A program made the position numbers and the translations under genes. The notes beneath the pieces are model-generated. The model saw only the letters and a list, made by a program, of their open reading frames with translations, was not told where the DNA came from and made no database searches. This document shows positions 1 to 64,000 of a stretch of DNA of 64,000 bases, one piece after another. Every line of letters starts with the position of its first letter. Position 1 is the stretch's first letter. The stretch is from assembly GCA_021229015.1 (NCBI GenBank), contig CM037794.1, forward strand, positions 39,961,496 to 40,025,495, written 5' to 3'. The DNA is from Solen grandis (taxonomy: Eukaryota > Mollusca > Bivalvia > Adapedonta > Solenidae).

Positions 1-747
1 TTGTTTATTTTAGCAATGAATCTAATCTTTCCCCATATGCTAGGTCACTTTAATATTCCACACTACCTAAGGTTAATAAATAATGCTACTCTCCAGTAAT
101 GAGAGGTAAAATGGCACTTTGATGAAGTTAACGTTCCTCATTAAGACTGGTTTTAATTCTGTTTCAGGTACCGGTGTAAAAATCCTTCTGCTCGATATTC
201 TATCAATTATGGATGGCCAGCCCTAATTGATTATTCATGTCCAATTTGCTCTTATATGTATAGGGGTTAATGCAAGAATGCTATCAAATAGAGTTAATGT
301 AAAATATTCATGAGCTTGTTTTTTATGGTTCTGCTTGGGTATACGTTGTTGCATGCAACTGTTTGTTGTTCATTTCCAATGATTACTTGTTGGTCAGGAG
401 GGAATGCTGTTTTGAGCACTATGAAATGTTTATGTGAGCAGTTCTGAGCTTCTCTGTGGAGAGCAGGAGGAGTAGAGACCTGAGCTGCATTGAGTAAATG
501 TTGAACATGTCCTACTGAGGAATAGCTTTCAAATTTAAATGTCAGTTGAAAGGTTCATGTAAATCAAATTTTTCCAATAAGTTGAAAGATTGATATTAGC
601 ACGCAATTCTAAATTAATTGTATGCCACTGAGCTTTAAGCTCTGTAATAGCATTAAAGTAAATGAGCTTCCATTTAAAGCTGAGACACATGCCTGTTAAG
701 AAATAAGTTAATTTGCATAAATTTACTATTTTGATGTAAGCCTATAT
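1..747. other. Non-coding host DNA
   Basis: AT-rich sequence with frequent stops in all frames. I see no exon with splice sites, no RNA gene and no recognisable repeat. Confidence 0.5.
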
Positions 748-986
748 AACCCTTTCCCTCATAGAGGACACCATGAAAAGACCTATGCGAACAGCATAAA
801 ACCAGATCAGCCTGCAAGTAACTCGCAGGCTGATCAGGTTTTATGTTGTTCGCTGCTCCTCAGTGGTCTGGAAATGAGGACTTTGTAATTAAATTTGGTA
901 AGGTTTAACTGTGGTTTTCTGCAGATCAGGCTTTATGTGATACCTATTGAGGGCGTCAAAATGAGTATATATGAGGGAAAGGGATA
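748..986 (-). mobile_element. MITE copy 1 (240-bp family)
   Basis: A non-autonomous DNA-transposon-like repeat with terminal inverted repeats: AACCCTTTCCCTCATA on the left and its complement TATGAGGGAAAGGG on the right. The same element recurs at 2609-2836, 7106-7345 and 19039-19277; this copy is in the opposite orientation. TAA flanks both ends, which fits a 3-bp TWA target duplication of PIF/Harbinger type (inference). The centre holds a long near-perfect palindrome. There is no transposase ORF. Confidence 0.8.
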
Positions 987-2459
987 ACCGTTAAATTGCC
1001 CTGTGATAGGTTTGATTGTTACAAGAAATTCAGGCCATGCTTGAAATTTTAAAATATTGTTATCTCTACATTAAGTTTGAGAAATCATGTAAAATCTGCA
1101 AAAATGGGTAAAATTATTGCAAGAGGTTTCTGTTATTGCATAAAAAGTTGTTATTCACCCAATTGTGATCTGTATTAACTAAAGAAAAACTGGTCCTTAA
1201 CACTGGGAAAACATGTGTTAACAAGAAATTTCTTGCTGGCACGCTAACGACCATTTTGTCTTATACTTGTTCTAGGAAATTAACAAAAACATCTTGATGC
1301 ATGATGAGAAAATGTAGAGACAGAAGAAGGGAAAGAGATATAAAGGAGGAATAGAAAGATATTGATTTCTTTCAATTTAAATTTATTTTTACATCAATTA
1401 CAAGACAAGTTCTCACAATTTATACTCTCTCCTCTCATTAGTTCTTTTGAATGGAATTTCCAAAAGCTTTGGATCTGCAGTCATGTATGCACCTACCTAG
1501 CTAAACGCATGGATTTCTATTGTATCAAGTAAGCTACAAGCATGAAAAACATTTTAAGGATGATACATAAAATATGAACTGTTTACTGAAATTTTCAATT
1601 TTTCTTGCAAATTCTTGCAAGATTTTTATTCTAATTTTGTTGATAAATTTTATTTGATCTCAAGTGAGGGAAAACATAACCTGATAATAAAATCAACACA
1701 AATAAGTATTCTATTTCTTTTTTGTGTTTCTAATTCCTTATTCATACTTTCCATTCTTTTTCTTTCTCTCCTGCTTTTGAAATTCTACTTTAGGAGCCTC
1801 ATTTTATTTAACTTTATACATTATTTCATTGTTTTTGTCATACCTGATAAATATACATGTATTTTTTAACCTGACACAGTCGTTCTGACATTTCTTTAAA
1901 AAAAGGCCTGCAGGAAACTGTTACCAAAATAAAAATGATAAGATATCCTTCAGCACAGAATTGAAAAATGAAAAACAATGAGAACGGAAAACTTTTTAGA
2001 ATTTCCTGCTGTAAAATTTGTGACCTCCCTGTTTATTCCAGTGATAAATTAATTTTGGAAATTTATACCAATAAACATTATCGAGGTTCCTGCAAAAAGT
2101 TCTGACATTGAGTTTTGATTTTCATAACAATTAAACATAAAAAGTATCCCCCCCCCCCCCCCCAGTTACTGAAACACATTTTTTTTTTATTTATATTAAT
2201 AAAAATTAACTTTCTTAAAAAATTTTTTAATTAAAATTCTTTTTTTTATATTACTGTATAAAACTTAAACCGTCATATTTACTTATTTATGTAAATTTTG
2301 TAATTGCAAAACAATGTTTGTTTGTTATGCAAATAAAATATTGAATTGAAAAAAAGAAAAAAAAAGTCTTCTTTTAATAGAAAATTAATGAATATAAGGG
2401 CAAATCATATCATGTGGTTATTATAGGTTGGGGAAAGGGGAAATCACTCTGTCACAATT
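987..2459. other. Non-coding host DNA with low-complexity tracts
   Basis: AT-rich with no convincing exon. It contains a run of 16 C at 2148-2163 followed by T-rich sequence. The stop-free stretch near 1615-1869 lacks an ATG at its start and reads as T-rich hydrophobic noise. Confidence 0.5.
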
Positions 2460-2896
2460 TTAATCCTTTCCCTCATATAGACTCATTTTGACACATTTTC
2501 AAACAGAACAAACCTGATCAGACAGATCCTTCCAATTGTTTTCTGCTCTGTTTGCTCATACACTTCAGTTCTACACAGTCTACATGGCAAAGAAAATATA
2601 ATTCCTTATCCCTTTCCCTCATATAGACTCATTTTGACGCACTCACATAAAGCCTGATCTGCAGAAAACCACAGTTAAACCTTACCAAATTTAATTACAA
2701 AATCCTCATTTCCAGACCACTGAGGAGCAGCGAACAGCATAAAACCTGATCAGCCTGTAATTCACTCGCAGGCTGATCTGGTTTTATGCTGTTCGCATAG
2801 GTCTTTTCATGGTTTCCTCTATGAGGGAAAGGGTTAATTTACTACTTAAAAATCATATTTAATTTGTGCTTGAATATTCATGAGGTAAAGGGTTAG
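2460..2896 (+). mobile_element. Older MITE-like element interrupted by MITE copy 2
   Basis: The outer element starts with CCTTTCCCTCATATAGACTC at 2464 and ends near ATGAGGTAAAGGGTT at 2881-2895. The stretch 2570-2608 plus 2837-2895 resembles the uninterrupted element at 6924-7066 (shared "tctacac.gtctaca", "caaagaaaa" and "gaatattcatgag.taaagggtt"). MITE copy 2 sits between the halves, so the outer element is older. Confidence 0.55.
2609..2836 (+). mobile_element. MITE copy 2 (240-bp family), nested
   Basis: Same terminal inverted repeats and same internal palindrome as the copies at 748, 7106 and 19039. It is slightly shorter because it lacks the "ataggtac" segment after the left end. It lies inside another repeat. 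Confidence 0.8.
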
Positions 2897-3022
2897 GAAG
2901 TTTACCCTATATATAAGGTGAGGCAAGAATAGTCCTTCATGATGAATCAAATTATAAGCTGTCACGACGTGATAGTTAAGCCCTGTTTGGGATATCGGTA
3001 AGTATATTAAGAGAGCAAATTG

Positions 3023-3834
3023 AAACAAGAGGGCCATTATGGTCCTTAATCGCTCACCTGAGAAATATTGCTTTCAATGGTTTATAATATGAACATACTT
3101 AAAGTGGGACCAATTTTGACACAGGGCCATGATTAAAAACAAACTTTGGTAAGGTCATTATTTTAACAACTTTTGTAGTAGTTCACAAGACAATTCTACA
3201 TACCAAATATCCAAGCTCTAAGCCTTGCAGTATTTCAGGAGATGATTTTTCTATTTTTCCTATGTAAAATCAAGTGACCCCTAGGGCAGGGCCAATTTTC
3301 ACCCAAGGGCCATGATTTGAACAACTTAAGTAGAGATCCACCAGACAATACTACATACCCAATATCTTAACACCAGGCCATGTGGTTTCTGATGAGAAGA
3401 AAATTTTCTAGGTTTTCCCTATATAAGCCTATGTAAAATAAAGTGACCCCTGGGGCAGGGCAAATTTTGACCCTAGGGCCATGATTTGAACAATTTTTGT
3501 AAAGGTTTATAAGACAATTCTATACGCTGTAGGCCTTACAGTTTTGCAGGAGAAGATTTTCTAAGATTGCATTTTAAAATCTATTTTTAGCTCCTGTGAC
3601 CTACTTTTTCAACCAATCATAATAATTTGTACAATTTTGTTAGAGGACATCATAAGGATGATTCCTGTGAAATTTTGTCAAAATCCCTTCAGCAGATTAG
3701 GAGGAGATGTTGTTTAATGGAAAAAGTTGACGCAAGACGCAAGCACGCACGGACAGATGGACGGACGACAGACGCCGGACAAAAGGCAATCATAAAAGCT
3801 CACCATGAGAACATTGTGCTCAGGTGAGCTAATT
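3023..3834 (+). repeat. Dispersed bivalve repeat, full-length copy
   Basis: It begins near "agggccattatggtcc", with CGCTCACCTGAG close to the left edge, and ends with CTCAGGTGAGCTAAT, so the ends are inverted. Internally it repeats "gacccc.ggggc.gggcc" and "caattctacatacc" modules. The 3' part has "gttgacgcaagacgc" and "gacgccggacaaaaggc". Repeats of this look are widespread in bivalve genomes (family knowledge). The 66-residue ORF inside it is repeat-derived and not a gene. Confidence 0.6.
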
Positions 3835-4453
3835 ATCTAAGCTCTAGGCCTTATGGATTCATAAAAGAAGATTTTTAAGATTTTCCTATATAACTCTATG
3901 TAAAACAAGTAATCCCTGGTGCGGGATCATTTATCACAATAGGGCTATGATTTGAACAATCTTGGTAATGAACAATTAGATGATGCTACATACCAAATAT
4001 CTTAGCTCTAGGCCTTATGGTTTCATAGGAGAAGATTTTGAAAGTTTTTCACTATATAAACCTATGAAAAATAAAATGACCCCTGGGGCGGAGCCAATTT
4101 TGACCCCAAGGTCATGATCTGAACAACTTTTGTAGATGTTCATAAGACAATTCTACATACCAATTATTAAAGCTCTAGGCCTTACAGTTTTGCAGGAGAA
4201 TATTTTCTAAGATTGCATTTTAAAAATCTATTTTTAGCTCATGTGACCTACTTATTCACCCAATCAAAATAATTTGAACAACTTTGATAGAGGTCATGAT
4301 AAGGATGATTCCTGTGAAGTTTGGTCAAAATCCATCCAGTGATTTAGGAGGAGAAGTTGTTTAAAAGAAAAGTTGACGCAAGACGCACGGACGCCGGACA
4401 AAAGGCGATCACAAAAGCTCACCATGAGCATGTTGTGCTCAGGTGAGCTAATA
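3835..4453 (+). repeat. Second, 5'-truncated copy of the 3.0-kb dispersed repeat
   Basis: It repeats the body of the preceding element ("ccctggggcggagccaattttgacc"-type segment, "gttgacgcaagacgcacgg") and ends with the same CTCAGGTGAGCTAAT end. The two copies lie head to tail, so this looks like a tandem duplication or an internal expansion. Confidence 0.55.
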
Positions 4454-4685
4454 ATACATGAAGGAGGCAATATCAGTGTTGGACACTCAAGGTAGCCAAG
4501 TCTGGTTAGACTGTCAACCTTTGGAGCAGTTGGTCATGCATTCAATCAGTAAAAAACCTAGAATGATTTACAAAAAAAAAATGTGGTCACTTAGAACCCT
4601 AACTATGCTACATTTCTTTACTGGACTTGTCCTTTCTGCATTTTAGAATGTACAATTAGATGTTAGATGTTTATGGGGGTGCTTG

Positions 4686-5115
4686 CTAAAACCTTATTGA
4701 CTGAATAGTGAACAGTGCAGACCATGATCAGACTGCACAGTGAACAGTGCAGACCATGATCAGACTGCACAGTGAACAGTGCAGACCATGATCAGACTGC
4801 ACAGACTGAATAGTGAACAGTACAGACCATGATCAGACTGCACAGACTGAATTGTGAACAGTACAGACCATGATCAGACTGCACAGACTGAATAGTGAAC
4901 AGTACAGACCATGATCAGACTGCACAGACTGAATAGTGAACAGTACAGACCATGGTCAGACTGCACAGACTGAACAGTGAACAGTACAGACCATGATCAA
5001 ACTGCACAGACTGAACAGTGAACAGTACAGACCATGATCAGACTGCACAGACTGAATAGTGAACAGTACAGACCATGATCAGACTGAACAGTGAACAGTG
5101 CAGACCATGATCAGA
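4686..5115 (+). repeat. Tandem repeat, 32- and about 42-bp units
   Basis: About eleven units built on "gaacagtgcagaccatgatc" plus "agactgcacag". The first units have a 32-bp period; later ones add "actgaatagt" to reach about 42 bp. Both strands give open frames only because the unit carries few stops. I see no coding evidence. Confidence 0.85.
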
Positions 5116-5310
5116 CTGCACATATGTCTGTAGCTGATTTTGGTCTGCATTGGTTGCAAAAGCAGTCACAAGTGCCCATAGCTTTGTTAGTGTTAGATAT
5201 ATTAATAATTTCATGTTTGGGCAGTACATATTCCCGAGAACACTTTCAGTTAAAAAATATTTCATATAAATATTGGGCATACAATATTTAAAAAGTGTTG
5301 TTCTATACTT

Positions 5311-6150
5311 ACTGTAATCAGTCAAGTATAGTGCGCATTTATGTGAGTTCTATTTCGATTTCAAAAAAGGGGTGCACACACTACAAGGGAATTCAGATTT
5401 TTCATCGTTTCCCTAATTTAGCATCACCCACAAAGAGGCTGTATTGGCAAAGTCTTTGGGTATATTTCATTCTATAAATTGGTATTAAAGCTTTATTGTA
5501 TATACTTGCCTGTAATTTATATCTGTTTTTTGTTTTCTGTCATATAATTTTGAAATAAATACATACGAAATCATTGATCTCATATTTATATTTCTGTTTA
5601 TTTCGGTTTATTTCTGGATTCAACCAGAACTTCTGTATGGTACTGTACTTTACATATTAATTAAATGACAACATGCAGTCAAATGCAATGTTTAATAGTC
5701 ATTACTGAGACCAAACATAATGATACAATCATTTTATTGTTTTTAATTCATTCAGACAATATTCTGACCAGTCTGTTTCATTTTTGACAGAACTGTTGGG
5801 TGTATGATAACTGAGTACTACAAATACATATTGGGAAAGGGACTTGCGACAAACAAACTACACGGTATCAACATTTTAAGACAATTACTCAAACTCTCAG
5901 CTATAATTTACATCACGGTAACAATGCAAATTGCATGTGGATACTAGATATGTGAATAATAAGCGTCACATTACTGACTTGTACAGCAATCGAACATCTG
6001 CAAAACATACGAGGCAGTACGGCAGCCACCTCGAAGTATCAAGAGGGGGTACTCATTATTAAAGGGAAACAGATTTTTTCCAAGGTTTTGAACCTCAAAC
6101 ATAGGGTGCACATTATACATGGATGCACACAATACATGAGTGTTTACGGT
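5311..6150. mobile_element. Possible non-autonomous DNA transposon
   Basis: The left edge (ACTGTAATCAGTCAAGTATA) and the right edge (ending TGAGTGTTTACGGT) are imperfect inverted repeats over about 27 bp, with roughly three quarters of positions matching by eye. "ggggtgcaca" and "agggtgcaca" recur inside each end. No transposase ORF is present between them. The boundaries are approximate. Confidence 0.35.
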
Positions 6151-6923
6151 AATATATACACCGAAAGAAATGATTCATTAAAAACGATGAAAACCTAAAT
6201 GCACACTTAGTCTTGCAACTGAATATATATGTATGTTCATATTTATCAATTAATGATGGCAACCGCAAAATGTACTAACATAATGGCCAGTTTCAACAAT
6301 TATGTGTGAAAACAGATCAAATATATATGAAAATGAACCAATAAATCTGATAATTCACAATTTACGTCAGATAACAGTTAAATAATCTTAAAATGAAAGT
6401 AAATTGAACATCGGCTCCACCCAAATATGTTTACAGCATAACTGATATGACCTTCGAATCCCATTCTTGAGCTCGATTTTTGCTGACATGTTATTAAATC
6501 AAGACAAAAAGGAATTCAGTTAGTATATAAATCTATATGTATATGTATGTAGGAATTCAAAGCATAGAATCACCTGCAATGGTGTTAATGGGTTGTCCTT
6601 CTTGAACTTTATTGTAATTTTCGAGTACTAATGTATTTACCATGTTAATCATTCCTATATCTCTGACTCAAAGATAGCCCTCTCTTCTATTTTATGTCCA
6701 TCTACAAGAAAATATTGACCGAAAACCTTGTAAATAGGTCCCATGATATAAACTTGCAACTTTCTCATTATCGGAGAACTCACAAGCCACGATAGGGTTT
6801 AACATATATCAATCATGGCATTGTTTTGATATAGGGGAATCTCCATCTGATGTTGTTTGTGACTTAGATGGTCAGCATACTTTAGGGATAAAGAAATAAC
6901 AATTTTCTAAGGTTCTTTCTCAA
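6151..6923. other. Non-coding host DNA
   Basis: No exon, RNA gene or repeat recognised. Confidence 0.45.
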
Positions 6924-7066
6924 CCCTTTACCACATATATTCTACACTGTCTGTACATCAAAGAAAAATTCTATTGTTTCATATGTATATCATTTTAAAG
7001 TTCAGTAAATTAATATTTGTTAGGCCATATATTTTCACATGAATATTCATGAGATAAAGGGTTATT
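6924..7066 (+). mobile_element. Short MITE-like element
   Basis: It begins AACCCTTTACCACAT and ends ATGAGATAAAGGGTT, giving inverted ends related to those of the 240-bp MITE. The interior matches the flanks of the nested element at 2570-2896. Confidence 0.55.
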
Positions 7067-7105
7067 GGGTGACCTTTTAATCTGAATACATTAGTACATT
7101 GCCAT

Positions 7106-7345
7106 AACCCTTTCCCTCATATAGACTCATTTTGACGCACTCAATAGGTACCACATAAAGCCTGATCTGCAGAAAACCACAGTTAAACCTTACCTTATTT
7201 AATTACAAAATCCTCATTTCCAGACCACTGAGGAGCAGCGAACAGCATAAAACCTGATCAGCCTGCGAGTTACTCGCAGGCTGATCTGGTTTTATGTTGT
7301 TCGCCTAGGTCTTTTCATGGTTTCCTCTATGAGGGAAAGGGTTAA
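7106..7345 (+). mobile_element. MITE copy 3 (240-bp family)
   Basis: Intact copy with terminal inverted repeats and TAA at both flanks. The central palindrome spans 7238-7304: a stem of about 32 bp with a 3-nt loop and one or two mismatches. Confidence 0.85.
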
Positions 7346-10300
7346 AGGACTCTTGTTATATCCTTGTTTGTGGTGAAAACATCAATGTCATCCTTCGTCA
7401 GATCATGCAAATTTCAAAAGGTCATGGATCCGTTTATCGTTTTATGTTCCAGAAAGCTAGAGTTCTATTACAAATTAACACATATCCTGATGTAAATCTT
7501 TATAAAGCCATTCACACTTCTCATTAACCAGCCCCCACCCCCTCAGCACACACAATCTAATAATAACAAGAAAGATATTTGGCACCGATGGGATATAATG
7601 TAAAGCGTCCCTAACACTGGAGTTGAGTAACTGTCCTGTAAGCATATGGAGAAGGTGAAATAGAGTATGATAAACTGCATTGAAAAAACTAAATATTTAT
7701 CAAAGAAACTAATTCATTCCAAATACTTCATTGTCCATGAATTCTAAGCATGTTTCAGCTAGTTGTGCGTAAACTTTTTTTCTCAACCAATGAAAATCAT
7801 TCAAATATTCATTTGGTCTTTATTTGTGTCATCATCAATAGATTGGTCAAATTTGAGATGAGATAGCTATGCTGAAAAAAGAAATAATATCACAGTATAT
7901 GCATTGTGTACTTCAGGTTCATCCAAAACAAAGGAAGGATTCTACTGTTCTAGAAAATAATCTGAAATAATAATAATCAGTTCAAAGAAAATCAAAATTA
8001 ACTAGTTTTTTGGCCTAGTATCAAATTTACTATTCAGTGATTTAATGAGTAATTCCATATTCCTCACAGTGATTGTGAAGCCATTTAAAAGACAATCAAA
8101 GAGAAAACATAGTCTTGTTTGAGAGACCGTCTTGTTTCAGTGTCTTTTGATGTTTGGTTTCATTTCAAAAGAAGGTGGGCATGCAGGACATTTAGAAACA
8201 CTGAATGTGTTGCTTGAATCTTTCCCCAGGAGGCAGATTTTATTTTTAAATTCCTAAGGGACGGAGATTTGCTAAAATCAAAAGCTGCAGACGGAAATTG
8301 TGACCAAGAGTATTTCCAAGTTTGTCTCATCGATTCTTTCAAAATCATGACTGTTGGATATCCTCTTTTGTAAACTGGCTGTCCCTCTATTTGGTAGCTG
8401 GACCTTTGATGAGATATCACAGAATAAGATTTTTATCATCTCAAAATTTGAAAAAACTTAGAAGTCCCTGATTTACTGGTAAAGTGATTAAAACTGTTGA
8501 ATTTATGACATTATTGGCGTGTTTTGACATAACTGGTCTTGAATCTAATTTCTTTAAAATTTCAAAATTAGGGTAGTACTGTATTTTAATTTAGAATTAT
8601 TTGAATTTAATTGAGATGTTGCATGAAACACAAGCCAGTTGAAATGTTTTGTTGTTGTTGTTGTTGAAACAGTGGTGTTGTTGAGTTTGTGTACACCGAC
8701 ATCAGCCCTGCATTCATTTATCCCTCAAAGTCCACAACGTTAGCGTTTGTATCCCTGTTGTATCGTAGTGTATAGAGTGTAAGCAGGGAACCAAATCCGT
8801 AACATTTGCTAGCATTATGTTTAACCGAACGCAGCCCAGGTACCTGCAATATCAACAGACCTCAGTTTAATGATTACTGTTTTTTGCTTAAAAAAAGGAT
8901 AATTTAAAGTGTATAGATGCAGATAACTCATATGTTGACCTTAGCCTTTTCCTAACCAGAGCACTTATCTCTTAATCTCATTGATTGCCCTTAAGCCAGA
9001 AGGCCAGCTTAAGCCTAGCAAAAGAATAGCATGGCAGAATATCTGAATTGTTTTTGTCCATCAATTTGCTTTTGATGTTTCTTAATTGTGCTGTAATTCC
9101 AGTATCAATATGATACAAAATGAATATTTCATGACCTTTTTAGGCACAATTTAGTACTTAGGTCTAACCTAAGACCTGTCAAGAGAAATATTTTATGTTG
9201 TAAGAACTTGTTTGCAATTAATGTAAAAAAAATATAAGTAAAACAGATTAAAAAAAAAAAAAATAGATGATAATCAATGCAGAACAAATATAGCCTTCCA
9301 GAGTGGAAAATGTCTATAAAAAGTATATTGAAGTGACCCATTGAATATAAATAAGTATGTCAATGATCTTTCAACAGTTCTAAAGAGTTCTTGTATTGAC
9401 ATAAGACCACCTGCGTGAAAGCTTCTGTATTCACGTGCAGTTGCAATAACCATTGTGCCAAACTTGCAGATGGACATTGTATTTAAGTGTTCCTTTTTAC
9501 AGATCCTAAGCCAAATAAATGATTCATATTCATAAATAAAATGTATATGGAGAAGTCGGTGCAAAACTATTTTAACTGCTCCTTGATATGCAGTTACCAT
9601 AGTTTTGAAGCAATCTCACGATACATGTATTATAATGCCCTTAATCCATATATTTTGTAGCAGCCATGAAAATAACTAATGGAAATCCATAGACCTATTT
9701 ATTACAGTTATATACGTAACTGATTGTAGGATTGTCAATCCAGAAATCCAAAATGTCATCAAAAATGGCCACCATTAATTGTCACTAAAGTGAAAATATT
9801 ATAACTTAAATGATACAATTTTTGATAAAGGTACCAGCACATCAGTGTAACAATAATTATATAACTTTTATATAATTTAAAGTTGTAGTTGGGTGTGTCG
9901 GAGTAATGGTCAAGGTCACTGTGACTAAATATAAAAAGTGTTGTCATGGCTTCATGCTGTTGGGGTATAAATCCCTTTCAGTGATTGCTTTAGTTGGACA
10001 TGTTTTCTTATCTATATTTATCAGTTTTTATTTGAACATTCTTCTGATTGTAATTTTTTGTATAAAACAAGGGACATAACTCTTGCATATTTCCTTGCAA
10101 TACTTATATCAGAATAAATTGTATCTCTATTTTAATTGTGTGTATTTTTCAATGCTTGAACCATTATTCTCATTCCATTGTGTAAATCTTTAATCTCAGA
10201 TTATCAATGTCATCTCAGTTGGATAGTTATTTACTGCCAAATAGTTTTCTCCCCAGCAGCTGTTTTTCATTTAACCAATACGATGAGATATGTTGAAATA

Positions 10301-12957
10301 ATTACTGATCTTTTTACATCATAGATTGTTTTTTTTCTTCTTTGAATCCACCGATTATAGTTCAACATTAAAAGCAGAGTCTGTGGCAGTCAGCTGAGAA
10401 TCGTCAATAGTTTTCAGATGCCCTTGGAGGTTCGCGTCTTTTTTCTGGGCCTATGACTGTTCTAATGACCTGGATTTTTTGCATTGGTGTTAAAATTACA
10501 ATGCTTTCAAATTAAATTTGGGGAAAAAAACACAATTCATTTGAATAAATGAGAGTTGGAATCTAGGTCAATTTGCACACTGTTCCTTGGCATGTCGATA
10601 TGAAATTGAGGCTGGTGTGTTCTATTGAAAACAGCTGTAAGCTTATTCTCGTAAAAAAAATCCCTTTCCTCAAAGTTGATCGGCTGTAATTACATAGATA
10701 ATCAAATAAGCGATAAAAACTATGAGAACATTACTTAGACAAAAAAAATTAGGAAAAAAAATCCATAGAAAAATCAATTGAGCTGTGTTTAATCAGGGCA
10801 TTCGCTGGAGTTTGCATAACCATGCAGGAAGCTTAGATGGCATGCTTTCAACTGCTTAACGGTGATACGACAAATTCACTCGCATGTAGATAGAAGATAG
10901 AAAGAAAGAATGTGAAATAGCTCCGAAAATGTATTTGTTGCATAATTAGGAATGAAAAGGTTTCTAGGTACAGGGTAAACAATCAATACTTATCTGCTGT
11001 ATACATGTTCCCTTTGATTCAATCCCTGATGTTTCAAGTATCGGAGAAAACTTGTAGCCTTGCAAGGCATGTTCCATTTGTAGAAATTAAAGTAAATATA
11101 TGCACAGCTTTATAGCTTAGGTCACGAGACAAGAGATCTTTTCAATTGATGAAGCGTTCGGTGCTCACGGATCTTATTTCATATACATGTATCCACATTA
11201 TTTTTCACTTCGTAATATTTTTTTTATATTTTCCTGTAGACATAAGATAAAAAATTGAATAATTTCAACATGAAACCAATCAGATGTTATACATATTAAC
11301 AAACTTTTATATTCACATAAACGACCACAAACAAAACAAGTATGGAGTGTTTAAAGATTAGGATAACTGCTGGATAAGAATTAGAACTTACTGTCCGACT
11401 TCTTGAACACATGAAAATCATGAAAGTGCAATATGAAATAAGTAACATGCAGGTTGATCAGATTTGAAATTATTTGCCACTTCTCGATAACTTTGAGATA
11501 AGATAACATTGAACCAATCTGAGAATGTTATAGTTGGATCTGTATATATATCAAGACTAGTATCTCAAATTGGGCTTTCACTCAACTATAGAAAGAGCAA
11601 TGATCTAGTTGTGCTTAGTTACTACAGATCATAGCTGTCTTGCAGCATCATTGTTTTTTTTCCAAAATCGTTCCAGTCCACAGCTGTTCTTGTCTGTATA
11701 AGCTTCAGTAATTTAACACATTCGGTGTTACACAGGGACTCTCTCATTGATGATATAACTTTATTGTTTGTCTTTTTCCACGATGCACAAAATCATGTTT
11801 TGACCCTCATTGAAATTTGTCTCTTTATACCCATAAATTAAGGGATCATTTGATCTCCATTGGAAAAACAAAACAACATGGGAAAACCCATTGTATGTGA
11901 AATTAATGGTATAGATCTTTCTAGTGGTTAGAAAAATATTCAAATTATGTTATCTGATTTATCCAATAGCTATACTGGGATATCATGTAATTAATGCTTG
12001 ACTGTGTTAACACAAAATATGACCACATGTATTGTATATGATACTGTTTGTGAGCTGTTGACCAAGACTTGAATGAAAAATAAATTCCTTTTTAAAAGAA
12101 GGCTTGTCCAGTTTCTTATAAGCTGGTCTTATAATCCAAAGCATCTCTTGCTAAACTACCTACTGATTTAGTTCAAATCTTGGCCCCATTATAATAACGG
12201 AGAACCGTGGAATGGACTACAAGTTTGAATTTATCTTTCACAAATCGAAGCATAGTATCAGAACAAGCAGTCAATTTCTTATTGACAATTCTGAATCCCA
12301 CAATTCATATTAACTTTGGGAAACCCGTATATGATGTGTACACATACAGGGAATCACAGATCAAACTGAATATATGGCTTGTGGCTGGGCTACAGTGCCA
12401 TTCACCCCTATAAAATGGTGTCTTTCTTGGATAAATTTGAAAGGTCCATCTTCCATGGTTGCTTGTTTAAATATTCCTATTCTGTACTCCTCCTTGGTTG
12501 TCTCCTATACACCTGTGTCAACAAAAAACTTTCACAACTGAAATTGTTTTCTTTCTAATCATTTGGAATTTAATTCAGTTAAACTTGAACTGCTAGAGAG
12601 TTTGCATAAATAGCAAAGGTTTGTTAGCATTGCACAAATTCTTCTAGAAAAATGTAAAATTCAGAAAAAGTGAAAGTTTTTTTTCTTTATAAGAAGATAT
12701 TTCAAGAGGTTTTTGCCTACTCATAAGTTGAGCCTTCTTAATTGTGGGAGAAAAGTCCTATTTAATGTTTCTTTTCTTCTATGAACATGATTAACAAAAC
12801 TTGACATCTTAGTCGTATTGCTTAGAAATCTTAGAAAAGAAAATAGCAAATGACTCTGAACTGCAATTCTATAATGTTAACATGAACATACTTATGAAAA
12901 TAACAATGGTTCCACTGTTTTGTCAAGAATGAAGATATGACTCACCAAATATGGACA
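7346..12957. other. Long non-coding stretch, probably intronic or intergenic
   Basis: About 5.6 kb of mostly single-copy AT-rich DNA. Several stop-free stretches are shorter than 110 codons and lack codon character or splice sites. At 10684-10740 several TAATTA/GATAATCAA-like sites cluster. A dispersed-repeat fragment lies at 8725-8845. Confidence 0.45.
8725..8845 (+). repeat. Dispersed repeat fragment shared with 48.5 kb
   Basis: It shares "ttagcgtttg.atccctg", "agtgtaagc.gggg"-like and "ccaaaatccgtaac"-like blocks in the same order with 48470-48580. The two diverged copies imply an old dispersed element of unknown class. Confidence 0.45.
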
Positions 12958-15040
12958 TCATGTTCATCCATGTGTATCATTTCATCAGTGATGTATCATG
13001 TTCATCTATGGTGTATCATGTTCATCAGTGATGTATCATGTTCATCCATGGTGAATCATGTTCATCCATGGTGTATCATGTTCATCAGTGATGTATCACG
13101 TTCATCCATGGTGTATCATGTTCATCCATGGTGTATCATGTTCACCAGTGATGTATCATGTTCATCATTGGTGAATCATGTTCATCAGTGATGTATCATG
13201 TTCATCCATGGTGTATCATGTTCATCAGTGATGTATCATGTTCATCCATGGTGTATCATGTTCATCCATGGTGTATCATGTTCGCCAGTGATGTATCATG
13301 TTCATCATTGGTGAATCATGTTCACCAGTGATGTATCATGTTCATCATTGGTGAATCATGTTCACCAGTGATGTATCATGTTCATCCATGGTGTATCATG
13401 TTCACCAGTGATGTATCATGTTCATCAGTGGTGTATCATGTTCATCAGTGGTATATCATGTTCACAAGTGATGTATCATGTTCACCAGTGATGTATCATG
13501 TTCATCCATGGTGTATCATGTTCATCAGTGGTAAATCATGTTCACCAGTGATGTATCATGTTCATCAGTGTTGTATCATGTTCATCAGTGGTGAATCATA
13601 TTCACCAGTGATGTATCATGTTCATCCATGGTGTATCATGTTCACCAGTCGTGTATCATGTTCACCAGTGATGTATCATGTTCATCAGTGGTGTATCATG
13701 TTCATCAGTGGTATATCATGTTCACCAGTGATGTATCATGTTCATCAGTGGTAAATCATGTTCACCAGTGATGTATCATGTTCATCCATGGTGTATCATG
13801 TTCATCCATGGTGTATCACGTTCACCAGTGATGTATCATGTTCATCCATGATGTATCATGTTCATCCATGGTGTATCATGTTCATCAGTGATGTATCATG
13901 TTCATCAATGTTGTATCATGTTCATCAGTGATGTATCATGTTCATCCATGGTGTATCATGTTCATCAGTGGTGTATCATGTTCATCAGTGATATATCATG
14001 TTCATCAATGGTGTATCATGTTCATCAGTGATGTATCATGTTCATCCATGGTGTATCATGTTCACCAGTGATGTATCATGTTCATCTATGGTGTATCATG
14101 TTCACCAGTGATGTATCATGTTCATCAATGGTGTATCATGTTCATCAGTGATGTATCATGTTCATCAATGGTGTATCATGTTCATCATGGTGTATCATGT
14201 TCATCAATGGTGTATCATGTTCATCAATGGTGTATCATGTTCACCAGTGATGTATCATGTTCATCAATGGTGTATCATGTTCATCAGTGATGTATCATGT
14301 TCATCAATGGTGTATCATGTTCATCAATGGTGTATCATGTTCATCAGTGATGTATCATGTTCATCCATGGTGTATCATGTTCACCAGTGATGTTCATCCA
14401 TGGTGTATCATGTTCATCCATGGTGTATCATGTTCACCAGTGATGTATCATGTTCATCCATGGTGTATCATGTTCACCAGTGATGTTTATCCATGGTGTA
14501 TCATGTTCATCCATGATGTATATCATGGTGTATCATGTTCATCCATGGTGTATCATGTTCATCAATGGTGTATCATGTTCATCCATGATGTATCATGTTC
14601 ATCCATGGTGTATCATGTTCACCAGTGATGTATCATGTTCATCAATGGTGTATCATGTTCATCAATGGTGTATCATGTTCATCCATGATGTATCATGTTC
14701 ATCAGTGATGTATCATGTTCATCCATGGTGTATCATGTTCATCAGTGATGTATCATGTTCATCCATGGTGTATCACATTCATCAGTGATGTATCATGTTC
14801 ATGCATGGTGTATTTCCATAATGATCATCCAATGATATTTTATTTTATCATCTATGGTGTATCATGTTTATCCATAATGTATCATGTCCATCAATGATCA
14901 TCCATGGTGTATCATGTTCATGGTGTATCATGTTTATCCATAATGTATCATGTCCATCAATGATCATCCATGGTGTATCATGTTCATGGTGTATCATGTT
15001 CATTGTATCATGTCATCATGATTATGTGTATCTTCATGGT
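12958..15040 (+). repeat. 2.1-kb satellite of 20-bp units
   Basis: Roughly 90-100 units of 20 bp. Two main variants differ in the middle: "ttcatccatggtgtatcatg" and "ttcatcagtgatgtatcatg". The register is exact for most of 12958-14180, then small deletions shift it (near 14185, 14392, 14487 and 14520). From about 14850 a 74-bp block containing "tttatccataatgtatcatg" is duplicated. Because 20 is not a multiple of 3, stop-free frames come out as 20-residue repeats. They end wherever a TGA-bearing variant falls in frame, so these ORFs are by-products. Confidence 0.95.
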
Positions 15041-16147
15041 GTATTGGTGTTCACCCCAGGAAACTGCACCATTAAACCATCAGCTTTAGATATCTGTAGT
15101 CTCCAAATTATCTGCTCATGGAATACTATAATAAATATCTTTATGCTGATTTCTGTTTCATGGCACCATGCCTCTAGGCATTATGTTGTCTACTGGAGTT
15201 CAACTAAGGTTCAAAACAAGTGTCAATAGCTTTCCCAGGAGAAGGTCTTTTTTTTTTAAAGTTTTTCTTTTCTTTTTTTTTGGTTCCAGAAATTCTCATG
15301 ATAGCAAAAGGCAGTAACAGAAATGCAATCACAGGAAGACTTATGAAGACTTTGTCCAATCATTAAAAACTGCCAGTGGATGGCCAGAGAATATTCCAGA
15401 TATCATGCCCTGGTTTTATAGCTTGAAAAACATTTTTGATGAACTGTTGTATTTTGGAAATAATTTAGAATATAGCCACAGAAGGTTTTCATCAAGTAAG
15501 TGAGTATATTAATATCTTGACCCTCTAGAAATTATTATCACACATGGCCTCTGCTGCGACCTTCAGAAAGTATGGCAGAAGCAAAGAGGGTGTGTCAAGG
15601 CAATAGCTGGCCATCTGTGATATATTGGACATTCCGATCAGTGACACTAAGTTTGATAAATGTGGTGGGGGATGCTAGTCTCTCCAGAGAAGGACATTAA
15701 GAAAGTTTCTAAGGCCTAGATGTGTCTGATGGAAGTGTAATCACCATGGTATCGACAGGTCATAAATATTTGTAGCGTGGTGTGCATTGTGATGTTTTCA
15801 AGGGAGACATCTCAACAGTTTTGGTTTTGTTTAGGTTTATTCTGATTAAAACTGAATATGTTTTTCCTTTCTCTAATTACAAAATTGTTTTTCCCTACTT
15901 TAATCACAAAATTATTCCTCCCTTCTCTGACTTCAAACTGTTTCTCCCTGGTCTGTTAAAGCTTGATGGGATAATATGCATGTTAGGACATTTTTCAAAA
16001 GGTATATATTTTTAAGCCCTTTTTTGGAAATTAAGGCTATACAGAATAATGCCTATAGGATTCAAACTTGTCCTGTATCATTGCTTTACCATTCTTTTCC
16101 AATCATGCTAAAAAGGGATCAGTCATTGCTTTTACTGTAACTCCAGC
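15041..16147. other. Non-coding host DNA
   Basis: No convincing exon or repeat. The 77-residue ORF near 15782 is a T-rich degenerate tandem stretch ("tctctaattacaaa" and "tttaatcacaaaatt" variants). Confidence 0.45.
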
Positions 16148-17145
16148 TTTTTAGTCCCCTACTGGTGTTTACACCTGAGGGGACTACAGGTTTGCCCTCC
16201 GTCCATCCGTCCATCTGTCCGTCTGGATATCTGGAAATCTGGATCCCACGATAACTTAAAAACCATCTAAAAAAATATTATGAAACTTGGTATATGAAAA
16301 GATGACAGTATGGAGATTCTGCATGTCTCGTTTTTTCTCTTGGACCAAACATCTGGTTGCTATGGTAATGGAAAGAATATATGAAAACTCTAAAAATCAT
16401 CATCTTCAAAACCACTAGCCAGATTTCAAAATATTTTAGTACCAAGATTGCTAAAATTATTCCGATCTGTAAAAAAACAAGGCCACAAAGGGGCGGGGCT
16501 AATTTGCTTTATATGTATATAGTGAAAACTTTAAACAACATCTTCCTGAAACCATTGAGTAGAATTTAATTTAACTTGGCAGGGATGATCATTTGGTGAA
16601 CCTTCACTAAAGCTGAAATAAACTTGATACATGTAAAACTCTGGTTGCCATGGCAACGAAAAGAAAAAAGTTGAAAACTTAAAAAATCATCTCCTTCAAA
16701 ACTACTGGCCATATCTCAAAATATTTTAGTACGGATGTTCCTTGTGTAACCCACTACCAAGATTATTAAAATTATTCCGACCAGTAAAAAAACGTGGCCA
16801 CGAGGGTTGGGGCCAATTTGCCTTATATATATATAGTGAAAACTATGGAGACCTGTTCTCCAAAACTGCAGGCCAGATTTTATTTTTTTTTGACACAGGT
16901 GTTCCTTGGGTAAATCTTTACAAATGTTTTAAGTCACCTACCAGTGTTTACACCAGAGGGGACTATAGGTTTGCCGCCTGTCTGGATGTCCGGAAATCTG
17001 GATCCCGCGATAACTCTAAAAAACGTTTAAGATAATATTATAAAAATTGGTACATGAATAGATGGCAGTATGGAGATTCTGCGCATTACTTTTTTTTTCT
17101 CAGACTAAATATTATGCACCTCACTGGTAGGGGACTCATGTGTTG
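16148..17145 (+). repeat. Dispersed bivalve repeat of the "agtcccctac" type
   Basis: It starts "tagtcccctactggtgtt" and closes with "actggtaggggactcatg", so the ends are partly inverted. Internally the module "tctggatccc.cgataact", "atgacagtatggagattctg" and "ccagattttatttt" is repeated, with a second start at about 16931. The segments with "gttgc.atggcaacg" and "attattccga" also recur. ORFs within it are repeat-derived. Confidence 0.6.
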
Positions 17146-18679
17146 CATGCAACACCAGTTACTTATTGTAACCAGGTTTTCAACAAAAGTCCTGGTTATT
17201 ATAATATTAATGGGGTATGTTGTTGGGTAAGCAGGTGTCAAACAGGTTGCTTCAATCAAATATCTCCTGTTTGGAAAGATACAGTTTTCATACATGATAG
17301 GTAGATACTTCATGGGAAGAGGAAGATTTTGATTGATTTTCAGGATGATAGGGTCAAGGTGATTGTTATTAAAAAAGGGTGTTTTGTTTCTTGAAATAAC
17401 TTCTTTTAGGAGTGAGGTATGATAATCAGATTAAGTAGATAAAGACATAATGGGAAGCAGATGTTTGGGATTGATTTTAAAATCAAAAGGGTCAAGGTCA
17501 CTGTTACTAAAAATAGTTTTGCTTGCCAGAGGCAAAACCTGGTTTTGTGTCATTTGACTGTTTCTTGTTTTTTTTGTTCTTTGCCTTTCATATCGTTTTC
17601 TGTTTCTTAGTGAAAAGGTCATATAAAGACATTTTTTTTGTGAATATCTAATTTTTGACTTTTTCACTTCCATCAGGGTATCAAAAGTAAAAATAATTGA
17701 TAAATGAATAATACAAATCAGTGCTTTAAAACTATATACTATCCCAAATTCTTGTTTGAGTGCTTATCATACTTTTTCACAAATATCTATCAGTAATTCT
17801 TCACTCCTGTCATCACTGTGTATATTTATTCCAAAAGCCATACAAAAGTATGTGTTCTTATTTTGACAAATATGATGGCATACATAGACATACTTTGTAA
17901 AATGAGAAACTCAGACAATGATAAAATCTTTTTTTTTTGTAATTTCCGTCCAGTTGTTGGCCTTTTGGACATTTGACCTTTGTTGAAACTCAAGCAAGGT
18001 GAGTCACAATCATCATCCTGACAATCATAGCTCCTTTAGCGGAGACGAAAAAGACTTATCATCGTGAAGAAATCTTGTTTCTTTGTGTGCCAGAAAATTT
18101 GTTCGAAGGTTTTTGAAAGTTGTCTATTTCACAGGTCTGTTAATTGTTTTGTGTGTTCTGTGAAGATCAACAGATTACGCGCAATCTGGGATCTTGGTAA
18201 TTGCACTAATTGTCAAAGTATATTGTCCGTGTGTTGAAAGGAAAGAAAATGTGGCCTCCTATACACGCAGGCTTTATGCTTTCATAATTATTGGAGGGTT
18301 TAAATCAGGCAGAAAAAGAGAATGTCTCTTTTTGTTGTAAGTCATGAATATTTTCGGAAGAAAAATCATTTCATTTTTCAGGGTCTTTAGACAAGAATAA
18401 AAGGGAGGAGTCGACCAAATTGCAGAAATATGGTGAACAAAATTGCAGAAGTGCAAAATCTGTACCAATGCAAAATTGCTTTTGAAGGGAAAAAAGTACT
18501 GATCAAAAGTATGGACACTGTTATAACAGTTTAGCATCAAGCCCTTGATTTTCTTTTTGTTGATTTTAAAACATTAATTTTAAATAACACAAGTTTTAAA
18601 ACAAGACACAGCAGATAAGTAGTAGTTTCAAGGATAAGATTTTGGGTTATATTCTCCTTGCAAGCCTCATATAGAAATT
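17146..18679. other. Non-coding host DNA
   Basis: No exon or RNA gene recognised. The flanking repeat may extend a short way past 17146 ("gtaaccaggttttcaac"). A GC-richer, less repetitive patch lies at about 18000-18290. Confidence 0.4.
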
Positions 18680-18976
18680 TAGTTCTTTACCTCATATAAA
18701 GATGTTCTGATACCTTGACAAACAGAGCAAACCCTGATCAGACCACTCCTGGTCAAATATACAAATTTATGACTTGACAATATCCATTCACTGAACTTTG
18801 AATTGTTTATAAGACAGTGGATATTTCTTTGCTCTGCAGATAGTATGAAATCTGAGATACGACCTTGTATAAGCAAACACTGAAGACTCAGAGGAGACAC
18901 TATCAGATAGGAGCTTTCTGATCTGGGTCTGCTCTGTTTGCCCTGAACACGTCTATAAATTACGAGGTTAAGGGAT
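18680..18976. mobile_element. MITE-like element related to the 240-bp family
   Basis: It begins "ctttacctcata" and ends "tacgaggttaaggg". Internally "caaacagagcaaaccctgat" near the left mirrors "gggtctgctctgtttg" near the right, so the arms are inverted. The arm sequence also appears at 2505-2560. Confidence 0.5.
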
Positions 18977-19038
18977 AATAATAATGTCATAATTTTAAGC
19001 TTGAGATGATACTGAAGACCTTAGATTAGGATACTTTT

Positions 19039-19277
19039 AACCCTTTCCCTCATATAGACTCATTTTGACGCACTCATTAGGTACCACATGAAGCCTGATC
19101 TGCAGAAAACCACAGTTAAACCTTACCAAATTTAATTATAAAATCCTCATTTCCAGACCACTGAGGAGCAGCGAACAGCATAAAACCTAATCAGCCTGCG
19201 AGTTACTCGCAGGCTGATCTGGTTTTATGCTGTTCGCATAGGTCTTTTCATGGTGTCCTCTATGAGGGAAAGGGTTA
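19039..19277 (+). mobile_element. MITE copy 4 (240-bp family)
   Basis: Intact copy with TAA flanks, terminal inverted repeats and the central palindrome at 19171-19237. Confidence 0.85.
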
Positions 19278-20514
19278 AAAAAGCTTCATTCAAAGTCAAT
19301 CAGAGGGAGCTGTTTCCTTCACTATTTCATTCGTAAAGATGCTGAATCTGTAATTTGTTGAATCTGTAATTCATACATCAGTCTGTTTGCATGTGCCCTG
19401 CATGTAAAGACGTGGTCATTAAATCTGCATGATGGAGAAGTGAGCTAAACCCATCTGTTGAGTTTTGGGCCTGAGGAGGCTGTGCCAACTGTAGTCGAAG
19501 CAGGCTGAATTATTCATCATGTTGTCGTGGCGACCAACTGACCAGTGCCGAATCTGATTACTTAATATTTGATCACAGAATTTTAGGAGCCATTGTAGCT
19601 TGGTAGTTAATTAGTTTATAGCATTACAGGCATTTGTGATGGTCCGGCATTATTTGTGATGCTACAGGCAAGCAGTTGAAGACGGAGTCAATTGAGACGG
19701 AGTTCTGTAGTTTGGGGGTCATTATTTTCGGCTTAATGATAGAGTTGTCTTGAAGATGTGATGCTGGATTGATTGAACAATTGATTCCGGGCGACCCTTG
19801 TACTGGTGGTCTTCTTTATTTGGGAGGGACCAAATGGTTAAAAAGAGATAGAAATATCAATACCTTATTATGTCTTTATTGTCATATTGCGTCTTTTTTT
19901 TAGGAAAATAAGTTTCACAGGTTATGCTAATCGCTTTACGACAGCTCCAGGGTTGAACTGGTAGTGAGTGCCTGGGTTGGTCTTGAAAAAGTCTCGCCCA
20001 GACACATAAACACATGTCCAGTGTTAATGACAGATCCTGGTTATGCAAAGTAAGGAATCAAACCCACAACTCTACAATATACCTGTCTGTATTTATATCA
20101 TACAGATATGGCAGTAACTGAAATCAATTCATTTGCAGACAATTACTGATGTATATGAGTATCATAAAAATTAACAATACTTACTGAGTTACATTGTTAT
20201 CCTTAAAAGAGATCACATTAGAAATTTTAGCCCCTCTCTCCTGTGGGTTCAAGTCTGTCTCTTAGTGGCAATATGTCTGTAGTTCTGCATTGGTGCCTTC
20301 CTCCGCCAGCTGTTGTTAGTTGGTTGATTTTATGTGATTGAAATGTTTTTTATCATGTATAGCCAGTATCCAGAGGTATAGGAAATTGTAAATTTTGCTA
20401 ACTAAACAAAGTTGATAAGAAGTTTATCTTTGACAACATCCAAGCTTTAAAGATAATTGCCCTTTTACTCATTATGTTACCCCACAAAAAAATGGAAGGT
20501 TGGTAAAGAAGTGA
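19278..20514. other. Non-coding host DNA up to the assembly gap
   Basis: No exon seen. The patch 19380-19760 has a more even base composition and no repeat match within the window, so it could be a conserved non-coding element, but this cannot be judged here. Confidence 0.4.
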
Positions 20515-20614
20515 NNNNNNNNNNNNNNNNNNNNNNNNNNNNNNNNNNNNNNNNNNNNNNNNNNNNNNNNNNNNNNNNNNNNNNNNNNNNNNNNNNNNNN
20601 NNNNNNNNNNNNNN
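20515..20614. other. Assembly gap (100 N)
   Basis: Exactly 100 N, a conventional placeholder for a gap of unknown size. Sequence quality changes abruptly on its right side. Confidence 0.99.
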
Positions 20615-23554
20615 TTAGAATACCCTTTATTCATTGTTTGCAGAGAATGTAGATTTAGACTCCCAAACGCATGCGCGAATCAGGCTTTAAAAACCCTAGA
20701 AGTGAAATCAGTCACTGAAGTTTTGGGGCGTATAAATTTTTGGGTTTGGGGGCATCAAACGCGGGAGTAGGGGGATTTAAAAAAACAATACATATTGAAG
20801 CTTTGAACCCCGTCGATTAAGGCAGGGCCTCCAGCATTTTTTTTTTTGAATTTCATAAAAAAAAGCAATGTCAATGAAAGTATGTAAAAAAGTTCCCCCT
20901 ATGTAAAATTAATAAGAAAAGTATAGCAAGAAACATCTGCACGTTAGTTAAATTTTTATCATCGACCCATTTCCCCACTTCCCGTATCGGCAAAAATCTT
21001 TAAAAAAAACGGGTTGTTTTTTTTTTTCCCAATCGTTTTTCGTTTCGCTGGAAGCCCTAAAAAGCCCCCAAAAACCGCTTTCGTTTAAATTTTTAAAGAA
21101 TAAAAATTATTACGGGACCCAAAGGGAAAAACCCATTTGTAAATTACTACCCGAAATTTATTTACATGCCTTTTTCGATTTTTTTTCAGAATTTCATTTT
21201 AAGGGGTGATATGAAATTGAGATATTAATTTTGGGGGAAAATTTAAATTTGAAAAATTTTTGTGAAAACCCGGCCAAGAGACAAAAGGGAAAGGGTTGTC
21301 TAATTTAAAAAATTTGGAAAGACCTAAAGTATTAAACAAACCCCCCTCCTTTTTCCCCACAACCAAAAGGTAAGTGAGGTTTCTTTTTTAAAAATCGAAT
21401 AAACAAGGGGTGAACGGGGCCCAAAATAAGGAAAAGTCCCTGAAAATAGTTCCCTACGTTTTGGGACAAATTAAAAACACCAAGAAAACCATTTTTTCCT
21501 TTAATGAAACATTAGGAAACCTTGGCTATCTCCGCGAAAGCCCAAAGGGGTCCGAAATGTAGGGGAAACCATTACGGGGAACTTTACTTTAAGACATTTT
21601 TTCATTAGGGGGCCCCCGTGCCCTTTTGTCAGATAAAAAGGGAAACGGACCGCCCCAAAGGAAAATTTTGCAGCTCACTGCGCTGGTTTCAAAAATTCAA
21701 AAACGGGGGTTTTCTTGTGACTGTTTATTCCCAATTTTGGGAATACATTTAACCTATTAGAAAAAAATTTTGCACAATTTTTCCCATATAATGTAATGTT
21801 TTTCGTACACAACTGTTTTAATTTGGGTTTTTAAATTTTATTTTGAAAAAAAACAATATAGATCAAAGTTTTACTGGGTTTTAAAATCTATGTACTTTCA
21901 TTTTTTTAAAAATCCACAAAAAAGGGCATAGTGGTGAAAAAACCCCACGAAATTTAATTCGCCATAAAAGTTTAAAAACCAAACCCTAAAACCCTGTGCT
22001 TTAAAAAATGCATACCTTCAAAATAAAAATTCCCACCCCCTTTAAGATCTAGTCTTTCAGAATATCCTCCTTCCTCTTAAATTAAATCGGGTTTTTTACC
22101 GTATACATTGGGATTCTCACTTTTCTTCCTTAGATAAAGTGCCTGCAAAGGGGTTGTGTTTATATACACGTTTAAAACAAATTAGCATTTTTGGCCGTCT
22201 TTATTTTTACCATGAACACAACAGGGGTAATTTAGATAAAAAAGTTCCCATTTTCATTTTTAAAATTTTTTATTTGATAAACGGGCTATTTACATTATCT
22301 TAAATGATATAATGAACTGCAATATAAAATTAGTTTTCAGAAATCGGGGCGTCAGTTGAAATTAGAACTCAAAAAATCAAAAATTAAGCAGTGTATCTTT
22401 GGGTTTATATTCAGGAAGTAACAAACCAAATAACCTCAACGGGGGGGTCCCGAAAAGCACTGGAAAAAGCAAGAGAGCGTAAAGGGAGAACCCTCTCGTT
22501 AAATTCCGTGTACATCATGTACCGCGAGAAAACAGAGATGTGTAAAAAAAATTATACTGAATTTTTTTTCTTTTCAGTTATATTTCGTTTTTAACCAAAA
22601 ATTTTTTTCTTTCATAAAATCGCAACCCTTTTTTTTGGGGGGGATACTGTTAAAGCGCCCCGGTGGGTTTTTAGCGTAAGTAATTTTTTCAAGAGGGTCA
22701 AGCGTCTCAACGAGATTTTCGTTCAAATACCTTTAAACCTGTTTTTATCGTCACGAGAAAAAAAAAAACGTTTTTTTGGGCCCCGTTTCAAATCTTTTTT
22801 GAATAAGTCTTTGTCCATTTTTTTTTTAGTGTATTCAGAAAAAATTTTAATAAAAATGAAAATTACTCTGTCTGCCCTCAAAAATTTCCCCAAAAAGACT
22901 TTTTGCAGAAATTAAATAAAAAATTTTAAAAATAAAACAAATTTTTAGCCCCTCCTTAAAAAATTCTATGTTTACATATAATTTAGAAATATTACTGTGA
23001 AAAAAAAAAAAAAGGGACGGGAATCATATCTAGTCAGCCTTAATTGAGCAATTTTTTGGGGATTTTTGTTCGTTTTTTTGGGAATTTAAATTAAGGGGGC
23101 TTGGGTAATTGTATTTTTAAATTAAGTACATGGCCACGATTGAGAATCCCATTTGTGAAGCCACGAAAATGAAATAAAAATTTTTAAATCTTTCACAAAA
23201 ACACGAAAAAATTTTGTCCTTTTAATTTAGTTGGAAAGGGGAAAAATTGTATTTTTAATTAAATTTTTACAGTAAAAACAATACATGTATCAATTTAAAT
23301 TTTTTAATTTATTTCCAGCAATTAATTTTCTTTTTTTTTAATGTCTTAAAAGGGGTAAATTTTGTACTGCAAAAAATTGTCAAAAATCCCAAACCCGATT
23401 ACCCGTGCCCAAAAAACTCTGAAGCATTGCTTACATCTTTCCTCGAAGTCCATTTGGGCCTATCCTGCCCGTACGTAAAATTTTGAATTCCTTTTCGTTC
23501 AACTTTCAGGATCGTCAAATATAAAAACATGGAAAGACGGGGAAAAGTATGGGT

Positions 23555-23860
23555 TAGTTCATAGTTCCCTTTTAACTACACGATTAGTCACTCGGGTATC
23601 ATGCTATATCATATTTTCCCTTTTTAATACACGATAAAGCCCACTGGGGTTATCATGACTAATCATAGTTCCCTTTTTAACTACACACATAGTCACTTGG
23701 GGTATAAAGCCCAAAAATTAAAGTTGCCTTAACTAAAAGACATAGTCCCCGGGGTATCATAAACAGTTCAAAGTTGCCTTTAACTACACGACATTTTCAC
23801 TCGGTTTATAAAACTAATCAAAATTCCCTTTTAAACTACACGATACAGCACGAGGGCGGG
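23555..23860 (+). repeat. Six-copy tandem repeat, about 52-bp period
   Basis: Copies anchored on "aactacacga" start near 23574, 23626, 23679, 23731, 23782 and 23834. The underlying unit also contains "agtcactcggggtatcat". Copies differ in ways such as gttgcc versus gttccc and agtcac versus agccca, as expected from base-calling error. Confidence 0.75.
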
Positions 23861-25316
23861 GGTCCGAGTGCCTTTTGTGGGTGAAATTTTAAAGGCAACT
23901 TGAACTAAGCTATTTAGCACATAACTTTTTCCCTTTCCCCCAAGCGACAAAATTTCAAAAAAGTGTGATTTGTTTTTTTTTGCATAGTCCACATTTTTTT
24001 GTTTTTAAAAAAAGTTTTTGACTACGAAATTATAGCAACAGTAAATTTATAAACAAAAAAACATCTCCTAAACGGGACGAAGGAAAATCCCATGTAAACC
24101 CCCTCAACTGACATATCCATCAGTGTGGCAAAACCACTGGCATGCCCACTTTTTAAAACATGGCATTTGTAAAATTTATCCGACCTTTTTTTTACAAAAG
24201 GGAAAACCCAATTTTGTTTTAGAGATAAAATAGGGGAGAAAGGCAAAATTTTGCAAGTGAGAAAAGAGAGGGAAAGAGAAGAGAGAAAAGAGAGAAGGTG
24301 TGTGTGTGTGGGGGGGCTTTCTGGGGGGTTTGGGGAAAAAGGGGGTTTCCCAAATTAAAATGTTGGCCGTGGTCGAAAAAACACCTTCGAGGGCCATACC
24401 CCTCAAAGACCCCCCTACCAATTTTTCCCTTTTCCAAAAAAACCCGCCATATCTATTTCTTTGTGAAGCCCTTCGTTCATATCAAAACCCCGGGTTTACA
24501 TGTTCGATATCTATACTGATATCACAAAAACGAAACCCTTTGCTTAATTGTTTTGAATAATTCGGGTTTTTTAAGTAAGACAATCTTTGCTTTACTTTAA
24601 AAAAGCCCCAAAAATAAGCAATTTAAAGGGTTTATTTTTTTTAACGAAAAGGGGAAGATAAGAAACATGAAAATATTTTTAACAACCCTGAAAATTTTAG
24701 GAAATAACTTTTTTTTTTTGGATGTGAAAAAATAACAAAACGAAATTGAATCCTGAAAAAAACTTTTTAAAATTTTCATAAAAAAGAAACCCAAAAACTT
24801 CACCGAAAAAAATGGAAAAAAGGGAAAAAACCCTCAAAAAAACAAATAATGGGAGGAGCAGTGCCCGGGTCAATGTCCCCCTTGGGTTTTTTCAAATATA
24901 AGAAAATTATTGTCAAAATTAAAACTTTTATGCCTTAATGGACCGATGGCTTTTCCCGAAGGTCAACAAAATTTGGGCAGTAAATTTGTCTATTTACTTT
25001 TTCGGGGATTTTCTCTATCGACAGTCTTTGCAAAAATTTAAAAAACGCTTTTTGGGACTCCTGACAGAGGAAAATTTTGGATCTAAACAAAACCATCTTT
25101 CATTTCAAATTTTTTCTAAAATGAAAAAAAAATCAGCAAAAACCCCCATAGAAAAAAGGGGCAGAAAATTTTGAAAACCCAACCATCCGTCACTTTTATA
25201 AATCATCACCATCAGTAAATCACCCAAACCACCCCCAAATCATCACATAAAGCACAGCAGAAGCATAAAACAACAAAAACAACTTCAAAAACATTCACCC
25301 CATTAATTAAAAAATT

Positions 25317-25378
25317 AATTCATTCTTTCTTTCATTCTTTCCCATTCATTCATTCTTTCATTCATTCCATCATTTTTA
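25317..25378 (+). repeat. (CATT)n-like microsatellite
   Basis: Imperfect repeats of cattcattctttc. Confidence 0.7.
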
Positions 25379-28300
25379 TAATTGCATACGGGAAATTTTT
25401 TAATTTTACCATCTAAAATTGTATTTGTCCGCCAGCTCCTCGGGGGCAGGCCCAACCCCAGACAGTTGAGAGCGTCCCCCAAAACCCGTCATCCCTCACG
25501 TTTTCCGTCTCGTGCAAATTTAAAACTCATGGAAAACCTTTTAACAAAAAAACATTCGTAATAAGATTATTTTTTTGGGATGTTTACCCAAAAACGTACT
25601 TTTCCCCTCCCCTTTCATTATGAGATAACACCCCTTTAAAATTTTTCCCCACTACTTTTCGGCCCTCTTTCCCTTTTCACGGAATAACCTTTTTTTCCTA
25701 ATGTTTAAAAGGGTACCTTGCTTATCTTCTGGGCCCCCTTATGGCCCCAAGAGGGTGGCGGAACCATAAAAAGGGATTTTTCCCTTTGAAGCAGCCCCGT
25801 TTCCCAAAAGGGTCAATTACCTAAAATTTTGGGTTTTAAAAACTACCCGTGTCTTAAATCTATCAATACTGAATTACAGACGGGGGGTTAAACCAATGCT
25901 GCCATCAGTGTTTGTAAAAAAAGGAGTTTAAGGGAATAAAATTTAATAAAACACAATTGCTCCCCCTTTTGGACGGAAAGGCGCCATATTCCCAAATATG
26001 CCACGAGGTACAGCAAACCCTGAAAATTGTAACCAACACTATTCGAATGGTATGCCGGGAAAACAAAAACTCCACCAACAAAAATGAGGGTGATTAGAAA
26101 AAACAACAACTTTAAATGAGCTGCTTTAGTTTATTTTTTTATTTTTTAACATTTGTTTTGGGTTTTTAAAAAAGGGGGCAAAAAAGGGACCCAGGGGTTC
26201 CGGGGTTTTGGGGGTTCGATCTTTGAAATGAAAGACATTTTTTTAAAAGGGATTTTAACCTTTCAAAGTCTTTTTGTCACCCTCAAGCCCCGGGCGGAAA
26301 TTTTAAGAAAATTTAAACAAAAAATCTTTTTTCCCCCTTCGAAAATTTAAACAACCCATTTTTTTTAGGGAAACTTCAAAATCGATATTACCCATTTAAA
26401 TGTTTTTTTATTTTTACAAAAACCCTTTGGATGGTAATTTTTGCATGAAAATTTATTTATATGCCCTTTGAAATTTTTAATCTAAAATTATTGAAATTTA
26501 ACTTAATGCCCAAAAAAAAAAAAGGGTTCCCGTTTTTTTGTTTTAAAGAAAAAAAAGGGTGGGTGGTTTCGGGACCCCCTTTTACATGAAACGAAATGAA
26601 AAAAAGGGGGGGAAAATTTTAAAAAAAGGGGGAAAAGGAAAAAAAAGCAAAAAGGGTCGGTCAAAAAAAAGGGGGGGTCGGTCGGGCGACCAAAAACGGA
26701 ATTTTTTTTTTTTTAGCCAAAATTAAAAAACAGACAAAGAGCATATAAAAGCGTTTTAAATTCAAGAACACCCCCTTACAAAAATCACAACGAAAACAGA
26801 AAAACCTCGCAAATTAAACCACCATTGGGTTCCATCAAAAAGGGGGTTAAAAAAAACCCAAGGGGCCAAATAGTGAATGTTCCCTTTAAATTGTCAGAAA
26901 AGGTTTAAAAATTTAAAATTGTTTCATACATTTTAAATGTTTTTTGTGTACTTCCAAATTAATCTTTTCATCGGGAAAATTGTTAAAGCCAAAAAAGGGA
27001 AGAACAAGCAAAATCGGGTTTGTATTATATGTATTATGTTTTAAAACTTTTGTTTCCCTAAAATTTGGAGATGGGATAGGTTCTCTCTTTCATCAGGTTT
27101 GTCAGTTTTTTTTATCCACCACACAACCTTTTACACCAAAAACTAATTTTAACCCAAAAAAAACAAACTTTGGTGTGACCACTTCAAGGGGGTTCAGCTT
27201 TTTTTTTTGTTTTTTTTTTTCTAAGGGAAAATTTACTTTTTTAAACCCTTTAAAACAAAATTTAACTTCAGACTAAAAAAGATGCAAAATTTAAAAAAGG
27301 GGGGTTCCATCTCTTTTAAAATTTTTAATTTAGGAAAAACAAAAAGGTTTGCAAAATTTTTTTGGTTTTTGTTGAAACAAGAAATATTTTTTAAAAAAGG
27401 TATTCGGCGTAGCTAAAAAATTTTTCCCATTTAAAAAAAGAAAAACAGTTTTAAAACTTTTTAAAATTTGGGGAAACGTTAAAAAAATGGTTAAAAAAAC
27501 CCAAAGTTTAAAGGGAGGTTTTGTGAAAAACTAAATAACAAAACGGATTAATTTGCAGCCCCTTAAAAAAACCCCAATCAAACCAACCTCCTTTTAAATA
27601 TTATGCACTTGCTATTTTTTTTTTTAAAGAAAAACAATTCGAATGAAAACCAACAAAACCCGACAGATAAATCGGGTTATATCCGATCATTGTTTTCAGA
27701 TCTCAAAAATAAACTGCAAAACCCTGCGCAGCCCATTTTAAAAATTTCTGGTCTAAAACTAACAAAACCCTGCTTCTTTTTTAAATTGTTTTAAATTCTT
27801 TTTTGCCAAAGCAACTTTCCCTAAATTGATAAAAATTTTCACTTTTTTTTTTTAAAACGGGAAAATAAAATTTCCCCTTTAAAAAAAACCCTTTGTTTAA
27901 TTTTATAATTACTATCCATAGCTTTTTGTTGCTTGACCCCCCAAATTTTTTGTCTTTCCCTTGGGCCCCCAAGAAAAATTTAAACCAAGTGCCGCAAAAT
28001 GGTTTTTCCCGTCAAATTTTAAATTTTAATTTTTCAAGCTGCATCTGCAAAATTACAAACCAAAACTGGGGAAAAGCCAATTTGTTTATTTTTAATAATA
28101 GTAAATTTTTTCCCTTTAAATTTTTTTAAAGTCAAAAAATTATTGCTGACCACAGGGACCGAAGTTCTATACGGCGAATCCCCCCCGGCAATTTTTAGTC
28201 TCTGTGTTTAAGTTTGGGTTTTTTTGTTTCCCCCGGGCAAATCCCCATATAACTTTAACAAACTTTTTAATCGGGACAACCCTCCCAAAAATGCCCTAAG

Positions 28301-31300
28301 TCCAAAAATGAACGAAAACGACGTTTAAAAAAATCTCAAAATAAGTAAAATACATGTTATCAATCTAAAGCCGGAACCAAATGTAAACGAAATGTTTGGT
28401 ATTGTGAAAAAAAAAGCGCATACAAACACTAAAATTGGCATTTTTGGTAAATTTTATTTTTAATCAGGGTTTCCGGTAAAAGAATCAAAAAAATTTTGGA
28501 TTTTCCTCAAAATTTTTCTACAACATTTATATGAGAATTTAGAAAAAAAATACAGAAAATTAAAATCAGCTGAAAAAACCTTAAACACTTTTGGATATTA
28601 TTTTTGACGTGTTATATTGCAGATAAAGCTTCTTAACTCAAAGATTCAAATATCAATATAAAACATGTACAAAAAATGGAAACAGTTTATCAATCTAATT
28701 AAATGGATATTCATAATGTGTAAAGACACAAAAATTGTTCAAAAAAATATCCCGATATGTTACTATTAAATATGCATAGAATACCGATAACAAAATTTTT
28801 AGACTGATTGTTTAAATATTTTTAAAAATAAAAACGGTATAAAAGTGTCAATGAAAATAAAAGGGAGTGCCCCGTTTAACAAAAATGTGTTTTCAAAAAT
28901 ATAAATTTATGTAAAAATAGCATCATCTTTTTCCACCCCTGTCTTATTTTAAAACAGTCATGACGAGAAAAAACACAGAAAAAATGTCTCTTAATTTTTT
29001 TTCTTTTTTTTAAAAGGGCCGACTTTTAAAAAATTTTAAGAATTTAAAATATCAAAATATATCCCATCCCCCCAAATAATTTGAAAAAAAGCATAAAAGG
29101 GTATTTTTTAATTTTGAAAATGAAAAAGAATGGGAAAATGTATGCATTTTTTTTCTCGGTGTGTGTGTTTTTTTTTGTGATAAAATGGGTAAAAAAAAAA
29201 ATATAACATAAGAAAACTTTCCCACTCACCATGTTTGCCGTTGTAAAAACCCTCTTTTCCCAAACCCCAAATTCAAGCCCATTTGGCACCAACAACTAGG
29301 AAATGCAATGTCGTGTTAGTTCATAAACCCAATTCCACGGCGTGCTCGCCCTTCGTAAAAACAATCGCTCAATACGCTTAAAGGGTTTTGATTTGAACTT
29401 GGGACCGTTTTTTACACACTTTAAAAGGGAATCCAATGTAAATTCATTTTATCAGGGGGAAAAGTTTCCCTAGTGCAAAAAAACAAGAAAAGGCAATAAA
29501 CCATAGTTGAACAAGGACACAAAAAATTTATTAAAAATAGGGTTTGAGTACTCTGTAAATATCGTAGGAAAGTTAAAAAACACATCCGTACTAGAACATA
29601 TCTCATCGTTTTATGTCCTTTTAGGAAGACACGATAAAAAATAAATAAAAAATAAAAAATAAATAAATAAATAAAAAAAATTAAACGACCATATCATTAT
29701 TTTTTATCCTCCAGCATCAAATTAAAATCATGGACCTTCGGATCCCTTTTAAAAATAATACAGTGCAGTTGCAACATAAATTTACTTGAAGTTATACCCT
29801 TTATTCTCTTAGTCAAATATACGCAAAAAATTTCCACAGTTTTTTGATGGACTTTTGTCAAAATTTTAAAATAAAGGAAAGGGAAACCTTAATCAGGACA
29901 AAAAGAAGCAATCAATTTTCCAAAGGGGCGTACCCCCCATTACACACAAAGGGCCGTGGCATAAAAAATCACAAAAACGAAAAAAAATTATAAAAGGGCC
30001 CAAAAAAAAAAGATAAAAAAACCCTATCATTTGGGATTTTCTGTTTTTTAAATCTATCTCTTTGGAATTTACCCCCGGAATTCCTATCGTATGTGTGTGG
30101 GGTGTGGGGGGGGGGGGACATCCCCGAGCGCGTATCTTTATTTCAAAATCTGAAAACCCCTTTCGGTAAAATATCTTCAAATAAAGCAAGACCGGACGTT
30201 TTGAAAAAAGGGTTTTTTACCATAACAAAGAATAAATTGTTTTTTTTCGAATTGTTCATTTTCTACACTAAAAACCCTTTCCAAAACCTGTTTTATTTGC
30301 CTTTAAAGCGCTTCTGTTTTTGATTTAAACTTATATTTTTTTTTCTTCGTCGAGGAACAAGCAATTTTAAACAACCTAAACAAACCTCTCACGGTTCCTG
30401 GAGGGAACCGTATTTTTGCGAAATGGGGGTCGGGAAAAACGGGGTTTGAACCGGTAATCTTCAGATCTAAATTTGGGGTATTTTACCCATGGGGCCCTGC
30501 GCTGAAAAGTCCCAAAATTTCCCAGAGTCTTTCTCTCTTTTCTTTCCCCTTTTCTCTTTTCTCCTCCCCTCCTCTTTATTAAAAGAAAAAAATGAAATTC
30601 AAAACACAAAACCACATTAGAAAAAAAATTTTGTGAACTACGTGAAACCCTAGCATTTGATAACATAATCTTTTTTTGCTCAAATTACACTACCATTTAT
30701 GAGATAAACCCGTAAATTAAAAAAACAATAGATATGAAATTTTGAATGAACAGATAAATCATTGACAAAGCATTTTTGCCCCGGTGGGGTGCACACTTGA
30801 AAAAACTGCTGTTTCACCAATGACATGTCTGAACTTTATTAAAGTTGTCATTTTTTGGGGGGAAAAGGTAATCCATCCATCAAAAATTATAATCTTGGCC
30901 CTTTAAATGTTTTAAATTTTTCAGTGCAGTTGCCAACTCCGCCGCAGTAGTTACCCCCCTTACTTTTTTCATAACTACTCCCAAACACAATAATTTCGGC
31001 TGATATAACCCCGGGTTTTATTTTTTTTCACTTTTGACTTAATTTTTTTAAATAAATCATATCGGTTTCTTTAAAATTTCACAAAAATAACTTTTATATT
31101 ATGAGAAAATAAAAAAATAAATCAAAAAAATTAATTTAAAAAATTTAGGGATTTTTTGGTCACATGATTTCAACTAGCATCACTGACTTTGTTTGTGCAT
31201 TTGTTAAAGAAGCGAAAGGGGAACGTTCCCGGGTGCCCCGGAGTTTGTGCTTTTTGCAAGCATCGAACGTTTCTAAGCTCTGCTCAAATTTATTTTAAAT

Positions 31301-32609
31301 TTGGTTTTACTATAACATTCCAATGATCACTTGATGGCCCAAAGATCGAATAAAAATTGATGATGGTTTATTTTTAACCCTTAATGTTTACAACAATTTT
31401 TTTTCCGTTTTTTTTTTTTTGTTTTTTTAAAAAACATTGTAAAAAGAAAATTTTTAGCAGCCAAAATACGCAAAATTTTGACACAATAACGACAGAAAAA
31501 ATTTAATTACATGTATAAAATACTTTAAAGGGGAAAAATTTATGTTAAATTAAAGGGAGGCAAACAAGGAAAAAAGTTCAAAATAAGAATTACAACCCCC
31601 CAAAAGTTTCAACAATTTTAAAAATGGAAATTATCCCCCAATTTCCAAGTCTTATACAAATAAAATTTCTTCTGAACAATAAAAGATAATTATATATTTG
31701 GACGAGTACACAGTTTGGAAAACATACGCACTGCGTCCAGATACAGAAATATATTTGAAACGTTTACATGATTAAAAAGTTTCCCCGGGAGGGGGCGTAA
31801 GAATCAGGTATAGAAAAAATTTAAACCCAAAAGATTTTTAAAAGAAAAATTTTATGCCTTTTAAATTTCTTTTTTTTTTGCGCCCATCCGTTTTTTTTTT
31901 TTAAATGTCCATTTTAAAGGGAAAAATCATTAGGCAATATCCCATACTCACCCCCCAAATTTTTAAATTAAAGCCCTGAAAAAGCCCTTTTGTGAGGGGG
32001 CGCCAACCACACGGAAGTTAACCATTAAAATTTTAATTTTTTTCTTTAAAGGGTCGGGGGCCCTAGATCAAACCCCACAAGATTTCGGGGGGAGGCTCGA
32101 ACCCCCTTTGGGTCAAGGGGATCGGTGTAAACATGTACCCCTATACTTTCGGGGACTTGTTGCACGAAAATTTAAATTTTTTTAAGTCTTTAATTATGCC
32201 CAAAAATTTTTTAATGGAATAAAAAAAACTTCCTGAAACTGTCTATAAATCTTTTTCCACTTTAAATATGTAGAAAAATAACAATCGTTTTTACTTAAAA
32301 AAAGGGTCCCCTTTTTTTTTAGACCCAATCGGGTATAAAGGAAAATCTTTGGGAATTTTTTTTAAATTTTGCTTTCGATATCTTTAAAAGTTTTTTTTAA
32401 TTTTTAATTTTTAAAATGATTTCCCCAAAAAAAGGGTTGGGATTTATTTCGTTTTTAAATTTTTTATTTAAAAAAAAAGTATAATAATAGGTTTTTTAAA
32501 ATAATTAATAAAAATAATAAAATAAAATTTTCAATTAATAAATTTTTATTATTACATTATCCCTTTTAAAAAACTACTATTTATTTATAATAACGACTTT
32601 ATAACGACA

Positions 32610-32650
<41 letters not shown>

Positions 32651-35600
32651 CCCTGATAAAGAACGGATACCTTTTCCCGTCACTAAAGGTTTTTTTCCTG
32701 ACTTAAGATATGTTTTTTTCCATGATACAAAACCTAACAAGTAACAATATCAAACACAAAGGCACTAAAAAAAGCAAAAAAAAAAAACCAATCCGATATA
32801 CATATCTGTTTTAGATGTGGGTTTTTTTGCATGTTAAAAAGGGTATGTATATTTTAAAATAGATGTGGGAAATCCTTTTCAAAGTCCAATTTAAAAGCGT
32901 TTTACATCACCCGAGAACTGATACGAAAGCCAGAAAGGGGTCTAGTGGCAAGGTGGGGGGGGGGGGGGGTGAAATAAAGGAAGACGATTAGATGAAAGTT
33001 GTGCTTATGAAAGCAAAGAAAAGGGGAAGAAAAAAAAACACCCCAAAAACCCCCAACCCCCTCTCCTCCTCTCTCTCTCTCTCATTGCCCCCCTTTATCA
33101 TGGTCAAATTTTTCCCCCCAACAATTCCCTTTGCGCAAAAGGGTACACCTAACGGGCAAATTTTATCACTTTTTTTTTTTTCTAATAAAAAACCCAAATT
33201 TTTTCATTTCTTAACAAATATTTTTAGAAAATTAAGGTAATAATTTTTTTTCCCTGTTTAGTCATACTTTAATATTTCATAAAATAAAAATGGTGGAACA
33301 TGTTCAATTTTAATTTAAATATTTTTATTTCTTAGGGGCAAAATATTGTTGGGGAAAATTTGAACCAAAGGGCGCTTTTTTGAAACCCTTTAAAAGTTTA
33401 AATTTAAAAGGAAATTTTTGAAAAAAACAACACCGGACAAATAAGTTTATCCTAAACACAAAATAAGGCACTGGATATTAAAAAGATTTAAATTTTAAAA
33501 ATAATCATCACATTTGGGCAAATTTTTTGAAGGGTTTTCTGTTCTAGTAAACCCAATAATAAAAGTCAGGTAGAATAATATACATAATTTAAAATTTTAA
33601 CCATTGCAAAAATAAGCATAAAATGTACATCACAACAGTAAAATAGTACGCACGTTCATCGTCGGAAACCCCCGGCCCGACTTTCTCCGTTTACTAAATG
33701 ACATCAGGGCCCTTGGAAAATAGACAAGGGAAAACGTCGTATTTCAGCAGAAGTTGACTAAAATAAACGACCAATGAAAAAGCACCTCAAAAAAGAAAAA
33801 CTCTTTGGAATAGAGGATTAAAAAATTGGTAAACTCATTAAAAAATTGCTGAAAAAAACTGTATAAAACGACCTTTATTGATTGATTTAAAAACACTGAT
33901 GGCACCCAAAGAAAAATTGGGGTAATTTGACCACCTCAAAAAAACAGGCATAAAATCCTATCCCCCATAAATGCTATCGATCAGGCCTGGGTATTTGACG
34001 ACGACAAAACAATGTCATAAAAGTGATTTAAAAATGCAGAAAAATTTTTTCTGGGACTTTAAAATTTTACATCCAAAGCGTTTTCGGGGAAATTTTAAAA
34101 TTTTTATTTAAAAAAAACGATTGAGCTTTTGAAAAAGCTAAATGCCTCATTGCTGTCACATTTCGGGCTTTAACAAGGGAAAGTAAAATACCAATTCTGT
34201 CAAAGAATTTAAAGGGTTTGTAACAGCACAAAAAAAAATTCCAAAAAACCCCGCAAGGAAGTGACAACGTTAAAATATAACAAAATGTCACGTCCAGAAC
34301 TTAAAACTGGTTTTTTTAAAAAAAGGTTTTTACTGTTTTAAAAAGGGACTTTTATCACAGATAAACCTGATGTAGAGGGTTTAAATTTTAAAAATCCCTT
34401 TCAAATTTTAAAAAAAATTAACCCCCCTTTTTAAAAAAAGTAACACATTATAGTGATGTTTTCCTTGTCAACAATCAAGAAAATTAACTTAGAAGTTTTT
34501 CCCCCTTTCCAATTGACACAAAATTTTTGCAGAAACACTATTTCTGTTCGCCGAACTTCATTGACACTTTAATGGCACACCCTTGCCCCTCCCAGGTTTC
34601 ATCGACCCGCATCCCCCAAGAAATTTTTGCCCTCCAGTTCCCCACTAAAACTTGGGGTTTTTGCTGAATTTAACAATAAAAGACAATGTCTACTGCTTTT
34701 GATCCTCTCTTTCCCAAAAGTATAAATCTTTCCCTGGTTCGCATTAAAGTTCAGATGGTTTCCCTTTCCTTTACATGGATGTAAAGGGCACTCGACAGTT
34801 TCTTTAGTACATCGTCGTCTACTTCCTTCCTTAAAGCTGGATCTTTTTTTAAAACAAAGGAAGGCGACATTTCACGCCAAAATTTAAAATTGCTAACACC
34901 CTTTTGCAATCGTTTTTGGGCGAGGCCATAGATGACGGCGCCTTTTAGAAAAAGCAATTTCCTTCCCCCTCAGGTATTTTTAAAAAAAAATTTTTCCTTT
35001 ACATTAAAATTTTTCCTTTTTACACCCTCTTGCGCATGACCCGACCCCCGGAAAAAACCCCGACCATGATATTGCAGCGCAGCCCCTTTAAAGGTTGGTT
35101 CCTTTAGCATGTTTCCACATGGTCGAGATGCTTTTAATTGGGTCCACAAAGAAAACCCCCCATGAAATCGACTTTTCCCTTCTCAAACTTAACCCCCGTA
35201 AATATTATAATAAAAGTTTTCAGAAAAAAAAAAAGCAAACATCATTAAGAAATTTTTTTTTTTATTGGATGGGGATTTCCCTCATGGGGCAGTGTTTTTT
35301 AAACATAAAGTGACGTCCAGCTAATGTGCCCCCAGATATTTTTCAGGGGAAGGGAAAACGTCGACATGTATCCGGACAGGCCCAACCCACCACAACATTT
35401 GTTTATTGGGTTTTTAAAGTTTTCCCCCGGACCGTATTTCAGTCATTTGGAGACTTTTTTCTACTTTTTGACAGATATAGAGCGCCACACGCAGGGGTCA
35501 AACATTAGACAAAGAAAACCTTTTAAGCTATCTTTTTTCAACTTTATATTCGCCACCGGGAAACTTTAAACCCCTTCCCGATTCCCCGGGGCCCGGGTGC

Positions 35601-38600
35601 TCTAAACCCCTCGGCCCCGGAAACGACCTTTCCCCATAAAGGCTTCACAATAAAATTTTTTATTTATTTTTCATCATGAACCGTTTTCATAAAAATTTTC
35701 AAAAATTGACCCTTCCCCTTTTTTTAAGAGTTCAAGCAATACTTTTTGTCAATTTTAAAAATTTTAGATCTTCATCTCATAGCTGTTTATACGCCTTTGG
35801 TTTGCCTAAATTTTTAAACGGCGAACCCCTCATACCAAAGCTCACCTTAAATAAACCCATAGAATTGGGATGTGTATAATCAAAGCGTAGGTGCGGTGAG
35901 AGACTGTTTTTTTGGTTTTCATGGGAAATACCCGGGAAAAAAACTGAAATTTCCCAAAACCAGTTTTTCATTGCCTTTTACTCCACGTTTTTCCCGCAAC
36001 TATTGGGTGGTTTTTAAGTCGGTTAACTCACTTCTCCTCAGTTCCTTTAGCGCTCTGATTTCTTTCATAAAAATCCCCGAGTGAGGGTTTGATTTTCAAA
36101 CCTTTTGAGGTATGGCCTTACAACCGCAAATTTAAATGATAAAGGGAAAAAGGCTCGGAGGACACTGTGGGAAAAAAAAAACGGCTGGGTCCTTAGCAAA
36201 AACAATACTGCTTTTTTTTTATCCCAACGATAAAAACCCCAATACATACACCTGCAGCTATGTTAAAATTTTAAAAGTAAAAAAAAAGACCCCCCATCAT
36301 AAACATGAAACCCAAATTAGTCAAAAAAAAACCAAAACCGGAAAGGGGTTATCTGATTGGGGGAAGTTTGTCTGTGGTATCACCTCTTTCAGTGACCCTT
36401 TTGTTTCCCCCTTTGAACATATCATCCCAAATTTTCGGGAACCCATTGTGATCTTTTTCCCCTTTACTTTTGGGCCGAAACTGCCTTTTTTGATTTCAAA
36501 GTCAAGGAACATTTCCCATGAAATCCTCCATTGGGTTGGGGGTTTAACTTTTTTCACACAGGGCCCCCTGCCAAAACGTCCCTGGTTAAATGTTTTAAAA
36601 AATCAAGAGAAACTAATCAAAAAAACAAAACCTGATAAATGGGCAACTTTTAAAAAAATCACGAAAAGACAAAAAAGGGAAAATATCAAAAATTAAATAC
36701 CATTTCATATACATGTATTTAAAATATGCTACAAATTAAAAGGAAACATTAAACGTGTGGGGTTTCGATTATTGATGATATAATTAATTGAGAAATTTTT
36801 TTATAAAAAATTTTTTTTTTCATGTGTAATATACGTGTCGTCCCCAAAAAACCTACAAATTTCAAAAAAAATAATGTAAATAAAACTTAAGAAAAAATAA
36901 TCAAAAAATAAAACCTGCTTTTTAAAAAACTGTTTGGTTTTTTTTAAAACGCTGTGAATTCTCGTTACTCACCAACCCAAATTTAATTGGGAAATGTTTA
37001 AATGCCTCTTTTACTTTTGGGGCCCACCCCCCCGCCCCCCCGCTGCCCTTTTAGCTCCTTCAGATTCCCATCTCCCAACACCTCGGGACCGTGATGCAAC
37101 TGTACCTCCCGCAAAAGCACATACGTGAATCATTTTCATTCCCCCACTCATTGATCCCTTTACACGTAAGACGGTCCCAAATGGGAAATTTTTTTCGACC
37201 CAGAACAGGGGAGTGCAGAGCACGCAAAGTAAAAGCCAAAACACCAAAAAAAAGTGGCAAAAAAACCAAAAAACCGGGTTTCATGTAAACCAAAAATTTA
37301 ATCAAACCCCTGGAACCCCCAGAATTTTGCTAGCAAAAAACACGAGAAAGGGATAACAGTTTTCCAAATTTTTAATGACTATGTCACTTTCCCGGGGGTT
37401 TGACTTTACGAACTTTCATAAAAAATGAATTTGATACTTTTGTGAAAAAAAAATGTTTCCGGGAAAGTTTATCTTATAATTCTTTAAAGATTCAATGTTT
37501 TAAAAAAGTAAAAAACCTAAAAAGGGAGTAAAAAAATACGTAAAATCCCGCGTTAAAACAAAAACAAACATGTTATAAGCATGGTCCTTTTTTTTCTTTT
37601 ACTTTCAAGGGGGGGGGTTGGGAACAGAAAAAAGTAGAAAAAAAAAGGGAAAAAAAGAGAAATGATTTTAAAAAAGCCCATTTATTTTCCCGCTTGATAC
37701 ACGGGGGAAAAACGTGATGTCCCCACATGAATTCAAGCTTTTTCTAAAGATGTAGGCATAAAATATACATATCTTTTATAACTGGTAAATACATCTACCA
37801 TTCGATTTGTTTTTTATTCAATGCAAATCCATTGGTTAACAAAGGGAATATTTCCAAGAGTGATAGATCGGGGTTTTCTATTGACTTTGAAAATGAAAAC
37901 CAATTTCCTCCAGCATCCAGGGACCATATATTTTTGTCCCGGGCCCTTTAACTTCGCCCTGCACTTTTTGTCGTCCCGCTTTCTGCACCGGGGAAAAAGC
38001 CTGCATTTTAACAAAACTGCTTCCGGTTTTAAGGGCAAAGGTAAGGTTTTTAGACCTAAATTTCCCGGCCCGGGAAAGGGAAAAAGTTTTTTTCTTTAAA
38101 GAACAAAAAAATCATGGCAGGGAAATAAATAAAATTTTTTTCCCCCCAAAGTTTTTTTTTTGCTTTTTTTTTAAAAAACATCAATGTAACATTTTCATTT
38201 TTTTAATTTTTCTTTGAAACCCCTTTTCCCCCAAAAATTTTTCCCTTTTTTAAAGTGACTATAAAGGGGGGCCCGGGGGACACTCAACCTTTAAAAAAAA
38301 AAAAACCCAAAAAAAAAAAAAAGGGAAACATCAGTAAGTAAAGTAAGGGGGGATTCATATATTCTACCATTTCATTGTTTCTTTTTGGGGGAGATAACAA
38401 AGCAACATATTAAAACCCCCAAACGTTTTTGGAAATTTTTAAAAACCCGGAAAAACCCCAAAATTTAGCAACACCAACAACAAGCCAAAAATTTTTTTCT
38501 ATCGTTATACAAAGACAAACGAAAAACCTGTTTAGGGGTGTTTCATTTTGTTTTAACCCTATATTTAAAAAAATAAAATGCAAAAAAAATCTTCTTTAAA

Positions 38601-38892
38601 ACATTTTTTACTTTAAATTTTTTTTCTTACAACTTTTTGGGGGGTAAAAAGAAAGTTCAGTAGTTCCAAAAAACCTCTTTCAAGTAAAAAACCTTGGTTT
38701 TTTTTTTAAAAAGCGGGGCCCCCCCGGGAAAATGATAAATACAAGATCCCCCTTTTTTTGGGGAAAAAAACCCTAAAAATTCAAAATTAAAAAAACCCCT
38801 TTTTTTTTTTTTTCTGTTCAAATTAAGCCCCCAAAAACATTGGGGGCCCCCCTTTTTTTTTGGCCCTTTTTCTTTTAATACCAACCCCCAAA

Positions 38893-38926
<34 letters not shown>

Positions 38927-40789
38927 CCCCCCCCCACAACCCCTCCACCGGGGGTCATACTTTTTTTTTCCCAGGGGGGGATTAAAAAACCCAAAAATTT
39001 TGTTTCATTGAAATTTGGGGAAATTTTCGAAGGGGGTAAATTTTTAAAAATATTAATCAAACGGGGGTTTAAATATTCTAAACGAGAACGAAAGGGAAAG
39101 TGCTTTTCCCTGGGGAAAAATACCCCCCCAAAAACAGATCCAAAGGTTTAAAGGGGGGGGTTTGGGGGGGGGTGGATTATCTTGGGGGTTCCAGGCGCAA
39201 AAAAAAGGGCCCCAAAAAAGGGAAAAATTTTTGAGGGAAAGGGAAAAAATTTTTAAATTTTTGTTTCCCCCCAAAAAACGTAAAAAAAATAAAAATTTTT
39301 TGGGGCCTTTTAAAAAAATACCTTTTTGGGCCCCCCTTTTTTTCATGAACTTTTTTGCGGGGGGCGGGGTTTTTTATTTGGCCCCGGAAACCCTGAGGGG
39401 GCCCGTGGATGTCCCCCGGGGGCCACTTTTTTCCCCCCTGAAAACCGGGGCCGGGGCGTCTTTAAGAGGGCCCTTTTCCTTCCCCCTACTTGAAACTGAG
39501 GGGAAACCGGGCAGGGGGGGAAAACTTCTTTTTATCCGTCACAAGTTCCCAAAAACGTTGTACCCCTGGTGTTTTAAACCGGGGTTGAAGAAATAAAAAA
39601 AAAAAAGAAAGAAAAAAAAAACGCCCCCCCCCCCCCCTTTTTTGGGAAAAAAAAAAAAAAAAAAAGCCCAAAAAAACATACAACAAAAGCCCAAAAAAAA
39701 AATTGAACTCAACAATTAAAAAAAATCAAAAAAAACACAAAACAAACACATTTAAAAACATAAAAACAAAAAAAAACTGTTCCCAAATTTTTTTCTATTT
39801 TCTAATGACAAAAAGATGATTTTTTTTTTTCCCTTTTTTAAAAAAAAAAAACAACAAAAAAAACACATTAACAACAACAACAGCAACTGCTTCCCCCCAA
39901 ATTTTAAAAAACAACCAACAACGAAGGGGGAAAAATTTTTAATTTTTTATATAATTTTTTTTAAAAAAACAACGTCCCTTTTTAAAAAAATTTTTTTAAA
40001 AAAACAAAAAGGGGGAAATTTTTAAATTTTTTTTAGTATTTCAAAGAAGAAAAATTTTCCCCAAAATTTTTTAAAAAAAAAATTTAACCCCTTTTTTGAA
40101 AAGTAACAAGATTTTTGTTATTCTGGAAAGCCATAGATAAGTGACAAAAACAAAATTTTATATAGTTAAAAGTATCTTTACAAAGAAAAAAAAATGGGGC
40201 CTTTTTAAAAATAGTTGTTTTTATTTCCTTTTAGTAATTTTTGGGGGGGGTTGGTTTTTTACCCCGACCGCGAAAATACAAACAAGAGGGGTCAGAAAAC
40301 AGCTCGCTAACTTTCAATGCTTTCAATATAAAAAAAATTTTTCGTAAAAGGCAAAAAAAGAATCACTGTATTCCCAAAAACTAAACAAAAAAAATTATTA
40401 AAAATTTTTTTTTAATTTTTAAACAATATCCAAAGGGTTTAGTAAAAAAATGGGATTCTAAATAAAGGGGGGTTTTAGTCAAAATCCGAAAATTTTTATA
40501 CCTTCCCTCTTGGAAGGAAAGGTTTAAGCAAGCATTCAATGTTTCAAAGCAACACCTTCAAGATTATAAAAAATCGGGTGGTAAAAAAAATTTTTATCAA
40601 AAATTAAGTTAAAAGGGGCATTTGTCAAAACCTGAAGAGAAAGCCCCTTTTAACCCAAAGGGGAAGGTGGGATCCAAAAGTTTACAAAGTTTCAAAGGGA
40701 AAAACCCCCAAAATTTGTAACTTTATAATAAAAGTTGTAATTTAAACATGAACGTTACTAATCTCCCAAACGAATTTTCCCTTAATAAC

Positions 40790-41330
40790 AGTCCTACAAT
40801 TCAATTAATTTGATCATGAGGAACAAGAAAATAGTTTTGGGGGGGGAAATTTTAAGGTTTTTTTGAAATAAAGGTCAAAAGTAAAACTGGCAGGGGGGGC
40901 CGACCCCTTTTTACCACTCGGGGACTCTGTAGGGGTTTCACTTTTCAATCTGTCTTGTCATGAGAAACAAGAATATATGATTTATGGGGGGGAGTTTGTG
41001 GGTTTTTTTAAGAATAAGGTGAAAAAAGTAAAATTGCAAGGATTGGGTCGGGCCCCGGGTGGGTGGGATTTTAACAGTTTTCGATATATAAGGTCATAAG
41101 TAAAATTGAGGGGATGGGGCCTAACCCCTGGGTGACATCTGTGGACACCAAAGTAGTACCATTCAATCTGTCTCATCATGATGAACAATAATATATATGG
41201 TTTATGGGTGGGGAGTTTTTAAGATATAAGGTCATACCTAAAATCGAGAGGATGGGGCCTAATCCCTGGGTGACCTCGGGTGACACCATAGTAGTACCAT
41301 TCAATCTTCTTATTTTCAGGAACAAAATAG
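40790..41330 (+). repeat. Tandem repeat of about 140-bp units across the quality boundary
   Basis: Units contain "ttcaatctgtc", "atgaacaa.aatat", "ggtttatggg", "tataaggtcata" and "gatggggcctaa". The units right of about 41100 are clean. Those to the left carry inflated homopolymers in the corresponding segments (for example "ggcagggggggccgaccccttttt" shortened here to its first 20: ggcagggggggccgacccct). Confidence 0.65.
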
Positions 41331-41478
41331 TATTCAGGGTTGGAAAATTGAAATATTTAACCAAAATAGTTTTTATGCAAAACTCTATTTTTGAGTGGCT
41401 TGGGGCTAGGGGCTGACCCCCAGGGACGTTTTGTAAAGAGAAATGGCCATAAAAAGTTGCCAGTAGAAGAAAGAATAA

Positions 41479-41479
<1 letters not shown>

Positions 41480-41509
<30 letters not shown>

Positions 41510-41570
41510 AAGAAGAAAAAGTAGAAGAAGAAGAAGAAGAAGAAGAAGAAGAAGAAGAAGAAGAAGAAAC
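41480..41570 (+). repeat. (GAA)n microsatellite
   Basis: About 30 GAA triplets interrupted once by "aaaaagta". The Arg-rich and Ser-rich ORFs on either strand here are translations of the microsatellite. Confidence 0.95.
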
Positions 41571-41589
41571 GTAGTAATAATAATAAGTC

Positions 41590-42104
41590 TCCAAACTTCT
41601 TGCCTACGGGTTGGAAATGGTGGTTATATACAAGTTTCCAAGTTTCCCAAAACAATACTTTACGGGGATTGGTGAAAATGTGAGGTGATACGGAAAACTT
41701 AACCAAGATTCTAAGTCAAAAAGGGGGCACAATTTAGACAAAATCCATGACAGAGTTATACCCTCTTGCCTACAGGTTAGGGTGGAGGTCATATACAAGT
41801 ATGCCAAGTTTTAAAATAACACGTTATGGGGTTTAGTGAAAAAGTGAGGTGGTACGGAAAACTTAACCAGGATTCTAGTAAGTAAAAAAAAAAGGGACAT
41901 AATTTGGTCAAAATCCATGACGGAGTTATCTCCTCTTGCCTACAGGTTTTGGGGGGTGGTCATTTACAAGTATTCCTAGTTTCAAAACAATAACTTATGG
42001 GTTCAGTACTAAGTGAGGTGGTAAAAAAATTAACCGTTACGGCGACCCCGACGCCGACGCTCGGGGAGTAGAATAGCTCTCCATATTTTCGAATAGCAAG
42101 CTAA
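41590..42104 (+). repeat. Dispersed bivalve repeat with three internal units
   Basis: "cttgcctacaggtt", "tacaagtatgccaagttt", "gtgaggtggtacggaaaac" and "aaaatccatgac.gagtta" recur with a period of about 165-170 bp. It closes with "gacgccgacgctcgggg" and "gaatagctctccatatt", a terminal signature common in bivalve dispersed repeats (family knowledge). Confidence 0.65.
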
Positions 42105-42290
42105 AAATGGTACTTGGCGCTCAGAATATAAAAAAGAACAGTTTCAGGACTGGTTGCTCGGATCAGGGTAAATGATTAATGCCACATGTCTAAAGGCCTG
42201 ACACTGCAGTGTGGAAGCACTTTATCTGTCTCAAGTCTCTATAATATAGAATACTGCTGGTAGGACGTTAAACCCAATAAACAAACAGAC
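42105..42290 (+). mobile_element. tRNA-SINE, 5'-truncated copy
   Basis: It matches the body and tail of the SINEs at 43597 and 52735 ("aatggtacttg", "tttcaggactggttg.tcgg", "ctgcagtgtgg.agcact", "gacgttaaacccaa.aaac"). The tRNA-like head is missing. Confidence 0.7.
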
Positions 42291-43596
42291 GGTAAAATAT
42301 TTATAACTTGAATGAAAATAACAGTAAAAAGATTACGGTTTTGCTTCAAATATTCTCAAATGTAAGATGAAGAACGAATGCTGCAGGATTATATATAGTT
42401 ACGTTTATTACTTTCATTTTACATTAATGTATAAAACCAATAGATCCTGTAACAGTCAATCGGTTTTAATGCATATATATGGTTATAAATTACAAATAGC
42501 AGTGCAAATTTATTCACAACTTTTGTTTCTGAAATACCTATTTATTTTTTATCGAAAAACATGTCACGTGTCGCATGGCATGCACATGTGATGTGTCATA
42601 TTTCTGAAACCCTTAAATTCAACCATGCATACACAATACCAATCGATATAAAATTGATGTGTTTGTTAACAAACCTGCAGGAAAATAAAGGTAGGCTGAG
42701 TTGGTTGTGTACGATCGAATGGCGGTCGGAAAGAAAACCGGTACAAGTCCGAACAAGCACTTGAACCGTGTATATCACAGAAAGTATAAATAACGCGTGT
42801 GTGATGTATTCGAAAGTGTGTGACATTTGACAATATGACATATCCGTTTGGTCATTTTTGAAGTCTACATCGCATGCGTTGCGAAAAACGAGCCAAGCTA
42901 TAGAATTGTAATTGCCAAGGAGTGGGGAACATTTCAGAGAATCGATTGGTTAATAAAACCGCAAAATCCCATCAGAAATAGGGTCTCATTTAAACATTAA
43001 ACAAATCATAAAAGACCCAAGATGGACAAATGCCTGGCTACGTTAGCGCATAAATGAAAAAACTGACCAGCATGATGTGGGGTTTATACTAAAAATTTTT
43101 GAGGTATGAAAAAGAGCTGTCAAATTGAACCGTGTAGTTACACCATGTATGCTTAAAATTGTTTTTGGCGCCTGTATTTGTATTTATGACAGCGTGACAT
43201 TATTACAAAACTTTAGTTTTTTAAACACCCTTTTTAAATTATGAATTTTTTCTGATATCAAAGTTTTTTAAAAAGAATCGTTCTTGAACACAATATCGTT
43301 AGTTACTTTGTGGTAGTGCTTATACCAGCAAAAGAAGAAAGTGTTAAAAGTTTCTTGTTTTTAAAATTGTAATAAGTTCATTTGTCTTTTTTTTAGAGTT
43401 TCGTAATAATACCTAATCGGTCGCCGGTTTTTATATTCCAAGGAGAAAATTACAAGTAGAACTAATTTATAAAGAAATATGTCTTACTGGCAGATATGAC
43501 CTCTGTTTACTTTTATTATAAAATGTATTCCTAGTCCGCAAAAATGGTTCCGCAGGGGTTGGGGAGCCATACAAAACTGTGCACCCTACGGTTGTA
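42291..43596. other. Non-coding host DNA
   Basis: No exon recognised. TATAAATAACGCG near 42786 is an isolated TATA-like sequence with no ORF after it. Confidence 0.4.
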
Positions 43597-43884
43597 CCCT
43601 CCCCGGTGGCCGAATGGTTAGAGCGTTCGCCTCGGGAGCGAGAGGCCGCGGGTTCGATCTCTGGCCCCCGACAGACCAAAGTCGTATAAATGGTACTTGA
43701 AAAGCTCCCTTGCTTGATGCTTAGCATATAAGGATAGTTTCAGGACTGGTTGGCTCGGTGCAGGGTAATGTAACTGGGCAACATATCTACGGGCGTGAAC
43801 TGCATTGTACCGCACTATATTTTGTCTCAAGTACATATAATTCCAAATGATTGAAATCTTTGGTCGGACTTAAACCCAACAAAT
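43597..43884 (+). mobile_element. tRNA-derived SINE, full length
   Basis: The head has an A box (TGGCCGAATGGTTA, 43607-43620) and a B box (GGTTCGATCTC, 43651-43661) for RNA polymerase III. A body shared with the other copies follows, then the tail "cggacttaaacccaacaaa". The tRNA-like part does not continue into a proper acceptor stem, so it is a SINE and not a tRNA gene. The molluscan RUDI/V-SINE type is a possible assignment from memory, unverified. Confidence 0.8.
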
Positions 43885-45349
43885 TATCAACCCTTATATT
43901 ACAGATAATAAAAAGTGTTGAATAGAATTAAAATTAACAAAAACGGTCTTCAATAAATAAGTCACTAACAGTAAATTAGCCCAATAATTTAAAAAAAAAA
44001 GGTAAGTTTTAATTAATTTCCCCATGGACAAGCGATCTTTTATTAAACGTTGCATATACCACTCATATCATTGCATATTGAAATTTTAAAATATAAAATA
44101 AACATACTATTATACACATGCTATCATAAATCAGTATTTTTTTTTCGAGCACAGTAAAAAATTTTGACTTTTTCTAAATTTTTTTTGTTTCAAACTTATG
44201 GAAATATGATACATGTAATTCGTTGAACATTTGTTTTGGTGAAACTATGAAAACTTAAGTAAACTATGGTATGCGTTTCATGCGCGTGCTATTTAAGTTG
44301 GATGTATATATCACACATTTTATATATGGGTCGAATATTCACTCGTTTTTATATAAAAAATTTAATAATTTCCGTGACCTATTCGGCACAACAGAGCTTG
44401 GTCGTATCGGAAAAATAATTGGGGAGATTGTTTATTTGGGCAGTAAATTAATTTCTGTTTAAATCAACAAACGCATCAACCACCTTTCTGCGCTCTTCTT
44501 TGATGTTGCGTTAATAAATAGCAACAGTTCATAGAAACGACACACGGATAAATTAGAGGGAAATATACAGGAAGTCAGATCAACCAATTCATAAAATTGA
44601 AATGTATGTTTGCATTGATTGCTGTCTTCCATGATGTTTTAATGTCAAAATAAATAAACAAATAGCATAGAGGTATTTGATAAAAAATACTAGGCTTTTT
44701 AATTAGTGTTGATTTAATTAAACATATAAAATGCCTTAAAAGCATTAAACCTTCTCAATGTAATAAACCAGTTTGTGACAGAAAATCATCTGTTAAGTCC
44801 TGTGGGGAGTCTAAAATTTTTGGGGCGTGTGACAAGCCTATTCAATCAGAAGAGAGAGAGAGAGAGAAGTATACCATTTCTCTTTTACAACATAGACAAT
44901 TTCCATTCGGAAAGTTTTTATTTTACAATTTTCAAGAGGCTCCTTTAAACATAAGTTTATTCGAAATCAATTATAAATGTTGCCAACTTCTAACGCAGAA
45001 TATTGCAACACAATACTTTAAAATCTAAATAAGTTAATAAATTAATCTCACAGAACAGAATACAACCTGAAATACATAAATACATACTAATCTTAGGTTA
45101 GTGATCATCTAGAAAATTGAAGGTGTTAAAAATAGTTTATCCTCAATGTTGTCACGGAAATATAATAAGGATGAACAAGTAACTTACTAGGTGAAAAAAA
45201 AAAAATGGTGCAGAGTGAAATTAATCATTAACCATATCTTCAGCGTTTTCAGTTCTAAAAATTGCACATACAATAACACCATTACTTACCTCATTTGAAA
45301 AAAAAGCATTTTGAATCTTTTGAAGAGGTACCATGATTTGTGGTCCTGC
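43885..45349. other. Non-coding host DNA
   Basis: AT-rich; contains a (GA)n stretch near 44851-44868. The 63-residue ORF at about 44271 has no supporting features. Confidence 0.4.
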
Positions 45350-45615
45350 GTTTCTGCGAGATCGGCATACTTGCTCTCGGCCTCATAACCGAAAGGAGTC
45401 CAGCGTTTGTCCGTCGGTTTTTTTCAGCACGCAGGTTGGGCCTTTAAGAGAACAATTGCCCTCCGACCCATTTTTTAGCGACACCTTCAGTGGGTCGGAT
45501 TCGAACTCGTGTCTGAAGGAGAAGGCCCAGCCTGAATAGGTCGTGCCGAGTCTATGGCGGCCACGACAAGTGGACATCCATCGTCTTTCATGCGGCTGCT
45601 GTGTTGACAACATGA
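45350..45615 (-). mobile_element. Probable tRNA-related SINE
   Basis: A locally GC-richer island. Read on the minus strand it contains GAGTTCGAATCCG, a good polymerase III B box, preceded by a weak A-box-like tggccgccatag. It has no second copy in the window, so the assignment rests on the B box and composition. Confidence 0.4.
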
Positions 45616-45721
45616 TGAGAATATTTTTACTTCCCTTTTGGGAGATGTTGATTTTATGATTTAAACATATACATACTTTAAGGCAAATTTAAAGCCGAAG
45701 AAAGAGTGAGAGAGTTAATTA

Positions 45722-45755
45722 ATCAATCAATTATTCAATATATTAATTGATTGAT
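45722..45755. repeat. Perfect 12-bp inverted repeat
   Basis: ATCAATCAATTA (45722-45733) and its complement TAATTGATTGAT (45744-45755) around a 10-nt loop. Confidence 0.8.
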
Positions 45756-46711
45756 GACATTCTGTTAATGCACTGCTAAATATAGAAAAAGAAATCCATC
45801 CACCCATCTTCCGTCCATCTATCCATACACTACATACAAAGGCAGGCAAAAAACGAAAATCATACCAGCAAACAGGCACATGAAACAAAAGGCGAGGAGG
45901 AATATGAACAAAGAAATTAAAAAAAAGAAAAAGTCACATTGTCTTACCATTTCTGAGATTTCCTGGAAAAAAAAAAGAGAAGGACAAGCTTTCATCGGGA
46001 TAAAATTCTTTTTAAAGTTATATAAAAATCAACACTTTTATGTACATACTGATTACATCCTTCTTTGCATAAATCCCTCAAGTGTTTCTATGAACATGTA
46101 TTTAGTTTATAATTGACCCTGTCACATTTTTTTAAAAAATGAAAGTAAAAATAAGGACATCGGTCAAAAGGTGATAAATTCATGCATTACTTTCGTTACA
46201 ATGCAAGAATTAGAAATTGACCCCTTCATAACATAATACTGGGGTTGTTTTCCAGACATTTTTGTGAAATAAAAAATTTGATCAGTTATTATTATTTTTT
46301 TTAATAAAGTGATTGTACAGAACATGTACAACATTATTTAAGGATTCGGTCTGATTTCGAAACATAAAATAAACACTTACCGAACTTTGGGAAAGGCAGT
46401 TTCAACTAACTGTTTAAAGAAGTTATGCTTCACTTTCCTAGAAAGATTATCTTATTTCCCACGAAAACACCGGTTTGTTAAACAAGAGGGGAAACTCTAC
46501 TTAACTACTTTCCTGGTTATTTTACGTTTGGCTATACCGTGTATACATATACGTTTGTGTCGTTTAGACGGATTAAAACCAATCAAGACAGCTTTCAAAA
46601 TACTCCTATCATTATTTTTAAAAAAAAACCCTTTAGAGAAAAAAATTTTGCGTAAACTATCATTAATTTACGATATTAAACTTGTACGCCCGATCGAGAA
46701 CCAGTGGGGCA

Positions 46712-46815
46712 CATGCGCGGATCCGCCATTTTATCTCAGGTGTAAGCGGGTTTGTGTGTGTTGTGGGGGGGGGGGGGGGGGGTCCCGACAGGGGTGTGTA
46801 TTGCAAATAAAAAAT
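46712..46815 (+). mobile_element. End of a poly-G foldback-type element
   Basis: ACATGCGCGGATCC is followed by a run of 18 G (46765-46782) and "tcccgacaggggtg". The complement of 50640-50737 has the same order: catgcgcggatccaga, a G run, then gcccgacaggaatat. This supports a shared element. Confidence 0.5.
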
Positions 46816-47739
46816 ATGAAAAATTATCATCTAGCGTGGTTTGGTGGTGGGGGGGGGGTGAAAATTTTAATTGCTTCCTTTTTGTTTTTTATGACTGAAT
46901 CTAGTACATGTGATGTAGGTCAGAGTTATGAATTTGTTAGTTTCGATTATGACTAAGAAAAAACAAAACATATTTTTATTTGACGTATCTAGTACAGTTC
47001 ATAGTGTAGGCATACCATCCCTAAAAATGGGTACATATATTACATATATATAGAAATCAAGTCATGTTGACGTGCACCATACAAAAAAAAAAAAAAAAAT
47101 GAAAGCACATTTCAGTGGTTTGATAGACTATATTACTAACCAATAAACAATAAACTAGAAATTATAGATAATGATTAAGAGAGAAAGTGTTTTTTTTTTT
47201 TTACTTATATTTTAATATTAAATCTAAGTTCAATGCAGATTAAATTAAAAAAAATATATATATAAGAGAGATAAGATTAAGAAGAAGGTGTTTTTTCCTT
47301 TTACTTAAAATAATTTTTATTATTATTATTTTTGATCAAGATTACTTTTCATTTTAGTCTAAATGATTAAGGTACATGTGTTGTCAGGGGGTTTTCCAAA
47401 TGTGAATTATATGCACCTCCTTTTAGAAAATGTATTCAATACGTTTATATTTTTTTGCATAAAGAAATGACTGGCTTAATCAATCATTTTTTTTTAATCA
47501 ATAGTAAATCAGTCTATGAACCATTCACAGGAAGTTTTAAAACCAACGGTCGGTAGCAGAGTGAAAAAAAATCATCTTAATTTGGCATTAGTTAAATCCA
47601 ATTAATTATCAAAACCCGTGTGTATCCAAAATTTTAAAAAAGCTGCATGTAGCTCCCCCTAAGGAAATTTTAAACACGCTTTGATATTTCGTTCCGTAAA
47701 TCTAGATCATTTTACCAATTGAACAACAGACTGTGTTTT

Positions 47740-47742
<3 letters not shown>

Positions 47743-47783
<41 letters not shown>

Positions 47784-47786
47784 ATA
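47743..47786 (+). repeat. (AAAT)n microsatellite
   Basis: Eleven uninterrupted aaat-type units. Confidence 0.95.
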
Positions 47787-48265
47787 GGCTTTTTGATTGC
47801 TCTAGGTCAAAGCCAATATCTTATGACATACAGCTAGTATATTAATCATGAAAATATTTAATGGTTTGGGGAAGGGTGCATTGCTCGCTTGCATACCACC
47901 TGCCGACAAGAAACGAAAAGCGGTTGACTGATTTTACACCAGAAACTGCGTAAACCAGTTTTCCCAAGGGACAGGGACTATATACCTGTTTTCCCTCAGC
48001 AAAAAAAAAAAAAAAAAAAAATCATTTTATTTTGATAAAAACAAAGGTGACTGTAGTGTATTTTCTTATTCGATCTTTATTTTATTTTCATTTTTTTTTT
48101 GTTCTTATTATCTTGAACAGAAAACTTGCTATCAATTATAGTTGCCGCTTATATACCTTATTGATGTATTATATTATAAACATGTCCATTCTCAATTTCA
48201 TTTTACTTTAATTAGTCCTAGTTTCTATTAATTATCACTAAGCGTATGCGCTGCACACTCGTGGC

Positions 48266-48301
48266 TCTCTCTCAATCTCTCTCTCTCTCTCTCTCTCTCT
48301 C
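48266..48301 (+). repeat. (CT)n microsatellite
   Basis: Dinucleotide run with one "caat" interruption. Confidence 0.9.
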
Positions 48302-48469
48302 CAACGGCCGGATCTTATAGGTCTTTGCTCTCTCTTATTATATTTATTTAACAGTTACCTGTTTGCCCCTTTTTGTAAATTATGTGAAAAAAGTTTGGTT
48401 TTTTATTAATTAAATTCAACCCGGTGCCCCTATAAGACAGGGTTCCGGAGAAGCCGGAGTAACACGATT

Positions 48470-48580
48470 ACAAACCTTAGCGTTTGCATCCCTGCTTTAT
48501 ATAACTAAAGTGTAAGCTGGGGCCAAAATCCAAAACGTTGCGATCGTTATGGTTAAAATGAAACGCAGGGCTCCCACATT
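48470..48580 (+). repeat. Dispersed repeat fragment shared with 8.7 kb
   Basis: It contains "ccttagcgtttgcatccctg", "aaagtgtaagctgggg" and "aaaacgttgcgatcgttatg" in the same order as the copy at 8725-8845. Confidence 0.45.
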
Positions 48581-48981
48581 ATGGACAGGTATGTCCATAT
48601 GGCAGATAATAGAATGTCGTGTTACACGCCATACTAAATCGATAAAACGTGTCTAGCCGAGTTGACGGAAGACATGTGTTAGTACACAAAAAGTTTAACG
48701 TTAAGGGATCCCAAAAATTGAATTTTTCAAAAATGGAAAATATCTGATGATATTCGGATCATTTTTGTGGGTTATTTTGGTGTTATTATCGACTATCTTG
48801 GACTAACTGAGGGGGATCATTCAAATATCAAAATGAAAGTTTTTGAACACAAAACCCACGTGCTGTGTATATTGTGCTTGCTATTGTGGGAAAATTTCAC
48901 CTTGTTTGTATTTAAAACGATTAATTTTAAAGAAACCCGGGAAGTTAATTAATTTGGTCAATACATTTCGTTAAACCGATC

Positions 48982-49195
48982 TCTGTGGCGTCCGCCCCGG
49001 ATTCGGGAGGTCGTGGCTTTGATCCCCGGCCACGGCATACCGCATATAAGGGTAGTTTTCAAGACTGGTTGGTCCCCTTTGCTAGTTATTTTACGGGTGT
49101 GGTATCATGCCCCCATGTCTACGGTGTACATACAGTGAAGCAGCACTAAATTTTCTCAAGTAAACATCGTCTCCAAAGACGTTTGGATGTAAACT
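48982..49195 (+). mobile_element. tRNA-SINE, degenerate and internally deleted copy
   Basis: The start matches the SINE head ("gcgtccgcc", "ggaggtcgtggc"), then jumps to "catataagggtagtttt", skipping about 50 bp present in the copy at 52735. The end matches "tctcaagtaaacatcgtctc". The A box is missing and the B box is altered (ggctttgatcc). Confidence 0.65.
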
Positions 49196-50515
49196 GATGT
49201 GTGTAATGTTTAATTGTTTGCATGGCGTCATGCATTGTATTATAATGATTTTGGGGTGAATGCATTGTTATTTTCCGATATCCAAATAAAATTAGTATAC
49301 TTTTTTTTTTATTTCCACCCTCGGGTACCAAAGAATTGTGTTATTTCAGTTTTTTGTAACACACTTTTTGTTACCTTTTTGATTTTTTATCGTTTAGAAA
49401 AAAAATTAGACCTGTTGCTCACACAAAGTGTTTTTTCAATGAAGTTCAATGATTTTAATGGTCTGGTTCTTGTCTTCAGATCATTCCCACTTACCATTCG
49501 CTATCAGTAATCTTGTATATGACCGGGGAACCAACAAGGAAACTTTGTGTGTGTTTCAGAACTTTACTAACTATCATACTTGTACAATGATGTACAAAAG
49601 AGAAAAATAAATACATAGTTACTATTCAATTGATGTGTTGATATATTGTTTACCAGTATAAGGATTTTGCTTGTTTGTTAGGACATTAATTACTCAAGGG
49701 CTCTTTATATCAAGGTTATAAAAAAATATTGTGATTTTTTGGAGATGGCGGAAAAACAATATTTCACCTACTCTACTAGTACAAACATAACGGTTACTTA
49801 TTAAAATTATATCATATCTTACATGTAGAATGATATACAATAGGAAACAAGTTAAACAAATATAATTATACATTATACAATTCAAACGTAATATACCGTT
49901 TCGGATGAGAATAACACGTGCAGGGATTTTTGACACTTTTATAACAGAACAATCTTTTTTTATACTTGTACTAAGTAACATTGTCTGCATACTTAAAAAA
50001 CAAATAGTACATACTTATACTAGGTCACTTTGGTCACATAAGAAATTTAAAGTGATATTTTTTCCTTTAAATTTGTATCGTTTCCAAATGACTAAATACT
50101 GTAGGTGGGACTTTTAATTTCCAATAAAAAAACTTTGACTCTCAACTTCGTACGGAAATATAAGGGAGGAGAACAGGTAATTAGGTAAACAAGAAAAAAA
50201 AGTGAATGTGGGTGTAATCATTAACCTGCGATTCAGTGTCTCATTTCTAATCTTAATCGCATTTTTATAATACGAGTACAATCTTAACTTTACTTTAAAA
50301 TTTTTTCTATTAGGGCATTTCATTCAATTAAATTTACCCGAGTAAAATCACCGCAAACATTAACACTACTTCTTTCTCTCGACGTAATTCAGCGCCATCG
50401 CAGTTCGGGGCCCCCCATTACTAATTTAAATAATAGAACAGCCTGGGATATCCCACAATGTTAAACGACAGCATATCTAGAACGACTGGTTCAAAAGGAT
50501 GGTTGATAGTAATAA
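49196..50515. other. Non-coding host DNA
   Basis: No exon with splice sites and no recognised repeat. Confidence 0.4.
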
Positions 50516-50737
50516 CATGCGTGGATCCAGAGGGGATTAGACGGTCAAGACCCAACCCTCGTGATTTGGTTATTGTATAAGGAGTAAAGAAGGAAAGAAC
50601 CCATTAACCTACTGTGATTTTCAGAGTTGGCTTGGTATGGAATTTTCATAGCAGTTGGCCAATATTCCTGTCGGGCCCCTACCCCCCCCCCCCCCCCCCC
50701 CCCCCCACTCCGAGATAAATTTCTGGATCCGCGCATG
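50516..50737. mobile_element. Foldback MITE with 16-bp inverted ends and poly-C tract
   Basis: The left end CATGCGTGGATCCAGA (50516-50531) and right end TCTGGATCCGCGCATG (50722-50737) are inverted with one mismatch. Inside is a run of 25 C (50682-50706), next to "cctgtcgggcccct". The partial element at 46712 has the same parts. Confidence 0.65.
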
Positions 50738-50868
50738 AATAATCATGTATAAATTATATACACGTGTTTTCACTCCTACATTTGCAGCCCCAAAACCTGA
50801 ACGTTTCCCTTGATTGAATGCAGACGGAAGATTATATGATACTCCCTTTATCAGAGAGCTGAAGAAAA

Positions 50869-50943
50869 ATGAACGTCATCCTGCCCGGTAAAAACTTCAT
50901 GAAGACCCTCTCCCGGGAGGAGTTGGCGATGCCTTTATCACAG
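50869..50943 (+). CDS. Candidate coding exon, possibly the start of a METTL24-like gene
   Basis: This 25-codon segment starts with ATG and ends CAG followed by gtaata, a good splice donor. It has a GC content and codon look unlike its AT-rich surroundings. An in-frame TGA lies 9 nt upstream of the ATG, so translation either begins here or the exon starts just inside. The peptide ends with a segment reading LSREELAMPLSQ, which resembles the region before the methyltransferase core in molluscan METTL24-like proteins (from memory, unverified). The exon ends in phase 0, so it cannot join the exon at 53560 directly: the join would give an immediate stop. An intervening exon must exist but I could not find it between them. 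It could instead belong to another gene. Confidence 0.45.
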
Positions 50944-51786
50944 GTAATAATCATTACGTCTTCCTTTTTTTTTTTTCTTCATCTGATTTATTTAATGATT
51001 TAAGAATTATACTACATGTTATATATTGATATCGTCCGACTGAGCGTTCACCCCTTGGACGTGGGTTCAATCCTGGTTGCAAAAAAAAAAAAAATTGCTT
51101 TGCGTTCGGAAGTATAGTATAGTATAGTGATGGTTCAAGACTGAATCATATCAAAGTCTCCATGTGAATGAAATACTGTTGGTGAGCCGTCAATGAGAAG
51201 CGAACAATTAATCATGTATTTCATGTAATTAATACATCTTTTTTCCGGTGTGAATGTCAGTTCTATAGGTGCTAGAGGCATTTATTTAATCTCTCTCGTT
51301 CTCTCTCTCTCTTTCTTTCTCTTTCTCTCCCGTTACTCTTGCTTACAGAATAAGGCAATTGTAAATCATAAGTTATTATTGTTAACATCAGGGGTGGTGG
51401 GGGATACTGAACAGCAACAATTTAGTATTTTTTTTAAACTCGCTCTTTGACCTTTTCATTTTGGCGAAAGTTAAAATAGATGATTATGATTAAAAATGAT
51501 GACTAGCTAAAATATGAATAATGATGATTATTTATGTAGATGAATATTTTCAAAGATTATACGTGATGTTCCTATTTCTATTTTTTTTTTTTTAATTTGT
51601 TTAATTTTTTTTTGTTTAAATATGTTTTTTAAATTTTTTTTTTTTTAATTTTAATTTTTTTTAAAAAAAAATTTTTTTTTTTATAGGCTAACAAACAACA
51701 TCTGAAACAAAAATCGAAAAACAAGACTCCCAAAACAAGGCTCGACCAGGACAAAATCCAAGATCTTAAAAGTGTTAATCTTCAGT
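50944..51786. other. Intron-like sequence with T-rich tract and SINE remnant
   Basis: It holds a SINE fragment at 51028-51215, a (CT)n stretch near 51293-51328 and a long A/T homopolymer region at 51577-51690. No exon was recognised. Confidence 0.5.
51028..51215 (+). mobile_element. tRNA-SINE fragment
   Basis: A B-box-like GGGTTCAATCCTGG follows "gactgagcgttc". Further on are "tggttcaagactg" and "gaatgaaatactgttggtg", which parallel the SINE body and tail. It is diverged and broken by a poly-A run. Confidence 0.5.
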
Positions 51787-52705
51787 GTCATGCCATGAAA
51801 CAAATCAATCTCAGTTCATATACTCACAACAAGTCAAGAATAAAATCAAGTCTCAGTCATATACTCACAACAAGTAAGAATAAAATCAAGTCTCAGTTCA
51901 TATACTCTACAACAAGATCAAGAATAAAATCAAGTCTCAGTACATATACTCCACAACAAGGCAAGAATAAAGTCAAGTCTCTAGTTCATATACTCTACAG
52001 CAAGATCAGAATAAAATCAAGTCTCAGTACATATACTCCACAACAAGATCAGAATAAAATCAAGTCTCAGTACATATACTCTACAACAAGACCAGAATAA
52101 AATCAAGTCTCAGTACATAAACTCTACAAGATCAGAATAAAATCAAGTATCTGTACATATACTCTACTACAAGATCAGAATAAAGTCAATTCTCAGTACA
52201 TATACTCTACAGCAAGATCATAAAAAGTCAAGTCTCTAGTACATAATTATACTCTACAACAAGATCAGAATAAAGTCAAGTCTTAGTACATTTACTCATC
52301 AAAAGCCTCTGTTGCCGAGAGGGTTAAGTCGCTGACTTTAACACTCACTCAGCTCCTTACCGCGTGGGTTCGAATTCCGGCAGGGTCATTCGGATTTTCA
52401 TGTGAGTAAGCCTTCCAGCTGTCTTGCGTTGGGTCGGTGGTTCTACCCGGATGCCTTCGTGCATTCGGGGTCTTCCTCCAACTGTAATTAGCTGGAAGTC
52501 GCTATTTGACTGAAATACTGTCGAAGCGACGGTATACCCAAATACTCAAGTCAAGTCAAGTCATTTACTCTTCAACAAGATCAGAATAAAGTCAAGTCTC
52601 ATTACATATACTCTACAACAAGAAACAAGATCTGAATGAAATCAAGTCTTAGTACATATACTCTACAAGATCAGAATAAAGACAAGTCTCAGTACATCTA
52701 CTCAG
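51787..52705 (+). repeat. 43-bp satellite, interrupted by a SINE
   Basis: Units of about 43 bp built from "aagatcagaataaaatcaag" plus "tctcagtacatatactctac". The array runs from 51787 to about 52302, is broken by a SINE at 52303-52561, and resumes to about 52705. The 101-residue ORF inside is repeat translation. Confidence 0.9.
52303..52561 (+). mobile_element. tRNA-derived SINE (long-variable-arm type) inside the satellite
   Basis: The head resembles a tRNA with a long variable arm: an A-box-like TTGCCGAGAGGGTTAAG, then a B box GGTTCGAATTC (52367-52377). The tail is a (caagt)n repeat. The flanks catttactcatcaa (52289-52302) and catttactcttcaa (52562-52575) differ at one base and differ from ordinary satellite units, so they are probably a target-site duplication. 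This family differs from the one at 43597 and 52735. Confidence 0.75.
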
Positions 52706-52734
52706 CAAGCTGATAAGGAAGTAAGTTACTGACA

Positions 52735-53047
52735 ACCGTCCCCGTTGGCCGAGTGGTTAGTGCGTCCGCCTCGGGTGCGGGAGGTCGTGGGTTCGGTCCA
52801 CGGCTGCGACATACCAAAGTCGTGAAAATGGTACTGTTATAGCTCCCTTGTTTTGCGCTCAATATTTAAGGGTAGTTGCAGTACTGGTTAGCTTGGTATC
52901 AGCATAATGTGACTGGGTGTGGTATCATGCCACATGTCTACGGCATGATACTGCAGTGTGGCAGCACTATATGTGTCTCAAGTAGACATCGTCTCCAAAT
53001 GACTGAAATACTGTCGGTGGGACGTTAAACCCAACAAACAAACAAAC
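52735..53047 (+). mobile_element. tRNA-derived SINE, full length with target-site duplication
   Basis: A box TGGCCGAGTGG (52746-52756), B box GGTTCGGTCCA (52790-52800), the shared SINE body, then the tail "gacgttaaacccaacaaac" ending in (caaa)n. A perfect 12-bp target-site duplication AAGTTACTGACA lies at 52723-52734 and 53048-53059. It is the best-preserved member of the family seen at 42105, 43597 and 48982, so its insertion is relatively recent. Confidence 0.92.
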
Positions 53048-53059
53048 AAGTTACTGACA

Positions 53060-53559
53060 TGCTTAATTGGTTTAATTTTGGTTCTATGTATTTTTTTTTA
53101 TTTTTTTTTTACATGTTTCACATGGGCGAAGAAAAAAACCCATGACTGTATAGGAAATCCATTGGCAATATATTCACTTTAGCAGCATTGGATGGAATTG
53201 ACATGTGATAAAGCTTCTTGGTCTAGCTGATTTTTTTCCGTTGTATTCATTTGAACTGTTTATACAAATTATTTTAATATACCGCTAATGTTTCCTTCCC
53301 TTGTAGGATTTATGCATATGAAAAAAAAAAAAAAAATGAAAAGATTGAAAAACGATTTGGTGTGTCAGTACTATAACCTATCAAAACCCTTTAATTTGTA
53401 ATTGATATACACGGTTTATCTTTTACCTCTAGGTGAAAATGGATTTTACAACAGTAACATTTATGAACGACAACCAAATTTGTATCAATTTCCAATTGTA
53501 ATTAATAAAATAATTCATTTAAACGGGTACTATAATGGAAATTTTGTTTAATGTTACAG
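53060..53559. other. Intron-like sequence
   Basis: T-rich and A-rich tracts (53092-53110, 53322-53336). Two acceptor-like sites occur (ccttcccttgtag at 53301-53313 and acctctag near 53430), but neither leads to an exon I can recognise. Confidence 0.45.
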
Positions 53560-53634
53560 AATTAATAACGATTTTTCCTTCGACGATGCTGTTATAGAAG
53601 AATATGGATGTGAAGTGCACTCGTTTGACCCCAG
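53560..53634 (+). CDS. METTL24-like methyltransferase exon (partial gene)
   Basis: A 75-nt exon bounded by gttacag on the left and gtaggt on the right. It starts with the last base of a codon and ends with two bases of the next. The peptide includes DFSFDDAVIEEYGCEVHSFDP, quoted here only as the segment FSFDDA...YGCEVHSFDP. This matches the start of the Methyltransf_22-type domain in METTL24-like proteins, where the acidic Asp after the second strand lies in the S-adenosylmethionine pocket (family knowledge). I see no preceding or following exon of the domain in the window. The next exon would lie downstream, where the Polinton begins about 400 bp later. So the gene is either split by a large intron carrying the element or has lost its 3' part. 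Confidence 0.7.
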
Positions 53635-54029
53635 GTAGGTCTTCTATTGTATTTATTCTTAAGGTAATCCATCCATCATACAATTATGATCATCTCCGTC
53701 AAGTGGTTGTAGGATTTTTACAGTAAATACTAGCCTTTATAAACTTTGAACAAAAGAGCCTATAACTTCAAGTCAATGGATGCTTGCATCTGCACTGAAG
53801 TCTTTTTAAGCATTTGAAGACCATGATTGACAATCGTCAAGGAGATTGAATAAAAAAACCCACATGCGACCTAAAAATACACCAAAGATCTAATAACCAG
53901 ACAGAGATCCGCAACTCTGACATATATAAGTAAAGGTCAAGCCAAGAGAGGCTCTCGTTATGTGTACGATAATGGGACCGCGATATAATTTGAGATGTAT
54001 AAAATTGTTCATACCAGTTATAGAAGTAG
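53635..54029. other. Intron-like sequence up to the Polinton edge
   Basis: No further METTL24-like exon is visible. The reverse-strand ORF overlapping here has no supporting features. Confidence 0.45.
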
Positions 54030-54045
54030 TATAGGGTGGCACTAT

Positions 54046-54124
54046 GGTACCAAGGTACCATAAATTTTTTTTTTTTATGGTACCGTGGTACCATAAATTT
54101 TTTTTTTTTGGTACTTATGGTACC
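54046..54124. repeat. Cluster of five GGTACC palindromes at the element's left edge
   Basis: GGTACC occurs at 54046, 54054, 54079, 54087 and 54119, plus GGTACT at 54110. They come in pairs around two T-rich tracts (54065-54076 and 54098-54109). Position at the presumed terminus suggests part of the terminal inverted repeat. Confidence 0.8.
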
Positions 54125-54125
54125 A

Positions 54126-54236
54126 AATCTATAGTACCGAATGGTACTCTATATGAAAACAGAATCTATAGTACCGAATGGTACTCTATATGAAAACAGA
54201 ATCTATAGTACCGAATGGTACTCTATATGAAAACAG
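54126..54236 (+). repeat. Three exact 37-bp tandem repeats with an internal palindrome
   Basis: Units start at 54126, 54163 and 54200, so the period is exactly 37. Each contains AGTACCGAATGGTACT, a 6-bp inverted repeat around gaat that echoes the neighbouring GGTACC sites. Confidence 0.95.
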
Positions 54237-54274
54237 ATTTATGTAAAATTGTAAAAATGACAATTGTAAAAATG

Positions 54275-54311
54275 TCCTTTCGAGACATTTGGGTTGGCCC
54301 AGAAAAGGGCC
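54275..54311 (-). terminator. Histone-type mRNA 3' stem-loop and downstream purine element
   Basis: On the minus strand the sequence reads GGCCCTTTTCTGGGCC (54311 down to 54296). It has the size and loop (TTTC) of the stem-loop that ends metazoan replication-dependent histone mRNAs, except that the sixth base pair is T-T where the consensus has T-A. AAAAC precedes it. GAAAGGA follows after exactly 14 nt (54281 down to 54275), in the place of the histone downstream element that pairs with U7 snRNA. It lies 43 nt beyond the stop of the minus-strand gene at 54354. Confidence 0.7.
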
Positions 54312-54353
54312 GTTTTATGAATTGTGGTCCATACCACATGTTGTACAGTCCCA

Positions 54354-54692
54354 TCACATATTGTGGTCTATACCACACGTTTGACAGTCCCATCCCATGA
54401 CATATCTCTTCATCCATCCTGCAAGGAGATGCAAATGACAACGGGTTAGATCCTTGTCACCTATGAAGTTCAGGCTGTCTCCCGATCCCTGTAGTAGGGT
54501 AGATGGTACATCTTCAAAGGTAACTGACAGGTAATTAGGGAGATCTCCCCTTTTTGTAAGAGTGACATATAGATCATACACATCAACTTGGTCGTGATAG
54601 CTGTCTGGGTCGCTCTCTCGTTCCTCATAGCTGGGACTGTCGAGGAACAATTTTAGCAAGTCTGGGGTGGACCTACGTGTGTACGGTCTCAT
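54354..54692 (-). CDS. Unknown Polinton left-end protein, 112 aa
   Basis: I do not recognise this protein. It begins with a basic segment (MRPYTRRS), is acidic and Tyr/Asp-rich around residues 20-45, and ends with a CxxC...H segment (CQTCGIDH). The ATG at 54692 lies 41 nt after a minus-strand TATAAAA (54733-54739), which supports the start. After its TGA stop the same frame continues for 12 more codons encoding a second CxxC...H unit before a TAA at 54315, just before the histone-type stem-loop. The TGA may therefore be a nonsense mutation or a read-through site. It is divergent from the gene at 54940 and shares its promoter. Real coding status is inferred from the promoter and 3' signals. 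Confidence 0.6.
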   Translation of the reverse strand: MRPYTRRSTPDLLKLFLDSPSYEERESDPDSYHDQVDVYDLYVTLTKRGDLPNYLSVTFEDVPSTLLQGSGDSLNFIGDKDLTRCHLHLLAGWMKRYVMGWDCQTCGIDHNM

Positions 54693-54732
54693 GTTTCAAT
54701 CATGAATAATAAAGTATAGAGTATGTGCACTG

Positions 54733-54906
54733 TTTTATAGTACCGGATTGACCTACTTTCTTGTGTTGGCGCACACCAATCAGAGAACGTTATTTTTTCA
54801 TCCAATAAATCAAGTTCGACCTTGACCTGAGTTAGATAGCATTGTCTTCGGCCTTGACATTTTGGGGTGGATTGACCTACTAACCTACTTTTTCTTGACT
54901 ATAAAT
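54733..54906. promoter_or_regulatory. Divergent promoter with two TATA and two CCAAT boxes
   Basis: TATAAAA on the minus strand (54733-54739) faces the gene at 54692, and TATAAAT on the plus strand (54900-54906) faces the gene at 54940. Between them are CCAATCAGA (54776) and CCAATAAAT (54802). The 13-mer GGATTGACCTACT occurs twice, at 54745-54757 and 54869-54881, each just outside one TATA box. This layout resembles divergent histone gene promoters. Confidence 0.7.
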
Positions 54907-54939
54907 TGTGAAATGCTGTGTATGTATTCATTCTTCACC

Positions 54940-55155
54940 ATGAATTTCCTTCGTAAGTTATTCCGACGTGCAAGGAAGGTGTTACGAAAGGAGAAGAAAG
55001 TAGAAGTCAAGGAAGAGGGTATAAAGGAAGAGGGTGTCAACTTGTACCCGAGTTTACCCCCTTTGCCATTGTACCCGGATTTGTCAGGGTTTTACCTGGC
55101 AAATCCAGAAGCCAGCAGGCATTACTGGCGGTATTTGTATTTGAGTGAGTGCTAG
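54940..55155 (+). CDS. Small basic Polinton left-end protein, 71 aa
   Basis: I do not recognise this protein. The N-terminus is strongly basic (FRRARKVLRKEKK), followed by a short Lys/Glu repeat (VKEEGIKEEGV), a Pro/Leu/Tyr-rich middle and an aromatic C-terminal part. I chose the ATG at 54940 because it has a good CACCATG context and lies 34 nt after TATAAAT (54900-54906). An in-frame upstream ATG at 54862 would lie before that TATA box. The gene ends 19 nt before a histone-type stem-loop. It is not a histone. A DNA-binding or nuclear role is only a guess from charge. Confidence 0.65.
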   Translation: MNFLRKLFRRARKVLRKEKKVEVKEEGIKEEGVNLYPSLPPLPLYPDLSGFYLANPEASRHYWRYLYLSEC

Positions 55156-55174
55156 ACACTTCTCAATAAATAAC

Positions 55175-55211
55175 GGTCCTTTTCAGGACCATTACAATGA
55201 TGTAGAAAGGA
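55175..55211 (+). terminator. Histone-type mRNA 3' stem-loop and downstream purine element
   Basis: GGTCCTTTTCAGGACC (55175-55190) fits the metazoan histone stem-loop consensus at every position: a 6-bp stem and a TTTC loop. It is preceded by AATAAC. GAAAGGA follows after exactly 14 nt (55205-55211), as at the other end of the module. An AATAAA at 55165-55170 lies just before it, so conventional polyadenylation is also possible. Confidence 0.85.
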
Positions 55212-55238
55212 TAACTAATACAATTGTCATATGATTTT

Positions 55239-55244
55239 TTTATT
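55239..55244 (-). terminator. Candidate poly(A) signal of the zinc-knuckle gene
   Basis: AATAAA on the minus strand, about 95 nt after the stop at 55339. No histone-type stem-loop is present at this gene's end. Confidence 0.5.
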
Positions 55245-55338
55245 GTGTTTAACAACAAACATGTGTCAGTAACAATGAATTAAACGTGCGTCATACAGCA
55301 AATAATGAACATAACACAACTTTGTTTTTTTTTCAAGT

Positions 55339-55875
55339 CTAGTGTTCAAATGTCATTTTTCGCTTCTTAGCTGGTCGGTTACACTCTGTATTGCTTGTTG
55401 ATGGGTGAGGCTCAGGACACACGATGCATGTGGTGACGCTTCTCTTGCGTTTCTTGGGTTTTACGGTAGGTTTCTCCAACTCAGAGACAGTCTCTAGTAG
55501 CTCAACATCACTGTCCGTCTGTGGCACTGTCTCAACTACGTCATTTTCTGCATTTCACTGTCCACCTGTGCGTTTACTGTAGGTACAGTACTATTCATCC
55601 CTTTCTTAGGACAAGCGGATGCAAAGTGGCCTAGTTCGTGACAACTGTAGCACACTGTAGGTTTTGGGCAATTAGAAACAAAATGTCCCGGTTCATGACA
55701 ACGGTAGCACACCCGTGCTGTTTGAGGTGTTGAAGCTTTCTTCGGCCGATGCATAATGCCCCTTTTCCTGACAGCGGTAGCATGTCACTTGTCTTTCTGT
55801 TTCTAGTCTGATCAGCTTGTCACTGATAGCTTGTAGTTGTCCTTTCACCCAGAACTCAAATGTATTGCAGGTCAT
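55339..55875 (-). pseudogene. CCHC zinc-knuckle protein gene, broken by two frameshifts
   Basis: Three pieces in different frames line up on the minus strand: 55875-55747, 55754-55536 and 55527-55339. They encode a short N-terminal region, three CCHC knuckles (C-x2-C-x4-H-x4-C), then a Ser/Thr-rich tail with KKRKR and AKKRKM clusters that look like nuclear localisation signals. Knuckle 1 (CYRCQEKGHYAS) loses its last Cys at the first shift; knuckles 2 and 3 are complete. The second shift, near 55546-55552, falls in an A4 run. I chose the ATG at 55875 because a minus-strand TATAAA lies at 55936-55941. Zinc knuckles bind single-stranded nucleic acid (family knowledge). The breaks could be real or assembly errors. 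Confidence 0.75.
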
Positions 55876-55935
55876 TCTGAACAGAGCAGTCTGAATCAGG
55901 TTTGAGAGTGATGAAGTGGACGGGTCACACCGCAC

Positions 55936-55981
55936 TTTATAGGCCTGAGATCAGGTGGGCGGAGCTTAGATGTATAAAAAA
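55936..55981. promoter_or_regulatory. Compact divergent promoter between zinc-knuckle and polymerase genes
   Basis: TATAAA on the minus strand (55936-55941) and TATAAAAAA on the plus strand (55973-55981) are separated by 31 bp that include GGGCGG (55957-55962), an Sp1-type GC box. The plus TATA lies 30 nt before the ATG at 56011. Confidence 0.75.
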
Positions 55982-56010
55982 GCTTTGCTCACTTACTTAT
56001 AATCACAACG

Positions 56011-59000
56011 ATGTTGAGTAGTGAAGAAAGCAGCGATGATGATGAGCCACCTGCAAAAAAGACCAAGAGTGATATACGGGAATATTATTCCATACAGCCA
56101 CGGTCACAGAGAACTTCAAGAAAGTTTAAAACGAAGGGCCACGTGTACGATGTTACATTTGAAAGATATAAAAAACCGTTTGAATTTACACATCAACTTT
56201 TCAATGACATGGTGAAACAGTTATACAGAGAAGCACGGGTCAATGACAACGATCAAATTCGTATCTCCATAAATCATCCTGACCTAGCATTTGGTATCCA
56301 CATTCCTTTCGGGAATGCAACACCAATTTCAGGAGATACGCTGTTGAACGAAATAGAGAAAGTATCACAAAGCAACCACAAGTTTGAGATTCATGACGGG
56401 GATCTCCAGTTAGAATGACACATGTCATTATGCCCGAGGGAGGTGGAAGAACAAAAAGAAACGTTTGGATCGCACCTAAGCATTGAGAACATGTCCAAAG
56501 TCAAACGAAGTATGATAAAGATAGACAATGTTCACGACAGTATGTGTTTGGCACGATCAATTGTGGTAGGGATATGTAAACTCAATAAAACGGACGATAC
56601 AGCCTGGAAGAAGCGATGGAATTTGATGAGACAATCTGCAAAATTTCTTCAAAGCCAAGAAGCCAAGACATTGTTAGATAGTGTGGGCATTAGTCCAAAT
56701 CAGCCTTGTGGTATAGAAGAATACAAGAAGATTCAAGCCCACCTTTATCCAGACTATGTGATCAAAGTGTGGCCACAATTTGAGAAAATGGACGTGTTGT
56801 TCAATCACCCACCTCTGACAGACAAAAGCAAAGTGATTCACATTTATCATCATGATAAACATTATGATTGCATTACATCAATCACTGGTTTCCTGGGATG
56901 CAGCTACTTCTGTGAACACTGTAACTACGGTTATAACAACAGAGAAGCTCACTGGTGTAAGAATATTTGTCGGTGTTACGCCTTGACACTATGCCCAAAA
57001 GAAGGATTCTTTCCATGTGGTCACTGTGGTAGAACATTTCATAGTCAGAAATGTTTTGATCAGCACAAAGCGAAACCAGGAAAATCTACAAAAAACATCT
57101 GTGAAAGTGTATGGCAATGCAAGACCTGTGGTCAAATGGTTGTGGGTACAAAGAAGAACCATCTCTGTCCTGGCACTAAAAAAATGCAAGTATTGCAAGA
57201 AAGTTGTGGATGCAGAACACCAGTGTTATATCCCCACGTACAAAGAACCAGAGAACATGAAGTCACCGACTGTACCTTTCATTTCTTTGACTTTGAGTGT
57301 CGATTTGATTCGGGTGAACATATACCAAACTTTTGTGTTGCTCAACGTGCTTGTGGAGACTGTATGTGTCAATCCATGAAAAACCCGTGTCAGAAATGCG
57401 AAGCTGTGGATGAGCCTAGAGAAAAAATATTTCGTGGTAACAACACTTTGTCAGAATTTTGTACATGGCTGTTTCAACCCAGTCACAAAGGTACCACAGT
57501 GATTGCTCACAACTCACAAGGATATGATGCACAGTTTATTTTGAGGCACTTACTGACACATGATACAGCCAAACCAAAATTGATCATGAATGGAAGCAAA
57601 ATTCTAATGATGAAAGCCCATCAAGTGAGATTCATCGACTCACTGAGTTTTCTCAACATGCCTTTGTCCGATTTCCCCGACACGTTTGGATTGACTGAGA
57701 TGGCAAAAGGATGGTTTCCATTTTATGCCAACACGGATGAATACCAAGACTACATTGGAGACTATCTCCCCGTACATTTTTACAGACCCGACAGCATGAA
57801 ACCTGACAAGAGAGAAGCGTTTCTGAAATGGTACAATGCAAAAGTGGCACAAAAGGCTGTGTTTCACTTTCAGTTAGAAATGCAAAAGTACTGCAAATCA
57901 GATGTGGACATCTTGAGACGAGGTTGTGGAGAGTTTAGGAAAGAACTGTTGGTCAGTGACCAAATTGATCCGTTCCTGGAAGCGACCACTCTAGCTCAAG
58001 TGTGCTACAAAGCTTGGCGTAAAAATTCAATGCCTCCAAAGACCTTGGCTGTAATCTCTGATGCCGGGTATCCAAACAAAACTCGATACTCAATCAAAGG
58101 GATTCGTTGGATAGAAACAACTGCTTCCATTGAGAATAAGCACATTCGCCATGCATTAAATGGAGGTGAAGTACAAATTGGACCCTATTACGTTGACGGA
58201 TTCCACAAAGAGACGAACACCGTATACGAATTCATGGGGTGCTGGACACACGGATGTCCAAATTGTTACCAAGGAGAGACAGTGTGAACGGTTACACACT
58301 TCAAACTATGGAGCAGTTATACAATGCCACAACTTTTCGGTTGAAAGACTTGTCTCAACAAGGTTACAACACAGTTGTAATGTGGGAATGTGACTTTGAT
58401 CAGAAATGCAAGATTGAACCGGGATGCTTTGTTTGGTGGACGAACCAATGCCATTCAATTATACCATGAAGTGGATACAACCACCAAGGAAGAAATTAAG
58501 TATGCTGACATTTGCTCACTGTATCCATTCGTGAACAAGTACAAAACATACCCCGTGGGACATCCCAACATCTTAAGTCAAGAGATGATTGATATAAACA
58601 ACATTGGAATGTACAAGGGACTCATCAAATGTCGTGTATTGCCACCCCAAGACCCGTGGCTACCAGTCCTACCTATTCACTGTAACAAGAAAATGATCTT
58701 TACACTGTGCCGTACCTGTGCTGAGGAAGAGTGTGAAAAATGCAATCACACTCTGTACAAACGCATGTTGACAGGTACCTGGACCCATGTGGAAATAGCC
58801 AAAGCTCTTGAGGTAGGATACCAATTGGTAGACGTCTTCCACATCTGGCACTGGGACGCATGGAGTAAAGATGTGTATAAACAGTATATTAACAAATACT
58901 TGAAATTGAAACAAGAAGCAAGTGGTTACCCTAATTGGGTAAAAACAGAAGATGATGAAGCCCGCTTTAAACAGAATTACTTTCAGATAGAGGGTATCTG

Positions 59001-59766
59001 GCTCGACAACGTGAAAAAGAACAAAGGAAAAAGAGCGTTTGCCAAAACCATGTTGAACTGTTTGTGGGGTAAGAATGCACAAAACAATGTTCAAACCAAA
59101 ACCGAGTATGTGACTAAGGTGAACCGGTTGTATGACCTACTCTCCGACCGTCATGTCACTGTGCAGTTTGCCGAGATTTTCGATCATGACAACTTCATGT
59201 TGGTGAATTACTCGGATGAAACAGACGCAACACAGCCCCATTCATCTTCAAATCCAGTGGTAGCTGCCTTCGTTACGTCCTATGCTCGACTTGAACTTTA
59301 CACCCAGTTGGAAAAACTTGGAGATCGGGTACTGTATTTTGACACAGACAGTTGTATGTACATCTATGACCCTGACCAGTACAACATTCCAATTGAAGAG
59401 AGCCAGTTGGGAAAGTGGACAGATGAAGTACCACATGGACGCATTGTCAAATTCGTGGCATTAGGGCCAAAAAACTATGGGTATGAATATATCGATGAAA
59501 AAGGAAATCGACATCAGAAATGCAAAGTAAAAGGCATCACTTTGGATTACAATGCTAGTCAAAAAGTCAATTTTAAGACTATGGTCAACTGTGTACAAGA
59601 TCGCAAACATTACAAGACAGTCATCGAATATGAATCCCGAATCAAGAGACATAGAAATCGCAAAGTGATCAGTGAGACACAGACCAAGACGTTCCGCTCA
59701 GTGTATACAAAGCGCGTGGTCGTGGACAAATATAAGACAGTGCCGTACGGTTACCGACCGGCATAA
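56011..59766 (+). pseudogene. Polinton protein-primed family-B DNA polymerase, frameshifted
   Basis: Replicates the element from a protein primer (family knowledge). The N-terminal piece (56011-56418) is acidic, then basic. After two compensating shifts (near 56415 and 56490) the frame at 56422-58287 carries CxxC zinc-binding pairs (about 56905-57170) and the 3'-5' exonuclease motifs: FDFEC (about 57288), AHNSQGYDAQF (about 57505) and YCKSDVDIL (57889). Shifts near 58265 and 58410 then separate it from the polymerase part at 58390-59766, with motif A (DICSLYP, 58507), motif B (AKTMLNCLWGK, 59041) and motif C (DTDS, 59341). All catalytic acids are present, so decay is mild. The join near 58410 also seems to lack some residues compared with the family. 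The total of about 1250 codons is normal for Polinton PolB. Start supported by TATAAAAAA at 55973. Confidence 0.9.
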
Positions 59767-59828
59767 CCAGTTGGCTTGTAGTCGTGTTGCATAGCCTGAA
59801 CGGTGGTGGAAACATACGGAGATTCACG

Positions 59829-60449
59829 ATGAACACTCTACCAGTAGAAATACAACAGATGATCTACAGACATCTCGTTGAAGCTAATAAGAAACCTGCT
59901 GCATTTTGCAACGAGTTATTTTTCACTTGGGCACAGCGCGTTGGAAACAGAATAATTCACCAGACGATGAAGGATTCCTCTTGTTTAAACCAAGTTTATG
60001 ATATGTTTCATGATGTACGAGGGCGTAATCTTCCAATCAGCTATAAAAGTGTGGTCTTTCAACGGATTTTTGCCATTTACAACCTGCTACGCAACCTGAT
60101 CTCTGACGTGTGGTACATATACATTGAGACCCTAAACATTGATACAGTGGAGAAACTGAACCGTTTTGATGAGCGTATGTATCTCAGATTTGCGATTAAC
60201 CACCGGAACGACACACCAGAGGATATACGTGCCATTTTACTGACTCCAGAACCTATCACTTGTGAGCAAGTGTTTAACATTTTTGGTAAACAGTGCAGCG
60301 CAATATTCAAACAAACGAGGCCAAATCCTAGTGAACAGTTCTTTCAAGATCCCGATTTCAACAACTTAGAAAGGTTTGAGTTGGGAGACGAATCCCTCTG
60401 GGACACCTACAAAATAAGATACTACGCAGAGTACTTGCAAGACGAATGA
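59829..60449 (+). CDS. F-box-like protein, 206 aa
   Basis: The ATG at 59829 is the first in the frame; the frame is open back to 59784 with only non-ATG codons. Residues 3-18 (TLPVEIQQMIYRHLVE) fit the start of an F-box (LPxEIxxxIxxxL), the module that binds SKP1 in SCF ubiquitin ligases (family knowledge). The rest is predicted helical with no repeat domain I recognise. It lies 62 nt after the polymerase stop and its end overlaps the next gene by 4 nt (ATGA), so it may be read from a polymerase or polycistronic transcript. The F-box assignment rests on a short motif and could be chance. Confidence 0.7.
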   Translation: MNTLPVEIQQMIYRHLVEANKKPAAFCNELFFTWAQRVGNRIIHQTMKDSSCLNQVYDMFHDVRGRNLPISYKSVVFQRIFAIYNLLRNLISDVWYIYIETLNIDTVEKLNRFDERMYLRFAINHRNDTPEDIRAILLTPEPITCEQVFNIFGKQCSAIFKQTRPNPSEQFFQDPDFNNLERFELGDESLWDTYKIRYYAEYLQDE

Positions 60450-60703
60450 GAAGTCAAAACATGGGAAATACTTCACTACAGGAAAAAAACATAACTCCAA
60501 TTCGGAATCCATGGCGTAGAGCTGTGTTGTTGGCTGTGCGTGTACTTGGAATTCAATCAGAACAGGCGTTAAGACAATCGGAGGAACTGTTTGACGAAGT
60601 GTGCATGGCTTTAAATGCTATGGGATATACCATGATATTGCCGGAATGGATGATGTATAAAGAAAGACTGATTCATGATGTGTGTCATAGTTTACATTTT
60701 TGA
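60446..60703 (+). CDS. Small unknown protein, 85 aa
   Basis: Starts inside the preceding stop (ATGA overlap). A second ATG at 60461 gives an N-terminus MGNTSLQ, which resembles an N-myristoylation signal. The rest is a likely helical body (residues about 22-60) with many Met, Leu and Glu. I recognise no family. Either start is possible. Confidence 0.6.
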   Translation: MRSQNMGNTSLQEKNITPIRNPWRRAVLLAVRVLGIQSEQALRQSEELFDEVCMALNAMGYTMILPEWMMYKERLIHDVCHSLHF

Positions 60704-60738
60704 CTGATGTTTGTTCAAGTGTTTTATTTGCTATGATG

Positions 60739-60746
60739 TATAAAAT
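60739..60746 (+). promoter_or_regulatory. TATA box for the ATPase gene
   Basis: TATAAAAT lies 44 nt before the ATG at 60790 and after the preceding stop. Confidence 0.5.
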
Positions 60747-60789
60747 AAAATGTTGTCATGTCAATGCTGTTATTATTTCTTGGACCATC

Positions 60790-61371
60790 ATGGAAAGTAG
60801 TTTACTTTTTCAACATCCTAGTAACATTTTCATCTCAGGGCCAAGTGGTTCAGGAAAAACTCAATTTGTAAAAAAACTTATTGAGTACAAAACCGAATTA
60901 TTTCATGCGGTACCACAACGCATCGTCTGGTGTTACAAAGAATGGCAAAGTGCCTACGCACAGTTACAAGAACGTGAAGCTATCAAATTCATTCAGGGTA
61001 TCCCTGAGGATGATGAAGAGATAGTAGACGATACAACCTTACCACACCTCGTCATATTTGATGATATGTTAGGAGAAAAAGATGAGGAGAAAATTAAATT
61101 ATGGTTCACGCGAAAGGGACACCATAGAAATGCCACTGTCATTTACATCACACAAAACATGTTCCAACAATCCAAGGCTAGTCGTACCATCAGCTTAAAT
61201 GCACACTACATGGTATTATTTCAAAACACAAGAGATAAAGGCCAGATCAAAACACTTGCGAACCAAATACAACTACCCCATTTGGTGATGGCGTATCAAG
61301 ATGCAACCTCTACACCTCATGGATATCTTATCATTGACTTTCACCAAGAACACCCGACCAGAATCGTTTAA
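60790..61371 (+). CDS. A32-type genome-packaging ATPase, 193 aa
   Basis: FtsK/HerA-superfamily ATPase that pumps DNA into capsids in Polintons and related viruses (family knowledge). Walker A GPSGSGKT lies at about residues 17-24, Walker B HLVIFDDM at about 91-98 and the polar motif YITQN at about 122-126. The length is typical for the family. The open frame extends upstream to 60700 but contains only a TTG there and passes through a TATA box (60739-60746); I therefore chose the ATG at 60790, which starts just before the conserved core. No break is seen in this gene. Confidence 0.92.
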   Translation: MESSLLFQHPSNIFISGPSGSGKTQFVKKLIEYKTELFHAVPQRIVWCYKEWQSAYAQLQEREAIKFIQGIPEDDEEIVDDTTLPHLVIFDDMLGEKDEEKIKLWFTRKGHHRNATVIYITQNMFQQSKASRTISLNAHYMVLFQNTRDKGQIKTLANQIQLPHLVMAYQDATSTPHGYLIIDFHQEHPTRIV

Positions 61372-61434
61372 GAACAGATGTGTTCCATCGGTGGGTAACA
61401 GGTGAAGATCGAGGACCGACAGTCTACACTACAG

Positions 61435-61442
61435 TATAAAAT
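61435..61442 (+). promoter_or_regulatory. TATA box before the 291-aa protein gene
   Basis: TATAAAAT ends 10 nt before the ATG at 61452. A TATA box usually places the transcript start 25-30 nt downstream (about 61465), so the ATG at 61485 may be the real start. Confidence 0.55.
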
Positions 61443-61451
61443 GATAGGAAC

Positions 61452-62327
61452 ATGACACCGATCATCATTAAGGATACACCTACCATGGAAAACACACCAC
61501 ATACAGTGATCAAAGCTCTAGAATCGTTGAGTCGGGAAAAGAACCCAACGAAACGACAAGAGCTGGTAGAATCAGGATTAACAGAGATGGTAAAATGGTT
61601 CACCTTAGCTGCACGACTCATCTTAGAGAAAAAAGTAACCGTGGCAAAACAGACGATGAATTTTATGGAACGCAACAAAGACAATTTAAGACAGTTAGCT
61701 GATCAACATGTGGATCTGGCCACAAAACGACAACTTATTTTAAAACCTGGTGGTGGAGGTTTCCTTGGGGGCACCATCATTCGTACACTGCTTCGATGGA
61801 ACGGGACCAAAGCTGTGAGAAAATTTGGTCCAGTAGCAAGAAAACAACCACCCAAACGAAAGTCACCAGCCAGGAAACAAACAAGGAAGAAGCAGACATT
61901 GCCTCATGATCGATTTGTCACTGTAAGAAGAAAACGCTCTGTAACAACTGGAACACCAAAAGTGTCCCCCATACTGATTCGACGTGATGTTACATCAGGG
62001 ACATCATCCAAAGCATCACCACTTGTGGCCCCATTCTCTCCACTGACCTCATCTACTCCCCGTTCTAATAGAAGTTCGATGAGGTCTGGGTTGGCTACAC
62101 CACAAGGATCAATGACAGTTTCACCAAACCCTACAGTTCGACGACAATTGTTTGACCTTTCCAATTCTTCAAGTGGGCGTTCCTCATCATCATCATCATC
62201 AAGATTTTCACCAATCCCAAGTCTCCATTCCCCATTACCTACTGCCATTACTGCGATGAGAAATTCAGGACCACTGAGTAGTGCTGGCAATATCGCTTTA
62301 CAAGCCCTTCAACAGTGGTATAAATAA
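61452..62327 (+). CDS. Basic, Ser/Thr/Pro-rich virion-type protein, 291 aa
   Basis: Unknown name. Domains in order: helical N-terminal region (about 15-95), a Gly-rich hydrophobic segment GGGGFLGGTIIRTLLRW (about 101-117), a very basic stretch rich in RKQ/KKR (about 120-150), a long Ser/Thr/Pro region with an 8-Ser run (about 165-265), and a short conserved-looking C-terminus. Such proteins accompany the ATPase in Polintons. The basic part suggests DNA contact and the GG-hydrophobic segment suggests a protease-exposed or membrane-active peptide (inference). Its TAA stop is part of the TATA box of the next gene. ATG 61485 is an alternative start, favoured by TATA spacing. Confidence 0.75.
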   Translation: MTPIIIKDTPTMENTPHTVIKALESLSREKNPTKRQELVESGLTEMVKWFTLAARLILEKKVTVAKQTMNFMERNKDNLRQLADQHVDLATKRQLILKPGGGGFLGGTIIRTLLRWNGTKAVRKFGPVARKQPPKRKSPARKQTRKKQTLPHDRFVTVRRKRSVTTGTPKVSPILIRRDVTSGTSSKASPLVAPFSPLTSSTPRSNRSSMRSGLATPQGSMTVSPNPTVRRQLFDLSNSSSGRSSSSSSSRFSPIPSLHSPLPTAITAMRNSGPLSSAGNIALQALQQWYK

Positions 62328-62329
62328 AA
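62319..62329 (+). promoter_or_regulatory. TATA box overlapping a stop codon
   Basis: TATAAATAAAA includes the last codons (TAT AAA) and the TAA stop of the upstream gene and lies 31 nt before the ATG at 62361, the normal spacing. Confidence 0.65.
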
Positions 62330-62360
62330 GAGACCAAACATTTCATCATCATTTGTCATC

Positions 62361-62717
62361 ATGAAGCGCAAACAACCACTCGTTCGTAAACATGGCAAAA
62401 TGTTGCTTGCTTTGACAGAAACCACGCCCAAATTTCGAAAGAAGATTATTCAAGAAGCACCAAAAGAATTGGTAGATTGTATTGCTGAATGTTGTCAAAA
62501 CATTTTAAAAGGCAATGTACCACTGTCGGAGGCTCAGAAGCGTCGATTGCATTCTAAGAGACAACAGCTCCGACAGTTAGCGACCAAGAAAGTATCAGTT
62601 CGAAAAAAGAAAATCATTCTCAATCAGAAAGGTGGTTTTCTACCCCTGCTGGCACTTGCACCACTCTTAGCCAAAACAATTATACCTCTTGCTGGTGAAC
62701 TCATTCGGAAAATATGA
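62361..62717 (+). CDS. Small basic Polinton protein with hydrophobic C-terminus, 118 aa
   Basis: Lys/Arg-rich throughout, with a helical middle containing AECCQN (about residues 44-49). After IILNQKGGFLPLL (about 88-100) it ends in a hydrophobic segment of about 25 residues. The GGF junction resembles the one in the neighbouring 291-aa protein. Adenovirus-type proteases cut after GG-containing sites (family knowledge), so this could be a processed core or membrane-lytic protein; that is inference. I recall relatives in many invertebrate Polintons, without a settled name. It overlaps the next gene by 4 nt (ATGA). Confidence 0.75.
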   Translation: MKRKQPLVRKHGKMLLALTETTPKFRKKIIQEAPKELVDCIAECCQNILKGNVPLSEAQKRRLHSKRQQLRQLATKKVSVRKKKIILNQKGGFLPLLALAPLLAKTIIPLAGELIRKI

Positions 62718-63448
62718 AGAAGATGGCCTATGTTCCAGTTCGGTTGTTGGAAGAGATGAATCGTTGGAAGAAGGAACAACGACCTCGGTTACCCCCATCC
62801 CCTCAAGTGAGTCAGACTTCATCATTACAGAAAGAAATGAATCAAGTTCTTGACGACAATCAATTGTCTGAGTCAGAAAAAGCACAACAATTTGGAGAAG
62901 TATTACATCGCTTTCAAGTGTCACATAAAAAAGCACTCAAACCCTTCAGACCACACATGGCTGAGAAAACAACAAGTACAGTGACTGAAAAGAAAGAGGA
63001 AAAACCGATGACCTTGAAAGATCAAATTCTAGACAGTGTTCCTAAGACCATGCGACGAAAGGCTACTCTTTTGTTAAACATGTTGAAAGACCATCCTCAC
63101 TTAAGTTGGGATGAACATGGCCTGTTAGAATATGATGGAAAACCCGTTGAAGGTTCAAATATTATTGATCTGGTCAATGATGTACTTCGGCAGCGGAAAG
63201 GGTCAAATCCACGAGGATGGGAACAATTTTCTAGAGGACTGAAAGAGGTCAACATCCCACAAGAAGTTGTGGGCAATAAACGTCGATGGAATTTCATACA
63301 AACACCAGATGATGATGAAGAAGAAGAGGAGGAGGAGGATGAATTTTATGATAGTTTTGCCTACGCACCTACATCAAAGAAACGAAGACCTATTAAAAAG
63401 GAAGAACCCGAGGAGATATTAGCCCATTCGTCATGGGCCGCCTACTAA
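62714..63448 (+). CDS. Conserved Polinton protein next to the integrase, 244 aa
   Basis: Residues about 10-80 are charged and helical. Residues about 105-200 form a compact segment with TLKDQILDSVPKTMRRKATL (start) and later GKPVEGSNIIDLVNDVLRQR, which I recall as a conserved block adjacent to Polinton integrases in many invertebrates; its function is unknown. A 13-residue acidic run (DDDEEEEEEEDEF) and a KKRRPIKK cluster follow at the C-terminus. It starts with a 4-nt overlap with the gene before and overlaps the integrase ATG by 16 nt, so translation of the three is probably linked. Confidence 0.75.
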   Translation: MKKMAYVPVRLLEEMNRWKKEQRPRLPPSPQVSQTSSLQKEMNQVLDDNQLSESEKAQQFGEVLHRFQVSHKKALKPFRPHMAEKTTSTVTEKKEEKPMTLKDQILDSVPKTMRRKATLLLNMLKDHPHLSWDEHGLLEYDGKPVEGSNIIDLVNDVLRQRKGSNPRGWEQFSRGLKEVNIPQEVVGNKRRWNFIQTPDDDEEEEEEEDEFYDSFAYAPTSKKRRPIKKEEPEEILAHSSWAAY

Positions 63449-64000
63449 AGAAGGACACGTTACTTCGTCACCTGTACTATGATACTGATAATCCTACGAG
63501 TTTTGGAGGAATTCAGGGACTCTACAAGGCAGCGAAAAAACAGTTGAAATCTATCACTTTAGAGGATGTACGAGACTGGTTGAGAAGTCAAAGAACCTAC
63601 ACGTTGCATAAAACAATACGACGAAAATTTCGACGTCGACAGGACTGTGGTAGGAGGTATCATCAATGGCAAGCTGATCTCGCAGATATGCAACGTATGT
63701 ACAAAGATAATTCACCATATCGCTACTTACTATGTGTCATTGATGTGTTTCAAAATATGCTTGGGTAATACCCATCATTGACAAAACTGGAAAGACGCTC
63801 ATCCAAGCCTTTCAGTCTATTCTAAAAGAAGGCCGAAAACCACTCTCTTTGCAAACAGACAAAGGCCGAGAATTTTTGAACAAAGACTTTCAGAAGTTTC
63901 TAGACAAGCATGACATTCATTTCTTCACGTCTGAAAACCCAGAAAACTAAAGCGAGTATTGTTGAACGTTTTCAACGTACGCTTAAATCAAGAATGTGGA
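63433..64000 (+). pseudogene. Polinton DDE integrase, frameshifted and cut by the window edge
   Basis: Retroviral-type integrase that inserts the element (family knowledge). The first frame runs 63433-63768 and includes a basic N-terminal part and the first catalytic Asp (QADLADM, about 63673). A one-base shift near 63748, in a TTTCAAAA stretch, moves the catalytic core to another frame with the second Asp (LQTDKGREF, about 63853). A second shift near 63946 moves on to the segment holding the catalytic Glu (about 63962). All three acids of the DDE triad are still encoded. The C-terminal part, including any chromodomain, lies beyond 64000. Confidence 0.88.

Follow-up and report, generated by a model that had tools for sequence, protein, structure and literature searches.

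In animals, the histone pathway forms the 3' ends of replication-dependent histone mRNAs. SLBP binds a hairpin, U7 snRNP pairs with an element located downstream, and the transcript is cut a few nucleotides past the hairpin at a CA. The hairpin (Rfam family RF00032, Histone3, histone 3' UTR) has a 6-bp stem with a GG-CC base and a 4-nt loop whose first and third positions are U. It lies a short distance after the stop codon, in a CA cleavage context, and is followed about 14-15 nt downstream by a purine element. To our knowledge, no earlier class of non-histone genes with 3' ends of this kind is on record. The coupling of histone-type mRNA ends to replication in animals is established knowledge (see PMC2781718). 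A hairpin and a poly(A) signal are not mutually exclusive, since the bdelloid H2A variants H2Abd and H2Abd1 carry both in one 3' UTR (PMC2642717, in the parts covered); the products in that case are histones.

Polintons (Mavericks) and adintoviruses of animals carry a type B DNA polymerase (polB, PF03175), an A32-type ATPase and an RVE integrase. In a survey of Polinton-like viruses, 6 histone 3' UTR stem-loops were counted in 8,300 genomes (PMC12220804, in the parts covered). These stem-loops belong to the same Rfam family at its gathering cut-off and to elements of a wider group. In the covered parts of the survey they appear as a bare count, with nothing said on which genes adjoin them, where they lie, which elements follow downstream or what they mean. 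A full-text literature search for "Polinton" with "histone mRNA" found no paper. The sequence-only reading from which the present work started knew of no description of such a feature for Polintons. In the literature searched, among the matches listed, no analysis was found that links such ends to non-histone genes at the edge of an element together with a U7-type element, or that treats the meaning of this arrangement. Detection as such in the wider group is already printed as that count.

The window, that is, the whole stretch of 64,000 nt of Solen grandis DNA that was analysed, contains such an element. Judged by its genes, the last 10 kb of the window holds the left part of a Polinton. The following features were assigned to this part.

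54043..54237, no strand: tandem repeats from repeat finding (33-nt GGTACC palindromic unit; 37-nt unit present three times)
56422..59766, plus strand: DNA polymerase B region made of two ORFs (56422-58287 and 58390-59766), PF03175, interrupted in this copy
60700..61371, plus strand: A32-type packaging ATPase (PF04665, E 3.4e-6)
63433..63768, plus strand: N-terminal part of an RVE-type integrase relative, whose ORF stops early (40% identity to the integrase of L003, a distant relative described below)

In a Pfam search, the two polB ORFs match PF03175 with E-values of 5e-14 and 1.6e-26. In a protein search, the best polB matches come from Mercenaria, the top one being a protein of Mercenaria mercenaria at 63% identity; Mya and Lottia are among the named matches that follow. 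The integrase-like ORF is without a Pfam match of its own. With polB, the A32-type ATPase and the truncated integrase relative all located to the right of the gene pair considered below, the label "Polinton left end" proposed from the letters alone is fitting. The repeats at 54043-54237 would be part of the left terminal region of the element and are a candidate terminal inverted repeat. The element extends beyond the window end at 64000, and its right end and capsid genes lie outside the window. Frames are broken at 58285-58390 in polB and at 63768 in the integrase. Because both genes are interrupted, this Polinton copy may be inactive; alternatively, the assembly may be faulty. Two further observations concern coding potential in the window. 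On the minus strand at 55536-55875, CCHC zinc-knuckle-like ORFs were recognised by eye in overlapping frames (55536-55754 and 55693-55875); they are perhaps one gene, broken in this copy. At 13338-15229, a long minisatellite-like array gives rise to ORFs that overlap one another and encode a repeated peptide (CIMFTSDVSCSPVMYHVH...).

To the left of polB and beside the 54043-54237 repeats, two small ORFs diverge from a common intergenic region. Each is followed by a set of 3'-end signals.

54354..54692, minus strand: ORF of 112 aa, without recognised homologue
54693..54939, no strand: divergent promoter region with TATA, CCAAT and E2F-like words
54940..55155, plus strand: ORF of 71 aa, without recognised homologue
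55165..55170, plus strand: AATAAA, a rival poly(A) signal between the stop codon and the stem-loop, 4 nt before the hairpin
55175..55190, plus strand: stem-loop GGTCCTTTTCAGGACC with 6/6 pairs and a UUUC loop, 19 nt past the stop codon
55205..55211, plus strand: purine element GAAAGGA, candidate histone downstream element, 14 nt past the stem-loop
55220..55230, plus strand: ACAATTGTCAT, an 11-mer common to both 3' flanks, beyond GAAAGGA
54296..54311, minus strand: stem-loop GGCCCTTTTCTGGGCC, 5/6 pairs, loop UUUC, 42 nt after the stop codon
54275..54281, minus strand: purine element GAAAGGA, candidate histone downstream element, 14 nt past the stem-loop
54257..54267, minus strand: ACAATTGTCAT, the same 11-mer, beyond GAAAGGA

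The sequence-only reading had reported a histone-type 16-nt stem-loop at the end of each divergent gene, complete in the plus gene and off at one stem position in the minus gene, each followed after exactly 14 nt by the same GAAAGGA. All these elements were found where claimed, the single departure being a U-U in place of the loop-closing U-A of the minus hairpin. The two 3' ends share more than had been reported then, namely ACAATTGTCAT beyond GAAAGGA. The presence of both GAAAGGA and this 11-mer in the two flanks indicates that the 3' modules are probably of common origin, and the two 3' ends of the window should then not be counted as two independent cases. The nucleotides that immediately follow the hairpin are AACCCA in the minus gene and ATTACA in the plus gene, both with CA at +5/+6. 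Thus, the window pair displays a hairpin, a CA at +5/+6, a purine element at constant distance and a short 3' UTR. In the minus gene, a CATAAA is located 34 nt after the stop codon and 2 nt before the hairpin. For the minus RNA, folding predicts a competing 7-bp hairpin that takes up the GGA of GAAAGGA, which could hinder U7. Compared with shuffled sequences, the folding stability is moderate for the plus hairpin (z -1.86, 13/200 as stable) and strong for the minus hairpin (z -3.39, 1/200 as stable), the latter value being partly due to the second, competing hairpin. Immediately ahead of the minus hairpin, a 39-nt tandem duplication (54321-54398) extends over the end of the minus ORF into its 3' UTR.

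No homologue of either small product was found in protein, Pfam, PHROGs and PDB searches. The earlier statement that neither is a histone agrees with the lack of a histone match in the Pfam, PHROGs or PDB searches. Two weak matches were set aside as chance: those of the plus product in the PDB (16 rows, best E only 0.32) and that of the minus product in Pfam (below cut-off, E 0.036). A resemblance to adenovirus-type early regulators, considered for the minus product, was dropped, as no search result backs it. The plus ORF has a further in-frame ATG upstream, at 54913; starting there, it would be 80 aa long instead of 71. Between the two ORFs, TATAAA occurs on both strands, at 54900 for the plus gene (40 nt before the ATG) and at 54739 for the minus gene (47 nt before the ATG). 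CCAAT is found at 54776 and 54802, an E2F-like TTGGCGC at 54766 and CATTC at 54929. These words may be bound by the corresponding factors.

In a scan of 10.5 kb against 4227 Rfam families, the plus hairpin matches RF00032 with 30.7 bits and E 1.3e-5, the lowest E-value among the 15 Rfam matches of that stretch. The minus hairpin scores 20.7 bits (E 0.07) in the same scan. Both scores are below the curated gathering cut-off of the family (34 bits), and scanning the whole window at the gathering cut-off gave no match. RF00032 is absent from the 26 Rfam rows obtained in the other 53.5 kb of the window. As compared with animal histone genes, the genes considered here are not histones and reside in a mobile element. 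Their hairpins fall below the Rfam cut-off, one of them is devoid of the loop-closing pair, and AATAAA stands beside the plus hairpin.

A relative was obtained by applying two polB-alignment peptide patterns to 84,980 prokaryote species genomes. Among the 27 stretches retrieved, the sole confirmed relative is L003, an 8.9-kb contig in a metagenome-assembled genome labelled Bacteroidia, the polB of which is 36% identical to that of the window. Its other genes include an integrase that weakly matches a chromodomain, a homologue of the TATA-binding protein and a C2H2 zinc-finger ORF. Because of this gene content, L003 is probably a mis-binned eukaryotic contig. Two other ORFs, without Pfam match, are taken for capsid and protease genes from their order and look. 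The zinc-finger ORF (89 aa) is at the far end of the contig, 346 bp from the TATA-binding-protein gene. Its compact setting suggests that it lies inside the element, of which the contig shows no identified end.

The hairpin of L003, CGGCCCTTATCAGGGCCACCCCA, is located 28 nt after the zinc-finger stop codon, with 6/6 pairs and a UAUC loop. It matches RF00032 with 35.8 bits (E 1.5e-7), above the cut-off, and is the best of three Rfam rows up to E 5 (8.9 kb, every family). Downstream of it are found ACCCCA and AAAAAAGAGA, with AAAGAGA as purine element after 15 nt; CA occurs at +5/+6 in all three cases. AATAAA also occurs some 70 nt beyond the hairpin. A model built from the window pair only (R2) scores the L003 hairpin at 31.1 bits (E 2.9e-4), the next best being 12.8 (13 loci, 127.7 kb). 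R2 alone serves as evidence, since a second model (R1) was built from all three hairpins and its high scores on them are circular. The plus hairpin has U-A at one stem position where the minus and L003 hairpins have C-G; covariation over three sequences is not significant (148/500 shuffles as high). The one relative obtained carries such a hairpin (one of one), which is a small sample. The purine element of L003 differs from that of the window pair, with AAAGAGA after 15 nt in place of GAAAGGA after 14 nt.

Two other observations were made on L003. The TATA-binding-protein homologue (7189-7695, minus strand; 168 aa) matches PF00352 in two stretches (E 1.2e-27) and its gene lies 52 bp from the Polinton integrase gene; this element seems to carry its own TATA-binding protein. 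In addition, the stretch 7870-7960, in the 346-bp divergent promoter of the TATA-binding-protein and zinc-finger genes, contains a CCAAT box along with TGACGTCA (CRE) sites, three in number.

Scans of viral contigs yielded no confirmed relative (0 loci each), whether the query was polB of the window, an alignment of polB sequences, the capsid-like protein of L003, an integrase alignment or the polB of Mya arenaria. Searching viral contigs for the bare hairpin pattern gave 10 loci, which were rejected as chance: they fall into two repeated contexts and none of the 10 matches Histone3 at the gathering cut-off. Two loci with the hairpin and a spaced GAAAG, nearly identical to each other and inside a long ORF, were rejected likewise. 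The contigs with the hairpin pattern are probably phage contigs.

Taken together, the putative histone-type 3'-end signals on non-histone Polinton genes, present in two diverged elements, represent a real and surprising feature. The initial proposal of such signals in the window is supported and has been strengthened by one independent, distant Polinton contig with a match above the cut-off in a comparable place. We think it probable that the two genes at the left edge of the Polinton end in replication-dependent histone-type 3'-end signals that work, or worked until recently, and that are used via the SLBP/U7 histone processing pathway. Use of SLBP and U7 together with S-phase timing is a plausible reading of the motif, its spacing, the short 3' UTRs and the promoter words. 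According to this model, the 16-nt stem-loop would fold in the transcript and be bound by the host SLBP, and U7 snRNP would pair with the purine element GAAAGGA. Cleavage of the pre-mRNA would then take place some 5-6 nt past the hairpin, following the CA of AACCCA or ATTACA. The resulting mRNA, devoid of poly(A), would be stable and translated mainly during host DNA replication. Combined with the divergent CCAAT/TATA promoter, such processing would confine both terminal genes, presumed to be early ones, to S phase, the time at which a DNA element is able to copy itself; this timing would follow naturally from use of the pathway. Lack of poly(A) and an early role of the two proteins are what we infer from the arrangement as a whole. 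Such elements may in this way borrow the timing machinery of the cell itself. Whether a broad clade of animal Polintons and adintoviruses places its terminal early genes under the host SLBP, U7 and S-phase promoter system, with genes and U7-type elements that differ between lineages, appears to us evenly balanced.

Other explanations have to be weighed. That the hairpins arose by chance is extremely improbable, even though some figures taken in isolation would accommodate it. The one-mismatch consensus alone is common and not significant (4 matches, with at least 4 in 18 of 100 shuffles). Similarly, 9 of 1000 dinucleotide shuffles of 54028-64000 have at least two hairpins of the class, one of them perfect; none of these 9, though, also has a shared 7-mer at one offset. 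Across the 64 kb, 9 hairpins belong to a relaxed class, and of these the plus hairpin alone has six pairs. No ATG ORF of more than 44 aa terminates shortly before any of the 7 hairpins that lie outside the element, as against 112 and 80 aa for the two considered here. That scan of upstream ORFs required TT at the loop start, so the L003 hairpin (loop TATC) is outside its class. Chance is opposed by Rfam E-values of 1.3e-5 and 1.5e-7 in two separate contigs, by the similar geometry and the same position relative to the stop codons, and by the match of L003 to a model built without it. A relic of host capture is also conceivable: the 3' end of a histone gene would have been picked up, perhaps once, duplicated to both genes and carried along without function. 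GAAAGGA and the 11-mer in both flanks would be expected of one duplicated module, and the interrupted polB and integrase of this copy are in keeping with such a view. Nevertheless, the stem pair that differs (U-A or C-G) stays paired, a single and not significant change, the distances from stop codon to hairpin are short in all three cases, and the second element has its hairpin on a different gene with a different purine element (AAAGAGA). A functionless relic is thus very unlikely, while capture as an origin is compatible with present function.

Ordinary polyadenylation is a live rival with somewhat more in its favour, yet we hold it to be unlikely. The transcripts would end by means of AATAAA in the plus gene and CATAAA in the minus gene, cleavage would occur just past the hairpins, and the hairpins would be auxiliary or incidental. 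The position of these hexamers, 4 nt and 2 nt before the respective hairpins, implies that ordinary polyadenylation could serve. In the plus gene, the CA at 55195-55196 is 26 nt after the end of AATAAA, a normal distance for poly(A) cleavage, and L003 has its AATAAA about 70 nt after the hairpin. However, CATAAA is a weak poly(A) signal. Moreover, polyadenylation leaves unexplained the histone-consensus hairpin, the identical GAAAGGA at +14 and the hairpin of L003 above the cut-off. Finally, the hairpins may be real while the role of SLBP binding lies elsewhere than in S-phase timing as such: in keeping poly(A)-free messages stable, in their export or translation, or in bringing them to the histone locus body. 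This reading, which we regard as possible though on the doubtful side, subdivides the SLBP/U7 explanation rather than opposing it. It draws on the same evidence (the Rfam matches in the window, L003 and the R2 match), and the terminal genes are small single ORFs. It is at odds with the coupling of animal histone-type ends to replication. The CCAAT and E2F-like words of the window, and the CCAAT box and three TGACGTCA sites of L003, also speak for timing: they fit S-phase genes, weakly, as such words are short.

If these elements do use the histone pathway, this would explain in a simple manner how Polinton expression is timed to the replication of host DNA and, if it holds across a broad clade, would amount to a general means by which mobile DNA elements confine expression to the time of DNA copying. 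It would also provide a set of natural non-histone substrates of SLBP and U7, as well as a sequence signature for finding the early genes of such elements. Transcripts of this type would be missed by poly(A)-selected RNA libraries.

As to the two products, AlphaFold single-sequence models are too poor for a fold search. The model of the minus product is uninformative (pLDDT 42.9), and that of the plus product (pLDDT 65.6) has its basic N-terminus modelled as a helix. The LYPxL late-domain motif recruits ALIX in enveloped viruses. Behind its basic helix, the plus product carries LYPSL and LYPDL, which resemble this motif.
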